DNA of 64,000 nucleotides, taken from NCBI RefSeq assembly GCF_021568285.1, contig NZ_JAKGTQ010000005.1:1-64000 (forward strand), given 5' to 3'. The position numbers and the translations under genes are program-made. The DNA is from Rheinheimera sp. UJ63. GTDB lineage: Bacteria > Pseudomonadota > Gammaproteobacteria > Enterobacterales > Alteromonadaceae. The notes beneath the pieces were generated by a model, which was not told the DNA's origin, did not search any database, and worked only from the letters and a program-made list of their open reading frames with translations. This document shows positions 1 to 64,000 of the stretch, piece by piece. Positions within the stretch are counted from its first letter, which is position 1, and the number at the start of each line of letters is the position of its first letter.

Positions 1-55
1 TGTTACCTTGGAATATCGATCTATCTAAACAGTCAGGTGACGCGATTTAAGACAC

Positions 56-86
56 TAAGTGTCCACTAAAATTAAGTGGACACTTA
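56..86. repeat. Long perfect inverted repeat at the left edge
   Basis: A 12-bp perfect stem (56-67 pairing with 75-86) encloses a 7-base A/T loop; the arms read TAAGTGTCCACT and its complement. No T-run follows, so it does not look like an intrinsic terminator. It lies just before the point where the sigma-factor reading frame becomes recognisable, and in-frame stop codons fall inside it. Two insertion-sequence or MITE ends lying head to head would give this picture; an operator is the alternative. Confidence 0.55.
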
Positions 87-87
87 A

Positions 88-441
88 ATCAGAGCGCTAA
101 CCTGTGATCGCCGGACGCTTACTTTTTTTAAAACTTTTGCCCAAGTTATTTATACGATCCTAATCGATCACACCAGAAAACAGCGAGCGCTGAAAAGAGA
201 CTTTATACAAGTTGAAGAAACGACGAAGGACGAACAACTACTTTTAGATAAGTTGATTGATATGCAATCACATTTAGAAGATTTAAAGGGCTCTTTCGAT
301 CGTCAAGTAGCCGTGTTTCTGTTGAAGTATGCTTGCAAAGTTCCTAATGCCGAAATTGCTGAGATGATGTCGATAAGCCTATCCTCCGTTGAAAAAGATT
401 TACTATTTGTAAAACAACATTTGGCACTCACTTTTGCTTGA
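88..441 (+). pseudogene. ECF-family sigma factor, 5'-truncated (region 4 half only)
   Basis: The frame is open from 88 to the stop at 439-441 and translates to the C-terminal half of an ECF sigma factor of the type often paired with Ser/Thr kinases. The linker (FFKTFAQVIYTILIDHTRKQ, close to the usual FF..AA..MR.ILVDHAR pattern) is followed by a helix-turn-helix region 4 (EIAEMMSISLSSVEKDL). Region 2, which binds core RNA polymerase and the -10 element, is absent: stop codons lie at 67-69, 73-75 and 85-87 in this frame. A short product could start at ATG 253, but it would be only the DNA-binding half. Its stop overlaps the TTG start of the downstream kinase by eight bases, so the pair was once translationally coupled. 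Truncated by insertion or deletion is the inference; a functional fragment is less likely. Confidence 0.7.
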
Positions 442-3268
442 TACGCTGCAAAACCAACAACTGATACAACATTATCATGCCATAAGCTCACTTTCTGAAG
501 CAGACAGAGAAGCATACATATCAAAGCATATCGATGATAGCTGTCTTGCTGAACACTTACGTCGCTTATTGGCAATAACTGCGCCTGATGTAACAGCCAT
601 CTTTAATATGGGTTTTAGCGTATCTGCAGAAGCTATTCCTGCCACTGATTTTATTGGTAAACAACTTGGCGTTTTTAAACTCACCTCACTGATTGGCGCT
701 GGGGGAATGAGTTCAGTTTTTGCAGGTGTTCGAACCGATGGTGAGTTTGAACAAGATGTTGCAGTGAAAATATTTTCACAATACTTAGCTACTGATGGTG
801 CAAGGCTTAACTTTGAAGCACAGGCTCTTGCATCGTTGTCGCACGATAATATTGTCTCCGTCTATGATGCTGGTAGAACAGAAGATGGTTACATGTACTT
901 AGTGATGCAACGTGTACAAGGACAAACCTTAAACCACTATTTGTTACAGCGCTCGCTTAACAAAAAAGCTAAGTTAAAACTATTGTTACAAATATTTTAT
1001 GCGCTGCTCCATGCGCATTCTAGGCAACTATTACATGCAGACTTAAAACCGCAGAATGTGATGATAGATGACTCAGGCAAACCCTACTTGTTAGATTTTG
1101 GTGTTGCTAGGTTATTAGGTGCCACTTCCGATGCAAAGATGCAAGCTTATATCAGAGGATTATCGCTAGACTATGCAAGCCCTGAGCAAATTAGTGGGGA
1201 ACATTTAACCACGGCCAGTGATGTTTATAGCGCGGGGAAATTACTCGGCTTCGTATTGGGCCAAGATACTAATAGTGTGCTTTCTGCTGTCACAGATAAA
1301 GCCTGTGCCAAGAATCCGACTGAGCGTTATCGCAGCATGTCTGACATGATAAAAGACCTCGAGTTATATCTTGCTTTTCGTCCTGTGTCTGCGGTTAGCA
1401 GAAAGCGTTATCATCTAAGATTATTTTTATACCGGCATAGATTAGCTGTTGGCTTTGCTATTGTTACAATAATACTTTCGTTAACTGCTTTTGCTATAGC
1501 TTGGCAGTCACATCAAGAGTTGCAAATACAAAAATTGCAGGCTGCCGCCAATCTAGAAGTCGCGCAAAACTTACTTAGCCAAGTTCGGATTGTGACAGGG
1601 AATGAATTAGATCGACAGCGGCAGATTATCAGCGCCATCACAAAACTTGACCTTACACGCTTACCAGAACGGCAAGCTGCAAAACTGTTACTGGCGTTGG
1701 CAGAAGCACAACTTGTACTTGGTGACTACTACACCATGGCGTCTTATGCTCAAAAATTGTTTGAGCTAACCCAAAATAAAGCATCATTGCTGCCTTACCA
1801 TTTAGTAGCACAAAAGATGCTAGTCGAAATGCATGTCCATCAAATTCGTTATGAAGACACAATCTCAGGATTAAATTACATAATTGATGGGCTGAAATCA
1901 CAAGTGGATTTATCCGAACCCACTTATCAAAAGCTATTGGAGTGGGAAATCTACGTAGCGGATGCCATGCTAACGCCTTTCAAATTAAAAATAAGGGACT
2001 TATTAGCATCTGCAGGTGGCTTAGATAACTTAAGCTTAGATGCTGAAGTGCATTTAAAGCTGTTAGCCGTGCGTGAATCGACTTATAAACAAAGTGGTGT
2101 AAACATTAAAGCACTTCTTAATGAAGCATGGGCCTTAGCAAAACAACCCAACACCTCGATTGTTTTAAAGCTCACCGTGCTTGCCAGTAAGGCACAAATT
2201 GAAAATGATCTTTATGAATATGGTTCAATAGAATGGGAAAACTCCGAAAAGGACTTTAAAGAACTCGTCGCGACAATATCAGGACATCACCCTTTTAAAG
2301 ACTACGCTAAAATTTTTTATGATAACCAAATTAGACTAATTGACAGTGAAAGAATTGAACGTGAACGCCTAACACCACTGATTCAATTTTATAGTTACTT
2401 AGACCTTTTGCACTCGAGCGAATTTAAAGAGGCCAAGCGTTATCCTAAGTTGCTAGAAAAAATGAGCGAATTAGCGGATCCCCGCTTTGGTGAGCTTTCT
2501 TATGATTTACTATCAACTATATTAAAAATTTATGGACAAATGGGTGAAGCATTTAACTTTTCTAGAATCAACATTAACAACGCTATTTTTAATAGTGGCC
2601 AACGCATTAAAGGATTTTATGTTTTTGACCAATGCCACAATTACCAAATTGCAGGACTGCCATCACTAGAAACGTGTCAATTTGCACTAAGTTTCCAACA
2701 AAAAAATGGCAAGCCTCTGTATTCTAAATACTTTACAACTAAGATGGCTATGCTACCTAGCCTAATTCAATCAAAATCAGAATCAGTATTTGATGTTTTA
2801 ACACAGCTACTCAACGAGCTAGAACAACTGCCTGAAACACATTTACATGACACTTACATTGAAAGAACTAAACGCTATCAGATCCAAGCCTTTATTGAGT
2901 TCGATCGCTTAAAGGAAGCGCAGCAGCAGCTTACTGAATATCATCAAAAAGGCTATTCACCCAATCATATTCAAGGCAAATTAAACCTTATTTTACTAAC
3001 GTCTGAACTATATTTTCAGCAAGGAAAAACAGATGAGGCCAAAGCCTTATTAGTAGAAAACAACGGGAAATTTTGCGAATCACTCACGCACAATTATCCA
3101 TATATGCATAAACTTCGCACGTTGAGAGCTCTGTTTGGAATGGTACCGATTGATAGTTGTACTTATGCCATGAAATTTGAACAAATAGATCCCGAAGGAA
3201 AAATAGAAAAAATATTAACGAAACTAATTAATGCGCAGCAGGATAATTTACCATCAGTTATTCGTTAG
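434..3268 (+). CDS. Membrane Ser/Thr protein kinase with TPR-like C-terminal region
   Basis: A 944-aa protein with a TTG start at 434 inside the end of the sigma-factor frame. Residues about 80-335 form a bacterial (PknB-type) kinase domain: glycine loop GAGGMSSVF near 88, VAVK lysine near 112, catalytic loop HADLKPQN near 202 (HAD replaces HRD) and DFG near 222. One membrane helix follows at about 337-358, then some 580 residues of helical, TPR-like sequence predicted outside the cytoplasm. In this family the sigma gene and kinase gene sit side by side and the kinase is thought to act on the sigma factor; here the partner sigma is truncated, so the kinase may have lost its target. The sequence is AT-rich relative to the rest of the window, which hints at transfer. 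The kinase call is firm; the substrate is unknown. Confidence 0.85.
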   Translation: MLDTLQNQQLIQHYHAISSLSEADREAYISKHIDDSCLAEHLRRLLAITAPDVTAIFNMGFSVSAEAIPATDFIGKQLGVFKLTSLIGAGGMSSVFAGVRTDGEFEQDVAVKIFSQYLATDGARLNFEAQALASLSHDNIVSVYDAGRTEDGYMYLVMQRVQGQTLNHYLLQRSLNKKAKLKLLLQIFYALLHAHSRQLLHADLKPQNVMIDDSGKPYLLDFGVARLLGATSDAKMQAYIRGLSLDYASPEQISGEHLTTASDVYSAGKLLGFVLGQDTNSVLSAVTDKACAKNPTERYRSMSDMIKDLELYLAFRPVSAVSRKRYHLRLFLYRHRLAVGFAIVTIILSLTAFAIAWQSHQELQIQKLQAAANLEVAQNLLSQVRIVTGNELDRQRQIISAITKLDLTRLPERQAAKLLLALAEAQLVLGDYYTMASYAQKLFELTQNKASLLPYHLVAQKMLVEMHVHQIRYEDTISGLNYIIDGLKSQVDLSEPTYQKLLEWEIYVADAMLTPFKLKIRDLLASAGGLDNLSLDAEVHLKLLAVRESTYKQSGVNIKALLNEAWALAKQPNTSIVLKLTVLASKAQIENDLYEYGSIEWENSEKDFKELVATISGHHPFKDYAKIFYDNQIRLIDSERIERERLTPLIQFYSYLDLLHSSEFKEAKRYPKLLEKMSELADPRFGELSYDLLSTILKIYGQMGEAFNFSRININNAIFNSGQRIKGFYVFDQCHNYQIAGLPSLETCQFALSFQQKNGKPLYSKYFTTKMAMLPSLIQSKSESVFDVLTQLLNELEQLPETHLHDTYIERTKRYQIQAFIEFDRLKEAQQQLTEYHQKGYSPNHIQGKLNLILLTSELYFQQGKTDEAKALLVENNGKFCESLTHNYPYMHKLRTLRALFGMVPIDSCTYAMKFEQIDPEGKIEKILTKLINAQQDNLPSVIR

Positions 3269-3304
3269 GCATCTAAAGTCATTAAATAGATTCTTGTTTA
3301 CTAT

Positions 3305-3330
3305 AAAAGGGCGCTAACCGCGCCCTTTTT
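3305..3330. terminator. Bidirectional intrinsic terminator
   Basis: A 10-bp stem AAAAGGGCGC/GCGCCCTTTT with a TAACC loop (3315-3319) and T-runs on both strands. It lies between the stop of the kinase gene and the convergent stop of the lipoprotein gene, so it can end both transcripts. Confidence 0.85.
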
Positions 3331-3367
3331 ACTCTGTACTTCTTTATAAACTCAGCAAGTGGCTCAC

Positions 3368-5431
3368 TTAAAAGCGACGTTGATAACGAATTTGCCCCTG
3401 ATACTTATAACGTTGCCCGTTACTAGTGCATACCAAGTCGTAATTGGCGCGCAGCGCTGTGACAAAAATATTGTCAGCGTCGTATTGTGCTTGTTCTACA
3501 GTAAAGGTCGCTGACTCCGTATCACAAGTGCGCTTTTCTACATTCACCATGATGTGCGGTGCAGCAAAGTCGCTTTCAGCACCCGAGGTGTAAGTACCCG
3601 GCTGCAGGATGCCGCCACCACCGGTTCTTAACCAAAGTGACCAATGCTTGCTTTGCGCAGTATCGCCCGGCGTGTCGGTATAAAAACCCGATACACCGGT
3701 GTAAATTCCTGTGTCATTGCCTATATCCTGATTGGCATTGATTGGCGCTAACAAGGCACTGGCCACACCGACACCTGACAAGGGCTCAACGCTGTTAAAA
3801 AAGTAATTCTCTAACTGCTCATCTATCACCACATAAGGGCGCTCAAGCAAAAGTTGATTGCCTCTGGCATTACTAAGCTGCAACGTTAAGCTACCGCGCA
3901 AAAACCCGCCCGCAGGTGCCGTGGCAAACGTTAAACTGATACCTTGATCTGCTAGGGCACGCTTCGCTACAACAGTGTTATCGGTTTGCCACGTTACTGA
4001 AGCTTGCCCTAGCAAAGATTGGATGCTGGGCGTTATATCTACGGTTTGACCTGAGCGAAACAATACCGTGTCTACATTTAAGGTGGCCGCTAATTCTTCT
4101 TTTAATGTCGCAAAGAAATAAGGCGTGCTGGCAAGGTTGCTACTGGCCTCATTGCGGCCAAACATACTGCCTAAACGGTAGCGAAAACCGGCTAACATGG
4201 CACTTAGTGGTTGCAACTTTACAATGGTACCTTGCAAGCTAATCTCTACCTCAATGGCCGGAATACCGAACAACGTATTGTTGTTTTCATCTACCGCGAT
4301 CAGTGTCAGCGTGCTGCCGTAACCGCCTAAACTGTGTACATCATTACTAAAATGCAAATATAACGGTTGCTCAGGCAAAAGCTCAGCCACAACGCTTTGC
4401 CCGGTAACTTGCCATTCTTGCTCCAGGTTGACAAAATCGCGCTGCTCTCGCCAAGTATAGTTTTTCGCTAACCCCGTTTTTTGCCAAGCAGCACCCGTGC
4501 TAAGGTCAAGCCAGTCTATTTCACCTTCTACCGCTAAGGCAGGTAAAGAAACCTTGGCTACTTTGCCGGGCTCACTAGAAAGCGCAGACAAGCGCAAAGT
4601 GCTATTGCCGCTTCCTTGAAACAGCCACTCGCCACCATTGGGTAAACGTTGTAAGCGGCCGGTAAGCGGCGATATCGTGCTAACGGCTACAGTTCCTGCT
4701 AGCGTCTCGCTTTGCATTCTACCTTGGGTTGACAGCTGATAGCGGCCTGTTTGATTACTTAGGATAAGTTGGGTATTAAAACCACTAAACTGTTCCCGTT
4801 TGTTGTCGGGAAGAGTAAGCGTTAGATTACTGCCTAAGGCGGGTGTTAGCGCATGTGTATACTGTTGCTGGTTAGCGCTATAACGGCTATTAACATCCAA
4901 AGCTACCTGAATAGAGCCTTCTTCATCTGTTAAACGCAGGTTACGGCCAATAAGCCTATACTGCGCTGCCGATATCTCTAAAGAATAGCCATCAAGGGTG
5001 ACCGTGCTAATCTCTACCTCTAACTCACCATTCACTAATGCCGATAACTGTGGAAGCTGGCATTGGTTAAAGACAATATTAAAGCGCTGATTCGCGCCCA
5101 AATAATACGTATCAGATACCGTTTGTTTTACTAATGCACTTGCCTGGGAGCCGTTTTGACAAAACACCGGGCGGGTTAACGCCAACGCTCTGGGTTTATT
5201 GTTCAGTTCGTCATGCGCCAACACGGCCAGTTGCGCAAAACTTGTCAGGGTATCATTGCTTAAGCTGGTTATAGCAGCGAGATAAAGCGCGTTATCCGCG
5301 GTAATGGTTAAGCTGTTACTGCCAGTGTTATTGCCGCCTGAGCCTGTGCCACTGCCAGTATTGCTATCACTGCCACCACCGCCGCAGCCCGCTAAGAGCG
5401 CTAAAAAAAGAAATACGATAAAATGACGCAT
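3368..5431 (-). CDS. Large lipoprotein of unknown function
   Basis: A 687-aa protein with a lipoprotein signal: a hydrophobic N-terminal stretch, then LLAGC with the lipid-attachment cysteine near residue 16, followed by a Gly/Ser/Asn-rich flexible linker to about residue 40. The rest is rich in short beta-type segments with Thr/Ser and has few charged clusters. One Cys pair near the C-terminus (TCDTES and LVCTSN) could form a disulphide. I recognise no enzyme motif. It stands alone, convergent with the kinase and separated from the copper operon by about 190 bp. An outer-membrane-anchored surface or periplasmic protein is the safest reading; a role in adhesion or polysaccharide binding would be speculation. 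Confidence 0.75.
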   Translation of the reverse strand: MRHFIVFLFLALLAGCGGGGSDSNTGSGTGSGGNNTGSNSLTITADNALYLAAITSLSNDTLTSFAQLAVLAHDELNNKPRALALTRPVFCQNGSQASALVKQTVSDTYYLGANQRFNIVFNQCQLPQLSALVNGELEVEISTVTLDGYSLEISAAQYRLIGRNLRLTDEEGSIQVALDVNSRYSANQQQYTHALTPALGSNLTLTLPDNKREQFSGFNTQLILSNQTGRYQLSTQGRMQSETLAGTVAVSTISPLTGRLQRLPNGGEWLFQGSGNSTLRLSALSSEPGKVAKVSLPALAVEGEIDWLDLSTGAAWQKTGLAKNYTWREQRDFVNLEQEWQVTGQSVVAELLPEQPLYLHFSNDVHSLGGYGSTLTLIAVDENNNTLFGIPAIEVEISLQGTIVKLQPLSAMLAGFRYRLGSMFGRNEASSNLASTPYFFATLKEELAATLNVDTVLFRSGQTVDITPSIQSLLGQASVTWQTDNTVVAKRALADQGISLTFATAPAGGFLRGSLTLQLSNARGNQLLLERPYVVIDEQLENYFFNSVEPLSGVGVASALLAPINANQDIGNDTGIYTGVSGFYTDTPGDTAQSKHWSLWLRTGGGGILQPGTYTSGAESDFAAPHIMVNVEKRTCDTESATFTVEQAQYDADNIFVTALRANYDLVCTSNGQRYKYQGQIRYQRRF

Positions 5432-5585
5432 GCTAGTCCCTTATATATGCTAAGGGCCAAATGATAACGCTTTTTATCAATCAATAACTATAGGTTTACT
5501 AAAATTTAAACCAGCCATCAGTGAGGCTTTATGTTAGTTAACACAGCTCTAGTAACCTTGCTAACAGCACAAACCTGCATAAAAG

Positions 5586-5608
5586 TTAAGGGCGCAATGC
5601 GCCCTTAA
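5586..5608 (-). terminator. Terminator of the copper efflux operon
   Basis: A perfect 10-bp stem TTAAGGGCGC/GCGCCCTTAA with a 3-base loop, eleven bases after the stop of the CusA-like gene. Read on the minus strand it is followed by CTTTTA. Confidence 0.7.
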
Positions 5609-5618
5609 GCTTAAGTGG

Positions 5619-8600
5619 TTACTTAAGCGCTAAGCGCCATTCCTCGCGTGCGGAGTACAGTACCGGAATTAAAAAGATACTCAGTAGTACAAAAAACATG
5701 CCGCCGACGGTGGGCACGGCCATCGGGATCATCAGATCGGCGCCGCGGCCACTGGCACTGAGCACCGGTAATAACGCTAAGATGGTAGTGGCGGAGGTCA
5801 TTAAGCAAGGGCCGATGCGCTTGGCGGCCGCGGCTAATACCAATTCGCGTACCGCTGCTTGCGAGCGGGGTTGATGTTCGGCAAATTGCTGCTTTAAATA
5901 GGTCGCCATTACGATGCCGTCATCGACCGCGATACCAAATAACGCTAAAAAGCCGACCCATACGGCGATACTCAAGTTATACGCTTGCAGGTTAAACAGC
6001 TCACGTAAATTGGCACCAAACCAGCTAACGTTGAGAAAATCAGGCTGAGCAAAGGCATCTAAGGCAATAAAGCCGCCGGCCCAAGCAATGGCAATGCTGC
6101 TAAAAATCATCAAGGCAGTACTGACTTGTTGGAACTGCAGATACAGCAACATAAAGATCAAAATTAAGGCTAAGGGCACCAGCCACATTAAAGTGGCCGC
6201 CGCACTTTGTTGTTGCTGGTAACTGCCGGCAAACTGGTAACTTACACCGGCAGGCAAAATTAACTCGCCCTCGTTTAGCAATTGCATCAAATGCGCTTCT
6301 ACCTGAGCCACGGCTTCTACTTCAGCTAAACCGGGGTGCGCACCAAAAGTAATATAAGCAGTTAAAAAGCTGTTCTCCGAGCGGATCATTTGTGGGCCGC
6401 GCTCATAGCGCAGTTCGGCCAGTTGACTGAGTGGCACCTGATAGCCCGCAGGCGTGCTAATCAGCACCTGGTTGATCGCCTCCACGGTATCGCGTTGCTC
6501 ACGCTGATAACGCACGCGGATCGGGTAACGTTCGCGCCCTTCTACCGTGCGCCCCGCTTCCATGCCCCCCAGCGCCGTGCTGATACTTTGCTGCACCTGT
6601 TGCATCGACAAGCCATGTCGGGCAATCGCTTGCCGATCCGGCACAATACTTAAATAAGGCTGGCCGACCACCCGTTCGGCATTCACCGTTAACGGTGCTA
6701 TGCCTGGCGCTTGGCGAAGTATGGCTTCAAATTGCAGCGCCATTTGCTCTAATGTAGCCAAATCGGGCGCTTGCAATTTAATGCCCATCGCCGCCCGCAT
6801 GCCGGTTTGTAACATCAGTAAGCGCGTTTCAATCGGCTGCAGTTTCGGCGCAGAAGTCACACCGGGTAGTTGCGCCGCTTGCACAATTTCTTGCCAAATA
6901 TCATCTGGCGACGTTATATGCTCACGCCATTGCCGATAAGGTCGGCCACGCGGATCAGCAATCAACTCGCCATTCGCATCACGAGCAAATTGCTGGCTGC
7001 TACTATCAAAGCGGAAAAATTGCCGACGTCCTTGCGCATCAGTGCGATATTCACTGTGATACTGGATCAGCGTTTCAATCATGCCCAGTGGAGCCGGATC
7101 TAGCGCTGTGTCTGCCCGGCCAATTTTGCCCACGACCGATTTAACTTCAGGAATAGCCGCAATGGCTTTGTCTTGCTGTTGCAGTACGGCTAAGGCTTCA
7201 CTGATTGAGGTGTGCGGCATTAACGAGGGCATAAACAGAAAAGCGCCTTCATCCAGTGCCGGCATAAACTCACGCCCCAAGCCCGGAAAACGCTTGGCTA
7301 AGCTACTTTCGGCTTGCACACCCGGGATCACCCGATCTGCCCCCAGCCAGACACTTAACCCCGTTAGCACCACCAACAGTGGTAAAACGATAAACAGTGC
7401 TTTAAAACGTAAACACAGCGCTAATAACGGCAAGTAGGCGCGCTGAAACAACCAAAAGCCGCCTAAAATCAGCAGCAACAGCGTACTGACCAACAGTAAG
7501 TTATGCCAAAAACCGGCGGCAGGGCCTAACGGTAACCACAATTGCGACAGCAACACCAAGGCGGTAATGAGCAGGATGATCACCAGCACATGCTTTAACC
7601 GCGGTAGTAAAGCGTTGGGCAAGAAAGCCGTCCAAGCCAACAGTGGTGCGGGTAGGCGCTTTGCTAAACCATGCAAGGTAGTACGTAACCCTTGGGTAGT
7701 AGGCGCGAACAACAAATACAGCAGCACCGGTAATACCGTCACTGCAAGGAGCACAGCACAAAGTAATACAAAGGTTTTGGTATAGGCCAAAGGCCCAAAC
7801 AATTTGCCCTCGGCCCCGGTCATGGCAAATACCGGTAAGAAACTGATCACCGTGGTGCTAATGGCCGTCAGAATGGCTGGGCCTACCTCTTGCCCGGCCT
7901 GCAAAATTGCCTGTAACACTGACAGCGCCGGTTTGTCTTGACGCTGGCGCAGAAAATTTTCTGTAAAAATAATGCCTAAATCGACAATAGTGCCGATGGC
8001 AATGGCGATACCGGCCAAGGCGACGATATTGGCTTCCACCTGAAACAGCCGCATCAGCAAAAAGGTACAGAGTACCGTGGCCGGCAGTAATAAACTGATC
8101 GCCAAGGCGGCCCGCACTTGCCACAGCAGCGCCAGCACCACAATGGTGGTTAATAATAATTGTAAACTGAGGGCGCTTTCTAAGGTGCCGACGGTTTCAT
8201 CAATTAATAACGAACGATCATAAAACGGCACTATGCTGACCTGACTTAGCGTGAGCCAAGTGGGCCAATCGGCTTGCGGTTGCGCGCGCAGCCAGTCGCG
8301 CCAGGCGTTAGGTTGCAGTTGATAATCTGGCAGTGATTGGGCGCTGGCAAAGCGTTCAACTTCAACCTGGCTAGTCTTTGCCCAGTCAATCACCGCTTTG
8401 GCCGGCATGCCTGGCGCTAACTCTTGCATGCGCTGGCGTAAGTGAGCAATCGCTTGCCGTGGGTTATAGCCTTCACGCACCGTCACGACGGCGCCTACCG
8501 CTTCGGCACCGGCCACATCCAAAGCACCGCGCCGCGCGGCAGGGCCAACATTCACGCTGGCCACGTCTTGCACCCGAATGGGCGTATTATTCGGCCCCAG

Positions 8601-9416
8601 TCGCACCACCGCTTGTTCAAGATCCGCCAGGTTTTTAATAAAGCCCTGACCGCGGATCAGGTACTCAACACCATTAATTTCGCGACTGCCCGCACTTACG
8701 TCCAGATTCGATGCCATCACCGCCGCCGTGACTTGCTCTAAACTAACTTGATACAAACGCAGTAAATTGGCATCGACTTCTATTTGATATTCGCGCTGAT
8801 AACCACCAATGGCCGCGACTTCGCTGATACCTTCAGCGGTTAACAAGCCGCTGCGTAAATACCAATCCTGCACTGAGCGTAGCTCAGCCAAGGTCCAACC
8901 ACCGGTGGTTTTCCCCTGCGGGTCTTGTCCTTCTAACGTGTACCAGAACACCTGGCCTAGCCCAGTGGCATCAGGGCCTAACGCGGGCTGCACACCACTG
9001 GGTAACGTCTCTTCAGGTAGGCTAGCCAGCTTTTCTAAAATACGCGAACGTGCCCAGTAAAACTCGATATCTTCGTCAAAAATCAGCGCAATACTGCTAA
9101 AGCCGAACATCGACAGTGAGCGCACATCCTTCACCCCTGGCACGCCCATTAGCGCAGCACTGAGCGGGTAAGTGACTTGATCTTCGACATCTTGTGGCGA
9201 ACGCCCAGCCCAATCCGCAAAAACGATCTGTTGGTTTTCACCCAAATTAGGGATGGCATCCACCGTTACCGGTTTAAGTGGTATACCGTGTTGCCAGGCA
9301 AAAGGCGCCACACCAATACCCGCCACTAACAACAGCGATGCCAGCAGCATCACCACTAATTTTTGCCGCATCAGCACGGCCAGCACACGGCCAAAGCCAT
9401 TATTTACCTCAGACAT
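5619..9416 (-). CDS. cusA: CusA-like heavy-metal efflux RND permease, long form
   Basis: An inner-membrane proton-driven pump that would export Cu(I)/Ag(I) through a tripartite complex. Family hallmarks are visible: the N-terminal RND segment with PNLGENQQIVFADWAGRSPQ, the TM4 motif IAIGTIVDLGIIFTEN, EFMPALDEGAFLFMPSLMP after TM7, and a second GIAVDDGIVMATYL in the C-terminal half. Methionines cluster where Cu-type pumps carry their metal relay. At 1265 aa it is about 200 residues longer than E. coli CusA. Extra sequence lies in the first periplasmic domain before TM2, in a loop near residues 790-840, and between TM6 and TM7, where two additional hydrophobic helices seem to be inserted. It starts two bases after the stop of the adaptor gene. 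The HME-RND class is certain; Cu/Ag specificity is inferred from the neighbouring CopA and the HMBD of the adaptor. Confidence 0.9.
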   Translation of the reverse strand: MSEVNNGFGRVLAVLMRQKLVVMLLASLLLVAGIGVAPFAWQHGIPLKPVTVDAIPNLGENQQIVFADWAGRSPQDVEDQVTYPLSAALMGVPGVKDVRSLSMFGFSSIALIFDEDIEFYWARSRILEKLASLPEETLPSGVQPALGPDATGLGQVFWYTLEGQDPQGKTTGGWTLAELRSVQDWYLRSGLLTAEGISEVAAIGGYQREYQIEVDANLLRLYQVSLEQVTAAVMASNLDVSAGSREINGVEYLIRGQGFIKNLADLEQAVVRLGPNNTPIRVQDVASVNVGPAARRGALDVAGAEAVGAVVTVREGYNPRQAIAHLRQRMQELAPGMPAKAVIDWAKTSQVEVERFASAQSLPDYQLQPNAWRDWLRAQPQADWPTWLTLSQVSIVPFYDRSLLIDETVGTLESALSLQLLLTTIVVLALLWQVRAALAISLLLPATVLCTFLLMRLFQVEANIVALAGIAIAIGTIVDLGIIFTENFLRQRQDKPALSVLQAILQAGQEVGPAILTAISTTVISFLPVFAMTGAEGKLFGPLAYTKTFVLLCAVLLAVTVLPVLLYLLFAPTTQGLRTTLHGLAKRLPAPLLAWTAFLPNALLPRLKHVLVIILLITALVLLSQLWLPLGPAAGFWHNLLLVSTLLLLILGGFWLFQRAYLPLLALCLRFKALFIVLPLLVVLTGLSVWLGADRVIPGVQAESSLAKRFPGLGREFMPALDEGAFLFMPSLMPHTSISEALAVLQQQDKAIAAIPEVKSVVGKIGRADTALDPAPLGMIETLIQYHSEYRTDAQGRRQFFRFDSSSQQFARDANGELIADPRGRPYRQWREHITSPDDIWQEIVQAAQLPGVTSAPKLQPIETRLLMLQTGMRAAMGIKLQAPDLATLEQMALQFEAILRQAPGIAPLTVNAERVVGQPYLSIVPDRQAIARHGLSMQQVQQSISTALGGMEAGRTVEGRERYPIRVRYQREQRDTVEAINQVLISTPAGYQVPLSQLAELRYERGPQMIRSENSFLTAYITFGAHPGLAEVEAVAQVEAHLMQLLNEGELILPAGVSYQFAGSYQQQQSAAATLMWLVPLALILIFMLLYLQFQQVSTALMIFSSIAIAWAGGFIALDAFAQPDFLNVSWFGANLRELFNLQAYNLSIAVWVGFLALFGIAVDDGIVMATYLKQQFAEHQPRSQAAVRELVLAAAAKRIGPCLMTSATTILALLPVLSASGRGADLMIPMAVPTVGGMFFVLLSIFLIPVLYSAREEWRLALK

Positions 9417-9418
9417 CC

Positions 9419-11305
9419 TTATGCCCCCTCAGTAAACTGGCGCAGTACATCACCACACTTCAGCATCATCGGGCCAAAGTACGGGTTTTGTAACTGCTCA
9501 GTCGGCTGCAACCAGCTAGCACCTTCACCATCGCGCGCCATTGGGCAATAGGCTTCATACCAGCCTTGGGCGAATACCCCTAGCTCGGCAAAACGTAATA
9601 AACCGATATTATGCCGATAGAATAAGGCGCGAGCACTCTCTAGATCCGTTACTTGCTCAAGCTCGCCCTCACCGGCCTTAAGTGCCATTAATAGCCCCGG
9701 AAAACGATCCAGCCACGCAATGCCCGCGACCGCTTGTTGCATTGCCAGCGTGCCTTGGCGCCATGCGCTAAGATCGTCACTGATTAAACCGAGATATAGC
9801 TGCTGATAAGCGGCCAATAACGGGGCTTGTTGCTCATCACTTAACACAAAAGCTGAGCTGGGCTTTACTGGTGTAACGGTTGCGCCACCCTCTGGGCGCT
9901 CCATCATGCTATGATCGGCATGGCTGACACTATTACTTGCACTGGTGCTTGAAGTGCTGCTCGAACCGTGTTGGTGTACCATCGGGGCACCCCCGGTGGC
10001 GGTGGGGTTTAGCATGCTGGCTAAACCGCGAATTTGCAGCTCACTGTCTAAACGAAAGGCGCCTTGGGTTACCACTAACTCGCCTTCATTAAGCCCCGCT
10101 AATACCTGATATTGCTCACCAACGCGCTGGCCTAAGGTAATTTGCCGCGGAGTAAAATGTGGTTGCTCGGCAGCAGTTTGCACATACACCAAGGATTGCT
10201 TACCCGTAAAAAGCACGGCACTGGCGGGTATTAACAAGGTATCTGCAAGAGGTATGGTAACGCTGGCCTGCGCCAGCATCCCCGGTTGGAACCGGCCACT
10301 GGCATTAGGCAGCAGTGCGCGCACCCGGGCGGTGCGGCTGCTGCTATTTAACATCGGCTCAATCAGCTCAATACTGGCGCTAAAGCTTTCACCGGCAAAA
10401 GCAGGCAAACTGACCTCTAAGGCTAAACCTGGCTGCAACAAAGCCAGTTGTTGTTCAAACACCTCTAACTCAAGCCATAACTGATCTAAAGCCATTACAG
10501 TAAATAGCGGTTGACCGGTACTGACATAGGCACCTTGATTAACCCATTTATCGGTAATAATGCCACTGACTGGCGCACTGATGGTGACGGTATCTTGTAA
10601 CTGTTCACGATTAAGGATCTGCTCAATTTGCGTGGCAGGTACACCTAACAAACGTAAACGACGGCGTGCGCTATCTAGCGTTGTACCGGCCGGCAAGCTG
10701 CCGCGGCTAGCACTCAGCTGCTTGGCTTGCAACAATTCTTGCTGGATGACGATAAGATCAGGGCTGAAAATTTCCAGCATCGGCTCGCCAGCACGCACCG
10801 TCTGCGCGGTGCGATTCACATAGGCTTGTTCAATACGGCCACTACTCCAGGCACTAATAGTTTGAATACGGCTTTGATCGGCCGCTAAGCTACCGGGTAA
10901 GTTAAGCTTTACTTCAGCCTTACTGAGCCGCACCGGTTGCACTTGTGTTTGCAGTAAGGCGGCGGCACGAGGGCTTAAACGCAGCACTGCCGCAGTAGCA
11001 GTTTCATCTTTTGCCATATCTTCTTGCGGCACCGGGATCAACGCCATACCACAAATTGGGCAACGCGCATTAGGATCAGTTAAACGAATTTGTGGATGCA
11101 TCGAGCAGGTGTACACCTGACTGTCTGGCTGTAAAGCCGCTAAAGGATCGGCAACCGTCGACTGCATTTGACTGTGCGCATGCCCGGCATGCGGATCAGC
11201 TTGTTGCTGCGCTATAGCAGACAGCGGCAGTAAACATAACGGCAGTGCCAACAAAGGCAATTTGACAGAAAACAATAATGACGCGAGTGAAGAAGATGGC
11301 AACAT
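9419..11305 (-). CDS. cusB: CusB-like periplasmic adaptor with HMBD and DUF3347 domains
   Basis: The membrane-fusion subunit linking the RND pump to an outer-membrane channel. The ATG at 11305 is chosen because AAGGG lies just upstream and a clean signal peptide follows (hydrophobic stretch ending LSAIAQQ); longer TTG-initiated forms start up to 11353. After a His-rich segment (DPHAGHAHS) comes a heavy-metal-binding domain (YTCSMHPQI...CPICGMALIP), then the barrel-sandwich/lipoyl and beta-barrel parts of the adaptor (about residues 110-400), a second Met/His-rich linker, and a C-terminal DUF3347 domain ending in YCPMA...NPYFG..M..CG. Fusion of adaptor with DUF3347, a presumed copper-binding domain, is known in related pumps. 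About 628 aa. Second last gene of the copA operon. Confidence 0.88.
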   Translation of the reverse strand: MLPSSSLASLLFSVKLPLLALPLCLLPLSAIAQQQADPHAGHAHSQMQSTVADPLAALQPDSQVYTCSMHPQIRLTDPNARCPICGMALIPVPQEDMAKDETATAAVLRLSPRAAALLQTQVQPVRLSKAEVKLNLPGSLAADQSRIQTISAWSSGRIEQAYVNRTAQTVRAGEPMLEIFSPDLIVIQQELLQAKQLSASRGSLPAGTTLDSARRRLRLLGVPATQIEQILNREQLQDTVTISAPVSGIITDKWVNQGAYVSTGQPLFTVMALDQLWLELEVFEQQLALLQPGLALEVSLPAFAGESFSASIELIEPMLNSSSRTARVRALLPNASGRFQPGMLAQASVTIPLADTLLIPASAVLFTGKQSLVYVQTAAEQPHFTPRQITLGQRVGEQYQVLAGLNEGELVVTQGAFRLDSELQIRGLASMLNPTATGGAPMVHQHGSSSTSSTSASNSVSHADHSMMERPEGGATVTPVKPSSAFVLSDEQQAPLLAAYQQLYLGLISDDLSAWRQGTLAMQQAVAGIAWLDRFPGLLMALKAGEGELEQVTDLESARALFYRHNIGLLRFAELGVFAQGWYEAYCPMARDGEGASWLQPTEQLQNPYFGPMMLKCGDVLRQFTEGA

Positions 11306-11373
11306 AATAAAACCCTTACTGAAAATAGCTGGAGCCAATGCGAACATTAGCAAAGAAGCAACTCAGAAAAGGG

Positions 11374-11790
11374 TTAAATACGTAATTGATTGTTCGATAA
11401 ATACAACGGCAACCGTGGTTTCGGCGGGGGCGTATGTAATTGACTGGCTGGGATAGCCGTAGGTAAAAACTCGACGGCTGGCAATTTTTGCCAAGTAATG
11501 AATATTGCCGAAAAAGCCAGCTGCACTGGCTCAGCGCTGGCGGCTTGATTATCGCAACCCGCGCAGTGTTGTTGACTTGATAGCGGTTGAATTGATAACA
11601 GCGGCATTTCTGCTGCATCGTCACGGTTAACTGCACTATGACAAGGCGGTGTGGTTTGCTCCATGGCAGCAGAAGTCACCGTGGCTGCCTGCGCCACATT
11701 TTGACACAGCATTAAGCACCAGGAAAATGCCAAGCTGACGAGCAGCGGCACAGTCCAGAGTTTTTGGCGTTGAACCAAGGTGCTTAACAT
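11374..11790 (-). CDS. Small Cys/His-containing exported protein of the copper operon
   Basis: A 138-aa protein with SD AGGAAG five bases before ATG 11790. Residues 13-35 form a signal peptide or membrane anchor ending in AQA. The mature part has a few potential metal ligands (PPCHSA, SSQQHCAGCDN) and ends with a proline-rich stretch. It sits between copA and the adaptor gene. I do not recognise the family with certainty; it resembles the short DUF2946-type proteins found with copper genes in Proteobacteria. A periplasmic copper-binding or sensing role is inferred from HCAGC and from position only. Confidence 0.7.
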   Translation of the reverse strand: MLSTLVQRQKLWTVPLLVSLAFSWCLMLCQNVAQAATVTSAAMEQTTPPCHSAVNRDDAAEMPLLSIQPLSSQQHCAGCDNQAASAEPVQLAFSAIFITWQKLPAVEFLPTAIPASQLHTPPPKPRLPLYLSNNQLRI

Positions 11791-11864
11791 GACACTTCCT
11801 GTTGAAATTATTTGGCGTAAATACGCCTGTTAAAGATACTCTCTCTGCCATCCACTGTCAAAAA

Positions 11865-14315
11865 TTAGCGAAATCGCCGCAAGCGCAACGCATTGGTCAG
11901 TACAAACACGCTAGACATGGCCATGGCGGCTGCGGCTAAACCGGGCGCCAATAAAATACCGGCGACGGGGTACAATAAACCCGCTGCAACCGGGATCAGT
12001 ACGATGTTATACGCAAACGCCCAGAATAAGTTTTGTTTAATATTGCGCATCACTGCGCGGCTTAAACCTAACGCCCGATACACCGCCTTAACTTCACTGC
12101 GTTGTAACACCACATCGGCAGCGTCAATCGCAATATCGGTGCCGCTACCAATGGCAATGCCGACATCGGCTGCCGCTAGCGCGGGGGCATCGTTAATGCC
12201 ATCGCCCACAAAAGCGACCTTACCGAACTCACGTTGCAACGCTTGCACTACCGCTTGTTTATCGGCCGGTAGTACTTCAGCTCGCACATCGGTAATACCT
12301 AACTCGGCGGCCACCGCATTGGCGGTGTGCTGATTATCACCACTGACCATCACCACCCGCAAACCTGCTTGTTGAAGTTGCCGAACCGCATCTTTACTGT
12401 CTGCGCGCAATTGATCGGCGATGGCCAGTAACGCGAATAATTGGCCATTATAGGCCAGATAAATCACCGTTTTGCCGGCGGCACGACAAGCAGTGGCTTG
12501 CTGCTCAAAGCGGCTAACGCTGATCTGTTGTTTATCCAACAAGGCGGCACTGCCAAGTAATACCGGCTGTGCCTCGATTTGCGCACTGACCCCAAACCCG
12601 GTGAGTGCCTTAAACTCGGTCGCGGCAAGCGGCTGTACTTTCGCGTGCTTAGCGGCCGCTAATAAGGCCTGTGCCAACGGATGTTCCGCATGTTGCTCCA
12701 CGCCTGCCACCAACGCCAACACTTGTTCTTTAGTAACGCCATCGGCGCAGTGTACGTCTGTTAACTGCATTTTACCGGCGGTCAAGGTGCCGGTTTTATC
12801 AAAAGCCACCAGCTTAATTTGTTGCAGTTGCTGCAGCGCATCACCTTGCCGAAATAAGATACCCAGCTCCGCTGCGCGCCCGGTACCCACCATAATCGAG
12901 ACTGGCGTGGCCAACCCCATGGCACAGGGGCAGGCAATAATCAGCACCGCCACCGCATTCACCAACGCAAAACTGACGGCCTGCTCGCTACCCAACCAAA
13001 GCCAGAGCAGCGCTGTCAGTAAGGCAATGGCTAAGACCACTGGCACAAACACGGCTGTTACCTTATCCACCAAAGCTTGAATGGGTAACCGACTACTTTG
13101 TGCCTGTTGCACTAAGCGCACAATTTGCGCCAATACCGTTTGCTCACCTACGGCGGTAGCGCGGCAGATTAAACTGCCTTGCTCACCATTTACGGTACCG
13201 GCCGTCACCTTGGCGCCAGCCGCTTTGGCAACAGGCATAGGCTCACCACTTAACATGGCTTCGTCAACCCAAGATTCCCCTGACACTACCTCGGCATCAG
13301 CCGCAATCCGCTCTCCCGGTCGAACCAGAAATTGCATCTCGGTTTGCAATTCATTAATAGGCAGATCCTGAAAGTCATCATCCCTTTTTATCCGTACGGT
13401 TTTGACTTGTAGTCCAAGTAAACGCTGGATAGCGGCCCCCGTCTGTCCACGTGCACGCCCTTCTAACCAGCGACCCAGCAAGATTAACGTTACGATGACC
13501 ACCGCAGATTCAAAGTACAGATGCTGACTGCCAACAGGCAGCAGTGCGGGCAGGAATAACACGACACTAGAATAGCTCCACGCCGCTAAGGTACCAAGCG
13601 CGACTAACGAGTTCATATCTGGCGACAGTCGCCATAAATTGGGGATCCCCGTAGTAAAGAAGTGCCGCCCCGGGCCAAGTAGCACCACGCTGGTTAACAC
13701 AAATTGCAGCAGGCCGTTATAAGGCGAAGGTAAAACGTGTTGTAGCCACTGCGCTAACCCCGGCAACAGGTGGCTGCCCATTTCTAACACAAACACCGGT
13801 AAACTTAGCAGCAGCGCTAACCAGAATTGTCGGCTTAAGCGTTGTTGTGCTTGTTGCTGCTCTTGCGCGAGATCGGTGTTTTCTGCACTTTGCACCTTGC
13901 CTTGATAACCCGCAGCAGCAATCGCCTTAAGTAATGCGCGATCACCCGCCAGCCCAGCAATACGCGTCAGCTGTAGCGTGTTTGAGGCGAGATTGACCGT
14001 GGCCTTAAGCACACCGGGCAGCGCTAACACACTTTTTTCAATTTTACTGACACAGGAAGCGCAGTGCATATTAGCAATTTGCAGTTCGATCTGTTCGAGT
14101 CGGGTAGGATAACCGGCTTGTTGCAAAGCGCTGGTCACTGTCGGTAATAGCGTGTTATCGCTGAGGCTAAACTCCGCACTGGCCGTGGCTAAATTAACAC
14201 TGACCTCACTGACACCATTAACGCTAGTCAGCGCCGAAGTCGCACGGCGCACACAACCGGCGCAAGTCAGGCCGGTGATCGGAATGTGTATGCGCTGCAA
14301 AGCAGAAGTTGACAT
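11865..14315 (-). CDS. copA: Copper-translocating P1B-type ATPase
   Basis: An inner-membrane ATPase that pumps Cu(I) out of the cytoplasm, 816 aa. Two N-terminal heavy-metal-associated domains carry the metal pairs (GLTCAGC near 14-20 and MHCASC near 84-89). The membrane part contains the CPCAMG transport motif. The catalytic core has the phosphorylation site DKTGTLT, the TGES-like actuator (LSGEPMPV), an HP motif (EQHAEHPLA), MVSGDNQHTA and GDGINDAPAL. First gene of the minus-strand copper operon: CopA empties the cytoplasm, and the CusBA pair encoded downstream clears the periplasm. No CueR gene is seen in the window. Confidence 0.96.
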   Translation of the reverse strand: MSTSALQRIHIPITGLTCAGCVRRATSALTSVNGVSEVSVNLATASAEFSLSDNTLLPTVTSALQQAGYPTRLEQIELQIANMHCASCVSKIEKSVLALPGVLKATVNLASNTLQLTRIAGLAGDRALLKAIAAAGYQGKVQSAENTDLAQEQQQAQQRLSRQFWLALLLSLPVFVLEMGSHLLPGLAQWLQHVLPSPYNGLLQFVLTSVVLLGPGRHFFTTGIPNLWRLSPDMNSLVALGTLAAWSYSSVVLFLPALLPVGSQHLYFESAVVIVTLILLGRWLEGRARGQTGAAIQRLLGLQVKTVRIKRDDDFQDLPINELQTEMQFLVRPGERIAADAEVVSGESWVDEAMLSGEPMPVAKAAGAKVTAGTVNGEQGSLICRATAVGEQTVLAQIVRLVQQAQSSRLPIQALVDKVTAVFVPVVLAIALLTALLWLWLGSEQAVSFALVNAVAVLIIACPCAMGLATPVSIMVGTGRAAELGILFRQGDALQQLQQIKLVAFDKTGTLTAGKMQLTDVHCADGVTKEQVLALVAGVEQHAEHPLAQALLAAAKHAKVQPLAATEFKALTGFGVSAQIEAQPVLLGSAALLDKQQISVSRFEQQATACRAAGKTVIYLAYNGQLFALLAIADQLRADSKDAVRQLQQAGLRVVMVSGDNQHTANAVAAELGITDVRAEVLPADKQAVVQALQREFGKVAFVGDGINDAPALAAADVGIAIGSGTDIAIDAADVVLQRSEVKAVYRALGLSRAVMRNIKQNLFWAFAYNIVLIPVAAGLLYPVAGILLAPGLAAAAMAMSSVFVLTNALRLRRFR

Positions 14316-14373
14316 CGTTTGAGCTCCTTACCGTGAAGAATGGCGTGGGTGAAACAGCAAGACTGCGTATAGC

Positions 14374-14389
14374 CTAAGCCACTCCTTAG
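14374..14389 (-). promoter_or_regulatory. Possible MerR/CueR-type operator upstream of copA
   Basis: An interrupted palindrome CTAAG-N6-CTTAG about 60-75 bp upstream of the copA start; on the minus strand GGCTATAC, a -10-like element, follows directly. Copper-sensing MerR regulators bind short dyads placed between -35 and -10 of copA promoters. The arm sequence is not the classic CueR one, so this is tentative. Confidence 0.3.
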
Positions 14390-14440
14390 CAAGCTGCAAA
14401 CTTCGCCGCCTTAATTGCACGGTAAGTTAAGCGCTTAACA

Positions 14441-16015
14441 TTACTCTGATTCTGCTGCAGGCTCAGCATTGCTGGGTAAACTTGCTACAAAACCCGGACG
14501 CCGATAAGCTGATAACTGCTGCTCTAACAATGCCGCTACGCGCAATAGCTCGGGCTCAGACCAGGGTAAACCGACCACGCTTAAGCCCAGTGGTAACACA
14601 CCATCATAACCCCCCGGTAAGGTAATCGATGGGTAGCCTGCTACCGCAGCAGCGGTAGAAGTGCCAAAATTAAAACTGTCGCCATTCACATGATCAATCG
14701 GCCAAGCTGGGCCATAAGAAGGCATAATTATCGCGCTGTAGCCTTCATTTAAATACGTATTTAATGCGGCTTCTGCCAGTGCACGGCTACGAGTTAACGC
14801 CTGCTGATAGGCTTCGGCTTGGGCGGTTAAGTCGGTGGCAGCGGCTTGCTCAAGGTATTCTTGACCATAAAACGCCAAAGCTGTTTCGCCCTGCGCGTTA
14901 TTGAAGTCGACAATTTTTTGTACTGTATTAACGGCCTCAGGCGCGGCGTAATCGGTCAACCACTGCTGTAAATCACGGCGAAATTCATACACTAATACGG
15001 CTAATTCCGCTTGATATAATGCTGAGGGTAATTGCCACTGGTCGGTAGTGACCACTTCAATACCCGCCGCCGTTAGCACTGCCGCCGTTTTATCTAAAAT
15101 AGCTGGTAACGCCGGGTTACGACTGTCATAAGCACGCACTAATAATACTTTGCCACTGGTTGCAGGCTGTAATGCCGCCGCGGTTAAAGACGCAGGTAAT
15201 TTTGCCCGCCCTTCAGAAGTCAGCATCGCTTCAAGTAATAACGCCGCATCATAAACTTTGCGCGCCATCGGCCCAGCAATATCTTGCGCCGCAGCAATTG
15301 GAATAATGCCTTCACCCGATACCGCGCCACGGGTCGGTTTAATACCCACAATGCCGTTGATAGACGAAGGGCACATAATAGAACCGTCTGTTTCGGTGCC
15401 CACAGCCAGCAAGCTCAGATCAGCGGCCACCGCCACACCTGAGCCTGAACTCGAACCACAAGGGGTATGGGTTAATACATGTGGATTACGGGTTTGCCCG
15501 CCTAACGCTGACCAACCGCTGGACGAGTCTTCACCACGAAAGTTCGCCCATTCTGATAAGTTACTTTTGGCAAGGATCACCGCACCGGCTGCTCGCAGTT
15601 GCTTAACCAGCTCGGCATCTTTGGCCGTGAGGTGATCTTTTAATGCTAAGGCGCCAGCGGTAGTCGGTAACTGGTCGGCGGTAGCAATATTGGCTTTTAA
15701 CACTACCGGCAAGCCGTGCAACGGTGAACGCGTTTTGCCTTGCGCCCGCTCTTCATCCAACAATTTTGCTTGCGCAAGGGCCTCAGTATTAACATCGACG
15801 ATAGCGCGCAGCTCATAGCCTTGCAGATTGTGCGCCGCAATTTGTTCCAGATAATGTTGCACTAATTGTTCACTGGTAAAGGTGCCCGCGGCCAAACCTT
15901 GCTGGGCGGCACGGGCATCGGTCCACGCGGGCGAGCTTAAGGTCACCGGCTGCTCTTTTACCGCCGGTTGACAGCCTAACAACACCATACTTAACGACAG
16001 ACATAATATGCGCAT
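14441..16015 (-). CDS. Amidase-signature lipoprotein
   Basis: A 524-aa amide hydrolase of the amidase signature family. The Ser-Ser-Lys machinery is visible: LKANI with the catalytic lysine near 110, the Gly/Ser stretch GSSSGSGVAVAADLSLL with the cis-serine, and TETDGSIMCPSSINGIVGIKPT with the nucleophile region. The N-terminus has a lipobox (LLGC at about 12-15), so it should be anchored in the envelope facing the periplasm. The family ranges from peptide amidases to aryl and fatty-acid amidases; the substrate cannot be read here. A 14-bp palindrome (14426-14439) lies just beyond the stop. It stands alone between the copper operon and the divergent TIGR03545 gene. Confidence 0.9.
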   Translation of the reverse strand: MRILCLSLSMVLLGCQPAVKEQPVTLSSPAWTDARAAQQGLAAGTFTSEQLVQHYLEQIAAHNLQGYELRAIVDVNTEALAQAKLLDEERAQGKTRSPLHGLPVVLKANIATADQLPTTAGALALKDHLTAKDAELVKQLRAAGAVILAKSNLSEWANFRGEDSSSGWSALGGQTRNPHVLTHTPCGSSSGSGVAVAADLSLLAVGTETDGSIMCPSSINGIVGIKPTRGAVSGEGIIPIAAAQDIAGPMARKVYDAALLLEAMLTSEGRAKLPASLTAAALQPATSGKVLLVRAYDSRNPALPAILDKTAAVLTAAGIEVVTTDQWQLPSALYQAELAVLVYEFRRDLQQWLTDYAAPEAVNTVQKIVDFNNAQGETALAFYGQEYLEQAAATDLTAQAEAYQQALTRSRALAEAALNTYLNEGYSAIIMPSYGPAWPIDHVNGDSFNFGTSTAAAVAGYPSITLPGGYDGVLPLGLSVVGLPWSEPELLRVAALLEQQLSAYRRPGFVASLPSNAEPAAESE

Positions 16016-16213
16016 AACAGATCAATCCTACAAATACTGACTTATGCTTTAGCATAAACGCTGAGGCGCTTTGGAACAGCCTGCTTTATCGCAACCAGCT
16101 GTTACCTGTCGCAAGGCTAAACCCGGTTATTTTGCAAAAAGATGAAGCAAACAGCGTTTTACCTTACACTGTAGGGGTGAACTCGCCTCTTTGTTGCAGA
16201 TAAGGATTTCCTG

Positions 16214-17911
16214 ATGAAAAAACTACTTTGGCTTATTCCAGTCAGTCTGATCACCCTTCTGGTGATTGGCTGGTTACTGGCTAACACCATCATTAAAAGC
16301 GTACTGATTGACCAACTTGAAGAAGCCACCGGTGCAGAAGCCAATGTCGACAGCGTGTCGTTACGCCTCATGCCGGTATCGTTACAAATCAATGGTGTAC
16401 AACTCACCGATCCCGCTAAACCGGCTTATAACAGCGTCAGTTTTAAGCAAGCCTTTGCCCGCATTGATCCCTGGCCTGCCTTAAAAGGTTTTTACGTGGT
16501 AGAAGAATTAGAAGTGAACGAGTTAGCCTATGGCAGTGCGCGTCAGCAACCCGGCAAAGTGTATCGAGTGCCGCCACCGAACGACAATGCGCTGGATTTA
16601 GCGTCGTTGTTGCAAGTGGAAGTGCCTACTGCTGAGTCGATTTTAGCGCGCGCCAATTTACAAACGCTGCAACAAGGGCAGCAACTCAAAGAGTTAATCA
16701 GCGGCCAACGCCAAAAGTTTACCGAGTTACGGCAGCAACTGCCTACCCAGCAACAGTTAGAAGAGTTTCAAGCTAAAATTAAAGCACTAACCGACAGCAA
16801 GATCAGTGATGCCGCAGATTTAGCTACAAAAACCCAGCAACTGAGCAGCTTACAGCAACAATTAAAGGCCGAGCGCGAAAAACTACGCACCCTACAGCAA
16901 AGTTTTGGCCAAAGCCGTGACCAGCTGAGCGATGCAGTAAAAGCGGTGCGCAGTGCGGCTGAGCAAGATTGGCAGCAACTAAAACAACTGGCGAATATTC
17001 AAGACGGCGGTTTGGCACCGATCTTCCAAATCTTGCTGGGTGATGTGTGGGCCCGTGAGATACAAAAGCTCGAAGCTTTGTATCAACTGGCCAAACCCTA
17101 TTTACAACAAGAAGGCGATGCAACGCCAGCCAAACCTTTGGATCTGAATCAGCCCTATCCGGATTTTTGGGTAAAACAAGCTAAGCTGCATTTATTACTG
17201 GCCGGCACCGAAACCACCATTAATATGCAAGACATTACCACCCAGCATCAACTCATTAATAATGTGGCCACTCGCTTTAAACTCGATGTATCGGGTTTAC
17301 CTAAACTGAATAGCCTGAAGCTCAATGGCGACTTTGCGATTCTGGAGCAGATGATCACCAACCTTAGCTGGCAGCTTGATGATATGGCCTTAGAGAATCT
17401 GACGCTAGGCAACGATAAAACCGCTATGACCATCTTGGCCGGGTTATTTAGTGCCACCGGCTCGCTGAAACTGGTCGATGACCAACTGAAACAACAAGCC
17501 AAAGTGCTATTGAAAAACGCTAACTTTGATAAAACCGGCAACCGCTATTTAGATCAGCTGGTGTCGCTGTTAAACCAGCAAGGTCAGATCCCACTGGATG
17601 TGTTAGCCGAAGGCTTAATTTCTAAACCTGACGTGACTATTCGCTCGTCATTAGATCGGATGTTAGGTGATGCCTTGCTGGGTGAAGCTAAGCAAAAAGT
17701 AGCGGCTCTGCAAACGAAACTGCGCAGTGATTTAGATAGCCGCTTACAACAACAATTAGCCGGGCAACAAGAATGGCTCAGTTTATTGCAACAGCAAGAA
17801 GGCGATACTAAAGCGCTGGAAGGCAAGTTAGAAGAGCTGTTAAATGCCAAGATGGGTTCCATCCAAGACAAACTGCGTAACCGCTTACTAGATAAATTAG
17901 GCGGTAATTAA
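16214..17911 (+). CDS. TIGR03545 family membrane-anchored protein
   Basis: A 565-aa protein with one N-terminal membrane helix (residues 3-27), an AsmA-like beginning (TGAEANVDSVSLRLMPVSLQINGVQLTD is typical), a long Gln-rich coiled coil at about 150-245, and further beta-type sequence. The layout and N-terminal motif fit the TIGR03545 family, whose function is not established; a role in envelope lipid or protein organisation is an inference from the AsmA-like start. The start is supported by AAGGA upstream. It is followed by a hairpin at 17922-17959, so it is probably monocistronic. Confidence 0.75.
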   Translation: MKKLLWLIPVSLITLLVIGWLLANTIIKSVLIDQLEEATGAEANVDSVSLRLMPVSLQINGVQLTDPAKPAYNSVSFKQAFARIDPWPALKGFYVVEELEVNELAYGSARQQPGKVYRVPPPNDNALDLASLLQVEVPTAESILARANLQTLQQGQQLKELISGQRQKFTELRQQLPTQQQLEEFQAKIKALTDSKISDAADLATKTQQLSSLQQQLKAEREKLRTLQQSFGQSRDQLSDAVKAVRSAAEQDWQQLKQLANIQDGGLAPIFQILLGDVWAREIQKLEALYQLAKPYLQQEGDATPAKPLDLNQPYPDFWVKQAKLHLLLAGTETTINMQDITTQHQLINNVATRFKLDVSGLPKLNSLKLNGDFAILEQMITNLSWQLDDMALENLTLGNDKTAMTILAGLFSATGSLKLVDDQLKQQAKVLLKNANFDKTGNRYLDQLVSLLNQQGQIPLDVLAEGLISKPDVTIRSSLDRMLGDALLGEAKQKVAALQTKLRSDLDSRLQQQLAGQQEWLSLLQQQEGDTKALEGKLEELLNAKMGSIQDKLRNRLLDKLGGN

Positions 17912-17921
17912 GCAGCTTACC

Positions 17922-17963
17922 AGCCCCGATTTGCCAATAATGCATGGTAGGTCGGGGCTTTTA
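17922..17963 (+). terminator. Probable terminator after the TIGR03545 gene
   Basis: An 8-bp stem AGCCCCGA/TCGGGGCT with a 22-base loop followed by TTTTAC. The loop is long, so strength is uncertain. Confidence 0.5.
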
Positions 17964-18018
17964 CACAAAACGTCATCCCTGTCTATACTGTTCACTGTGT
18001 GTAAAAGGAATACATCAG

Positions 18019-19653
18019 ATGAAATCTTTACTTATGCTTATTAGCAGCTTAGCACTTAACCTGAATGTGAATGCAGCCGATATCAGTGGCCATTGGCGTG
18101 GTGTGCTAGCCACATCACCAAACAGCGGCCTGACCTTGGCACTGCAAATACAATCCAGCACTGAAGGCTATCAGCTATTACTACGCAGTCCTAATCAATA
18201 TTCGAACGACATTGCCGTTAGCAGTATGACCATACAAGACAATACCTTAAACTTTACCGTCGATGCCTTAAAAGCAGCTTTCACTGGCAAATTTGACGGT
18301 GAAACCCTCAGCGGGACCTTTACCCAAGGTCGGCCAATGCCACTAACCTTAAGCCGCTTGACGAAAAGCGACGAAGCACGGCTGGTACATGAACAACAGC
18401 TGTTCGGTGAGTTGCAAATCAATGCTAACGCCAGTTTGCCTTTAGTGTTAAATATCGCGGTAATTACCAACGGTTATCATGTCACCCTCGACAGCCCTAA
18501 ACAGCAAAGTTATGGTATTCCAGTTGATCAATTCAGTATTAGTGAGCAGCAATTGCGCTTTGGGTCATCCATGATTAATGCCAGCTATCAGGGCACTTGG
18601 CAAGATGACGCGTGGCAAGGAAGCTTTGTACAAGGCCAAGCTATACCGCTTATCCTAAAAAAAAAGCCGGTAACTCAGCCGCTAACACCAACGCTAAGTA
18701 AGATGAGTGAATGGCTGAGTGCTGAATTTGGTCAGCACGGCGTGGCCATCGCTTGGGTGGATGGCCAAACAGTACGCTATCAGCTGCATGGGCAAGCCAA
18801 TGTGGCAAAGCAACAAGCGGTGAGTCAAAACACACTGTTTGAGATCGGCTCTATTAGCAAACCTTTAACGGCATTGGCTATTATCAAACAACTGCAACAA
18901 GGCAAGTGGCAGCTAGACACCCCGCTGGCTCAGCAAAGCCCCCTACCCGAGCTCGCAGCACATCATTATACCCTGGCAGAATTACTGACCCATCGCAGTG
19001 GTTTGCCCCGGTTACCCGCCAATTTACCGCTAGATGATTTGAGCAACCCTTACGCCCATTATGATGAAGCGGCTCTAAAAGCCGCGCTCGCAAACACCGA
19101 GTTTGCTGAAAAAGCCTTTGGCTATTCCAATTTTGGTTATGGCTTACTGGGCTTTTTGGCAGAGCAGCAAGCAAAGATGCCTTATGCCAGCGTGATGCAG
19201 CAGCAAGTATTGCAGCCATTAGGCATGAAAACGGCGGGGGTGCAAACCGGCAAGCAAAGCTTTAAAGACCTTGCGAGCGGCTATGCGATCAGTGCCGACA
19301 CCGTGCCCAATTGGCAATTCGATAGCTTAGCCGGCGCTGGCGCGGTCGTCGCTTCCATTGAAGATATGGCCACTATGCTGCGCCATATTTTTCAACACCA
19401 CGCCAAAGATACGGCACTGCAACAATGGCTAACCACACTACCCACCACCGATCAACCTGCCATGACGCCAGGCTGGATGCTGACCGAGCAACAGTGGCTT
19501 TGGCATAACGGCCAAACAGCCGGTTTCTTCAGCTTAGTGATTTTTGACCTAAAAACCGAAAAAGGCTTGGTTCTACTGACCAATATCGCCATCCCCGTCA
19601 CCGAACAGGGCTTCGCGCTATTTAACGAATGGCTGGCTCAAGACGCCAAATAA
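18019..19653 (+). CDS. Exported class C beta-lactamase-family serine hydrolase
   Basis: A 544-aa protein starting at ATG 18019, with AAAGGAA upstream and a signal peptide ending NVNAAD. The N-terminal half (about 20-220) holds two related beta-rich repeats, each with an SGTF/QGSF.QG..IPL-like segment, looking like an internal duplication. The C-terminal half is a beta-lactamase/transpeptidase-like domain: SxxK nucleophile in IGSISKPL, the YSN motif in FGYSNFGYGLLG, and HNGQTAGF in the KTG position. Such proteins are usually periplasmic esterases or D-amino-acid peptidases rather than resistance enzymes. It is probably a single-gene unit; repeat sequence follows. Confidence 0.88.
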   Translation: MKSLLMLISSLALNLNVNAADISGHWRGVLATSPNSGLTLALQIQSSTEGYQLLLRSPNQYSNDIAVSSMTIQDNTLNFTVDALKAAFTGKFDGETLSGTFTQGRPMPLTLSRLTKSDEARLVHEQQLFGELQINANASLPLVLNIAVITNGYHVTLDSPKQQSYGIPVDQFSISEQQLRFGSSMINASYQGTWQDDAWQGSFVQGQAIPLILKKKPVTQPLTPTLSKMSEWLSAEFGQHGVAIAWVDGQTVRYQLHGQANVAKQQAVSQNTLFEIGSISKPLTALAIIKQLQQGKWQLDTPLAQQSPLPELAAHHYTLAELLTHRSGLPRLPANLPLDDLSNPYAHYDEAALKAALANTEFAEKAFGYSNFGYGLLGFLAEQQAKMPYASVMQQQVLQPLGMKTAGVQTGKQSFKDLASGYAISADTVPNWQFDSLAGAGAVVASIEDMATMLRHIFQHHAKDTALQQWLTTLPTTDQPAMTPGWMLTEQQWLWHNGQTAGFFSLVIFDLKTEKGLVLLTNIAIPVTEQGFALFNEWLAQDAK

Positions 19654-19676
19654 CCCTAGCGTTTAACCTAACTCAT

Positions 19677-19786
19677 CCGACCGCACTCAGACACTGGTCA
19701 GACCGCACTCAGAGACTGGTTGTACCACACTCAGACACTGGTCTGGCCACGAACAGCGAAGGATTAAGCCACACTGACAGACTGCG
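19677..19786. repeat. 22-bp tandem repeats, cluster 1
   Basis: Consecutive 22-bp units with no spacers: 19677-19698, 19699-19720 and 19721-19742 are close copies of the pattern CAGACCRCACTCAGACACTGGT; 19743-19764 and the start of the next unit are degraded. The same unit recurs 300 bp away at 20073-20160. Purpose unknown. Confidence 0.85.
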
Positions 19787-19861
19787 GATAGCTTAATTAG
19801 CCAGTTAGCCGAGCTTTATATGCGCTAGCTAAGTGCAAACTAAACATGTGTAGGAGCAACG

Positions 19862-20041
19862 ATGTTTAATGAATTACCCGGCAAGACAGTGAAGGTATTT
19901 TTAAATTGTACCCAGTGGAACGAGTATGCGGTGTCTGGCGTGGTGACTAAATTTGATGATTACTGGCTGTATTTAAAAACTAAAAAAACTGATGAGCGGA
20001 TCGCGATTGCTGAAATCAAACGCATTTCAATCCAGCGTTAA
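19862..20041 (+). CDS. Small Sm-like hypothetical protein (59 aa)
   Basis: A 59-residue ORF with SD AGGAG six bases ahead of ATG 19862. The pattern of alternating strands (GKTVKVFLN, EYAVSGVVTKFDDYWLYLKT, IAIAEIKRISI) is that of a compact five-stranded SH3/Sm-like barrel: a short helix, V.V.L, a glycine after the second strand, a DD turn, and a final I..I..I strand. It resembles, at the level of fold only, Hfq-like RNA-binding or translation-associated small domains. It lies exactly between the two clusters of 22-bp repeats. Function unknown; a coding gene is likely from the RBS and fold pattern. Confidence 0.6.
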   Translation: MFNELPGKTVKVFLNCTQWNEYAVSGVVTKFDDYWLYLKTKKTDERIAIAEIKRISIQR

Positions 20042-20072
20042 CAAAACCTAGCCCAAGGTTAAATTCTTTGGC

Positions 20073-20160
20073 CAGACCATACTCAGACACGGCTTTAACC
20101 AGACTCTGAGACAGGTCTGACCTTACTCAGAGACAGATCGGACCACACTCAGAGACCGGA
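20073..20160. repeat. 22-bp tandem repeats, cluster 2
   Basis: Four adjacent 22-bp units: 20073-20094, 20095-20116, 20117-20138 and 20139-20160, sharing the core ACTCAGAGACMGG with cluster 1 in the same orientation. They end seven bases before the VOC gene start, so the last unit overlaps its leader. Confidence 0.85.
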
Positions 20161-20167
20161 GTTAATA

Positions 20168-20527
20168 ATGCAGCATGAAAAGTTACACTATGTTGAATTG
20201 CCCGCCGTTGATTTAGCGGCGACAAAGCTGTTTTTTCAACAGGTTTTTAATTGGAGCTTTGTCGATTATGGGCCCCAGTACACTGCTTTTAGCGATCAGG
20301 GATTAGATGGGGGCTTTTTTCAAGCCGACCTCTGTTCGAACACGCAGCATGGCGCGGCCTTGCTGATCTTTTATAGTGAACAGCTTGAGCAAACCCTAAA
20401 AAAGATTAGCGCAGCCGGTGGCAGTATAGTTAAACCTATTTTTAGCTTTCCTGGTGGCCACCGCTTTCATTTCACTGAGCCTAGCGGCAATGAATTTGCT
20501 GTTTGGTCAGATAAATATCTGGAATAA
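20168..20527 (+). CDS. VOC (glyoxalase/bleomycin-resistance fold) protein
   Basis: A 119-aa single-domain protein with the beta-alpha-beta-beta-beta pattern of the vicinal oxygen chelate superfamily: HYVELPAVDLAATKLFFQQVFNW at the start and HRFHFTEPSGNEFAVWS at the end. The start follows GGAG. Candidate metal ligands are His7 and the Glu of GNEFAVW. Family members include glyoxalases and dioxygenases; a specific reaction cannot be assigned. Confidence 0.85.
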   Translation: MQHEKLHYVELPAVDLAATKLFFQQVFNWSFVDYGPQYTAFSDQGLDGGFFQADLCSNTQHGAALLIFYSEQLEQTLKKISAAGGSIVKPIFSFPGGHRFHFTEPSGNEFAVWSDKYLE

Positions 20528-20752
20528 TCCTGCCAAGTCATCGCCTAATATCATCGATGTCATAAGCGGTTTAACTGCATCTTGTTGCGGTTATGGCATG
20601 GTCATGCTGAGTTAGCCGTGCGCTCAGAGCAAAATCTATAGTAATCCAGCAAGATCAGCATCAAAAATCATCTGTGACATTAGCGCTTTAACATCGATGT
20701 GTGGTCACTATGCCAAGGTAATCAGGTGTTGTGCTTTGTAAAAGATTAAACT
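20525..20752. repeat. Degenerate direct duplication of about 115 bp
   Basis: Two similar stretches, 20525-20641 and from 20642, both begin TAATCC.GC and share ATCATC, TAGCG/AAGCG.TTTAAC, and ATGCCAAGGT/GGCATGGTCAT-like segments in the same order. With 20753-20846 they fill the 319-base gap between the VOC gene and the next gene. No ORF or terminator is seen. An old tandem duplication is the simplest reading. Confidence 0.4.
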
Positions 20753-20846
20753 AACTTATGCTACATAATTATTAGCAAAACCAACGCTATTTTTCGGCTC
20801 AGCTAAAGCGCATCCCAAAAACCGCTCTGAAAATAAGGATTTATTA

Positions 20847-21317
20847 ATGTATCAAAACAGGCAAGCACTCGCAGTAGGTTCATTGATTATGCTTTTGTTG
20901 ATTAGCGTGGCCGTTGTTGTTATGTCGTTTTGGGCCTGGCCTAAATACAACTTATATCGCATGGAGATGCAAGGTCGTGCTGCGTTAAAAGAAGCCGAAT
21001 GGTCAAAACAAATCTTAATTGAAGAAGCTCGAGCGCGAGAAACGGCCGCCTTAATGCAAGCCAATGCCCGAGTAACGCTGGCAGAAGCCGAAGGTAAAGC
21101 GGCGGTGGTGAGAGCCAAAGCCGAGGGCCTAGCCGATATTGAACGAGCCAAAGCCGCTGCAGAGTCCAACCGTATTATTGGTGAGTCGCTAAAAGGCAAT
21201 ACAGAATATTTGCGGTATATCTGGATCAAAGGCTTACAGGATGGCAAAGGCGAAAGAATTTATATTCCTACTGAAGCCGGCTTACCGATCCTTGAAGCAG
21301 GTAACTTGGCTAAATAA
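20847..21317 (+). CDS. Small membrane-anchored coiled-coil protein (band 7-like C-terminal part)
   Basis: A 156-aa protein with one N-terminal membrane helix (about 9-30) and a long Ala/Glu/Lys coiled coil (EAEWSKQILIEEARARETAA...AEAEGKAAVVRAKAEGLADIERAKA), then a short C-terminal segment (YLRYIWIKGLQDG...IYIPTEAGLPIL). The coiled coil and the final segment strongly resemble the tail of SPFH/band 7 proteins, but the SPFH domain itself is missing. AAGGA precedes the start. Role unknown; membrane-microdomain scaffolding is a guess from the family. Confidence 0.7.
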   Translation: MYQNRQALAVGSLIMLLLISVAVVVMSFWAWPKYNLYRMEMQGRAALKEAEWSKQILIEEARARETAALMQANARVTLAEAEGKAAVVRAKAEGLADIERAKAAAESNRIIGESLKGNTEYLRYIWIKGLQDGKGERIYIPTEAGLPILEAGNLAK

Positions 21318-21364
21318 GCTGAAGGCAGCAAAACGAGTCAAAACGTAAACAGGATTTATCGCAA

Positions 21365-22051
21365 ATGGAATTCAATCCCGATTTTAGCCGCTATTCTTAT
21401 GACGAATTGCTCGAGGTCAAAAAATATATCGACCAAGAGCAATTTCCCGATCGCTATGCCACCGTTTTACATTTACTCGAGCAACATCAGCATAAAGCCA
21501 TGGCATCGTTAGCCTCAGTACCAATCGAACCTTTGCCAAGTAAAGCGGTGTCTAAATATGCCACTTTTTGGCCGCGCTTTGGTGCAGCGATTATCGATGG
21601 TTTGCTGTTTACGTTAATCCTCTATATCGAGAGCCTGTTATTTGGGATTGAATACAGTAACCAAAATACGTTACTGCATGCCTTTAACGGTCTGCAGTTA
21701 TCAATTTATACCCTAGTGATGCATGGCTATTTTGGTCAAACGCTGGGCAAAATGATCACCAAAGTAAAAGTGCTGGATCATGCCTCTGAGTCGGCCATCT
21801 CGTTAAAGCAAGCGCTGCGTCGCGAATCAGTAAACTTGGTGCTCAACATTATCTATATCAGCTTGCTGCTTACGGTTGCGCTATCAATCGTAACCAGTGG
21901 CACGATTAGCTCAACCTTAACCGTCGCAATTATGAGTTTTGCTGTTTTCGCTGTAGTGTGGAGTATTTCAGAGTTCGTCACCATGCTCTTTAATCACAAA
22001 CGTCGCGCGTTACATGACTTTATCGGCAAAACAGTGGTTGTGCGCTGTTAA
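21365..22051 (+). CDS. RDD family membrane protein
   Basis: A 228-aa protein. Residues 1-55 are a soluble segment (YDELLEVKKYID.EQFPDRYATV); the RDD domain follows with FWPRFGAAIIDGLLFTLIL, GYFGQTLGKMITKVKVLD, and a late arginine-aspartate segment (NHKRRALHDFIGKTVVV). Four or so membrane helices are visible. Function of RDD proteins is unsettled; some act as ion antiporters. It follows the coiled-coil gene by 47 bp and precedes the peptidase gene by 28 bp, so the three may be co-transcribed. Confidence 0.85.
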   Translation: MEFNPDFSRYSYDELLEVKKYIDQEQFPDRYATVLHLLEQHQHKAMASLASVPIEPLPSKAVSKYATFWPRFGAAIIDGLLFTLILYIESLLFGIEYSNQNTLLHAFNGLQLSIYTLVMHGYFGQTLGKMITKVKVLDHASESAISLKQALRRESVNLVLNIIYISLLLTVALSIVTSGTISSTLTVAIMSFAVFAVVWSISEFVTMLFNHKRRALHDFIGKTVVVRC

Positions 22052-22079
22052 GCGTTTAGACCAAAAAGGATAACCTCGA

Positions 22080-23435
22080 ATGAAAACAGCCCGCGCACTA
22101 GTGCCGCTAATCGTGCTTAACTTGGCGTTTATTGCTTTTCATAGCCCTGCCGAACCGCCCGTCGTAACACCACAGGCGGCTCCATCCCTAACGCAGCCAG
22201 CGTTTAGCGGGCCCTCTCCTTGGCCTGATATTCTGCAACAACGTATCGCAACCTTATTGCCCAAAGCCATGGATCACACAGGCGTAACACATTGGTTCAT
22301 TGTTTGCCGTGAAAATGACAACGATCCACTCGCCAAACACGTTGGCTGTGAAAACGCTGGCGGTACTGCGGTGGTGCTGTTCAGTCGCACTCCAACAGGG
22401 GTGATGTCGCGTATTTTTTCACCCAGCAGTGAAGCGACCGCCTTAAAAGAGCTACAACGCTTTAATGAAGTGATTGAAGTAGCAAAACAACAAGATGCCA
22501 TTGCCGCAGCAGCAGCGTGGTTAAAAATACAAAACATTCGTGGAGAATTGGCGGTAAATAGTTTTAGTCAAAACCCACAAGCTGATGGTTTAAGCCACTC
22601 ACAATATTTAGCGCTGACAGCAGCACTGCAAGGCAGTGAGTTAACTCTCGTTGCCGCAGAGCCGCTCATTTATTACTGGCTTGCTCGTAAATTACCGGCG
22701 GAAGTGGCCATAATGGCACAAGCAGCTCGCCTGACATCAGACTGGCAATATGAAGCTTATCAGCACGTTATCCCCGGTGTTACCACAGATCTAGATATTG
22801 CGAATTATTTAAAACAAAAAATGGCAGAGGCCGGTGTGCAAGATGCTTGGGCATCAGATCAAAACCCTGCGGTTAACTCAGGCCCAGACCGTGGTCACTC
22901 TCATGCCACTCCTCGCGTGATCCAACCAGGCGATGTTATTCAAATCGATTTTGGTATTCGTGTGTTCGAGCATTGGGTGACGGATATTCAGCGCTTTGCT
23001 TATGTGCTCAAACCCGGCGAAAATAAAGCGCCAGCAGCCATTCAACATGCTTGGGATAGCGCCTTAGCAGGCGGTAGAGCAGCATTTGCGGCAATGAAGC
23101 CGGGGGTTACAGGAAACAGCGTGCATCAAGCGCAACTCGAAGTGATGGCCAAAGCAGGCTCACTGCCCGTCATGTGGAGCACGGGCCATCCGGTAGGCTA
23201 TGTCGCACATGATACTGGCCCGAATCTGGGCGTGCGCATTGCTTCCGAGCGGCAACTCGACGCTGGCATGACCTTTTCCTATGACGGCTTTTACAGTTGG
23301 TATTATCCAGGGAGCGCCCAACAGCAAACAAAAACGATTTCTGTAGAAGAAATGGTGGTGATTACCGATGCAGGCGCACAATTCTTAACAGCGCCACAGC
23401 AAGATTTAATCTTAATTGCTGCACCGACAAACTAA
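22080..23435 (+). CDS. Exported M24-family metallopeptidase (Xaa-Pro type)
   Basis: A 451-aa protein with AAGGA upstream and a signal peptide at 1-25. The C-terminal pita-bread domain carries the metal ligands: VIQIDFGI and HWVTDIQR aspartates, the histidine of GYVAHDTGPNLG, an acidic residue in MTFSYDGF where most family members have Glu, and the final Glu in VEEMVVITDAG. It should cleave N-terminal residues from peptides, perhaps before proline, in the periplasm. The substrate preference is inferred from the family. Confidence 0.85.
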   Translation: MKTARALVPLIVLNLAFIAFHSPAEPPVVTPQAAPSLTQPAFSGPSPWPDILQQRIATLLPKAMDHTGVTHWFIVCRENDNDPLAKHVGCENAGGTAVVLFSRTPTGVMSRIFSPSSEATALKELQRFNEVIEVAKQQDAIAAAAAWLKIQNIRGELAVNSFSQNPQADGLSHSQYLALTAALQGSELTLVAAEPLIYYWLARKLPAEVAIMAQAARLTSDWQYEAYQHVIPGVTTDLDIANYLKQKMAEAGVQDAWASDQNPAVNSGPDRGHSHATPRVIQPGDVIQIDFGIRVFEHWVTDIQRFAYVLKPGENKAPAAIQHAWDSALAGGRAAFAAMKPGVTGNSVHQAQLEVMAKAGSLPVMWSTGHPVGYVAHDTGPNLGVRIASERQLDAGMTFSYDGFYSWYYPGSAQQQTKTISVEEMVVITDAGAQFLTAPQQDLILIAAPTN

Positions 23436-23496
23436 AGCCGCAATAGTCGAGGTTTAGCTGCACGCTAGCCCCCTTTAGCCGAAAAGAGGAAAAAAC

Positions 23497-24768
23497 ATGG
23501 CCGCTTTAGTATCGATTGACCGTTTACGCTTTTTACTTAATCAGTTACACGAGCGGCTATGGGTGCGACCTTTAGCGGTGTGTTTATTGTCGATTGCGGC
23601 GGTTTTTATCGCCAAACTGGCCGATGGCACAGCATTGATTAAATGGGTGCCCCATATCAGCATCGACTCGGTGGAGAGCTTATTGTCGATTATGGCCTCT
23701 AGTATGTTAGTGATTGCAACGTTTTCGGTCACCTCGATGCTATCCGCCTACAACTCCGCCAGTAACTCGGCTACGCCTCGTGCATTTCGTTTAATGGTCG
23801 CCGACGATGTTTCACAAAATGCATTATCAACTTTTGTTGGCGCTTTTATTTTTAGTGTGGTGGCCATCGCGGCGCTAAAAAATAGCTTTTTTGACAAAGC
23901 AGGCTTATTTATTTTGTTTGCTCTGACCGTATTCGTATTTGGTTTGGTGATCACTGTCTTTGTCCGCTGGGTTGATCGGATTGCCCGACTGGGGCGGCTG
24001 GGCTCTACTATCGAAAAAGTGGAATTGGCCACCGCCGCGGCTTTAGAGCGCCGCCGCATCTTCCCAACATTGTGTGGTATCCCCGCTTCAGTTGACGCCA
24101 GCCAAGGCCACCCCGTTTTTGCAAACGAGATTGGCTATGTGCAACATATTGATATGTCTGCCATTCAAGAGTGGGCAGACAAAATGAATGTCCATGTTGA
24201 AGTAGCCGCACTACCGGGTACTTTTGCCGCACCGAATCGCGTACTCGCTTATGTGCATCAATTATCTGCAAAGGCCCAAGAACAAGACCACTGCATTGCC
24301 AAGGCGTTTCAAATTGGCCGTGAGCGCCTATTTGTCGATGATCCTCGCTTTGGTTTAGTCGTGTTATCGGAGATTGCTGGGCGAGCTCTGTCACCGGGAA
24401 TTAATGACCCCGGTACAGCCATCAATATCATTGGTGCCTTAGTGCGATTAATCGCCTTGTGGAATAAGCCACTCACCGACGCTGAGCAGCAACAAGCTAA
24501 GATTATTTTTCCGCGTGTCGCCGTGCCAGAGCTGACGATGCGAGATCTGTATGATGATGCCTTTACCGCTATCGCGCGCGATGGTGCCGGCACCCTCGAG
24601 GTGTCAATTCGCCTACAAAAGGGCTTACAATCATTGTCATTACTGGGCTCAGCGGCAAACCGTGAGGCGGCCGTTTATCATAGCCAGCGTGCGTTCACTC
24701 GCGCTGAGCAAGCTTTACTGCACGCTGACGACGTGCAGATCATTAAAGACAGCATCAAGCCAACTTAA
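23497..24768 (+). CDS. DUF2254 domain membrane protein
   Basis: A 423-aa protein with SD GAGGA. The N-terminal part has about four membrane helices (residues 23-45, 65-88, 105-130, 135-158), including the characteristic SMLVIATFSVTSMLSAYNSASNSATPRAFRLM segment; the C-terminal 250 residues are soluble. This matches DUF2254, a conserved inner-membrane family of unknown function. It is 61 bp downstream of the peptidase gene. Confidence 0.85.
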   Translation: MAALVSIDRLRFLLNQLHERLWVRPLAVCLLSIAAVFIAKLADGTALIKWVPHISIDSVESLLSIMASSMLVIATFSVTSMLSAYNSASNSATPRAFRLMVADDVSQNALSTFVGAFIFSVVAIAALKNSFFDKAGLFILFALTVFVFGLVITVFVRWVDRIARLGRLGSTIEKVELATAAALERRRIFPTLCGIPASVDASQGHPVFANEIGYVQHIDMSAIQEWADKMNVHVEVAALPGTFAAPNRVLAYVHQLSAKAQEQDHCIAKAFQIGRERLFVDDPRFGLVVLSEIAGRALSPGINDPGTAINIIGALVRLIALWNKPLTDAEQQQAKIIFPRVAVPELTMRDLYDDAFTAIARDGAGTLEVSIRLQKGLQSLSLLGSAANREAAVYHSQRAFTRAEQALLHADDVQIIKDSIKPT

Positions 24769-25097
24769 AATAAATGAGCCACTCAAGCGCTCTTAATGCA
24801 CAGCCTGACGATAGCGAATGTTTGCAGCGTAGGGTCAGCCCTTCTTCGCTCATCGGTTACTCACAAAAATATTATTTAACGCCCAACGCAGCATTATTCT
24901 TGAGAATAGCTCATAATAACAGTAAGGCATAACAGCATATTTTAGTGAGGCAAAGGTTTCTGAACACTGCACACCAAACCTAGCGTACGGATACAGCTTA
25001 GCCAGATAATGGCGCCCCCATTGGCAGTGCAATAAAACTAAAGATAGCTTGTAAAACGGTATGACAGTATGAATAAAAAATTTAAGAGGTTGATGTT
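24769..25097. other. Intergenic stretch of 329 bases, no gene seen
   Basis: The gap between the DUF2254 gene and the small lipoprotein gene. Frames are short and unconvincing on both strands. The last 80 bases are AT-rich and probably hold the lipoprotein promoter; TTAAGAGGTTGATGTT just before 25098 includes the SD (GAGG). Confidence 0.5.
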
Positions 25098-25631
25098 ATG
25101 AAGACTATCGCAACAATGATTTTACTGACGGGTTTAGTGAGTCTGACTGGTTGTGCCACGAAGGCGCCCACTTTTGGCGAACGGATTTTAGCCGAAGGTG
25201 AATCGCAAATTGCTATCTCAAAAATGTGGGAACAAGGCAAAAAAGACACGCGTGAAGGTGAAGACTTGCTTAAAGAAGGCAAAAAGTTAGTTGCAAAGGG
25301 CAAAGACTATAGCCGTAAGGGCGAGAAGTTATTCGCCAATGGCAACACAGATTTACAAGTAAACCGCCAAGCATTCAAAACGCTCGCGCTCAGTGCAAAC
25401 AACCTTAACACTAGTAAAGCCGCCAATGACATGGTTAGTAGACTAGAAAAATTGGCTGAGGCTTGGGAAGAAGCGGAAGAAGAGATTGAAGAAGGTAACG
25501 AGCTGATCAAACGCGGTAAAAGCGCTCAAGAAGAAGGTGAGTCGGCCATCAAAAAAGGGCAGCAGTTAATTACCGATGGTAAAAATAAAATTGTAGAAGC
25601 AGAAGAACGTTACAAACAAAATAGTAAATAA
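25098..25631 (+). CDS. Small lipoprotein with repeated Gly-Lys heptad-like segments
   Basis: A 177-aa protein with a lipobox (LTGC near residue 17). The mature part is almost all charged helix and repeats a pattern of about seven to eleven residues with glycine at fixed places (EQGKKDTREGEDLLKEGKKL, then GKDYSRKGEKLFANG, later EEGNELIKRGKSAQEEGESA). This suggests a rigid amphipathic rod, perhaps lying on the membrane or peptidoglycan. Family not recognised. A hairpin at 25648-25672 follows. Confidence 0.75.
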   Translation: MKTIATMILLTGLVSLTGCATKAPTFGERILAEGESQIAISKMWEQGKKDTREGEDLLKEGKKLVAKGKDYSRKGEKLFANGNTDLQVNRQAFKTLALSANNLNTSKAANDMVSRLEKLAEAWEEAEEEIEEGNELIKRGKSAQEEGESAIKKGQQLITDGKNKIVEAEERYKQNSK

Positions 25632-25647
25632 ACACGGTTTGCTAACC

Positions 25648-25672
25648 GCTTCGCTGTGCACAACAGCGAAGC
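25648..25672. terminator. Hairpin between convergent lipoprotein and rraB genes
   Basis: A perfect 10-bp stem GCTTCGCTGT/ACAGCGAAGC with a 5-base loop in the short space between two convergent genes. No clear T-run, so termination may be Rho-assisted. Confidence 0.5.
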
Positions 25673-25690
25673 TGGCAAGCCCAAGCTAAA

Positions 25691-26074
25691 TTAAGCTTCG
25701 TCGTCTTCGTCAAACTCTTCATCGAACGCTTCGTCATCGTCACCTTCAAAGTAGGTGCCCCAGCCGTCATATTCAACCTGATGTTTTTTCGCTAAAGCTT
25801 CCAATTTAATGGCATCTGCCGTGATCGCGGCTTCATCTAAAGCTTGCTCACAGATGGCATCGAAGACCCAAGCATTGGCGCCATCTTCAAACTCAACTTC
25901 TTCGGCATCGGTCACTTCATAACCTAGCTTAAATAGCTCAACCGCCAGTTTTTCAAGTTTATTAAAGTCTTTATCATAAAAATGATGTTCCACGGTATAC
26001 AGTGCATCCGGATCGCTACCATCTTCTAATAAGGCACTGATGGTTTCTGCGGTAAATTCTTGCCAGTTTTCCAT
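25691..26074 (-). CDS. rraB: Ribonuclease E inhibitor RraB
   Basis: A 127-aa acidic protein. The RraB pattern is clear: DGSDPDALYTVEHHFYDKDFNKLEKLAVELFKLGYEVTDAEE, then CEQALDEAAIT and a GWGTYFEGDD segment before a very acidic tail (DDEAFDEEFDEDDEA). Length is close to E. coli RraB (138 aa). RraB binds RNase E and dampens mRNA decay. It starts 13 bp after the stop of plsC and may be co-transcribed with it. Confidence 0.92.
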   Translation of the reverse strand: MENWQEFTAETISALLEDGSDPDALYTVEHHFYDKDFNKLEKLAVELFKLGYEVTDAEEVEFEDGANAWVFDAICEQALDEAAITADAIKLEALAKKHQVEYDGWGTYFEGDDDEAFDEEFDEDDEA

Positions 26075-26087
26075 AAAGAGTACTCAG

Positions 26088-26822
26088 TTATTTTTTCTGT
26101 TGCGCAGTGTAGTCGTTAGCCAGCTCGGCATCAAGCGCGCTAATTTGATCTGCCATTTGCTGGCGAACATTTCGGGCAAACTGGCGTAAATTATCATCTT
26201 TAGTCAGCACCACCGGCGCATTCATTTGGATAATCACTTTACCGTTGCGCCAGCGGTTTAATTTAAACTGGTTATGCGTAGAGCTCATACATACCGGCAC
26301 TAAAGGTACATTCGCTTCTAAAGCTATGTGAAAAGCGCCCATCTTAAACGGCAGCAGCCCCCGACCATAACTGCGGGTGCCTTCGGGAAACATCCATACC
26401 GAGATTTTTTGATTGGCGATACGCTCTGCGGCAAACAACATCGTGTTGAGCGCTTTAGCTTTGTTATCACGGTCAATTAAGAAGTTACCGCTAAGCCAAT
26501 ATAATTGGCCAAAGAATGGAATAAATTTCAGGCTTTTCTTACCAATGGTTACGGTGCGCGGTAGCACTGAACCACTGATAGTAAATAAATCGAGGTTATT
26601 TTGGTGATTAGCAATAAACACGTATGGCTCGCCTGGTACAATCGCCGGATCGTAACGGATCTCTACGTCAATGCCGAGGATCCACGATACCTTGCCGTAC
26701 CATTTGCTAAACAATGCCACATTGTTAGGATGAAAAGGGCGGAATAAACAAACCAGTAATCCCGCCACGGTGCTGCCAATAAAAAACAGCACTAATAACA
26801 CTATACGCAATACAGCAACCAC
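26088..26822 (-). CDS. plsC: 1-acyl-sn-glycerol-3-phosphate acyltransferase
   Basis: A 244-aa inner-membrane enzyme that makes phosphatidic acid from lysophosphatidic acid. The acyltransferase motifs are present: NHQNNLD (HX4D catalytic pair, near 72-78), GNFLIDRDN, FPEGTRSYGRGLLPFKMGAF and VPLVPVCMSS. An N-terminal membrane helix spans about 5-27. It lies downstream of parC on the same strand, as in E. coli. Confidence 0.93.
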   Translation of the reverse strand: MVAVLRIVLLVLFFIGSTVAGLLVCLFRPFHPNNVALFSKWYGKVSWILGIDVEIRYDPAIVPGEPYVFIANHQNNLDLFTISGSVLPRTVTIGKKSLKFIPFFGQLYWLSGNFLIDRDNKAKALNTMLFAAERIANQKISVWMFPEGTRSYGRGLLPFKMGAFHIALEANVPLVPVCMSSTHNQFKLNRWRNGKVIIQMNAPVVLTKDDNLRQFARNVRQQMADQISALDAELANDYTAQQKK

Positions 26823-26874
26823 ATCAGGCCCCTTGCCAACTCACACCACAATCAGATCAGGGCCTATTATAACG

Positions 26875-29154
26875 TTATTCGCTCGGGCTGCTGGTTTGAT
26901 CACTAAGGCCATTGACAATTATTTCATCAATGCGCTGTAAACCGCGTGGCAGCTTATTACCACGCCGACCGCGTTCACCATGATAGTGCTGTAAGTCATC
27001 AACTTTCAGGCTAAGTTTACGCTTACCGGCCACTAAGGTGACACTGCCATCAGCCGGTACAACGGCTAACAAACTGACAAATTCTTCTCGACTGGCTGAA
27101 CGTGCCGACGGGATCGACATCAGCTTATTACCTTTACCTTTGCTGAGCTTCGGTAACTCGGCCACAGGGAACACCAGCATACGGCCTTCGTTTGAAATAC
27201 ACAGCAGTAAATCGGTATCGGGGTTGCCAACCGGTAACGGTGGCAATACTTTTGCCGCCGTCGGTAAACTGAGCAGCGCTTTACCGGCTTTATTGCGACT
27301 GAGTAAGTCATTAAATTCCGCCACAAAACCATAGCCCGCATCAGAAGCGAGCAGTAATGTTTGTTTTTCATCGGCAATTAACACGTGCTCAACGGTTTCG
27401 CCGGCAACAATGCCGAAACGGCCGCTTAATGGCTCACCTTGGCCACGAGCCGAGGGTAGTTCATGCGCTTCGGTGGCATAACTGCGGCCCGAGGAATCTA
27501 AAAATACCGCTTGTTGATTCGAGCGGCCTTTCGCCAAGGCTTTAAACGCATCGCCGGCTTTATAACTGAGGGCATTGCCATCCACATCATGCCCTTTGGC
27601 ACAGCGCACCCAGCCTTTTTCAGATAACACCACGGTAACCGCTTCGCTTGGCAATAATTCTTTTTCGCTTAAGGCTTTGGCTTCTTCACGCTGCACGATA
27701 GGGCTGCGGCGATCATCACCGTATTTTTGTGCATCGGCCATCAACTCATCGCGCACGAGCTTAGTCAGTTTTTTCTCAGAGCCTAAAATAGCCTGCAGCT
27801 TATCGCGCTCTTTGCTCAACTCATCCTGCTCGCCCCGGATCTTCATTTCTTCTAGCTTGGCAAGGTGGCGCAATTTCAGCTCTAAAATCGCTTCAGCTTG
27901 GCGCTCTGTTACCCCAAAAAAGGCGATCAACTCAGGCTTAGGTTCGTCATACGTTCGAATAATACGGATCACATCGTCGATGTTTAAAAAGGCAATTAAC
28001 AAACCTTCTAATACATGCAAACGGTCTAACACTTTATCTAAGCGGAACTGCAAACGCCGACGCACGGTGTCACGGCGAAAGCTCAGCCACTCGGTTAAGA
28101 TTTCCAGTAAATTGCGCACCCGTGGCCGGTGATCTAGCCCTAAAATATTCAGGTTAACCCGATAGCTACGCTCTAAGTCAGTGGTGGCAAACAGGTGCTG
28201 CATTAACTGCTCAACATCAATACGATTAGAGCGTGGCACAATAACAATGCGGGTGGGGTTTTCGTGATCCGATTCATCACGTAAATCTGACACCATTGGC
28301 AGCTTTTTCGCCTGCATTTGCGCCGCAATTTGCTCCAGTACCTTCGAGCCCGACGTTTGATGCGGCAACGCCGTTATCACAATATCGCCCTCTTCTTGCA
28401 GATACACCGCACGCATTTTAATGCTACCGCGGCCTGTCGCGTATACCGCAGCAATATCTTCGATAGAAGAGATAATTTCGGCATCGGTTGGATAATCGGG
28501 GCCTTTCACATGCTGTAATAAATCGGCTAATTCAGCTTTCGGATTATCCAAGATCTCAGCACACGCATTGGCAATTTCACGCACGTTATGCGGTGGAATA
28601 TCCGTGGCCATACCTACTGCAATACCGGTGATACCATTAAGTAGAATATGCGGTAAACGAGCCGGTAACACCTTGGGCTCTTCGAGGGTACCGTCAAAAT
28701 TTGGGATCCAATCGGCGGTACCTGAGCCTAACTCAGATAACAAGACTTCGCTAAAGCGCGATAATTTGGCTTCGGTATAACGCATTGCCGCGAAAGACTT
28801 TGGATCGTCCGGCGCACCCCAGTTTCCTTGGCCGTCAACCAACGGATAACGATATGAAAAGGGTTGGGCCATCAATACCATGGCTTCATAACACGCGGAA
28901 TCACCGTGCGGATGAAACTTACCTAACACATCACCGACAGTACGCGCCGATTTTTTATATTTCGCCAGATGCGACAGGCCTAATTCGGACATGGCATAGA
29001 CGATGCGACGTTGCACCGGTTTTAACCCATCACCGATATGCGGTAAGGCCCGGTCCATAATCACGTACATGGAGTAATTTAAATAGGCTTCTTCGGTAAA
29101 GCGGCGCAGTGGCAGCTGTTCGGTGCCATCGGCGGAAAGTACGGTTTCTGTCAT
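26875..29154 (-). CDS. parC: DNA topoisomerase IV subunit A
   Basis: The DNA-cleaving subunit of topoisomerase IV, needed to unlink sister chromosomes. ATG 29154 is chosen because it overlaps the TGA of the upstream gene as ATGA and gives 759 aa, close to E. coli ParC (752). [22 protein letters not shown] opens the domain; the active-site region reads [11 protein letters not shown] with the catalytic tyrosine. The quinolone-resistance region [12 protein letters not shown] has Ser and Glu at the positions of E. coli S80 and E84, so no typical resistance change is seen. C-terminal beta-pinwheel blades follow residue 490. Confidence 0.97.
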
Positions 29155-30554
29155 GCCTGATCCTGTCGTGTTGGCGAGCTGGGTGTGGCCTTCGCTGAAC
29201 GGGTGCGGCGCAGTAATAACACCACCACCAGTATGAATAGCCCTAGGGTCGCGGCCATGCCCAGCCATAACCATTGCATTACTCTATTACGTTCAACTTC
29301 TGCTAAGCGTAACGCGTTTAATTGGTATTCTTGCTCTAACATATTTTGCTGAACTTGCTCGCGCTCGGCTTCAAAACTCAAGCGCATTTTTGCAATTTCT
29401 AACTCGTTTTCTTTATCTCGAAATTGCTGAAAACCACGAACAAAAAGCCGCATAGTTTGAAAAGCACGTTCATATTGCCCTTGATCCGCTAACAATTCCG
29501 CTTTGAGTAATTGAAACGATAACAGCATATTACCCGAACCACTGTTCTCTGCCGTTTGCATATATTGCTCGGCCAGCAATAATTGCTGCATGGCTTGGGT
29601 GTTTTGCTGCAAGTTTTGATAAATCAGCGCTTTTTCATAATGATGACTGGCTAAATAATAGTCGGAATGAATAACCGCCAAATACTCTTCGGCTTTTTCC
29701 ATATAATTTAACGCCACTTGCGGTTTGTCCATTTCATTACTGGTTATCGCCAAACCGTTGTAAGCGTAATACAAATTCAGTATATCTTGCTCTTTTAAGG
29801 CCGATTGCAACATCCGCTCGAAGCTTTGTAGCGCTAACTCAAAGTCTTCTAAATAGCTGTAATTGCGAGCCAAATTATACAATACCGTCACGCGGTTTTT
29901 ATGCCAGCCTAACTCTTCATACAGCACTAAGGCTTGCTCTAGGAACTCTTGCGCGTCTTGCTCATACGACAAGTTAGAGTACAACAAGCCCAGCTGTGCA
30001 TTCACTTCGGCTAAGAGCTCTTTATCTTTTAATTGCGTCGCTCGCGCATAGGTATCTTGTAAGTTTTGTAACGCTTGATGCGTACGATTTTGTAACGAAT
30101 CAACCGCCGAAATATTAATTAGCCCGCGTAAACGCAGCCTTTCATTTTCGACAGCCATTGCCGTCGCCATGCCTTTTTGATACCACTTCATCGCATCGGC
30201 TAAGGCTAATTTCATTTCAAAGGCAAAGCCCAGCTCATAGCTGAGCTCGGCATATAAACTGCTCGGGTTATCTTTGAGTAGCGCAATACCCTGCTCTGCC
30301 ACCGCTTGCTGCTCTTGAAAACGACCTAAATGACTTAAAATGGTGGCTTGATGATTTAACCAATAAGCCTGAGCCACTGCGCTTAAGTGAGCAAACTGCG
30401 CCTGATTAGCCGTTAAAATCTCGAGCATTTGTTCTGGCGCACGATTTTTTTCTGCAGCAACTTGCTGCAGCCACTCAGGCACATCATCAGGTAACGACTC
30501 AGCATAGCCGAAACTAACCCAACACCACAGAAGAATGACCAGCAGTTTTTTCAC
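29151..30554 (-). CDS. TPR-repeat membrane protein between parE and parC
   Basis: About 467 aa if translation starts at GTG 30554, which has GGAG six bases upstream and begins a clean signal peptide ([19 protein letters not shown]); ATG 30566 is an alternative. The body is a run of tetratricopeptide-like helical pairs (for example [26 protein letters not shown] and [26 protein letters not shown]), followed by a coiled coil and one membrane helix near the C-terminus ([23 protein letters not shown]). This resembles the sensor part of TPR-containing diguanylate cyclases or kinases, but no catalytic domain follows. Its stop overlaps parC by ATGA, so it belongs to the operon. Function unknown. Confidence 0.8.
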
Positions 30555-30588
30555 AGGTAACTCCATAAATGCTTTAGCCGTGCCTAGA

Positions 30589-32481
30589 TTAAGCGATGAT
30601 GGCTCTATCACCTTTTAATTCCAGCCAATCACGCCGATCGGTAGCACGTTTTTTCGCCAACAGCATATCCATCAATTCCATCGTTTGCGCCGCGTCGTCT
30701 ATAGTCAGTTGTACTAGACGCCGGGTGTTCGGATCCATTGTCGTTTCACGCAGTTGCAGCGGGTTCATTTCACCTAAGCCTTTAAAACGTTGCACATTAA
30801 CTTTGCCGCGTTTCTTTTCCGCTTCGATACGGTCGAGAATACCATTTTTCTCTTCTTCATCAAGCGCATAGTACACATCTTTGCCAATGTCTATTCGATA
30901 CAATGGCGGCATGGCAACATAGACATGGCCCTGCTCAACTAGATGGCGGAAATGTCGCATAAACAAAGCACACAGCAAGGTGGCAATGTGTAGACCATCC
31001 GAGTCGGCATCCGCTAGGATACACACCTTGCCATAACGCAAACTGGATAAGTCTAACGAATCAGGATCGATACCAATGGCCACGGAGATATCATGAACTT
31101 CTTGTGAAGCCAAGATTTGCCCAGATTCTACTTCCCAGGTATTTAAAATTTTACCGCGCAGTGGCATCACGGCTTGAAACTCCCGATCACGCGCTTGTTT
31201 AGCCGAGCCACCCGCCGAGTCACCCTCGACTAAAAAGAGTTCGGTGCGAGCTAAATCTTGTGCCGAGCAATCGGCTAACTTACCGGGTAAAGCGGGGCCT
31301 GACGTCACTTTTTTACGAATGACTTTTTTCGCAGCCCGTAGTCGCTTTTGGGCATTGTTAATACAAAAATCGGCTAAGGCTAAAGCCACATCGGTTTGCT
31401 CGTTTAACCACAAGCTAAAGGCATCTTTGACAATACCACTGACAAAAGCCGCCGATTGCCGTGACGATAAACGCTCTTTTGTTTGGCCAGCAAACTGCGG
31501 ATCTTGCATTTTCAATGACATCACGTAAGCGCAGCGATCCCAGACATCTTCTGCTGATAGCTTAATGCCTCGTGGCAACAAATTGCGGTATTCGCAGAAG
31601 TCTCGCATGGCTTCTAACAACCCCTGGCGCAAGCCATTAACGTGCGTACCGCCCATCGCCGTTGGAATTAAATTCACATAGCTTTCGGTGGTTAGCTCCC
31701 CCCCTTCCGGCAGCCACAGTAACGCCCACTCTACCGCTTCGGTACTGGCGGTAAATTGCCCAACAAACGGCTGCTCAGGTAAGGCAATAAAATGCTGTAC
31801 GGCTTCGGCGAGATAGTCACGAATACCGGCTTCATAACACCATTGATACTGTTGCTGGTTAACTTTGTCATCGAACTTTACGGTTAAACCAGGGCACAAT
31901 ACGGCCTTGGCTTTTAATACATGTAACAAACGACTCACTGAAAACTTGGGTGAATCAAAATAAGAGGCGGTGGGCCAAAACCGAACGCGTGTACCGGTAT
32001 TGCGCTTACCTACGGTGCCACTAACGGCTAACTCTGCCACCTTGTTACCATGTTCAAAGGCGATATCGTAAACCTGACCATCGCGGCGAATACTCACATC
32101 CACTCGGCTCGATAAGGCGTTAACAACAGAAATACCAACACCGTGTAAACCACCGGAGAATTGGTAGTTTTTGTTAGAGAATTTGCCACCCGCATGCAGC
32201 CGGCACATAATCAATTCTACGCCCGACACCCCTTCTTCAGGGTGAATATCCACCGGCATGCCTCGACCGTTATCGATAACTTCAATCGATTGATCATCAT
32301 GCAAAATCACCTGCACTAAATCGGCGTGGCCGGCTAACGCCTCATCCACGCTGTTATCAATCACTTCTTGCGCTAAATGATTTGGCCGAGTGGTGTCGGT
32401 ATACATACCTGGACGGCGCTGCACCGGCTCTAAACCGGTGAGAACCTCGATCGATTCGGCATTATAAAGTTGTTCAGTCAT
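30589..32481 (-). CDS. parE: DNA topoisomerase IV subunit B
   Basis: The ATPase subunit of topoisomerase IV. ATG 32481 gives 630 aa, the length of E. coli ParE, and overlaps the stop of yqiA as ATGA. GHKL ATPase motifs are present (EVIDNSVDEALAGHA, DNGRGMPVDIHPEEG, GGLHGVGISVVNAL) as is the TOPRIM region (ELFLVEGDSAGGSAKQ, ILADADSDGLHI) and the C-terminal QRFKGLGEMNP. It pairs with ParC encoded two genes downstream. Confidence 0.97.
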   Translation of the reverse strand: MTEQLYNAESIEVLTGLEPVQRRPGMYTDTTRPNHLAQEVIDNSVDEALAGHADLVQVILHDDQSIEVIDNGRGMPVDIHPEEGVSGVELIMCRLHAGGKFSNKNYQFSGGLHGVGISVVNALSSRVDVSIRRDGQVYDIAFEHGNKVAELAVSGTVGKRNTGTRVRFWPTASYFDSPKFSVSRLLHVLKAKAVLCPGLTVKFDDKVNQQQYQWCYEAGIRDYLAEAVQHFIALPEQPFVGQFTASTEAVEWALLWLPEGGELTTESYVNLIPTAMGGTHVNGLRQGLLEAMRDFCEYRNLLPRGIKLSAEDVWDRCAYVMSLKMQDPQFAGQTKERLSSRQSAAFVSGIVKDAFSLWLNEQTDVALALADFCINNAQKRLRAAKKVIRKKVTSGPALPGKLADCSAQDLARTELFLVEGDSAGGSAKQARDREFQAVMPLRGKILNTWEVESGQILASQEVHDISVAIGIDPDSLDLSSLRYGKVCILADADSDGLHIATLLCALFMRHFRHLVEQGHVYVAMPPLYRIDIGKDVYYALDEEEKNGILDRIEAEKKRGKVNVQRFKGLGEMNPLQLRETTMDPNTRRLVQLTIDDAAQTMELMDMLLAKKRATDRRDWLELKGDRAIIA

Positions 32482-33068
32482 ACTGTAATTTGGCTTCCCG
32501 TTTCCTGAGGTTGCAGACAAAAATCGGCAATGTGTGGCAGATAATCTTGATAACCAACAAAGCTATGATCACCACCTGTAACTAGCTGAACCTGTGCGCC
32601 CTGATAATAATCCACGGCCAAACGATAATCTAACACCTCATCACCGCTTTGCAAAAGGACTAAATAGCGACTGGGCTGTTGCAACTGCATCGGCATCAAG
32701 GCTTCGAGCTGTTGCATATGCTGCGCTTGTACCTGATAACGCTGTTGTAACACCGGATGTTCGTACTCACCCAAAAATTGGTTTAATACCCGATGCGGTG
32801 CCACAGCCGGGTTGATCACGCAGGCGCGACAGCCGATACGCTCGGCCAGTACCGTGGCTAAAAACCCACCCAGCGAGCTGCCAATAATGGCTGTTGGCGG
32901 TTGCACTATGGCTTGCTCTAATACCTGCATCGCCGCATCGGGCGTGTAAGGTAAATCTAGCGCTTGAAAATGCACATTCGGTAATGCCGTAAAGTAAGCT
33001 TGGGTTTGCACCGCCTTGGTCGAAAGACTGGAACTGGCAAAACCGTGTAAATATAAAATTCGTTGCAT
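32478..33068 (-). CDS. yqiA: YqiA-type alpha/beta-hydrolase esterase
   Basis: A 196-aa cytoplasmic esterase of the YqiA/YcfP family. The opening LYLHGFASSS, the nucleophile elbow GSSLGGFLA and the late GGDHSF histidine form the expected catalytic set. Its first base is shared with the last base of the cpdA stop (TAATG), and its end overlaps parE. The cellular substrate is not known. Confidence 0.92.
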   Translation of the reverse strand: MQRILYLHGFASSSLSTKAVQTQAYFTALPNVHFQALDLPYTPDAAMQVLEQAIVQPPTAIIGSSLGGFLATVLAERIGCRACVINPAVAPHRVLNQFLGEYEHPVLQQRYQVQAQHMQQLEALMPMQLQQPSRYLVLLQSGDEVLDYRLAVDYYQGAQVQLVTGGDHSFVGYQDYLPHIADFCLQPQETGSQITV

Positions 33069-33826
33069 TAAAGCCTCTTAAACTGCCAACTGACCTGACC
33101 TGCCGCAGCAAAATACCATTCGCACCATTGTGGTCCGGCATTAACGGTTTGCCAGTCATCGCTTGCTAAAAACTGCACCGAACTGGCTGGGCAACCCACA
33201 ATATCAATGCCCTGCGCCACCTTGTGATAGGCCAGATGCGCATGACCATGCGCCAGCCCTTTAATTTTGGGTTCGCGCAGTAACCAGGGCCAAAAGGTCT
33301 GTTGATCGCGCAAACCATGTTTATCAATAAAACAGCCCAATGGCTGAGGGTGGTGATGACAAAACAACCAAAACTGTTTGGCCTGACTTTTTGCAAACTG
33401 CTGGGCTAAAGCGCTTTGCCGATCCTCGGCAAACTCACCGGCAGGTGTCGCGCCCTTGGTATTTAACAAAAACAGCTGCCACTCGCCTAAGCTTAAACTT
33501 TCTGCCCTTTGAAACGGTGGCTGTTGTTGCAGCTGAGCTAACATAGCCAAATCATCATGATTACCGGGTAACACAAACACGGGGCAGCTTAGCTCTTGGC
33601 AAAGTTGTGCCAATAATTGATAACTGCCCAAGGTGTGATCTTGGGTGAGATCGCCGGTTAAAATGAGTGCGTCGGGTGGCGACAGTTGTAATTGCGCTAA
33701 AATCGCTTGTAAGTGCACCGCCGGTTGGCAATCACGATATATGCCATCGTGTTCTGCCAATAAATGACAATCGGTAATTTGCACTAAACGATAGGCCGCT
33801 TTTGCTGGGAAGACATAGTTGTGCAT
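33068..33826 (-). CDS. cpdA: 3',5'-cyclic-AMP phosphodiesterase
   Basis: A 252-aa metallophosphoesterase that would hydrolyse cAMP. ATG 33826 is chosen because it is fused to the stop of the upstream gene as TAATG. Metal-binding motifs run in order: QITDCHLL, LTGDLTQD, LPGNHDD, FCHHHP and GHAHLA. The position between yqiB and yqiA is the same as in E. coli. Confidence 0.94.
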   Translation of the reverse strand: MHNYVFPAKAAYRLVQITDCHLLAEHDGIYRDCQPAVHLQAILAQLQLSPPDALILTGDLTQDHTLGSYQLLAQLCQELSCPVFVLPGNHDDLAMLAQLQQQPPFQRAESLSLGEWQLFLLNTKGATPAGEFAEDRQSALAQQFAKSQAKQFWLFCHHHPQPLGCFIDKHGLRDQQTFWPWLLREPKIKGLAHGHAHLAYHKVAQGIDIVGCPASSVQFLASDDWQTVNAGPQWCEWYFAAAGQVSWQFKRL

Positions 33827-34287
33827 TAACCTGACACCGCCGAATGCTGCCGAGTACCGCGCCGCGCACATAAGTTTAACCAATCGCGCAGTAACATATT
33901 AATTTGTCGTTTTTCATCAGGCTGCGACATGGTGGCATTCGGATAAGGATACACACCAATAAAACGCCATTGCTGCTGCGCTCGCACCACTTCGGCTAAC
34001 CGCGCATCATGGTAAAGCTGCACATCAAAACTGGGTTGAAAATAAACATGATCGGCACTGCTTAACTCTATTTTCACCCGAGTGGTAAAGCGCGCAACCT
34101 CAAGTACCGTTATGCAATAAATATCCTGCTCACCCAGCGCGATAAATAATTGCTCGCCAAGTTGCGGCGATTCGGGCAATAACGGCAGCAGTGCGGCATA
34201 GTTGCGTTCACACAAACTCAAAAAGTCGGGTAACTGCGGTACATAAACCGATTTATGCAAGGCGTTCACCCCAGCGTTGCTGCACAT
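33826..34287 (-). CDS. yqiB: DUF1249 protein YqiB
   Basis: A 153-aa protein as drawn from ATG 34287; GTG 34269 or TTG 34260, nearer the nudF stop, would give products close to the 140 aa of E. coli YqiB. The conserved pattern LPDFLSLCERNYAALLPLLP...VKIELSS...VQLYHDARLAEV...YPYPN...PDEKRQIN.LL.DWL is clear. Function unknown. The conserved position between nudF and cpdA suggests a housekeeping role. Confidence 0.88.
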   Translation of the reverse strand: MCSNAGVNALHKSVYVPQLPDFLSLCERNYAALLPLLPESPQLGEQLFIALGEQDIYCITVLEVARFTTRVKIELSSADHVYFQPSFDVQLYHDARLAEVVRAQQQWRFIGVYPYPNATMSQPDEKRQINMLLRDWLNLCARRGTRQHSAVSG

Positions 34288-34897
34288 CGCTTAAATGCAG
34301 CGCTAACCATTGCAAGCCAATCACTGTCGCAGCATTGTTAATGTGCCCTGTTGCTAATAATTGCATGGCCGTTTGCCGTGGCATAACGTGCATTTTGATG
34401 TCCTCATGTTCAGCATCGAGCCCAAATAAACCGCCAGTAACGGGTTGTGTTAGCCGGGCTAAATACAAATGAATTTTCTCTGTGGTGCCACCGGGGCTCG
34501 AAAAATAATTTAACATTGGCCAAAGCTCGCTTAAGGTTAAGCCCGCTTCTTCTTTCGCTTCACGAATAGCGGTTTGCTCTGCCGTTTGGCCGTCGTCAAT
34601 CATTCCAGCAATAGATTCCAGTAACCACGGGCTTTGACCTTGATCGACCACGCCCACGCGGAACTGCTCAACCAAAACCACTTCGTCGGTTTGTGGATTA
34701 TAAGGTAAGACTATCACAGCCTGTCCGCGCTCGAAAACTTCTCTGGTCATTGGCTGGCTCCAACCGCCTGCAAACAGCTTATGTCGCAGTTGCCAACGCT
34801 CAATCCGAAAAAAGCCCTGAAAAACCGTGGTTTTGTCGAGAATTTCCAGATCTTCTGCTTGAAAAGAAGGATACTGCTCTATCTTGAATTGCGACAT
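34253..34897 (-). CDS. nudF: ADP-ribose pyrophosphatase (Nudix)
   Basis: A 214-aa Nudix hydrolase splitting ADP-ribose to AMP and ribose-5-phosphate. ATG 34897 has GAGGG upstream. The Nudix box is intact (GMIDDGQTAEQTAIREAKEEAGL begins near 98), and the FSSPGGTTEKIHLYLA segment after it marks the ADP-ribose-specific group. First gene of the nudF-to-parC operon, divergent from tolC, as in E. coli. Confidence 0.94.
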   Translation of the reverse strand: MSQFKIEQYPSFQAEDLEILDKTTVFQGFFRIERWQLRHKLFAGGWSQPMTREVFERGQAVIVLPYNPQTDEVVLVEQFRVGVVDQGQSPWLLESIAGMIDDGQTAEQTAIREAKEEAGLTLSELWPMLNYFSSPGGTTEKIHLYLARLTQPVTGGLFGLDAEHEDIKMHVMPRQTAMQLLATGHINNAATVIGLQWLALHLSDVQQRWGERLA

Positions 34898-35013
34898 GGT
34901 TGCCCTCACATTTTGTTACACTCTACCGGGTAACTTTACGGTTTAAACGTTACCTAGTTTACTTTAACAGGTTATCATTTGGGCAGTTTCCTTATTCAGC
35001 CAGGATTTATTAC

Positions 35014-36309
35014 ATGAAAAAGACGTTATTAAGCACTCTAGTGCTGTCATCGCTGAGTTTTTTTAGCCTACAACTACAGGCTGATGACTTAAAAGCGGTG
35101 TATCAGCTCGCTACCCAAAAGGATCCGGTTGTGCAACGTGCTGCCGCTAACCGCGATGCCGCTACCGCGCGTATTGATATTTCTAAAGCCCGTTTATTAC
35201 CCTCTGTCAGCTTTGGCGCTGAAATTGGTCGTTCTTCTAACGATGATTTACGCTTCGGTGGCAGTAACAGCATCGGTGCCAGCGTTACCGCGCGGCAAAG
35301 CCTGTTTGATTGGTTTGATTGGCAAAGTTTGCCACGCGCAGAAAAAGTGGCGCTGCAAAGCCAAACCATTTACAACGCTGAAGTGCAAGGCCTGATCTTA
35401 CGCGTAACGTCAGCTTATTTTGACGTGTTAAAAGCCAAAGATAACTTAACGTTCGTGGCTGCAGAAAAACGCTCTGTAGAACGCCAGTTAGAGCAAACCA
35501 AACAACGTTTTGCGGTAGGCTTAACGGCGATTACCGATGTGCATGAAGCTCAAGCACAATATGACAGCGTGGTTGCGCGTGAAATCAGCAGTGAAAACAA
35601 CCTAGAAAATGCCCGTGAAGCCCTACGCGAAATCACGGGTCAGTATCATGCTGAAGTAGCCATGTTAAATACCGACAAATTTTCTACCTCACGGCCGCAG
35701 CCTGCAGCAGCTAATGAGTGGGTTGGCATTGCTGAGCAAAACAACTTGGTCTTACAAGCTCAGCGCATTTCGTTAGATGTGGCTGAAATTGATATTGATT
35801 TAGCGAAAGCGGGTCATTTACCCACTGTTGATGCGATTGCCAATTTAGGTGTATCTAAAACATCAGGCTTTGATCGCTTTGACAACAGCTCAATCAGCAT
35901 TAGCCTCTCTGTACCGATTTACAGCGGCGGTGCTATTGATGCAAACGTGCGTGTGGCACAAGCTAGCTATGTTGAAGTCAGCCAAGCTTTAGAACAAAGC
36001 TATCGCTCTGTGGTTCGACAAGTGCGTAGCTCATTTAACGATGTCAATTCGCAAATGTCGGTGATCCGTGCTTTAGAACAAGCGGTTATTTCGGCACAAA
36101 GCGCCTTACAAGCAACTGAAGCCGGTTTTGAAGTGGGTACCCGAACTATCGTTGATGTCTTACTCAGCACCCGTAACTTGTTTGATGCACAACGTAACCT
36201 ATCAGGTGCGCGTTATGATTACATCCTAGCGCAGTTACAGCTCAAACAAGCTGCCGGTAACTTAACAGAAGAAGACCTGTTAGCCATTAACAACGCACTG
36301 ACGATGTAA
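35014..36309 (+). CDS. tolC: Outer-membrane efflux channel TolC
   Basis: The trimeric exit duct for tripartite pumps and type I secretion. ATG 35014 gives a signal peptide (KKTLLSTLVLSSLSFFSLQLQA) and 431 aa in total. The two-fold internal repeat of the family is visible: two outer membrane efflux halves with QSLFDWFDWQSL and VPIYSGGAIDANV at matching points. A strong hairpin follows. It could serve the CusBA pump, which has no dedicated outer-membrane partner in the window. Confidence 0.94.
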   Translation: MKKTLLSTLVLSSLSFFSLQLQADDLKAVYQLATQKDPVVQRAAANRDAATARIDISKARLLPSVSFGAEIGRSSNDDLRFGGSNSIGASVTARQSLFDWFDWQSLPRAEKVALQSQTIYNAEVQGLILRVTSAYFDVLKAKDNLTFVAAEKRSVERQLEQTKQRFAVGLTAITDVHEAQAQYDSVVAREISSENNLENAREALREITGQYHAEVAMLNTDKFSTSRPQPAAANEWVGIAEQNNLVLQAQRISLDVAEIDIDLAKAGHLPTVDAIANLGVSKTSGFDRFDNSSISISLSVPIYSGGAIDANVRVAQASYVEVSQALEQSYRSVVRQVRSSFNDVNSQMSVIRALEQAVISAQSALQATEAGFEVGTRTIVDVLLSTRNLFDAQRNLSGARYDYILAQLQLKQAAGNLTEEDLLAINNALTM

Positions 36310-36316
36310 ATCTGTT

Positions 36317-36350
36317 GAGGTATACCGCGCGTCGGTATACCTCGTCTTTT
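36317..36350 (+). terminator. tolC terminator
   Basis: A perfect 10-bp stem GAGGTATACC/GGTATACCTC with a 7-base loop, followed by GTCTTTT. Confidence 0.85.
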
Positions 36351-36432
36351 CGTATGCTCCTACCAGTTTCACCTTTCCTGCTGCGATTTTTTCGATACAA
36401 TACCGACAGTTTGTTTTTTTCGGATATCAATT

Positions 36433-37359
36433 TTGGTTAAGTTTCCTCAGTTTAGTTGGCGTTTTTTATTGCCGCGTTATTGGCTGTTATGGATCGGTGT
36501 CGGCTTGATGTACCTTATCAGCTGGTTACCCTACCGTGTGCTGATGACCCTAGGCGCAGCCTTAGGAAAGTTATTATTTAAAGCCTTAAAATCCCGTCAA
36601 AAAATTGCTAGACGAAATCTCGAGCTTTGTTTTCCAGAGAAAAGCGCGGCTGAGCGTGAAGCCTTGTTATGGCGCAATGCCGAAGAAAGCGGCAAAGCCA
36701 TGTTTGAAACAGTAATTGGCTGGTGGTGGCCGGATTGGCGGGTTCGTCGCTTAGCCCATATTACCGGTTACGAGCATATCCAGCAGGCGGTCGCCAGCGG
36801 CAAGGGTATTTTATTGCTGGCGGGGCATTTTCTACACTTAGAGGCGGCTGGGCGAGTGATTGGCTTAACCCACCCCAGTATTGGTTTTTATCGTCCGAAC
36901 AATAATCCGCTAATGGATTATCTGCAGTACCACGGTCGCATCCGCAGCAATAAATATATGATTGGCAAGCGGGATGTCAAAGGCTTGATCCAAGCGCTAA
37001 ATCAGCAAGAAGTGTGTTTTTATCTTCCTGATCAAGATTACGGCCGCAGTCGGGCTGAGTTTGTTCCTTTTTTTGCGGTGGCAGATACCGCCACCACCAC
37101 CGGCACCTTACTTTTTGCCAATGCGGCAAACTGCGTGGTGATCCCGATCTATACTTATCGTTTACCTGATTATCGCGGCTATCAAATTGATATACTGCCG
37201 GCGTTTGATCATTTTCCCAGTGGCGATGATCGCGCCGATGTAACCCGCGTTAATCAGTGGGTTGAGCAAGCCGTATTAAAAAACCCCGAACAGTATATGT
37301 GGCTGCATCGGCGGTTTAAAACCCGACCGGATGCTGAAGCACCGTCATTATATGACTAG
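36433..37359 (+). CDS. lpxL: Lipid A late acyltransferase (LpxL/HtrB family)
   Basis: A 308-aa inner-membrane enzyme adding a secondary acyl chain to lipid A. The best start is TTG 36433, because the next residues align with the start of LpxL (KFPQFSWRFLLPRYWLLWIG). The HX4E catalytic motif is GHFLHLE, with LELCFP, GFYRPNNNP and FFLPDQDYG-like (CFYLPDQDYG) signatures. Whether it is LpxL, LpxM or LpxP in chain preference cannot be told. Confidence 0.88.
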   Translation: MVKFPQFSWRFLLPRYWLLWIGVGLMYLISWLPYRVLMTLGAALGKLLFKALKSRQKIARRNLELCFPEKSAAEREALLWRNAEESGKAMFETVIGWWWPDWRVRRLAHITGYEHIQQAVASGKGILLLAGHFLHLEAAGRVIGLTHPSIGFYRPNNNPLMDYLQYHGRIRSNKYMIGKRDVKGLIQALNQQEVCFYLPDQDYGRSRAEFVPFFAVADTATTTGTLLFANAANCVVIPIYTYRLPDYRGYQIDILPAFDHFPSGDDRADVTRVNQWVEQAVLKNPEQYMWLHRRFKTRPDAEAPSLYD

Positions 37360-37372
37360 GACGTTATAACCC

Positions 37373-37957
37373 ATGAAGATTTTATTACAGCTGCTAGTGG
37401 GGATCTTGGTCATTGGCCTAGTGTTTTTGCTCGTCACTAAACCTGAGCTATTGTTTGATCCAACTAAAAAGAATGCCGCCGCCGAGGGCTTTAGCCGTTT
37501 TTATTCGGATTATCGCACCAGCCTGCAAAAAACCCGCGATGCCAGCGATTTTATTATTACCATTCCGGATACGAGCGATGAATTGGTCTTGCGCCTACGT
37601 CGACGCGAATTGCAAGTAGCCGCACCGGCCGCGGCAACCTGGCGTGGCCAACAGATCCGTCGACGTTTTGAAGCCGGAAAAACCATTAAGCAGGTGTTGC
37701 AAGATTATGCTGATCAAGAGCAAATGCAGCTATTTTGGGCGTTACCGCGCGACTACGTTGTTAAAGAGTACTTTGTCACAAACGGTAGTTTAGTCGAAGC
37801 ATTACAGGAAATGACGGTGACCATCAGCCCGGATTTTAAGCAGCCTATTTTTGGCTTTTTTTGTCCTAATGCCCGGGCTTTAGTGGTGACCTATTTAACC
37901 GATCCGTTTTTTCAACAAAACTGTGTGGCGACCGGCCCTAACCCTTACCAGCTTTAA
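37373..37957 (+). CDS. Membrane-anchored protein with TcpQ/PilL-like C-terminal domain
   Basis: A 194-aa protein with one N-terminal membrane helix (3-23). Residues about 95-185 (KTIKQVLQDYADQEQMQLFWALPRDYVVKEYFVTNGSLVEAL) resemble the small N0-like domain found in TcpQ, PilL and secretin subunits, which pack against outer-membrane channels. It begins 13 bp after the acyltransferase gene, so co-transcription is likely. A specific partner is not identifiable; its stop overlaps the convergent glnE end. Confidence 0.6.
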   Translation: MKILLQLLVGILVIGLVFLLVTKPELLFDPTKKNAAAEGFSRFYSDYRTSLQKTRDASDFIITIPDTSDELVLRLRRRELQVAAPAAATWRGQQIRRRFEAGKTIKQVLQDYADQEQMQLFWALPRDYVVKEYFVTNGSLVEALQEMTVTISPDFKQPIFGFFCPNARALVVTYLTDPFFQQNCVATGPNPYQL

Positions 37958-40770
37958 GCTGTTGGCGCATTGGCAAACCAATGCTGCCAACTTTGCTGTA
38001 CCTGCGCGCGATGCTGCGCCAAGCCGCTATCCACATTCACCGTAGCAGGCGCAAGTGTATGCCGATGCCCTGCGCCACGTAATACTTGATACGCCTCGGC
38101 TAAAGCCGTGGCCTCCGCTTCTGGCAGTAAACCACTGGCCGCCGCGGCCGCTAAGATACGAATATTATCGGTGAATTCAAACAGCGCCGGATAGTCTTTA
38201 CTATAAGCTAACACCAAATATTGGCTGAGAAATTCCAGATCAACAATACCGCCAACACTGTGTTTTACATCATCCGTCGCGACACCATGATGCTCACGCA
38301 ACTTAGCACGCATCTGCAGCACATCTTGGGTTAATTGCGCAGGATCGCGCGCTAAAGTTAAAATGTGTTGCCGGATCTGGCTGAATTGGGATCGCAGATC
38401 CGCCGAGCCTAAGATCATCCGCGCCCGGACTAAAGCTTGGTGCTCCCACGTCCAGGCATCCTGCTGTAAATACTGCTGATAGGTGTCGATATGAATAGCT
38501 AACAAGCCAGAATTACCGGAAGGCCTTAAGCGCGTATCAATCTCGTACAGCACGCCACTGTTGGTGCGCGTGGTACTTAAATGTAGAATGCGCTGCACAA
38601 GTTTTAAGTAAAATTGCAACGAATCGATGCTACGATCGCCGGAGGTGCCTTCTTGGCTGCGGCATTGATGCAAGAATACCAGATCAAGATCCGAGCCATA
38701 ACCCAGCTCTAAACCGCCGAGCTTACCATAGCCAATCACCGCAAAACCTTTATCCTGATCGCTGGCTCCCGCCGGTAAACCATAACGAGCCACCATTTGT
38801 TGCCACGCTAAATTCACCAGCTGTTCAACAATCACTTCAGCTAACCAGGTTAAGTGATCACTCACTTTCATCAAGGGCAAAGCCCCCGAAATATCAGCTG
38901 CGGCAATACGTAGCTGCTGCGCTTGTTTAAATTGCCGCAAGGTTTCCATTAATAACTCTAAGTCATCTTCCGGCACTCGCAATAAATATAAGCGTAAGCG
39001 ATCACGATAGTCATCAATGGTGGCCACCTGATACAACTGGCTCGGATCAATCAATTCGTCCAGCAGCATCGGATAACGGGCCAGTTGCTCGGCCAGCCAA
39101 CCGCTTTGCGAGCAAAGCAGCACCAACTGCTGCATCGCAGGCGGATTTTCAAAAAGTAATTCTAAATAGGCGGTGCGGGTGACGATTTTACTAAACACAC
39201 CAAGGATCCGACTTAAAATGGTATTAGAAGCCTGTTGATGCTGTAACCAATGCAACAGTTGTGGCATCAGCTTGGCTAAATATTCACGGCCACGCGGACC
39301 CACTGAGCGGCGTTGACAATCCAATTTAAACTGCTGTAATTGTTCCAGCAGTGCAGTTGCCTCAGCCAGATCTAACCAATCAACTTGCTCGGCTAAATCC
39401 GGGCCTACACTGTCACTGTCCCACAATAAGCGCCCAAGGCTTAACTCTTGCGATTCCAGGTTTTCTTCTGGCTCAATCACCAATTTAAAATACTGATGAA
39501 TACGCTGCATAGCCGCTTCAATGTCTGCCTGCAAACTGGCCCAATCGGTTCGCCCTAAACACGCTAATAACTGTTGTTGACCCATCGTCTCGGCCGGTAA
39601 GGTTTGTGTTTGTTTATCGTCAATACCTTGCAGGCCTTGTTCTACTTGACGCAGCCACAGATAATCTTGCTGCAAAGCGGCAGCATGTTCGGCACTCAGT
39701 AGCTCGTGCTCTTGCAGTAAAGGCAACACCTTTAACAGCGATTGTTGCTGTAATTGTGGAATACGCCCACCACGAATTAACTGCAAGGTTTGCACAATAA
39801 ATTCCACTTCGCGGATCCCACCTGCGCCAAGCTTAATGTTATCGCGCCGATTGCGTCGACGATTCTCTTGTTCAATTAACTGTTTCATCCGCCGCAGCGA
39901 TTCAATCGCGGAGAAGTCGATATAACGCCGGTAAATAAAGGGTTTTAATAAGGCTTGTAACTCAGGCGCGTAACGCTTATCGGGGTTAAGTACGCGCGCT
40001 TTTAACATGGCGTAACGTTCCCATTCACGCCCTTGCTCTTGATAGTAATCTTCCAGCGCTGCGAAACTGAGTACCAGCGGCCCGCTATCGCCAAAAGGCC
40101 GCAAACGCATATCCACACGATAGCAAAACCCATCAGCCGTCACCTGATGTAAGGCGGCAATCAGCTTTTGCCCGACCTTAGTGAAAAACTGTTGATGCTC
40201 TAACGGCCGACGTCCGCCCACCGTTTCGCCGTTACGGGGATAAGTAAATATCAAATCGATATCGGATGAGAAGTTCAGCTCACCACCACCCAACTTACCC
40301 ATGCCTAAGATCAGTAACGGCATGGGCTCGCCCTGTTCATCTAAAGGCTGACCACTACTGAGGCTTTGCTGCTGATAAGCCCATTGATAGGCGCTGTTAA
40401 TCAAGGTATTCGCTAATTGCGATACCGACGTTAGGCTGGCGGCAATCGGTTGTAATTCAAAAATATCCGCCGCCATAATCAAGCATAAACTGGCATTTCG
40501 ATAACGACGTAACGCAGAAAATACGTCGCTTTCAGCCGTTGAAGTGATGGCAGTTAAGGGATCATGAAAACCAGCGGCTAAGTGCTGCTGTAAACGTTCA
40601 TTATCACAACAGAGCGCCAGCAACTGCGGCTGTTGCCTGAGCGTGCGGCCAATAAAAGTACTAGACTGCAACAGACGAGTAAGCTTAGCCAACGTGGCCG
40701 CGTCCAATTGCGGTGATAAGGCTTCAAAATCGGCTTGCCAATAGCTGCCCTGCGCCTGTGATGCGGTCAT
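37954..40770 (-). CDS. glnE: Glutamine synthetase adenylyltransferase/deadenylase
   Basis: A 938-aa bifunctional enzyme (E. coli 946) that adds AMP to and removes it from glutamine synthetase in response to PII. Two nucleotidyltransferase domains are visible with their Gly-Asp signatures: GMGKLGGGELNFSSDIDLIF (deadenylase half, about 152-171) and GYGKLGGLELGYGSDLDLVF (adenylase half, about 686-705), each followed by its helical region. It starts 15 bp after the ygiF stop and probably shares its transcript. Confidence 0.96.
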   Translation of the reverse strand: MTASQAQGSYWQADFEALSPQLDAATLAKLTRLLQSSTFIGRTLRQQPQLLALCCDNERLQQHLAAGFHDPLTAITSTAESDVFSALRRYRNASLCLIMAADIFELQPIAASLTSVSQLANTLINSAYQWAYQQQSLSSGQPLDEQGEPMPLLILGMGKLGGGELNFSSDIDLIFTYPRNGETVGGRRPLEHQQFFTKVGQKLIAALHQVTADGFCYRVDMRLRPFGDSGPLVLSFAALEDYYQEQGREWERYAMLKARVLNPDKRYAPELQALLKPFIYRRYIDFSAIESLRRMKQLIEQENRRRNRRDNIKLGAGGIREVEFIVQTLQLIRGGRIPQLQQQSLLKVLPLLQEHELLSAEHAAALQQDYLWLRQVEQGLQGIDDKQTQTLPAETMGQQQLLACLGRTDWASLQADIEAAMQRIHQYFKLVIEPEENLESQELSLGRLLWDSDSVGPDLAEQVDWLDLAEATALLEQLQQFKLDCQRRSVGPRGREYLAKLMPQLLHWLQHQQASNTILSRILGVFSKIVTRTAYLELLFENPPAMQQLVLLCSQSGWLAEQLARYPMLLDELIDPSQLYQVATIDDYRDRLRLYLLRVPEDDLELLMETLRQFKQAQQLRIAAADISGALPLMKVSDHLTWLAEVIVEQLVNLAWQQMVARYGLPAGASDQDKGFAVIGYGKLGGLELGYGSDLDLVFLHQCRSQEGTSGDRSIDSLQFYLKLVQRILHLSTTRTNSGVLYEIDTRLRPSGNSGLLAIHIDTYQQYLQQDAWTWEHQALVRARMILGSADLRSQFSQIRQHILTLARDPAQLTQDVLQMRAKLREHHGVATDDVKHSVGGIVDLEFLSQYLVLAYSKDYPALFEFTDNIRILAAAAASGLLPEAEATALAEAYQVLRGAGHRHTLAPATVNVDSGLAQHRAQVQQSWQHWFANAPTA

Positions 40771-40785
40771 GTTGTACTCCTTTGC

Positions 40786-41700
40786 TTAAACGTCTTGTAA
40801 CAGTAAAGCGGATACCTTTAATAACAGCAGATGATACGCCTGACTGTTAAAGACTAAAGCACCGCTTTCTGCCAACTCTCTGGCCGCTGTGCGCGCCTGA
40901 CTGGACAAGAGTTGTTGTCCTTCATCGGTTAATTGATGCGCAAGTTGCTGTAACGCGTCTTCGACCTCGCTCAACAAATCAGGCGCTAACTCTTGCAAAT
41001 AGCAGTTTTCTAATTGCTGTAAACGCTGCAAATACACCAGTAGCGGTTGTGCAGCTTGTTGGGCAGCTAACGGCTTGGGTCTAGCAGTGGTTTTATTATG
41101 GAACAGTTGATAACCGCGGGCGGCTTTACTAAGCCAACCGGTGCGCAATGGCAAGGCTTTTAATAAGAATTCGGCCAGTTCAAACAAGGCTTGTGGCCGC
41201 CCTGAAAGTAACTCTAGCTCCATTTCCGAAATCGCTTGGCGCCGCTCCCCGGCTCGCACTTCGCCATTATCGTAGACCACTTCAATTTCAGCATCCGGCA
41301 GTTGTACCACCCAGCTACTGCGCTGAAAGTCAGTACGAAATAGCTCAACCAGCTGTGTTTGCAATGCGCTAATATCTGTGTCTGCGGGCCACACTTCAGC
41401 AGGAAACTGGTCAAGCTGCGGTATCACACCGTGACAAGGTACATTGTATTCTGGGCGAATTTGCAAGGCGCCATGTTGTTGCCCCGCTAGCTTTAAGGTT
41501 TGCTCAAAACGCCCTAACTTTAAGCGCGAGCGCAATCCCATATCATGTTGCCGAAACCAATGCTCTGCCGTATCAAAGTAGGCATTTAACAGTGATTGAG
41601 GTTCAGTTGTACGTAAAATGGGGTAAAGCTGTAACAGATCCGGCAGTAACGCGGCATCTGCAGCACTGATTAAATACTTAAGTTCAAGTTCCAGACTCAT
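40786..41700 (-). CDS. ygiF: CYTH-domain inorganic triphosphatase, short form
   Basis: A 304-aa protein from ATG 41700 (GGAGAG upstream). The CYTH triphosphate tunnel is marked by the opening ELELKY (ExExK) and by the alternating charged strands ELELLSGRP and YFDT. E. coli YgiF is 433 aa with a full CHAD domain; here only about 100 helical residues follow CYTH, so the CHAD part is shortened or replaced. It lies upstream of glnE, as in E. coli. Confidence 0.88.
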   Translation of the reverse strand: MSLELELKYLISAADAALLPDLLQLYPILRTTEPQSLLNAYFDTAEHWFRQHDMGLRSRLKLGRFEQTLKLAGQQHGALQIRPEYNVPCHGVIPQLDQFPAEVWPADTDISALQTQLVELFRTDFQRSSWVVQLPDAEIEVVYDNGEVRAGERRQAISEMELELLSGRPQALFELAEFLLKALPLRTGWLSKAARGYQLFHNKTTARPKPLAAQQAAQPLLVYLQRLQQLENCYLQELAPDLLSEVEDALQQLAHQLTDEGQQLLSSQARTAARELAESGALVFNSQAYHLLLLKVSALLLQDV

Positions 41701-41821
41701 TACCACTCTCCGACAGCGAACTGGCCTTACGGCTATTAGTCCTTGTCAATTGCCACACAACTGCCTATCATCGCCGATATTGTTATATGACATCTGTTTT
41801 AAATTAAGTCTCAGGATACCT

Positions 41822-42421
41822 ATGTTTAGATTATTTCGCAGCTCTGTTCGTTCGTTATTTTTACTCAGTCTCTTGCTATGCGTGTTACCTGCACAAAGCC
41901 AAACTGAGCAAAAACCGGCTTTTATCAGCGATGCCTTAGTGGTGTACTTGCACTCTGGGCCGGGTAATCAATATCGTATCGTCGGCACGTTAGCGGCCGG
42001 TAGCAGCGTGGTATTCCTGTCTGAAGACAATGATTATGCGCAAATTCAGTATGAAGAAGATAAAACCGCTTGGTTGCCAAAAGAGCATCTGACGTTTACG
42101 CCCGGTTTAAATGCCCAACTGAGTGAATTAACGGCCACTTTTCAAGAGCAAAGCTCGCGCTTAAATAGCCTTGAGCAAGGTGCCAGCCAACTGCAAGCCA
42201 CTTTAGATCAAGTAACACTCGAGCGTGATTTAGCCGTACAAGAATTAGAACAACTACGACGTAATAACGAGCGTTTAACCACCGAACTGAATGCCACCCA
42301 AGCAAGCTTTTGGCAGCAACCAATGACCATTGGTGGTGTGATTTTAACCTTCGGTTTAGTATTCGGTTTATTGTTACCCAAACTAATTCCAAGCCGTCGC
42401 AACAGCGACCGCTGGATGTAA
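41822..42421 (+). CDS. ygiM: SH3-domain membrane protein YgiM
   Basis: A 199-aa protein with a signal peptide (to about 27), a bacterial SH3 domain (about 30-95: LVVYLHSGPGNQYRIVGTL...AWLPKEHL), a coiled coil, and a C-terminal membrane helix (TIGGVILTFGLVFGLLLPKL) with a basic tail. This is the TIGR04211/YgiM layout. It is divergent from ygiF and precedes lrp and cca as in the E. coli order. It probably links envelope to peptidoglycan; the exact role is unknown. Confidence 0.88.
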   Translation: MFRLFRSSVRSLFLLSLLLCVLPAQSQTEQKPAFISDALVVYLHSGPGNQYRIVGTLAAGSSVVFLSEDNDYAQIQYEEDKTAWLPKEHLTFTPGLNAQLSELTATFQEQSSRLNSLEQGASQLQATLDQVTLERDLAVQELEQLRRNNERLTTELNATQASFWQQPMTIGGVILTFGLVFGLLLPKLIPSRRNSDRWM

Positions 42422-42428
42422 CACGCCA

Positions 42429-42449
42429 ACGCCCCTATTGTGGGGGCGT
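42429..42449. terminator. Short GC hairpin between ygiM and the Lrp gene
   Basis: A 7-bp stem ACGCCCC/GGGGCGT between two convergent genes. It overlaps the end of the regulator gene and lacks a T-run, so it is a weak terminator at best. Confidence 0.4.
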
Positions 42450-42944
42450 ACTGGCATCAGCATGCGTTTTCAAGGGTAAACCGCGGTCGTTTTTCACTTG
42501 CTCAATCACCACATAGGTGTGGGTTTGCGCTACGCCGGGTAAATCGACTATCTTGGCAAGGATCTGCCGGTAAGCTTCCATAGTCGGTAATCGCAGTTTC
42601 AGTAAATAATCAAAGCCCCCAGCAACCATATGACACTCTGCCACTTCCGGGATCTGCACCACGGCATCGCGAAACTTATCAAACACATCACTGGTGGTTC
42701 TATCTAACGTTACTTGTATAAAAGCCGCGGTGCCATAACCTAACTTGCCACTATTCAGCCTTGCGCCATAACCTTCAATAAACCCCTCTTTTTCAAGACG
42801 TTTTACTCTATCAATACAAGGGCTAGCACTTAAATTGACTTTTTTGGCTAAGTCAACATTGGCAATTCGACCTTCTTTTTGCAACGTATCGAGAATACTG
42901 ATGTCAATACGATCAAGTGCTTTCGCTTTGGGGTTCGAGTTCAT
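42435..42944 (-). CDS. Lrp/AsnC family regulator, probable regulator of putA
   Basis: A 169-aa transcription factor. The N-terminal helix-turn-helix (ALDRIDISILDTLQKEGRIANVDLAKKVNLSASPCIDRVKRLEKEGFI) and the C-terminal RAM ligand-binding domain (about 75-155, MVAGGFDYLLKLRLP) are standard. It is divergent from putA across 183 bp that must hold both promoters. Many proteobacterial PutA genes without their own DNA-binding domain are controlled by such a neighbour, so proline-responsive activation of putA is a reasonable inference. Confidence 0.9.
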   Translation of the reverse strand: MNSNPKAKALDRIDISILDTLQKEGRIANVDLAKKVNLSASPCIDRVKRLEKEGFIEGYGARLNSGKLGYGTAAFIQVTLDRTTSDVFDKFRDAVVQIPEVAECHMVAGGFDYLLKLRLPTMEAYRQILAKIVDLPGVAQTHTYVVIEQVKNDRGLPLKTHADASTPPQ

Positions 42945-43127
42945 AGCAGTATTTTCTTGGGTATTTGATATTGTTGACAGAATTATATACGGTTAAACCG
43001 CAAAAATAACCACCCTATGCTGTGGTCTTTTCTCTAAAATGCCGCTGATAACAATAAAGCCAAAGGCATGTTCGTGCGGGTCATTAATGACAACGCAAAT
43101 TCACGTATCGACAATCAGGATAATTCT

Positions 43128-46100
43128 ATGCTGTTTAATGGTTCTTTGGTCACCACAGACCCTATCCGCCAACTCATTCGCGATTATTACCGCGCCGATG
43201 AAGATGACGTTCTAGACTTTTTGTTGCCACTGGCAGAAGTGGATGCGAAAACACGCAGTCGGGCTTGGGAGCGTGCACGGCAACTGGTTTTATATATTCG
43301 CCAAGCGCAGGTGGGTAAAGGCGGAGTTGATGCCCTATTAAACGAGTTTTCACTGTCGACAGAGGAAGGCTTGGTGTTAATGTGCCTAGCCGAAGCCTTG
43401 CTGCGTGTGCCTGACAGCCTAACAGCCGATCGACTGATCCGCGATAAATTATCGCAAGGCGATTGGAGTGCTCACCTGGGCAACAGCAGCTCATTATTTG
43501 TTAACGTTTCAAGCTGGGGCTTATTGGTCACAGGTAAATTAGTTAATTATTCTGATGACGAGAAAAAACAACAATTTGGTTTGCTCAAGCGTACCTGTGG
43601 TCGCTTAGGCGAGCCAGTGATCCGCCAAGCCGTGCGCTATGCCATGCAAATTATGGGTACGCAATTTGTCTTGGGTACCACCATTGATAAGGCACTAGAA
43701 CGTGCTAACGTCATGGAAGCCAAAGGGTTTAGTTATTCTTACGATATGCTGGGCGAAGGCGCCCGTACCATGGCCGATGCAGATCGCTATTTTGAGGCTT
43801 ATTTAACGGCCATTGAAGCTATTGGTAAAGCAGCCAAAGGTCGGGGCCCCATTGTTAGCCCGGGTATCTCGGTAAAATTATCTGCTATCCACCCACGCTA
43901 TGAATTTAGCCATCTAGATCGGGTGCATGCCGAATTAGTGCCGCGCTTAAAACAACTGGCGTTAGCCGCTAAAAAATACGATATCGGCTTTACCGTGGAT
44001 GCGGAAGAAGCTGACCGCTTAGACATGTCGTTAGATGTGATTGCCAAAGTGTTTAGCGACCCCGATCTGGATGGTTGGGAAGGCTTTGGTTTAGCCGTAC
44101 AAGCCTATCAAAAACGCGGCTTTTATGTCATTGAATGGCTGCGCGAGTTAACGGTTAAAGTTGGCCGTAAAATGATGGTGCGCTTAGTAAAAGGTGCCTA
44201 TTGGGATACTGAAATTAAGTTATCGCAAGTAGAAGGTTTAGCCGACTTCCCAGTATTTAGCCGCAAACCGGCTACCGATGTCTCTTATCAAGCTTGTGCG
44301 AAAAAACTGCTCAGTTATCGTGACAGTATTTACCCGCAATTTGCCACGCACAATGCCTATACCGTCGCCACCATTATTGAAATGGCAGGTGATCTGACTG
44401 GCTTTGAATTCCAACGTCTGCACGGTATGGGTGATGCACTTTATGATCTGATTGTCGAAAATGAAAAGATCCCGTGCCGCATCTATGCTCCGGTTGGCGA
44501 ACACTCTGACTTATTAGCCTATCTGGTGCGTCGTTTATTGGAAAACGGTGCCAACAGCTCTTTTGTTAACAACATTATCGACGATTCTATTCCGGTTGAA
44601 TCCTTACTGCATGACCCGGTAGAAATCGTCAAAGGTTGGCAAAGTAAACGTAACCCAGGCATTCCACTGCCCATCGCCTTATTTGGCCACAGCCGCAATA
44701 ACTCGCGGGGTTTAGATCTCACCGACATCAACCAGCTGACGCCGCTAAAACAGAGTATGGAAGAGTGGGAAGACAAACTGCACGTCGTCAGCAGCGACGC
44801 GGATGACGTAGCGGTAGTAAACCCGGCCAACTTAAAAGAAGTGATTGGTTACCTGCAATATGCTACCCCTGAAGCCATGCAGCAAATGTTAAGCGATGCC
44901 GACGCCGCTTTTGCCAGTTGGGCTGATACGCCGGTTGCGGAGCGCGCCGCCTTGTTACGTCGCTTAGCCGATGCCATGGAAGCACATCAAGATGAATTAC
45001 TGACCCTCTGCGTTAAAGAAGCCGGTAAAGTGCTGGCCGATGCCGTAGCGGAAGTACGAGAAGCAGTTGATTTTTGTCGTTATTACGCGCATCAAGCTGA
45101 GCTGTTGTTCGCTAAACCACAACAAGCCCGTGGCGTGTTCTTATGTATTAGCCCATGGAACTTCCCGCTAGCAATTTTTATCGGCCAAGTGGCCGCCGCT
45201 ATTGTTGCCGGTAATACTGTTGTTGCCAAACCGGCAGAGCAAACCAGCTTAGTTGCCGTGCGGACGCTCGAGCTGTTAAGTGAATGCGGCATGCCTAAGC
45301 ATGTGGTGCAGTTGGTCATTGCACCAGGGCGCCAAGTAGGTGAACACATTGTGCCGGATCTGCGTGTGCAAGGTGTGATGTTTACCGGCTCAACAGAAAC
45401 CGGTTGTTGGATCGCCCGTAAATTAGCTGAGCGCGGCGGTGAACCTGTGCCGCTTATCGCGGAAACAGGCGGTCAAAACTGTATGATTGTCGACTCGACA
45501 GCCTTGCCTGAGCAAGTGGTCGATGATGTGATCTCTTCGGGTTTCCAAAGCGCGGGTCAGCGCTGCTCGGCCTTACGGGTGTTGTTCCTGCAAGAAGATG
45601 TTGCAGATAAAATTATCACCATGATCAAAGGCGCCATGGCAGAGCTACATGTAGGTGATCCTGCATGGTTAAGCACCGATTTAGGCCCGGTTATCGATAG
45701 CAAAGCACATGAGCGTTTAACCAATCACGTACAGTATTTGCAAGATAAAGCGACGCTGCATTTTGCTTGTCCGATCCCAGCAGAAGGTGAGCATTTCTTC
45801 TTTGCACCACACTTATACGAAATTAGCGATCTCACCGTGTTAGAGCGTGAAGTGTTTGGCCCTGTGGTGCATATTATTCGCTTTAAAGCGGAAGAGATTG
45901 ATAACGTGATCGCGCAAATCAATGCCACCGGCTATGGCCTAACCACCGGTGTGCACAGCCGTATTGATCAGTTAACGCAAAAAGTTCGCCGTGAAATTAA
46001 AGCCGGAAATATTTACGTAAATCGTAACATGATCGGTGCCGTGGTTGGTGTGCAACCCTTTGGTGGTCGTGGTTTATCGGGTACCGGCCCCAAAGCCGGT

Positions 46101-46904
46101 GGCCCACTGTATTTGCAGCGCTTAGTCAAAGATAACCTGAGTGTTGATTGCCCAGCGTTAGATGAGGGTAAAAAAGTGCGTCTGCTGGCAGAAACCACCA
46201 GCCGTGCCGTGGCTTATGCCATGCCAGCGGCGGATATTGCGCAGCATAAATGGGCAGCCTTACCCATTAACCAGCGTACATCTGTGTTACGGCAGTTCTT
46301 AGCCTCTTTGGCTTCTAACAAGGTTGTCAGTCGACAAGAGCCTGATTTAGAGCAAGTGTTAACCGTGGCCCGCAGCAAGTTACAACGTGTTGAACTGGAG
46401 CTGCAACGGCCGATTAATCTGCCGGGGCCGACAGGTGAAAGCAACACTTTAACGTTAGATCCACGCGGGATATTAGCGTTACTGCGTGATGACACCAGCA
46501 GCTTTAGCCATTGGTTATTAAGCATTATTACTGCTTTAGCCGCAGGTAATGCCGTGATCACCGCGGTTGAAGAAGACGATGTTATCGAAGCGGAAGCCTG
46601 TATTAAAGCGTTAATTGCTGCCGGTATGCCACAACATCTGTTAGCGGTAGTTCGCTTAGATTGCTTAACGACGTTGTTAGCGCATACCGATCTGGCCGGT
46701 GCCGTGATTGAAGTCAGCAGTGCTTTAAAACCGCTGGCAGCAGAACTGATCGCCGCGCGTGAAGGTGCAATACTGCCGTTAATCACCGCGCCTGCCGATG
46801 AACGGATGTTACATCGCTTAGTCACTGAAAAAACCATTACCATCAACACCACAGCGGCTGGCGGTAATGCCTCGTTAATGACAATGGCTGAAAACGTCGG
46901 TTAA
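43128..46904 (+). CDS. putA: Bifunctional proline dehydrogenase/glutamate-semialdehyde dehydrogenase PutA
   Basis: A 1258-aa enzyme oxidising proline to glutamate. ATG 43128 has AGGA upstream; an upstream ATG at 43068 would only add a weak leader. The FAD-binding PRODH barrel covers about 100-500 (MVRLVKGAYWDTEIK) and the NAD-dependent aldehyde dehydrogenase about 550-1020 (FTGSTETG, AETGGQN and catalytic Cys in SAGQRCSALRV). The last 180 residues form an additional degenerate ALDH-fold domain, and the N-terminal ribbon-helix-helix of E. coli PutA is absent: this is a type B PutA, an enzyme that does not bind its own operator. The regulator is probably the divergent Lrp gene. Confidence 0.95.
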   Translation: MLFNGSLVTTDPIRQLIRDYYRADEDDVLDFLLPLAEVDAKTRSRAWERARQLVLYIRQAQVGKGGVDALLNEFSLSTEEGLVLMCLAEALLRVPDSLTADRLIRDKLSQGDWSAHLGNSSSLFVNVSSWGLLVTGKLVNYSDDEKKQQFGLLKRTCGRLGEPVIRQAVRYAMQIMGTQFVLGTTIDKALERANVMEAKGFSYSYDMLGEGARTMADADRYFEAYLTAIEAIGKAAKGRGPIVSPGISVKLSAIHPRYEFSHLDRVHAELVPRLKQLALAAKKYDIGFTVDAEEADRLDMSLDVIAKVFSDPDLDGWEGFGLAVQAYQKRGFYVIEWLRELTVKVGRKMMVRLVKGAYWDTEIKLSQVEGLADFPVFSRKPATDVSYQACAKKLLSYRDSIYPQFATHNAYTVATIIEMAGDLTGFEFQRLHGMGDALYDLIVENEKIPCRIYAPVGEHSDLLAYLVRRLLENGANSSFVNNIIDDSIPVESLLHDPVEIVKGWQSKRNPGIPLPIALFGHSRNNSRGLDLTDINQLTPLKQSMEEWEDKLHVVSSDADDVAVVNPANLKEVIGYLQYATPEAMQQMLSDADAAFASWADTPVAERAALLRRLADAMEAHQDELLTLCVKEAGKVLADAVAEVREAVDFCRYYAHQAELLFAKPQQARGVFLCISPWNFPLAIFIGQVAAAIVAGNTVVAKPAEQTSLVAVRTLELLSECGMPKHVVQLVIAPGRQVGEHIVPDLRVQGVMFTGSTETGCWIARKLAERGGEPVPLIAETGGQNCMIVDSTALPEQVVDDVISSGFQSAGQRCSALRVLFLQEDVADKIITMIKGAMAELHVGDPAWLSTDLGPVIDSKAHERLTNHVQYLQDKATLHFACPIPAEGEHFFFAPHLYEISDLTVLEREVFGPVVHIIRFKAEEIDNVIAQINATGYGLTTGVHSRIDQLTQKVRREIKAGNIYVNRNMIGAVVGVQPFGGRGLSGTGPKAGGPLYLQRLVKDNLSVDCPALDEGKKVRLLAETTSRAVAYAMPAADIAQHKWAALPINQRTSVLRQFLASLASNKVVSRQEPDLEQVLTVARSKLQRVELELQRPINLPGPTGESNTLTLDPRGILALLRDDTSSFSHWLLSIITALAAGNAVITAVEEDDVIEAEACIKALIAAGMPQHLLAVVRLDCLTTLLAHTDLAGAVIEVSSALKPLAAELIAAREGAILPLITAPADERMLHRLVTEKTITINTTAAGGNASLMTMAENVG

Positions 46905-46932
46905 CGCGGCAAAATAGAAGCTTGTGCGATTA

Positions 46933-46960
46933 AAAAAGCCCGCTTAAATGCGGGCTTTTT
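46933..46960. terminator. putA terminator
   Basis: An 11-bp stem AAAAAGCCCGC/GCGGGCTTTTT with a 6-base loop and T-runs on both strands, starting about 30 bases after the putA stop. Confidence 0.92.
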
Positions 46961-47022
46961 GCTATGCTAGGAATACGACCTAGTTGAGTCTCATCACTTT
47001 TCACGGATGCAAAGATCATTAG

Positions 47023-48147
47023 ATGCCATATCAAAGAGTGTCGATAGCCCAATTACAGCCCGGCAGCTATATTGTCAAAGTGCTGGAGCAAACCGGACAA
47101 CTGGCCATCAAACATGCTGGCTTTGTCCGCACACGTGAAAGCATCCGCAATTTAAAAAATCAGGGCGTGCTTGTGGTTGCCATTGACCCGAGCAAACAAC
47201 TGACCCCACGCCCAGTCGAAACAAAACCGCCACCACCTGAAAAAGAGCCCGAAGCATTTCGCGCAGTATTTGCCGAAGAGCAACCCAAAGCCGAGCGCAG
47301 TTTAGAGCAAACCAAAAAAACACAGCAGCAGGTGCTAAAAGCCGCCGCCAACGAAGAGCCTATTGATTTGAGCCTGGTACATGAAGTCAGTGCCGGATTA
47401 TTTGATTCGGTTAGTCGCAATCCGGATGTTTTGCTGTATTTGACTCGTATCGCCGAAAAAAGCGATATGCTGCTACAACACTCCATTAACTGTGCCGTTT
47501 ATATGGCCGCTTTCGCCCGTTTTTTAAATTTCCCCAAACACAAAGTCCAAAACCTGATCACGGCAGCCTTGTTACATGATGTGGGTAAAGCGCAACAGCC
47601 GATGCTGTTGCAACAACCCGATGCTAACGCCATTAGCACCAGTTTGATGGTGTTGCAGCAAAGCACGGCTTTGGCTGGCGAAGTGTCTTTTTGGATCAGC
47701 CAACATTGTGCCTTGTTAGATGGCAGTGGCTCACCGCCGCTCCAAGAACAACAAATCAGTAATGGTAGCCGTATGCTAACCATCGTTAATTTGTATGAGA
47801 AATTAAGTAATGTGCAAACCAGCTACGTGAATCCGCTTAATGTGATCCGGCAACTGATGGCGATGGCGCCAGCACAATTGGATAATAGTTTATTACAATT
47901 GTTCATTAAATGTATTGGCGTTTACCCGCCGGGTAGCGTGGTACGCTTAACGACTGGGCGGCTAGCCTTAGTACTGGAGAATAATCAGAAAAAGCCGACG
48001 TTGCCACGGGTAAAGGTGTTTTACCACAGTGTGCATCAGCATCATCTGCCGCCGCGAGTCATCGATTTATCGCGGCAGCAAGAAGAACAAATAGAAGGCT
48101 GTGTTGATTTAAGAAAATATGGTTTAGAAGTACGTAACTATTTGTAA
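47023..48147 (+). CDS. DUF3391/HD domain protein with degenerate HD-GYP motif
   Basis: A 374-aa protein. Residues 1-65 form the DUF3391 domain (VSIAQLQPGSYIVKVL...FVRTRESIRNL) usual in front of HD-GYP phosphodiesterases for cyclic di-GMP. The HD pair is present (AALLHDVGKAQ), but HHExxDGxGYP reads QHCALLDGSGSPP: one histidine and the GYP tripeptide are lost. The catalytic activity is therefore doubtful and it may be a binding or sensor protein. About 250 residues of helical domain follow the linker. Confidence 0.85.
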   Translation: MPYQRVSIAQLQPGSYIVKVLEQTGQLAIKHAGFVRTRESIRNLKNQGVLVVAIDPSKQLTPRPVETKPPPPEKEPEAFRAVFAEEQPKAERSLEQTKKTQQQVLKAAANEEPIDLSLVHEVSAGLFDSVSRNPDVLLYLTRIAEKSDMLLQHSINCAVYMAAFARFLNFPKHKVQNLITAALLHDVGKAQQPMLLQQPDANAISTSLMVLQQSTALAGEVSFWISQHCALLDGSGSPPLQEQQISNGSRMLTIVNLYEKLSNVQTSYVNPLNVIRQLMAMAPAQLDNSLLQLFIKCIGVYPPGSVVRLTTGRLALVLENNQKKPTLPRVKVFYHSVHQHHLPPRVIDLSRQQEEQIEGCVDLRKYGLEVRNYL

Positions 48148-48148
48148 C

Positions 48149-48859
48149 TCACCACTCGCTTAACGCCCGCATACTAAAAAGTTGTTGGCCAAATTCGAGC
48201 AACACATATTGCGGTGTAATTTCCCGTAAGCGCACGTCAGCCGTGATCCATTGCCCTTCTTGTAATGATTTACCATTCACTTTCACCCAGCGCTGAGCGG
48301 GCTGGGTAGCAAAAACATGGGCTTCAAAACGTAACTTCGGTAATTGCCGCTGTAAAGTGAGATCCAGCATGGCGATATCTTGTGCCGGCGCACTGTGTGT
48401 TGTCAGATTATTCGAGGCAGAACGTGGATTACCTGCTGTTTCGGCCAGCGCACTGGCAAAACGCTCACGTAACTCAGCCGAGATTTCCGGATCGTTCACC
48501 GGCTCAGCTTGTGGCGTATTCGCTGTCACGGTTACCATCTGTGGCTCAGGCGCAAAACGCTCTGGCTCAGCGGCCGGTTCTGGCTCTGTTGTTGCAACCA
48601 CCGGTGCTTCAACCGCTTTAGTCTCTAGGGTTTTTGCGATTAACGCTGGGCCTGCGGGTTGCGCCACCTCGGGGATCAGTGCGGCCGGTTGAGTCACATC
48701 GCTTGGCGATTGTTTGCTGGCTAACAGCATATAACCGGCTACAAAACCAAGGGTGGTGGCTAAAATTAAGGCAAGGCTAATTGCCACATTGCGCCAAAAG
48801 GTGGATGGCACCTGAGGCGCGGGTTGTTGCTGTTTTAACGCATCCATTAAAATGGACAT
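48149..48859 (-). CDS. gspB: Type II secretion assembly protein GspB
   Basis: A 236-aa inner-membrane protein. ATG 48859 is chosen because GGAGAG precedes it and the protein then opens SILMDALKQQQ, typical of GspB/ExeB. One membrane helix (about 20-42) is followed by a Pro/Ala/Glu-rich periplasmic linker and a C-terminal GspB domain (about 165-236: LRFEAHVFATQPAQRWVKVNGKSLQEGQWI). With GspA it helps to insert the secretin ring through the peptidoglycan. It starts six bases after the gspA stop. Confidence 0.85.
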   Translation of the reverse strand: MSILMDALKQQQPAPQVPSTFWRNVAISLALILATTLGFVAGYMLLASKQSPSDVTQPAALIPEVAQPAGPALIAKTLETKAVEAPVVATTEPEPAAEPERFAPEPQMVTVTANTPQAEPVNDPEISAELRERFASALAETAGNPRSASNNLTTHSAPAQDIAMLDLTLQRQLPKLRFEAHVFATQPAQRWVKVNGKSLQEGQWITADVRLREITPQYVLLEFGQQLFSMRALSEW

Positions 48860-48864
48860 AATCT

Positions 48865-49794
48865 TTACTCTCCGCGCAGTATCGGCACAATTTGTAGCGC
48901 CAATAAAAACCCGAACATTATACCTAATAGCGCTAACAGCGGCCATAACCAGTTAGGTAAAGCTTGTCGCTGACTTGTGGCTGGGTGACTAGGCAAAATT
49001 TCGGCTGCTGCCCGTTGCACATGTGTTAATTCGACTAACGCTTGCTGTTGACTATAAGCTGCTAATAACGCTCTGTCGGCGAGTAAATTCAATAACCGTG
49101 GAATACCGCCGCTTAATTCAAACAGTTTTTTTACCGCCTTGTCACTGAATACCGGTCGCTGGCAACCCGCCACTTGCAGACGATAACGCATATATTGCTG
49201 CACTTCGGCTAAATTAAGCGGCAATAAATGATAACGCGCCGTAATGCGCTGAGCTAATTGCCGTAAATCGTTACGTTGCAACAGCTGCTGTAATTCTGGC
49301 TGGCCAATTAAAATCACCTGCAGTAATTTCTTGGTATTTGTTTCTAAATTGGTGAGCAAGCGTAACTGTTCCAATACAGCAGGCTGTAAATGCTGGGCTT
49401 CATCAATAATTAAAATGGTTTTCTTGCCGGCATCATGGTTTTTTTGCAACCGTTGGGTAATTTTGTCGCCTAATAGTTTTAAGCTCGCATCGGTTTTGCG
49501 GTAACGAATTTTCAACTCGTCACAAATGGCCGCCAGTAATTCTAATTCCGATAACGTTGGGTTAAGAATAAACGCCACATCGGTGGTCTCGTCTAACTCT
49601 TGCAGCAAACTGCGTGAGACGGTCGTTTTACCGGTACCTACTTCGCCGGTCAGTAGCACAAAGCCGCCGGCATCCCCCAAGCCATAACGCAAATGGGCTA
49701 ACGCTTCAGCATGACGTGGGCTGAGATACATAAAGTCGGGATTCGGCGCTATTGAAAATGGCGCACTGTTTAAACCAAAAAATCCGGTGTACAT
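48865..49794 (-). CDS. gspA: ATPase GspA/ExeA of the type II secretion assembly pair
   Basis: A 309-aa AAA-type ATPase. The family opening [20 protein letters not shown], Walker [10 protein letters not shown] near 50-58, Walker [11 protein letters not shown] and the [21 protein letters not shown] sensor region are present, with a C-terminal membrane helix ([19 protein letters not shown]). In longer ExeA proteins a peptidoglycan-binding domain follows; here the protein stops just after the helix. Upstream of gspB in the same direction. Confidence 0.88.
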
Positions 49795-49835
49795 CACATT
49801 CCTTTAGCACTGCATTTCATCGCAAGGCAGGTATA

Positions 49836-51098
49836 ATGGCAAAAAAACCAGCAGCAGGAAAGCTTGTGCAAATTTATCTTGTCGGCGGCGCAGTTCGCGA
49901 TCAATTACTCGGTTACCCTTTTCACGAACGCGATTGGGTGGTTGTGGGGGCAACACCTGCAGAATTACTCAGCCAAGGCTACCAACAAGTCGGTAAAGAC
50001 TTCCCGGTATTTCTGCACCCCAAAACGAAAGAGGAATATGCCTTAGCGCGCACAGAGCGCAAAGCGGGTTCAGGTTATACTGGTTTTACGGTATACGCCG
50101 CCCCAGATGTCACTTTGGAACAAGATTTAGCCCGGCGCGATCTGACCATCAATGCCATCGCCCAAGACGCTGCAGGAAACTATATTGATCCTTTTCACGG
50201 CCAGCGTGATATAGAGCAAAAACAGCTACGCCATGTCTCTGACGCCTTTGTTGAAGATCCGCTACGCGTGCTTCGTGTCGCGCGTTTTTATGCGCGTTAT
50301 GCTCATCTGGGTTTTACTGTAGCGCCTGAAACCTTAGCACTGATGACACAGCTTAGTCAGCACGGTGAATTAACCACACTCAGTGCCGAGCGCGTTTGGG
50401 TTGAAACCGCTAAAGCGTTAAATACCGAGCAGCCTGCTGCTTATTTTCAGTTATTACAGCAATGTGGTGCACTGTCGGTATTGATGCCCGAACTTGCCGC
50501 ACTTTGGGGCGTACCACAACCCGAGAAATGGCATCCAGAAATTGATAGCGGCATTCATAGCTTATTAGTGCTGCAACAAGCGGCCACGTTAAGTCAACGC
50601 TTAGATATCCGCTTTGCTGCTTTGGTGCATGATGTAGGGAAAGGGCTGACGCCAACAGCAGAATTACCCGCCCATCATGGTCATGAACATCGTGGTTTAG
50701 CGCTCATTACGGCGTTATGTAAAAGACTACGCGTACCCAACGACTGTCGCGATCTGGCATTGTTGGTCTGTGAATACCATCAACTGATCCATCGGGCAGC
50801 AGAACTTAATGCTAAAACCGTATTAAAACTGTTTAACGCTATCGATTTGTGGCGAAAGCCTGAGCGTTTGAGCGATATTTTACTGTGCTGTACCGCTGAT
50901 TTACGCGGTAGAACAGGCTTTGAACAGGCAGACTACCCGCCCGCAGTGCTGTTACCCAAGCTGGCCGAAGCAGCGATGGCGGTAAGTGCAAAAGCCCTGA
51001 TCGCACAGGGCATAACAGGGCCCGCCATTAAAGAGGCCTTGCAACAAGCACGCTTACAAGCCATTAGCCACGCACAACAAACGCTAAATGGTAATTAG
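49836..51098 (+). CDS. cca: tRNA CCA-adding enzyme (multifunctional CCA protein)
   Basis: A 420-aa nucleotidyltransferase that builds or repairs the CCA 3' end of tRNAs. A GTG at 49866, preceded by AGGAAA, would give 410 aa and the start [12 protein letters not shown], close to the 412 aa of E. coli Cca; ATG 49836 is kept but the choice is open. Signatures: [29 protein letters not shown] and [11 protein letters not shown]; the later HD segment ([14 protein letters not shown]) indicates the phosphatase/phosphodiesterase half of the enterobacterial form. Confidence 0.94.
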
Positions 51099-51901
51099 CT
51101 CGCAGACAGGCTTAAAAACGCCATCAAGCCGATACCTAGCAACATGCGGTAAATGACAAAGGGCAACATGCCCATGCGGCTGATAATTTTTAAAAAGAAG
51201 TGAATACAAATGGTGGCACTGATAAAGGATAACAATACCCCTAACAAGATGCCGCCCACATCATACTCGGCTGGCTCACTGAGCAGTTTGCTGGCCTGAT
51301 AGCCACCGCTGAGTACGATGATCGGGATCGACAGTAAAAATGAAAAACGCGCAGCGCTAACTTTATCTAAACCAATTAACATAGCCGCCGTCATGGTGAT
51401 CCCCGAACGCGACGTACCCGGGATTAAGGCAATGGCTTGGGCAAAACCAATAAACAAAGTTTGCTTTAAGGTTAATGCATTCATCGGAATATGCTGTTTT
51501 GCCGTAACATCAGCCCACCATAGCGCCAAACCAAAAACGATGGTGGTGATAGCAATCACCCAAGGTGAACGTAAAAAGGTTTCAATTAAATCGGCCGCCA
51601 ATAAGCCTGCCAAGGCTGCGGGGATCGTGGCTAAAATCACCCACCATGCCAACTTACTATCCGTGCTGTGGTTACCGCCTAGGCTTTTCACCCAACCCAC
51701 AGTTAAATTGCCAATATCCTGTCGAAAATACAGCATCACTGCCAACAAGGTACCGACATGCACCGCGACATCAAAAGCAATACCCTGATCTTGCCAGCCC
51801 AAAACGGCAGAGGGCAAAATTAAATGGGCCGAAGAGGAAATAGGTAAAAACTCGGTTAATCCTTGGATTAAAGACAGGATAATAACTTCAATGGTACTCA
51901 A
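51095..51901 (-). CDS. uppP: Undecaprenyl-diphosphate phosphatase
   Basis: A 268-aa inner-membrane enzyme recycling the undecaprenyl carrier for peptidoglycan synthesis. Two catalytic motifs are visible: [10 protein letters not shown] near 20-29 and [11 protein letters not shown] near 160-170. About eight membrane helices. Its end overlaps the convergent cca stop by four bases and its start overlaps the folK end. Confidence 0.96.
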
Positions 51902-52392
51902 GTTGGCTCACTCCATGAAAATTCAACGGGCCATATTTTTTGGGATTGGTTGTAGCCCTGCCATAAAGCGGCATAGCTTAAACCGGTGGTAGGATGGATC
52001 TCATCTGCGGCAATTTCAGCCAAAGGCCACAGTACAAAAGCATTCTCGGTAATTTCTGCCCGAGGTAACACCACGGGTGAATCACAGATTTGCTGATCGT
52101 AGGTCAACAAATCTAAATCCAGAGTACGACCAGAAAACTTTTCGGCACCACGCACGCGACCAAATTGATCTTCAATGCGCTTTAATAAACTAATGCAATC
52201 AACAATAGATAAATCGGTGTCTGCACCGAGCACCATATTAAAAAAGTCATCGCCAACAAACCCCACGGCTTCACTTTGATAAACAGAAGATAACGTTACC
52301 GCACTCAGTTCACTGACTAAGGCGCGTACACCATGGCGCACATGAAAATCACGATTAATGTTAGAACCTACACTAATATAAATACGTGGCAT
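51898..52392 (-). CDS. folK: 6-hydroxymethyl-7,8-dihydropterin pyrophosphokinase
   Basis: A 164-aa folate-pathway enzyme. The opening [17 protein letters not shown], and the signature [12 protein letters not shown] (ATP/Mg and pterin site) followed by [19 protein letters not shown] are standard. It overlaps uppP and abuts folB, giving a folate pair. Confidence 0.93.
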
Positions 52393-52757
52393 CAGTGATT
52401 AACCTCTGGCGCAAAGCGCGTGATCTGTACCCCGACCGTTTGCGCTTGAGGCACCGCACCGGGTTTACTGACCGTCACTTCCACTTGGCTGGTACTAAAT
52501 TCTGTTAATAACAATTGCGCCACGCGCTCAGCCACTGTTTCAATTAATTCAATAGGTTCGGCAGTAATCAACTCAATCACGCGGGCACTAATCACTGCAT
52601 AATCAAGTGTTAAGCGAATATCATCTGCTTGAGCGGCAGCCCGCTGATCGGCGGTTAAGCGAAGATCTAACAGCAAGCGCTGCTTGATTGTTTTTTCCCA
52701 GTCGTACACGCCAATCACGGTATCAACCTGTAGCTGCTTGATAAAAACGATGTCCAT
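52392..52757 (-). CDS. folB: Dihydroneopterin aldolase
   Basis: A 121-aa enzyme of folate synthesis acting just before FolK. ATG 52757 is chosen because the protein then opens MDIVFIKQLQVDTVIGVYDWE, which matches E. coli FolB (122 aa). The catalytic Glu of GVYDWEK and Lys of VSKPGA are present. Confidence 0.95.
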   Translation of the reverse strand: MDIVFIKQLQVDTVIGVYDWEKTIKQRLLLDLRLTADQRAAAQADDIRLTLDYAVISARVIELITAEPIELIETVAERVAQLLLTEFSTSQVEVTVSKPGAVPQAQTVGVQITRFAPEVNH

Positions 52758-52894
52758 CCAGTTAATTCCGCATTGCGTTATTTTTCGTTTCAGGTAGGCT
52801 GGTCGGATAGAATATATACAGCAACGCCCGTATTTTGCTGTCCGACAAATATGCCGCAATAGTATCGTAAAAAAGGGTGCTGAGGAACCATGGA

Positions 52895-53500
52895 ATGACC
52901 CTGCTGATCTTGTTAATGATGCTTATTGCTTACCTGCTAGGTTCTATCTCTTCGGCTGTGCTGGTTTGCCAACTTTTTCGCTTACCTGACCCACGTTTTC
53001 ACGGCTCGGGTAACCCTGGTACCACTAATGTGCTGCGCCTTGGCGGTAAATTCCCGGCCGTTTTGGTCTTAGTGTTCGATATTCTCAAAGGCACTATTCC
53101 GGTTTGGGGCTCTTATTTCTTAAAAATCGAACCGGTCTGGTTAGGGGCTGTGGGTATTTGCGCCTGTATCGGTCACATTTATCCGATATTTTTTGGTTTT
53201 AAAGGCGGAAAAGCCGTTGCCACCGCGTTAGGGGCAATGATGCCGATTGGCTTAGATTTAGCGGGTTTATTAATTGGCTCTTGGCTAACAGTGGTATTAG
53301 TAACGGGTTACTCTTCGCTGGGCGCAATAATGACCGTGGCTTTGGCACCGCTATTTACCTGGTGGATTAAACCTTTATATACCCTGCCGGTGTTTATGCT
53401 TAGCCTGCTGATTATTGCACGGCATCGTGAAAACATTTTACGCCTCTACCGCGGCCAAGAAAGTAAAATTTGGGATAAATCAAAACGGGTGCGTGAATAA
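52895..53500 (+). CDS. plsY: Acyl-phosphate glycerol-3-phosphate acyltransferase
   Basis: A 201-aa inner-membrane enzyme starting glycerophospholipid synthesis. ATG 52895 follows TGAGGA. Motifs: [29 protein letters not shown] and the third loop [16 protein letters not shown], where the usual GKGVAT reads GKAVAT. Divergent from folB, with the same gene order as E. coli. Confidence 0.94.
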
Positions 53501-53516
53501 GCACCCGAGATTTTTA
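53486..53516 (+). terminator. plsY terminator overlapping its stop codon
   Basis: A 7-bp stem CGGGTGC/GCACCCG with an 8-base loop containing the stop codon, followed by AGATTTTT. Confidence 0.75.
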
Positions 53517-54527
53517 TAGCGCAGGTAACTGCTCTAGCGGCCAACGTGGCGTTACACCTATGGTTAAATCTTGCTGTTGCCCAGCCTTTAAACGCTGATA
53601 ACCCGCAAACGCAATCATCGCGCCATTGTCAGTACAAAACTCCTTGCGCGGATAATACACCTTACCCCCTAAACTACTGAGCAGCTCGGCTAATTGGTGT
53701 TGCAGCGATTCATTCGCGCTAACCCCACCGGCAATCACTAAACGCTTATAGCCGGTTTCTGCCAAGGCACGACGGCATTTAATCAAAAGGGTATCAACCA
53801 CTGCTTGCTGAAATGAGGCGGCAATATCAGCTTGCACCTGTAAAGCGTTGCCTTCTTTTTGAATCACCATAGAGGCAGCTGTTTTTAAACCGCTAAAACT
53901 AAAATCTAAACCAGGACGGTCAGTCATCGGCCGCGGGAATGGGTATTTTTTAGCATCGCCCGTTTTCGCTAACTTAGCCAGTAACGGGCCGCCAGGGTAA
54001 TCTAAACCCATTAACTTCGCTGTTTTATCAAAAGCTTCACCGGCAGCATCATCAATTGACTCGCCCAGCAAACGGTATTGACCAATGCCCTCTACCGCCA
54101 CTAATTGCGTATGGCCGCCCGACACTAATAACGCTAAAAACGGAAAGGCCGGTACGTCTTCTTCAAGCATGGGCGCCAGTAAATGCCCTTCCATATGATG
54201 CACCGCCAGCGCCGGTTTCTGCCATGCAAAAGCTAAGCTGCGTCCCAAAGTGGCCCCCACCAACAAGGCGCCAGCCAAACCTGGCCCCGCCGTATAAGCA
54301 ACACCATCAATATCTGCCGCCGTTAAACCGGCTTCTTTTAAAGCTTGTTTAATCAAGGGTAAGGTTTTGCGCACATGATCGCGTGACGCTAACTCAGGCA
54401 CCACGCCACCGTAATCAGCATGAATAGGGATTTGGCTGTATAACACATGGCTAAGCAGCCCTTTTTCACCATCATAAATGGCGATACCGGTTTCATCACA
54501 AGAGGTTTCGATACCTAATACACGCAT
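53514..54527 (-). CDS. tsaD: tRNA N6-threonylcarbamoyladenosine transferase TsaD
   Basis: A 337-aa enzyme that makes t6A at position 37 of ANN-decoding tRNAs. The opening [15 protein letters not shown], the metal-binding [11 protein letters not shown] and the nucleotide-fold segments LVSGGHTQL and [12 protein letters not shown] are all present. It is divergent from rpsU as in E. coli. Confidence 0.97.
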
Positions 54528-54690
54528 TCTTAGAGCCTCAGCTGATTATTTGCGCCAAGCACGACGAAAAATGCAGAAAAACGCAAGCAGACGCTGTTTT
54601 TTTCCGTTATGATTGCCGCCCTGAAAACGCGCATTGTAACGGCTTGCAGCACCTATAGCCAGATGATCTGATTTAAGATCGCAGAAGCGC

Positions 54691-54720
54691 TTTACATCTG
54701 GGGCGCTTTTTGCGTAAAAT
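54691..54720 (+). promoter_or_regulatory. Probable sigma-70 promoter of the rpsU-dnaG-rpoD operon
   Basis: TTTACA (54691-54696) and TAAAAT (54715-54720) separated by 18 bases, 63 bases before the rpsU start. Confidence 0.6.
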
Positions 54721-54782
54721 ACCGCACCATTTTTAATCGTATTGGTTAACGACAACCAGTTTTGGCCTGAGGTGAGAATTTA

Positions 54783-54998
54783 ATGCCTGTAGTTAAAGTA
54801 AAAGAAAACGAACCCTTTGACGTAGCTTTACGTCGTTTCAAGCGCTCTTGTGAAAAAGCCGGCGTATTAGCAGACGTTCGTGCAAAAGAGTTCTATGAAA
54901 AACCAACTTGGATTCGTAAGCGTAAGAAAGCAGCAGCGGTAAAACGTCATGCTAAGAAGCTTTCTCGCGAAAACGCACGCCGTATCCGCCTGTACTAA
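54783..54998 (+). CDS. rpsU: 30S ribosomal protein S21
   Basis: A 71-aa basic protein: [20 protein letters not shown], then the basic tail with [24 protein letters not shown]21 helps early mRNA pairing by the 30S subunit. First gene of the classical macromolecular synthesis operon. SD GAGG is 12 bases upstream. Confidence 0.98.
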
Positions 54999-55089
54999 TC
55001 TACAGCTGCCGGTTATCGGTAGAAAGCGGAGTGCAGTGCTACTGCCAAGTTAATCACTTGCCGCTTTCGAAACATGCTTTATCTGCACA

Positions 55090-55119
55090 CCGTGTTCTTG
55101 TAACACGGTTTGTCTTTTT
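55090..55119 (+). terminator. Internal terminator/attenuator between rpsU and dnaG
   Basis: A 7-bp stem CCGTGTT/AACACGG with a 5-base loop followed by TTTGTCTTTTT, 92 bases after rpsU. In E. coli a terminator at the same place lowers dnaG relative to rpsU; the position and structure here match. Confidence 0.85.
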
Positions 55120-55145
55120 CTGAAACAGCATTAAAAAGGACAAAA

Positions 55146-56906
55146 GTGGCAGGACAAATTCCCCGTCAATTTATCGATGATGTACTGGCTCGCACCGATA
55201 TTGTTGAGCTAATCGATAAACGCGTACCGTTAAAAAAAGCAGGTAGTCGCAACTACACCGCTTGCTGCCCTTTTCATAACGAAAAAAGCCCCTCTTTTAC
55301 GGTTAGCCCCGATAAGCAGTTTTATCATTGCTTTGGTTGTGGCGCGCACGGTAATGCCATCACCTTTATGATGGAGTTTGAGCAGCTAGAATTTGTTGAA
55401 TCGATTGAAGAGCTTGCCAAAGATCTGCATATGGAAGTGCCGCGTGAGCAAGGCAACCAACCGCACAGGCCGGCACCGCAAGCCGATGATTATAGCTTGA
55501 TGCAAAAAGCGGCTGATTTTTATCAGCAGCAGTTACAACAGCATAGTAAAGCAGCGGAAGTGCAAGCGTATTTAACTCGTCGTGGTTTAAGTGCCCAAAC
55601 CGCTGCCGAATTTCAACTAGGCTATGCCCCAGAAAGCTGGGACGCGCTGCTGAAAGTACTCAGCGGCCAAGGTGGTAAAGCGATACGAGATCAGTTGTTG
55701 CAATTAAAACTGATCAGCCGGAATGAAAATGGCCGTGAGTTTGATTTTTTCCGTGACCGACTGATGTTTCCGATCCGCGATAAGCGCGGTCGAGTCATCG
55801 CTTTTGGTGGTCGAGTACTCGGTGATGGACAACCCAAATACCTTAATTCACCCGAAACAACCTTATTTCATAAAGGTCGGGAGCTTTACGGTTTATATGA
55901 AGCACGCCAACAACCTGGTCATCTAAGCCGACTGTTAGTGGTTGAAGGCTACATGGACGTTGTGGCACTGGCGGAACATGACATTCGCTTTGCTGTAGCC
56001 TGTTTAGGTACGGCGACCACTTCAGATCATATTAATACGTTGTTCCGCTATGCTCCGCAGGTAATTTGTTGTTACGACGGTGATCGCGCCGGTCGCGATG
56101 CAGCATGGCGCGCCTTACAAAATGCCTTGCCGCAATTAAAAGACGGTGTAGAACTTAACTTTGTGTTCTTACCTGATGGCGAAGATCCAGATTCGTTGGT
56201 ACAAAAAGAAGGTAAAGAGGCCTTTTTGGCTCGCTTAGAGCAAGCACAACCGCTGTCACAATATTTATTCGAGCATTTGTTGGTGATGCATGATGTGGCG
56301 ACTGATGCGGGTAAATCGGCACTGGCCAATAAAGGCGCTGAATTAATTAAACAAGTACCCGGCAGTTTTTACCGCGAGCAATTAACCGACAAACTGGATA
56401 ACTTGTTAGGCCGTAAAACACAGCGGACTAAACCCAGCAACGCCAGGCCTGTAGCACCACGCCCAGCCAGTGCTAATCTAAAAATTACACCGATGCGTCG
56501 CGCCATGGCTTTGTTATTACAGTATCCGTCTTTAGCAAAGGTTATGCCCTACGCTCCCGAGCTGGCAACAGCAAGCATTCCTGGCATGAGCTTGTTATTA
56601 AAAATACAAGAACTGCTATTAGAAAAACCCGAGTTAACTACAGCTCAATTGTTGGAATACTGGCGAGATTTGCCTGAGCATGCCATCCTGTTAAAGTTAG
56701 CTACATGGGAGCATCAAATCGAACCGGAACAATTAAGTCAGGATTTTCTCGACACGTTTCACTCGATCGAAGATATATATTTACAACAACGGCTAGAAGC
56801 GTTGGAACGAAAAGATAAATTAAAACAACTAACACAAGCAGAACAACATGAGTATGTTTTGCTGTTAAGAGCTTTAAAAAGCAAAAAACCGCGAACAGTT
56901 GGCTAA
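55146..56906 (+). CDS. dnaG: DNA primase
   Basis: A 586-aa enzyme making RNA primers at the fork. GTG 55146 is chosen: AAAAAGGA precedes it and the protein opens AGQIPRQFIDDVLARTDIVE as in other DnaG. The CHC2 zinc finger (CCPFHNEKSPSF, then CFGCG, about 40-64), TOPRIM core (VVEGYMDVVALAE, CYDGDRAGRDAA) and C-terminal helicase-binding region are all visible. The terminator upstream and a poor start codon fit its low expression. Confidence 0.96.
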   Translation: MAGQIPRQFIDDVLARTDIVELIDKRVPLKKAGSRNYTACCPFHNEKSPSFTVSPDKQFYHCFGCGAHGNAITFMMEFEQLEFVESIEELAKDLHMEVPREQGNQPHRPAPQADDYSLMQKAADFYQQQLQQHSKAAEVQAYLTRRGLSAQTAAEFQLGYAPESWDALLKVLSGQGGKAIRDQLLQLKLISRNENGREFDFFRDRLMFPIRDKRGRVIAFGGRVLGDGQPKYLNSPETTLFHKGRELYGLYEARQQPGHLSRLLVVEGYMDVVALAEHDIRFAVACLGTATTSDHINTLFRYAPQVICCYDGDRAGRDAAWRALQNALPQLKDGVELNFVFLPDGEDPDSLVQKEGKEAFLARLEQAQPLSQYLFEHLLVMHDVATDAGKSALANKGAELIKQVPGSFYREQLTDKLDNLLGRKTQRTKPSNARPVAPRPASANLKITPMRRAMALLLQYPSLAKVMPYAPELATASIPGMSLLLKIQELLLEKPELTTAQLLEYWRDLPEHAILLKLATWEHQIEPEQLSQDFLDTFHSIEDIYLQQRLEALERKDKLKQLTQAEQHEYVLLLRALKSKKPRTVG

Positions 56907-56912
56907 CGCGGC

Positions 56913-56941
56913 TGGCTAGAAAAGCCCCGCTTTGTTATAAT
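56913..56941 (+). promoter_or_regulatory. Possible internal promoter for rpoD
   Basis: A perfect TATAAT at 56936-56941 with a weak -35 (TGGCTA, 56913-56918) 17 bases upstream, in the 85-base dnaG-rpoD gap. E. coli has a separate rpoD promoter, though inside dnaG. Confidence 0.4.
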
Positions 56942-56991
56942 CGCTAGTTCGCATTTTTAGATTAATCAACTTTGGTGGAAGATAAGTCTCT

Positions 56992-58842
56992 ATGGAGCAA
57001 AGTCCTCAGTCGCAGTTAAAACTCCTGATCCTGAAAGGTAAAGAGCAAGGGTATCTAACCTTTGCTGAAGTTAACGATCACCTTCCACAAGACATTATCG
57101 ATTCAGATCAGATCGAAGATATTGTTCGTATGATCAACGATATGGGCATTCAAGTGTACGAAACTGCACCTGATGCTGATGATCTGATCATGTCCGATGC
57201 CGCCGCCGATGAAGACGCTGCGGAAGAAGCTGCTCAAGCGCTAGTTAGCGTAGATAAAGAATTAGGTCGCACCACGGACCCCGTACGTATGTACATGCGT
57301 GAAATGGGTACCGTTGAGTTGTTGACTCGCGAAGGCGAGATCGTTATCGCTAAGCGGATCGAAGAAGGCATCAATCAGGTGCAAACTTCGGTTGCTGAAT
57401 ATCCTGAAGCCATTACTTACCTGTTAGAACAATGGGATAAGTTTGAAGCGGAAGAAATTCGCCTAAGTGACATTGTCTCTGCTTTTATTGATCCGAACGA
57501 AGTTGAAGAAGCACCTGTGATGGGTAGCAATATCGGCTCTGATTTACCTGAAGAACATCAGGATGACAGTAAAGATACCGACGACGACAGCGATGATGAT
57601 AGCGACAGCGACGATAGCGATACAGATACGGGGCCTGATCCCGAAGTTGCTCGCGTTAAATTTGCTGAGTTGCGTACCCAATATGAAGTGACTCGTCACT
57701 CCATCGTACAAAACGGCCGCGAACACCCTACAACCAAAGAAGAAATTGAAAAACTGAGCGAAGTGTTTCGCTGTTTCCGCCTGGTGCCTAAGCAGTTCGA
57801 TCGCTTAGTCAAAAACATGCGTGAAATGATGGACCGGGTACGAGTGCAAGAACGCTTAGTGATGAAACACTGCGTTGAATACGCCAAAATGCCGAAGAAA
57901 AACTTCGTGAAAGCCTTTACCGGTGCCGAAACTTCAACTGCTTGGTTATCAGCCGAGATCGCAGCCAATAAAGCCTACTCGCCTAAACTGCAAGAAATGC
58001 AGGAAGACTTAGTACGCAATATTGAAAAGCTGAAAAAAGTTGAAGAAGAAACTGGCCTAAGCATCTTTAAAATTAAAGATATCAACCGTCGCATGTCGAT
58101 TGGTGAAGCGAAAGCTCGCCGCGCCAAAAAAGAAATGGTTGAAGCTAACTTACGTTTGGTTATCTCTATCGCCAAAAAATACACCAACCGTGGCTTACAA
58201 TTCCTGGATTTAATTCAGGAAGGTAACATCGGCTTGATGAAGGCTGTAGATAAGTTCGAATACCGCCGTGGTTACAAGTTCTCAACCTACGCGACTTGGT
58301 GGATCCGTCAAGCGATCACCCGCTCTATTGCTGACCAAGCACGGACTATTCGTATTCCAGTGCATATGATTGAGACCATCAACAAACTTAATCGTATTTC
58401 ACGGCAAATGCTGCAAGAAATGGGTCGCGAGCCATCACCTGAAGAATTATCAGAACGCATGCAAATGCCAGAAGATAAGATCCGCAAGGTGCTGAAAATT
58501 GCCAAAGAACCTATCTCAATGGAAACGCCCATTGGTGATGATGAAGATTCGCATTTAGGCGACTTTATCGAAGACGGTGCGGGTGAATCACCACTCGATT
58601 CCGCCACCATGGAAAGCTTGAAAAACGCTACCAACGAAGTGTTAGCCGGCTTAACCGCCCGCGAAGCCAAAGTTCTACGGATGCGGTTTGGTATTGATAT
58701 GAATACCGACCATACCTTAGAAGAAGTAGGTAAACAGTTTGACGTAACACGCGAGCGTATCCGTCAAATTGAAGCGAAAGCGTTACGTAAACTGCGCCAC
58801 CCTTCTCGCTCTGAAGTATTAAAAAGCTTCTTAGACGAGTAA
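56992..58842 (+). CDS. rpoD: RNA polymerase sigma-70 factor RpoD
   Basis: A 616-aa primary sigma factor (E. coli 613). Region 1.1 opens [20 protein letters not shown]; region 1.2 has [21 protein letters not shown]; an acidic spacer ([16 protein letters not shown], about 198-216) lies in the non-conserved region; region 2 has [19 protein letters not shown], region 3 the usual [14 protein letters not shown], and region 4 [23 protein letters not shown]. End of the operon; a strong terminator follows. Confidence 0.98.
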
Positions 58843-58855
58843 GCACAACGCAAAA

Positions 58856-58887
58856 ACAAAGGCGCCGATTGGTGCCTTTGTTATTTC
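58856..58887 (+). terminator. rpoD operon terminator
   Basis: An 11-bp stem (one G-T pair) ACAAAGGCGCC/GGTGCCTTTGT with a GATT loop, followed by TATTTCT. Confidence 0.85.
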
Positions 58888-58942
58888 TCGGCCATAAAGC
58901 CTAAAAAATCAGCAATTAACTTCACTTAGCCTAACAAGCCGG

Positions 58943-58971
58943 ATGACAAAGCGCCGAAAAGTTTTTATACT
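58943..58971 (+). promoter_or_regulatory. Stable-RNA-type promoter for the tRNA
   Basis: ATGACA (58943-58948), a 17-base spacer and TATACT (58966-58971), then the GC-rich discriminator GCCTGCGC typical of tRNA and rRNA promoters. The transcript would include the tRNA-like relic at 59011 and then the tRNA at 59079. Confidence 0.75.
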
Positions 58972-59010
58972 GCCTGCGCTTTAAGTTACTTAGCATCAAG
59001 ATGTTGAAAT

Positions 59011-59060
59011 GGCCCCATAGCTTAGGTGAAAGGCGACCACTGTAAGTGGCGAGAAGTGAT
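59011..59060 (+). pseudogene. tRNA-like relic upstream of the tRNA-Ile gene
   Basis: The first 12 bases, GGCCCCATAGCT, are identical to the 5' end of the tRNA gene 68 bases downstream. They continue into a D-arm-like stretch and a short CCACT/AGTGG stem resembling a shortened anticodon arm, but there is no T-arm and no CCA. It is either the remnant of a tandem tRNA copy reduced by deletion or a footprint of past integration. Confidence 0.6.
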
Positions 59061-59078
59061 TTAACACATACATATAAT

Positions 59079-59155
59079 GGCCCCATAGCTCAGTTGGTTA
59101 GAGCGCTCGACTCATAATCGATCGGTCGCTGGTTCGAGTCCAGCTGGGGCCACCA
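59079..59155 (+). tRNA. ileX: tRNA-Ile (CAU anticodon, lysidine type)
   Basis: A 77-base cloverleaf: acceptor GGCCCCA/TGGGGCC, D-stem GCTC/GAGC, anticodon loop CTCATAA, T-stem GCTGG/CCAGC with TTCGAGT, encoded CCA end. The CAT anticodon could mean methionine or isoleucine; the body follows the E. coli minor tRNA-Ile2 gene (same acceptor, CGACTCATAATCG anticodon arm, GGTCGCTGG), so the C34 is expected to be modified to lysidine by TilS to read AUA. The outer pair of the anticodon stem is a C-T mismatch, where E. coli has G-U. Confidence 0.92.
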
Positions 59156-59391
59156 TTCTTAAGGGCTTGTCGTTTTACCTTACTGCCTGAAAATAGCTCG
59201 GTGCTACCTCTGTGATACCGACATGCTATAACTCCATCACACATTTGTAAAACACTGCGTTTTTTCGGTGGCTTATTTCGCTTTCAGATTATTTTGACAA
59301 CCTGAATAGCTAAACCTTCGAACTACCTGAGAACCCTCGATAGATCCGTTGATATTCTGGCGACAAGAACATACTATGAGATCTCACTCGA
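59156..59391. other. Non-coding stretch between the tRNA and the RT module
   Basis: About 235 bases with no convincing ORF on either strand and a lower GC content than the housekeeping genes to the left. It probably marks the left edge of the accessory island. A second copy of the tRNA 3' end (the usual integrase att duplication) is not found in the window. The last 45 bases hold the promoter described at 59349. Confidence 0.5.
59349..59377 (+). promoter_or_regulatory. Promoter for the structured RNA and RT gene
   Basis: TTGATA (59349-59354), 17 bases, TACTAT (59372-59377). The predicted start, near 59384, is just before the first hairpin at 59392. Confidence 0.5.
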
Positions 59392-59542
59392 CGTTAGGCA
59401 ACTGGAGTAATCCCGCGCCTGACGCTCCACTTGTCACTGTGTGATGCTACTTGGCGCGCTGTACGTACTCGTTGCATACAGTCGCCCTTAGTTAATTAGG
59501 CCACGCGCTTTGCGCTAGGACCAGTCGGGTGTGAATGTGGAG
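59392..59542 (+). ncRNA. Candidate structured non-coding RNA upstream of a reverse transcriptase
   Basis: Four stems are found by eye. I: CGTTAGGC (59392-59399) with GCCTGACG (59417-59424), one G-U pair. II, a closing stem: CTCCAC-TTG-TCAC (59425-59437) with GTGA-AT-GTGGAG (59531-59542), ten pairs around a small internal loop. III, inside II: GGCG-CG-CTGTA-C-GTA (59453-59467), loop CTCGT, then TGC-A-TACAG-T-CGCC (to 59486). IV, inside II: GGCC-AC-GCGC, loop TTT, GCGC-TA-GG-A-CC (59499-59522). Stems I and II abut and could stack. Stem II ends on the SD of the next ORF. The layout, structured RNA directly before an RT, recalls retrons and RT-based defence (DRT) systems; the RT does not look like a retron RT. 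It could alternatively be only a 5'-leader. Confidence 0.55.
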
Positions 59543-59552
59543 GGACATAGTT

Positions 59553-59867
59553 ATGAAAAATAAATCTAACTATGGCCTAGTTAAGGAACGCTTGATTATC
59601 GCGATTCTAGCAACAAAATTGGTTACTACCGTTTTGAAGCTGCTTCAAGAAATCGTTGTGTTCATTAACGTGGCTTTTAATTACAAGAACTGTTACAGAA
59701 TATGTTTTCAAGACGTTGGGACAATAAATTTTTACTTAAAAAGGACCTTTGGGTTTATGTCCCTAGTGATGAGATGTATGCATTCGGCAAAAAAATTCAT
59801 ACCACTTTGTCAATGCGTTGGAAAAGGCCAGCAAACTATTATCACCTCATCGCCGGTGGCCATGTAG
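59553..59867 (+). CDS. Leader ORF overlapping the reverse transcriptase gene; possible frameshifted N-terminus
   Basis: ATG 59553 is preceded by GGAGGG (59539-59544) at ideal spacing, better than anything before the RT start. Its first ~45 codons give a basic then hydrophobic helical peptide (KNKSNYGLVKERLIIAILAT, then KLVTTVLKLLQEIVVFINVAFN). Beyond codon 50 the frame overlaps the RT gene and looks unnatural. If one base were inserted (or a -1 shift made) between 59680 and 59710, the peptide would join the RT frame to give about 301 aa, the usual length of small bacterial RTs. So it is either a short separate leader peptide, or the true N-terminus of the RT split by a frameshift, programmed or accidental. 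Confidence 0.4.
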   Translation: MKNKSNYGLVKERLIIAILATKLVTTVLKLLQEIVVFINVAFNYKNCYRICFQDVGTINFYLKRTFGFMSLVMRCMHSAKKFIPLCQCVGKGQQTIITSSPVAM

Positions 59868-60457
59868 CAGCATTAAAGTACCATCAGTCTGACTCATATT
59901 TTGCAAAATTCGATATAAAGAACTTTTTTAACAGTATCAGTAAAACACGAATCACACGCTCAATAAAAAGTCTGGTCGGATATTCAGCTGCAAGGGAAAT
60001 AGCAACAGTTTCAACCGTTCCAGTATCACATCAGCAGAGTTTCAGTCACTGCCTCCCTTATGGCTTTGTTCAGTCGCCAATTTTGGCTTCCATTTGCTTA
60101 AGAGACAGCTATCTTGGACGTCTGATAGAACGAAAATTTAAGAGCTGTAAAATTAGTGTCTATATGGATGACATAGTAATTTCGGGAAATTCGGAGAGCG
60201 ATGTTGATGCACTTCTTAATGAACTCTTGAGTGCTGCGTCAAAATCACATTTTGAAGTTAACCCATCAAAAGTCAGACTCACCTCACATACCCTTGAAAG
60301 CTTTAATATCGAGTTATCTCAACAGACATTGAACATAACAGCTGATAGGCTTGATGCGTTTAAACAAGAGATCTTGAACACTGAAAACCAAGCAAAAATT
60401 GATGCAATTATCGGTTACGTGAAAACAGTAAACATCAGTCAAGCTGGCTCACTTTAA
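59702..60457 (+). CDS. Compact bacterial reverse transcriptase (UG/Abi/DRT-like)
   Basis: A 251-aa protein from ATG 59702, which has no SD; the frame is open back to 59681. RT motifs in order: FAKFDIKNFF with the first catalytic Asp at 71, LPYGFVQSPILASICL (118-133; the LPQG..SP block), YMDDIVISG (154-162, the catalytic pair D156/D157), and a closing FNIEL.....L.I segment in the place of the retron VTG block. The retron NAxxH and VTG signatures are missing, there is no DGR-type or group II maturase sequence, and no X/thumb extension is obvious. I take it for one of the 'unknown group' RTs, several of which are phage-defence enzymes. The candidate RNA and leader ORF lie just upstream. GC content is lower than in the flanking housekeeping genes, which suggests transfer. 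Confidence 0.85.
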   Translation: MFSRRWDNKFLLKKDLWVYVPSDEMYAFGKKIHTTLSMRWKRPANYYHLIAGGHVAALKYHQSDSYFAKFDIKNFFNSISKTRITRSIKSLVGYSAAREIATVSTVPVSHQQSFSHCLPYGFVQSPILASICLRDSYLGRLIERKFKSCKISVYMDDIVISGNSESDVDALLNELLSAASKSHFEVNPSKVRLTSHTLESFNIELSQQTLNITADRLDAFKQEILNTENQAKIDAIIGYVKTVNISQAGSL

Positions 60458-60478
60458 AATATTTAGTTCTGGAATCAC

Positions 60479-60706
60479 CTAAACCATAAACTTGAGTTGG
60501 CTGTTTAAGGCAGATGACAGCGCATGCCAGTTCTTAAGAAAATCAGCTATCAAGTCACTAGGTTTCATATTTGCATTAGGAAACCAGTTATCAAAAGCTG
60601 ATTTGCAGCTCTGTTTATAAAGCTGCGCGTACGCGGAACGCACGACTATCCTCGAAGGCTTCAGACGATAAACCCTAATGTTCGTGTAGTGGTCAAGTAA
60701 AATTGG
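60479..60706 (-). pseudogene. C-terminal gene fragment of unknown family
   Basis: An open minus-strand frame of about 75 codons without a plausible start (it begins after the TAG at 60707-60709): DHYTNIRVYRLKPSRIVVR...SAFDNWFPNANMKPSDLIADF...KFMV, stop at 60479-60481. It is in the same frame as the OLD-like fragment upstream, but the two need not come from one gene. I do not recognise it. Probably the 3' end of a gene cut by deletion. Confidence 0.4.
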
Positions 60707-60718
60707 CTACAGTTTTAT
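60685..60718. mobile_element. Possible end of an insertion sequence
   Basis: TGTAGTGGTCAAGTAAAATT and the following GGCTACAGTTTT look like the terminal inverted repeat of IS elements beginning TGTAGTGG. It sits exactly where the OLD-like homology stops. No second end or transposase is visible in the window, so only a remnant is proposed. Confidence 0.3.
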
Positions 60719-60739
60719 AGTAAAGCCAGTATCTTTTCT

Positions 60740-60952
60740 CTGACTCAATTGGCTGTGAAATATCGTGCAGATGAAAATCTGAATCAGAAAAGTGTACTGT
60801 CGTCGAGCTCCCATGGCCAAATATAAAGCATCAATGATTGTAGATTTACCAGAGTCTCCTGGACCAATTAAACAATTAACTCTGGGCTTTGGCGACCAAA
60901 AAAGCTCTCGCACACCTCGGAAATTTTTTATCTCAACATATCTAACCAGCAT
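60740..60952 (-). pseudogene. OLD-family ATPase/endonuclease remnant
   Basis: Starting at ATG 60952 the frame reads VRYVEIKNFRGVRELFWSPK and then a Walker A GPGDSGKST (about residues 31-39) and IIDALYLAMGARR: the N-terminus of an OLD-type (Overcoming Lysogenization Defect) ATP-dependent nuclease. After TAC-ACT-TTT near 60797 the sense moves to another frame, where SDSDFHLHDISQPIE continues the OLD pattern, so a one-base frameshift has occurred. Homology then stops near 60740 at an IS-like sequence. No TOPRIM nuclease domain is left. Decayed defence gene. Confidence 0.7.
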
Positions 60953-60988
60953 TAAAGAATCCCTTTGTGAAATGTGCGAACGCTAAGA

Positions 60989-61011
60989 TAAAATTTGGCA
61001 TGACAAATTCC
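60989..61011. repeat. Left copy of a 23-bp direct repeat flanking the SNIPE-like gene
   Basis: TAAAATTTGGCATGACAAATTCC. It is identical to 62926-62948 except one base (A for C) and is a nearly perfect palindrome. It begins 25 bases beyond the stop of the nuclease gene. Confidence 0.8.
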
Positions 61012-61035
61012 CATGTACGGTAAATTTAATGCAAT

Positions 61036-62760
61036 TTACTCCAACTCTTCTTCAATTTCTTCGGCGTCAGAAAAATCTGGTTCAAACTCCAACTGGTGGC
61101 GCATCCACTCAGCAGCTACGGCTGGGTCGCTTTCAATCAGCTTCTCTATTTCAAGTGTTTCCCTGTACTGAGCGGCTGAGGCGGCCATTGTCCAACTACA
61201 GTTGTGGCCGCGTTCTTCAACATGGGTTCTGATATCAGCTATACCAATTTTGAAAAACTCTTTTTTGGGGTTTATTTTATTCATCTGAGCCCGAAAGAAG
61301 TATCGATGTAAGTCTCGCTCAAGTGCGGGAGCATCTTCACTCCAGATCATCGCATGTACATCAAACGGGAATGGGACACTAGCGTCGCCAAGTTCCCGAA
61401 CCCGATCAAGTGGCTCGAGCCGTCGTGTCATGCCGACTTTATAGACGTTTTCACCGAATGAGCCGACATTAGAGATCACGTAAACATGGCCAGTTTTGGT
61501 TTGCTGCGCCATAGATAATGCGCGTTGGTTTCTCGCTTCAGCTTCAGTCAGTTTACCCTGAAGTTCACTCAGCATTAGCTCGTATTCAGCCCGTTGCTCT
61601 TCAGTAGCCTTCTCAAGCTGGGTACGCATTTTATCAACAGCCTTTTGTATTGCAGCTTCTTCTTTCGCAGCATCTTTAATGGCGCGTTCAATCTCACGCC
61701 GAGCTTTCTGCTCTTCTCTTATCTGATCTCGTATTCTGCGCTGCTCTTCCCGCTCGTTTTCCCGCACCACATTGACCGCTGTAATCCAGTGCAGCTCATC
61801 AATCCGGGCCGCTAGGTATTCATCAGTAATTCGGGCACTTCTGAAAGCTTTACCGTTGTGATTAACAAGTGATGCTGCATCGCGTATTTCAGCTTCCAAC
61901 TTGCCAAAGTTATCTGTTTTGGAGCGCGATAAGATCGAATCAACCTTCCCGTTAAACGCATCAATAACAAAGTTGATAGCTGTTTTAGCCCGGCCTTTTT
62001 CAACATAATCACAGGTGGCCGCACGCTCGGTAGTCACAAGCAACTTTGTCCGCTCTCTTGCTAGTTTTAACTCCCGGCCTGCATCGTCAAAAGCGTACAT
62101 TTCTGCTAACTCGTCAAGCAAACCATAAGTGGGCTTCATATGCTCATCGCCATAGCCGTTCACGACGTTTTTCAATGCCTGTATCACACTCTCCAACCGG
62201 TCAGCTTCCCGCAAGGCCCGGTAAGCATCACCGGCAACTTGTTCGGCGCTGGCTTCTGCCTTGGCGATTATAATTGCCGCTTGTGCATTGGCTTCAGCCA
62301 GGAGAGCAGCTGATCGTTCTCGTTTCGACTTAGTATCAGCGTTAGTGTCTCGCCGAAGCACATCGGCTTCCAACTGGGCTTTAGCAATTATCGAACTAGC
62401 CTCATTGTTGGCTCGCTGAAGTAAATCGGTGATTTGTTGCTGGCATTCGTTTTCTCGGGCAAGAATTTCAGCCTTTAAACGATCAAGCTCTAAAGTGGTA
62501 TCCCGAACATAAGTAAACTGAGATAACGACTTAACCTCGGCGATTAAGTCGGCAACCTGGCTGGTAAGTTTGTCCCTTACAGATTGAAGTGACGCAAAAT
62601 CTTGAGTTAATGCAGTGTGAGTTAACTTAAGGTCAGTGTATTCCTCAGTTTTCTGCTTTAAGCTGCTTTCATAAGAATCACGGTTAACCGTAAGCCGTCT
62701 AATCAGTTCAATTATGATAATAAAAAAGACAATGGCAATTACAACACTCAACTTGTCCAT
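61036..62760 (-). CDS. Membrane-anchored DUF4041/GIY-YIG nuclease (SNIPE-like anti-phage protein)
   Basis: A 574-aa protein; ATG 62760 has GGAG six bases upstream (GTG 62766 is also possible). Order of parts: one N-terminal membrane helix (about 6-24), long coiled coil (30-180), a DUF4041-like region (about 190-330: VIQALKNVVNGYGDEHMKP...KLARERTKLLVTTERAATCDYVE and the FVIDAFNGKVDSILSRSK core), a second charged coiled coil (335-420), and a GIY-YIG (T5orf172/Mug113-type) nuclease at about 425-520 (HVYVISNVGSFGENVYKVGMTRR, catalytic Arg in DRVRELG, Glu in APALERDLHRYF). The same layout describes SNIPE, a membrane nuclease reported to cut phage DNA as it enters. It is a single gene, flanked by 23-bp repeats, next to an RT and an OLD relic. 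Confidence 0.82.
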   Translation of the reverse strand: MDKLSVVIAIVFFIIIIELIRRLTVNRDSYESSLKQKTEEYTDLKLTHTALTQDFASLQSVRDKLTSQVADLIAEVKSLSQFTYVRDTTLELDRLKAEILARENECQQQITDLLQRANNEASSIIAKAQLEADVLRRDTNADTKSKRERSAALLAEANAQAAIIIAKAEASAEQVAGDAYRALREADRLESVIQALKNVVNGYGDEHMKPTYGLLDELAEMYAFDDAGRELKLARERTKLLVTTERAATCDYVEKGRAKTAINFVIDAFNGKVDSILSRSKTDNFGKLEAEIRDAASLVNHNGKAFRSARITDEYLAARIDELHWITAVNVVRENEREEQRRIRDQIREEQKARREIERAIKDAAKEEAAIQKAVDKMRTQLEKATEEQRAEYELMLSELQGKLTEAEARNQRALSMAQQTKTGHVYVISNVGSFGENVYKVGMTRRLEPLDRVRELGDASVPFPFDVHAMIWSEDAPALERDLHRYFFRAQMNKINPKKEFFKIGIADIRTHVEERGHNCSWTMAASAAQYRETLEIEKLIESDPAVAAEWMRHQLEFEPDFSDAEEIEEELE

Positions 62761-62766
62761 AAGCAC

Positions 62767-63118
62767 TCCGTTTCACTTCCATATAGAGATGTTAATTTTG
62801 GCCCTATAAGCCAAACATTTAATACCATATCACCAATCAGAATTTACTCAAGCAACAATAAACACCAGAAATACAATAGGGTGCAGTTCAGAAAACACTT
62901 GCGGGTGTGTCAGAATTATTTAGAGTAAAATTTGGCATGCCAAATTCCTTTTTGAGGAACGCAGGTTATCCATTGGCAATCCTGGAGAGTACATAAACAC
63001 TGGCAATCTTTGTCCGATGGCAGAGTTAAGGCCATTTATTTACAGGCATTAGCTTTGACGATTACTCATGGAATATGTTTTGACATAAGGCCTGCAACAG
63101 CAACACGGTGTGAACATT
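62767..63118. other. Intergenic stretch with the right-hand repeat
   Basis: 352 bases between the start of the SNIPE-like gene and the stop of the LysR gene. The first 160 bases, AT-rich, should hold the nuclease promoter. The 23-bp repeat lies at 62926-62948. From 62961 to 63124 a plus-strand frame is open (WQSLSDGRVKAIYLQALALT, then ITHGICFDIRPATATRCEHF), but it has no start codon or RBS; it could be a gene remnant. No terminator is obvious. Confidence 0.5.
62926..62948. repeat. Right copy of the 23-bp direct repeat
   Basis: TAAAATTTGGCATGCCAAATTCC; its central 18 bases (62929-62946, AATTTGGCATGCCAAATT) form a perfect palindrome. The pair brackets a 1.9-kb segment with one gene. Confidence 0.85.
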
Positions 63119-64000
63119 TTATAAACTAAATTTCTTTGAGAAAAAGTTAACAAACGCCGAAATTCTCGACGATACCGCCGAGTTTTTATAATAGACCGCG
63201 TGGATCTCTTCGCGAGGATTAGGGGAAGTGACTGTGCCGGGTAGCAACTCTACTAGGCGGTTATTCTCGAGGTCTTTTCTGATCATGAAGTTTGATAGCA
63301 ATGCTATACCATTGCCGTTTAAGGCAAGCTGTCTTAACGCTTCACCGTTACTTGCGGTAATTCTGGGGCGTAATTCGATGTCTTCCTTTAAAAACCAATT
63401 ATTTAGCTTTGGCGAATCAGCAAAACCGATTAAAGCATGGTGTTTGAGTTCAGACAGGTGTTTTGGAATGCGGGTCTTCGTTAAATATCGTGGGCTCGCA
63501 ACGATATGCAGTGTACTGTTACCCAGTTTTTTTGCATGTAAATTGGAGTCTGCCAACTTACCGATCCGAATGGCAACATCGGTCTTCTTTTCAATTAAAT
63601 CAATAATATTTTCATTTGAAATAAGGTCTAATTGAATGTCTGGATACGCTATTTGAAAGTCTTCAATATAAGGGATAACTTGATGAAATAGAAAAGGGCT
63701 TGCGGCATCTACCCTTAATCGCCCTTTCGGCACACCTTTAAGGTTATTTAATTCTTCTTCTCCTCGGCTAAGCATATCTAAGCCTTCTTTGGCATATTTC
63801 AGAAACAGATGCCCTTCCTCTGACAGCTCTATTCTTCTCGTACTGCGGTTTAGTAAGGTAACGGCTAACTCTTTTTCTAAACGCGCAATTGAGCGTGATA
63901 TTGTTGCCACTTGCGTATTAAGCAAGTTTGCCGCTGCGGTAAAACTCCCACAATCGACAACCGTAATAAAGTTCTCTAGATCTTCCGTTTTCGCTTTTAC
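63119..64000 (-). CDS. LysR-family regulator, 5' end beyond the window
   Basis: The reading frame is open to the last base of the window, so the start is missing. The N-terminal winged helix (EDLENFITVVDCGSFTAAAN, then TISRSIARLEKELAVTLLNRSTRRIELSEEG) and the periplasmic-binding-like effector domain (about 85-290: GRLRVDAASPFLFHQVIPYI...LRQLALNGNGIALLSNFMI) are intact. It belongs to the common CrgA/DsdC-like LTTR group. Its target, usually the divergently transcribed gene, lies outside the window. Confidence 0.92.
   Translation of the reverse strand, partial: VKAKTEDLENFITVVDCGSFTAAANLLNTQVATISRSIARLEKELAVTLLNRSTRRIELSEEGHLFLKYAKEGLDMLSRGEEELNNLKGVPKGRLRVDAASPFLFHQVIPYIEDFQIAYPDIQLDLISNENIIDLIEKKTDVAIRIGKLADSNLHAKKLGNSTLHIVASPRYLTKTRIPKHLSELKHHALIGFADSPKLNNWFLKEDIELRPRITASNGEALRQLALNGNGIALLSNFMIRKDLENNRLVELLPGTVTSPNPREEIHAVYYKNSAVSSRISAFVNFFSKKFSL

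Follow-up and report, generated by a model that had tools for sequence, protein, structure and literature searches.

Retrons such as Ec86/Eco1, Ec78/Eco7, Ec83, Eco8 and Ec67/Eco2 are antiviral systems that synthesise a small DNA of their own. They combine a reverse transcriptase (RT) with an enzyme effector and a dedicated non-coding RNA (ncRNA) encoded on the same strand directly upstream. This RNA is bounded by an a1/a2 inverted repeat, usually has TAG after a1 and contains a variable stem region. The branch point of a retron is a conserved G in a UAG context right after a1, and the RTs are marked by NAxxH and VTG blocks. DRT systems (DRT2, DRT3, DRT9 and DRT10) are likewise described as RTs with a dedicated ncRNA, that of DRT2 being reported as pseudoknotted (PMC12039810). 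Retron type VI is described as an RT with a DNA-binding protein and small auxiliary proteins, residing in Peduovirinae (PMC8541194).

The window, a stretch of 64,000 nt from Rheinheimera sp. UJ63, carries on its forward strand a −10 box, an ncRNA closed by a1/a2, a short open reading frame (ORF) with a strong Shine-Dalgarno (SD) sequence and a compact RT, in this order. The same module precedes the RT at most analysed loci of its clade. The family shares with retrons the upstream same-strand RNA, the inverted repeat with its usual TAG, the variable stem region and, judging from a predicted model compared with the PDB, the RT fold. It differs from them in an RT that starts about 47 residues later than that of Ec86, lacks VTG and NAxxH and falls outside the PADLOC retron types, in a tiny overlapping peptide where retrons carry an enzyme, and in a pseudoknot helix (b1/b2) of a type that we did not find for retrons in the parts of the literature consulted. 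Compared with DRT systems, the RT is shorter and matches their models weakly, and the RNA has a retron-style a1/a2.

Short basic amphipathic peptides of membrane type under RNA-level control are also described for type I toxin-antitoxin systems such as TisB and Hok. Control of Hok involves a fold-back RNA. The candidate peptide differs from these in its association with an RT and a retron-like ncRNA, and no antisense RNA is known for it.

A dispersed family of compact reverse transcriptases

The window RT falls in a deep clade, whose RTs measure about 255 aa and are found in alpha-, beta-, gamma- and zetaproteobacteria as well as on plasmids and in prophages, some members lying in P2-like phages. 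A query with the single RT returned no match in genome and viral contigs. The family was found with an alignment query of genome and viral contigs: relatives are encoded by 104 of the 175 pattern-matching stretches from genome contigs (best 80 kept) and by 50 of the 82 from viral contigs. In 5426 E. coli genomes, one enteric query recovered only a fragment of about 60 bases, in a single genome. Annotated plasmids give the RT the generic name 'reverse transcriptase domain-containing protein' and the peptide is too short for annotation, so the family is easily missed.

Our starting set comprised 143 loci, each with a tblastn match. We left out one locus without a start codon (L073), three with less than 200 nt upstream (L092, L102, L103), 26 with identical upstream sequence and three that are broken or incomplete (L004, L012, L090). 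The remaining 110 loci were analysed, with RT starts set by script close to the expected position. Alignments A3 and A5 contain 32 loci that we picked from 57 having a GCGC hairpin, themselves drawn from 77 loci passing a helix-plus-TAG script that gave a bonus for TAG; alignment A6 contains 36 loci chosen by clade.

The reverse transcriptase matches retron enzymes best by E-value

An earlier note, made from the letters of the window, had described an RT with D71 and YMDD but without retron blocks, and both observations hold. The gene (59702–60457) encodes 251 aa with D71 and Y154-M-D-D157 (Pfam RVT_1, 7e-21). VTG, in whose place stands FN, occurs in 1 of the 110 members, and NAxxH in 3. The predicted model of the RT (pLDDT 96.8) folds completely without the peptide. 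When this model was compared with the PDB using Foldseek, the 16 best matches by E-value were retron RTs with TM-scores of 0.62–0.76 (by query length), and group II RTs, at 0.77, fit no worse. In this comparison retron RTs ranked ahead of DRT9 and DRT2. A profile search was led by Ec86, Kva2 and Eco8, its alignment setting family residue 12 at Ec86 residue 59. By E-value, the predicted fold lies closest to retron RTs.

This affinity does not extend to a known type. For 58 members searched with PADLOC, RT_VI gave the lowest E-value (1.9e-24) among the 25 families listed of 69. Seven retron RTs of known type served as a calibration. For the model of their type, six of them gave E-values of 1e-115 to 1e-164 and the seventh (XI) 3.5e-170; to RT_VI, the seven, being of other types, matched at 1e-31 to 1e-53, stronger than our family does. 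By the PADLOC models the RT therefore belongs to no classified retron type. Type VI shares the P2-like phage location of some members and the best-ranked model, but the RT_VI score is far below what true members would be expected to give and the small ORF of the window has no helix-turn-helix (HTH) match. Matches to DRT and UG models were weak (UG33 1.7e-13, the best listed; Drt3a 4e-11) and lay below general retron and CRISPR RT matches; among the models scanned, no known retron or DRT model fits the RT. A small tree sets the family apart on a long stem, while its two group-II-like RTs sit within the retrons. Neither a maturase domain nor the RNA of a group II intron was recovered: Pfam gave RVT_1 and one match below cut-off, and Rfam no match in 59340–59720 at E ≤ 1.

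The upstream RNA covaries across the family

The earlier note had placed a structured RNA at 59392–59542. Such an RNA is real, with its boundaries moved to 59385–59531, from a1 to a2. The a1 arm (CACTCGAC, 59385–59392) pairs with the a2 arm (GTCGGGTG, 59524–59531). TAGG lies directly 3' of a1 (59395–59398), and by analogy with retrons G59397 is the predicted branch and priming G; the window reads TTAGG here, with a G in the UAG context of retrons. Then follow a conserved GTCAC...GTGAT hairpin (59433–59445), b1 (59488–59505) and, between b1 and a2, a 3' GCGC hairpin (59505–59515). Across the family the ncRNA measures about 125–200 nt and is closed by the covarying a1/a2 repeat. The segment from the GTCAC hairpin to b1 differs between loci in both size and sequence, and in L109 and L144 it carries repeat expansions.

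A covariance model of 32 loci, the window itself included, scores the window ncRNA at 77.7 bits (E 2.9e-18), and its sole further match in the rest of the genome has an E-value of 0.18. Ten loci outside the model score 61–97 bits, all upstream of an RT match; one of them (L048) is close kin of a model row (L049). Rfam gave no match in 59340–59720 at E ≤ 1, and none besides the tRNA. In the 32 selected loci, 7 of the 8 a1/a2 pairs changed on both sides, and the covariation score of the whole structure is 0.312 versus 0.173 for shuffled alignments, none of 500 shuffles reaching it. The earlier note had staked its reading on covariation at other loci, which is clearly present in a1/a2 and, as described below, in b1/b2.

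Because the model loci had been picked by the helix-plus-TAG script, we added two controls. The script passes 77 of the 110 real loci versus 7–12 of 110 random sequences of similar dinucleotide make-up (first-order Markov samples). The second control took seven loci outside the script's selection. Their alignment, made from sequence alone, has 52 of 56 a1/a2 cells paired, versus 76% across loci. The high a1/a2 pairing and the TAG in A3 are nonetheless partly a product of the selection route, and 33 of the 110 loci fail strict a1/a2-plus-TAG criteria. TAGG is invariant in A3, whose rows were selected for TAG; among the seven unselected loci TAG follows a1 in four as aligned, is missing in two and is not resolved in one.

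Upstream of a1 lies the sigma-70-type promoter-like site of the earlier note (TTGATA-17-TACTAT, 59349–59377), with 9 of 12 consensus matches. A local scan found four promoter-like sites where 3.0 are expected, so the match alone is at chance level, and it is the family-wide positioning that supports the site. At 75 loci high −10 scores cluster 20–23 nt 5' of TAG: these four offsets together hold 48, and any one of the remaining offsets between −60 and −11 holds 0–8. This pile-up places the transcription start near a1, and from these sequences we predict a start at or just before it, in the window at about 59383–59385.

A conserved peptide overlaps the start of the reverse transcriptase

The short ORF with a strong SD was also correctly seen, and was treated as incidental; it is instead a conserved peptide whose 3' end base-pairs with the ncRNA. 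In the window it spans 59553–59867 (104 aa), with its ATG at 59553 and GGAGG upstream in the SD region (59538–59546). Residues 1–44 (59553–59684) form the conserved part; the remaining residues show no conservation and make up a tail that runs into the RT gene. Searches of the window ORF against PADLOC, Pfam and NCBIfam gave no match at E ≤ 1, HTH domains included.

Across the family the conserved part measures 31–54 aa and is amphipathic (helical moment 0.30 versus 0.17 shuffled), with a basic N-terminus in 96 of 107 peptides. The peptide is present at all 110 analysed loci, the script having demanded an ORF that reaches the RT start region; such an ORF occurs at each of the 113 loci whose upstream DNA is long enough and is spurious in the three broken ones. 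The dN/dS ratio is 0.35 in the peptide frame versus 0.74 and 1.13 when the two alternative frames are read (pairs not independent). An SD-like sequence precedes the peptide at 95 and the RT at 42 of 110 loci, against a background of 12%. A stop in the peptide frame never lies 5' of the RT start (110 of 110), where 18.7 of 73 loci would be expected to have one. By its dN/dS ratio the small-ORF family is coding. In the parts of the literature consulted we did not find a conserved amphipathic peptide that always overlaps an RT start.

The frame offset from peptide to RT is +1 in 92, +2 in 16 and 0 in 2 of the 110 loci, the last being in-frame fusions (L129, L138). These offsets fit no single shift, and we rejected a programmed frame-shift fusion of the two proteins.

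A long-range helix joins the RNA to the end of the peptide

Nucleotide conservation ends sharply 3' of the NY that closes the conserved part, and the third positions of codons −6 and −5 before this end are near fixed (C in 65 and G in 64 of 75). We therefore rejected in part the view of NY as a purely protein feature, and the same two observations led to b2. This element (59669–59684) consists of the final codons of the conserved part and ends 17 nt before the RT start codon of the window; it pairs with b1, the ncRNA segment just 5' of the 3' hairpin. Together with a1/a2, the covarying b1/b2 helix forms a pseudoknot.

In the 32 loci 94.0% of b1/b2 cells are paired, and both partners have changed in 7 of the 12 pairs; in 36 other loci, mostly alphaproteobacterial, the values are 91.9% and 8 of 12. 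For each set the paired columns were taken from a single member (L118 and L050), a choice that benefits the percentage paired more than the count of double changes. No shuffle of 500 reaches the covariation score in either set. Further pair types are not unusually many: 173 and 35 of 500 shuffles, respectively, reach the same number. The duplex of a locus with its own b2 averages −17.75 kcal/mol versus −12.70 across loci (p 1e-4), and no gain of this kind appears at three control segments or on the reverse complement. Among the b2 elements of 74 loci, the one from the same locus comes first for 17 ncRNAs and within the top three for 29; for the window it comes only 13th. Two loci (L106, L110; ranks 74 and 72) have no b1/b2 as anchored by the script, probably because it anchored on an earlier [HS]Y. 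A duplex of −12 kcal/mol or below occurs at 106 of 110 loci, a threshold that we do not use as evidence since cross-locus pairs average −12.7. A helix joining an ncRNA to a peptide end and RT start was not found in the described systems, as far as the sources consulted cover them.

Interpretation and alternatives

The earlier note had proposed an RNA dedicated to the RT in a possible undescribed module. Covariation at other loci upholds the dedicated RNA, and the models scanned do not cover the module. The kinship changes: an RNA with a1/a2 and TAG, next to an RT best matching retrons, makes the module retron-like rather than DRT-like. On balance we favour, with moderate confidence, a retron-like module made up of an RT, its RNA and a peptide as candidate effector. 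One promoter would give a transcript starting at a1, the a1/a2 helix would close a structured RNA, and the compact RT would bind it. Primed, as in retrons, from the G after a1, the RT may reverse-transcribe a portion of the RNA lying 5' of a2, giving a small cDNA. The basic amphipathic peptide would be translated downstream from its strong SD and, because its frame always crosses the RT start, RT translation would be coupled to it. The b1/b2 pseudoknot may block initiation at the RT until it is opened by ribosomes translating the peptide frame or by copying of the RNA, which would consume b1. A membrane-acting, putatively toxic peptide would be the likeliest effector, restrained by the RT-RNA/DNA complex and freed on phage attack.

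It is rather unlikely that the peptide serves as a leader only, with an inert sequence whose translation opens b1/b2 for the RT and with an effector that is unlinked or absent. A leader would account for the strict overlap with the RT start, the adjoining b2, the near-fixed third positions, as for an RNA-level signal, and the 68 of 110 RTs lacking an SD-like sequence of their own, but amino-acid purifying selection outside b2 (dN/dS 0.35), conserved amphipathicity and a basic N-terminus exceed what a leader needs.

Both fusions, in which the peptide is in frame with the RT, bear on another view, since a separate effector would not need them. Together with the alignment of family residue 12 to Ec86 residue 59, they favour the view of the peptide as an N-terminal helix or subunit that has become detached from the RT and stands in for the roughly 47 additional N-terminal residues of Ec86. 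We consider this improbable and keep it only as a rival. In the AlphaFold model of the L129 fusion, residues 5–49 are below pLDDT 50 and undocked beside an RT body mostly above 90, weak evidence on docking because only 9 of 49 alignment rows (A9) cover the peptide. Moreover the RT alone folds fully, and in our judgement the peptide seems too hydrophobic and variable for a fixed protein interface.

The distance of the RT from known retron models, the loci without TAG and the pseudoknot reported for DRT2 would suit a DRT-like template or scaffold without a branched primer (protein-primed, for example), a1/a2 merely bounding the fold. Given the retron layout of a1/a2 and TAG at most loci, the Foldseek ranking and the weak DRT matches, we regard this as quite improbable. 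A mere 5' leader autoregulating the RT mRNA, with no template, is very improbable: b1/b2 does lie at the RT start, but the variable, expanded segment before b1 looks like a template stem and control of a ribosome-binding site needs no a1/a2.

We tentatively raise a further possibility, that the RNA template, by base pairing, locks the translation both of the RT that copies it and of a membrane peptide. If b1 were copied into DNA, or removed by a phage, b2 would open; reverse transcription and toxin/RT synthesis would be wired together through one covarying pseudoknot, constituting a new class of reverse-transcribing immune module.

Defence context and significance

The two neighbours that the earlier note had cited in favour of defence are borne out. 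One is a GajA/OLD-like N-terminal fragment (81 aa, 1.6e-23), the OLD relic, and the other matches PADLOC PD-Lambda-1 (1.4e-113), which we take to be SNIPE. The phage and plasmid locations of the family and the SNIPE-type neighbour only suggest, circumstantially, a role in defence.

If the retron-like reading is true, these loci would represent a deep new branch of retron-like systems spread over Proteobacteria, and a very compact RT with its natural RNA would be of use for DNA-making tools. It would also raise a testable question, whether reverse transcription directly switches effector translation in cis, for which the covarying b1/b2 helix supplies ready-made compensatory mutants.

The locus and its surroundings

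The earlier note had described a promoter-like site followed by structured sequence, then a short ORF and an RT with D71 and YMDD. All of these are present in the window, in that order, downstream of the genes for a sigma-70-like protein and tRNA-Met. The short ORF, here called the peptide, starts at ATG 59553 in a frame overlapping the RT start, and the 251-aa RT (59702..60457, forward strand) is a member of RVT_1 (Pfam, 7.2e-21). On the reverse strand lie a gene fragment for the N-terminal part (81 aa) of a GajA/OLD-type ATPase, apparently a relic (60707-60952, 1.6e-23), and a gene that matches PADLOC PD-Lambda-1, the SNIPE system (61036-62766, E 1.4e-113), and encodes DUF4041 and T5orf172/MUG113 domains.

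Just before the intact tRNA-Met (about 59079-59155) is a degenerate 5' tRNA-like copy (about 59013-59050). Copies of 47-54 bp of the tRNA-Met 3' end were found 7-13 kb away on the same contig in G006, G010, G018 and G023, that is, in at least four of 31 same-genus genomes; the matches listed include none for the window's genome. Because the tRNA 3' end is repeated in this way, the site appears to be an insertion or island attachment site.

A sporadic family of compact RTs

Among 98 relatives, the window's own genome included, the sole family match is that genome's own; the one other match passing E<=1e-10 is an RT of 23% identity in G015. One further genome among 369 of the class carries a family RT, the scattered occurrence typical of genes on mobile elements. 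Within the window's genome, only one other RT-like place matches the window RT (28% identity over part, E 1.9e-4). The second RT of this genome, distant and 474 aa long (L002/L159, contig C18, about 23290-23985), has a general RT model as its best PADLOC match (1.4e-65).

Fifteen plasmid records match the family, nine covering at least 80% of the query and the remaining six resembling other RTs. Matches also occur in 13 Klebsiella phage records, the two examined being Peduoviridae. Family members are encoded by 104 of 175 pattern-matching stretches in genome contigs (the best 80 of the 104 were kept) and 50 of 82 in viral contigs. Their hosts are alpha-, beta-, gamma- and zetaproteobacteria, with one MAG (L039) labelled Roizmanbacteria; aligned members are 27-51% identical to the window RT, and median length is 255 aa over the 110 loci analysed. 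On a Rhizobium jaguaris plasmid (L012) the RT copy is broken into two pieces with the upstream DNA still 87% like that of L013, an instance of module decay on a conjugative plasmid.

The RT resembles retron RTs but falls outside their PADLOC types

PADLOC, NCBIfam and PHROGs models match the family only as general RT/retron domains. The lowest PADLOC E-value for 58 members was 1.9e-24, to RT_VI (best 25 of 69 families), and for the window RT alone 4.5e-19. Seven retron RTs served as calibration. Six of them, from related genomes, match their own type with E-values between 1e-115 and 1e-164, and the seventh, of type XI, does so at 3.5e-170; all seven match RT_VI, which is not their type, at 1e-31 to 1e-53. 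The type XI RT (L016:3839-5644) is fused to a protease and lies on a Bacillus arachidis plasmid. The family RT was negative in both the retron RT-motif test and the retron type test.

In a tree of 33 rows (24 family members, the seven calibration RTs and two group-II-like RTs), the family rows group as a single clade (100/100), whose stem is 3.62 changes per column long; the stem of the group-II-like rows, which are placed among the retrons with the family apart, measures 3.22. With few reference sequences and an unsettled bootstrap, we read the tree as evidence of family depth, not of sister group, and from the tree alone retron ancestry is without support.

Profile alignment equates family residues 12-249 with Ec86 RT 59-297. 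A structure search run with an AlphaFold model of the RT (mean pLDDT 96.8) placed retron RTs ahead of DRT9, group II, G2L4, DGR and DRT2 RTs by E-value: Foldseek ranks 1-16 against the PDB are all retron RTs, with TM-scores by query length of 0.62-0.76. By TM-score alone, group II RTs equal them (up to 0.77).

The available text of one account defines retrons as an RT, an ncRNA and an effector, in 13 types (PMC12548924), and that of another counts sixteen subtypes (PMC13405049). As described there, type IX (Kva2) has a HEPN domain and a winged helix (PMC13405049), and type VI a DNA-binding protein with small proteins in Peduovirinae (PMC8541194), both unlike the family module. Judged by its anatomy, the module is retron-like, yet we assign it to none of the retron types. 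The literature searched, available in part, holds no recognisable account of the RT family, the peptide or the b1/b2 helix described below; mention in a 2020 classification is possible.

A covarying helix closes the ncRNA

Upstream of distant members, the DNA has a common layout and little common sequence. A script search found inverted repeats, a1/a2 (59385..59392 and 59524..59531 in the window), with TAG just 3' of a1, such as CCTGACG/CGTCAGG, CTCGACG/CGTCGAG, TCCCGGC/GCCGGGA, TCTTGGC/GCCAAGA, CCCCAGC/GCTGGGG and TTTCAGCAA/TTGCTGAA. Strict a1/a2 plus TAG criteria select 77 of 110 loci; in five runs on random sequences of similar composition, 7-12 of 110 passed. In 32 aligned loci taken from these 77, for which TAG was a selection criterion, TAGG, a GTCAC...GTGA hairpin and a GCGC hairpin vary little or not at all. 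The a1/a2 helix covaries across loci, as the earlier note's proposal of a dedicated RNA predicted: seven of eight a1/a2 pairs have changes on both sides, and pairing is 96.7%, falling to at most 43% when partners are slid by 1-3 columns.

As a selection control, seven loci not picked by the script were aligned by sequence alone. Here 52 of 56 a1/a2 cells pair, and cross-locus pairing is 256/336 among the seven and 76% across with the 32; TAG follows a1 in four, is absent in two and is not readable either way in the seventh. A model from the 32 loci matches ten unseen loci at 61-97 bits (L048, L038, L073, L113, L017, L068, L031, L098, L039 and L097, of which L048 is closely related to one row of the model). 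Over 75 sources, window included, it gave 42 matches at E up to 1, weaker in enteric and some other loci. It misses most rhizobial loci examined, though several have their own a1/a2 with TAG, and it has no other match below E 0.18 in the window's genome.

High -10 scores peak 20-23 nt 5' of TAG (75 loci), and the transcript should therefore begin near a1. The region from the GTCAC hairpin to b1 is variable in length, and two loci (L109:2641-2821 and L144:2631-2818) have expanded tandem repeats of GGGACTCCT-like units in this variable stem; such a variable, repeat-bearing region is as a template stem would be.

A conserved peptide overlaps the RT

An ATG ORF lies 5' of and overlaps the RT in 110/110 loci, in an analysis that demanded an ORF reaching the RT start region; the script found one at every locus with enough upstream DNA, spuriously in three broken loci. 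The conserved part is 31-54 codons long, with [N/S/H/Y]Y or NW as its last residues, after which conservation drops sharply. Selection marks the ORF as coding: with the last 8 codons left out, dN/dS is 0.35 vs 0.74 and 1.13 in the other frames. The peptide is amphipathic (moment 0.30 vs 0.17 shuffled; 47/107 individually below 0.05), and its N-terminus is basic in 96/107.

In none of the 110 loci does its frame stop before the RT start; among the 73 loci that have a gap, chance would give 18.7 with an early stop. An SD-like sequence stands upstream of the peptide in 95/110 and of the RT in 42/110 (background 12%). The overlap looks like selected translational coupling. Two loci (L129:2842-3747 and L138:2842-3747) have a natural in-frame union of peptide and RT, a 302-residue frame, and retain b1/b2.

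A second helix forms a pseudoknot

Third positions of codons -6 and -5 before the conserved end are nearly fixed (65/75 and 64/75), which suggests an RNA constraint. This segment, b2 (59669..59684 in the window), at the end of the conserved coding part, pairs with b1 (59488..59505), just 5' of the GCGC hairpin in the ncRNA: UUAGUUAAUUAGGCCACG/CGUGGCUUUUAAUUAC in the window, UUGGCUGACGACC/GGUCGUCAGCUAU in L141 and UUGGUUAGUGGC/GCCACUAACUAC in L074, two other family loci. Over 74 non-redundant loci, own b1/b2 pairs average -17.75 vs -12.70 kcal/mol for cross-locus pairs (permutation p 1e-4); for three neighbouring control segments and the b2 reverse complement the own-versus-cross difference is at most 0.65. 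On alignments built without knowledge of the pairing, 94.0% of cells pair in the 32 loci and 91.9% in 36 others, with 7/12 and 8/12 pairs changed on both sides, and sliding the partners causes a sharp loss. The count of further pair types is not exceptional, and L106 and L110 have no b1/b2 pairing as anchored. Since the a1-a2 span contains b1 but not b2, the two predicted helices together are a pseudoknot.

Possible function

Taking the statement as a whole, we lean slightly towards a retron-like module whose candidate effector is the peptide. We hold with more confidence that the RT has a cognate retron-like RNA, and with less that the peptide is the toxin.

What points to a possible defence role is location. 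Modules lie in genomes of P2-like phages, where the one in L014 follows the tail genes. In L111 a CI-like repressor gene is upstream; this locus may be comparable to the interval between cI and integrase in a P2-related phage of Vibrionaceae, which is reported to be an antiviral hotspot (PMC9122126). On two plasmids (L006 and L007) the module adjoins toxin-antitoxin-like and abortive-infection genes, and in the window the context is the SNIPE-type PD-Lambda-1 gene and the GajA/OLD fragment.

Measured from the chosen RT start, b2 ends between 46 nt upstream and 2 nt downstream in 109/110 loci, and 17 nt downstream in the remaining one, whose start is uncertain. With b2 at the RT start, the b1/b2 helix should close RT initiation, and would do so unless the ribosome reads through the peptide frame. 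An RT copying the RNA from a2 leftwards would have to copy b1, which would free b2; copying of b1 would thus be a direct link of reverse transcription to translation.
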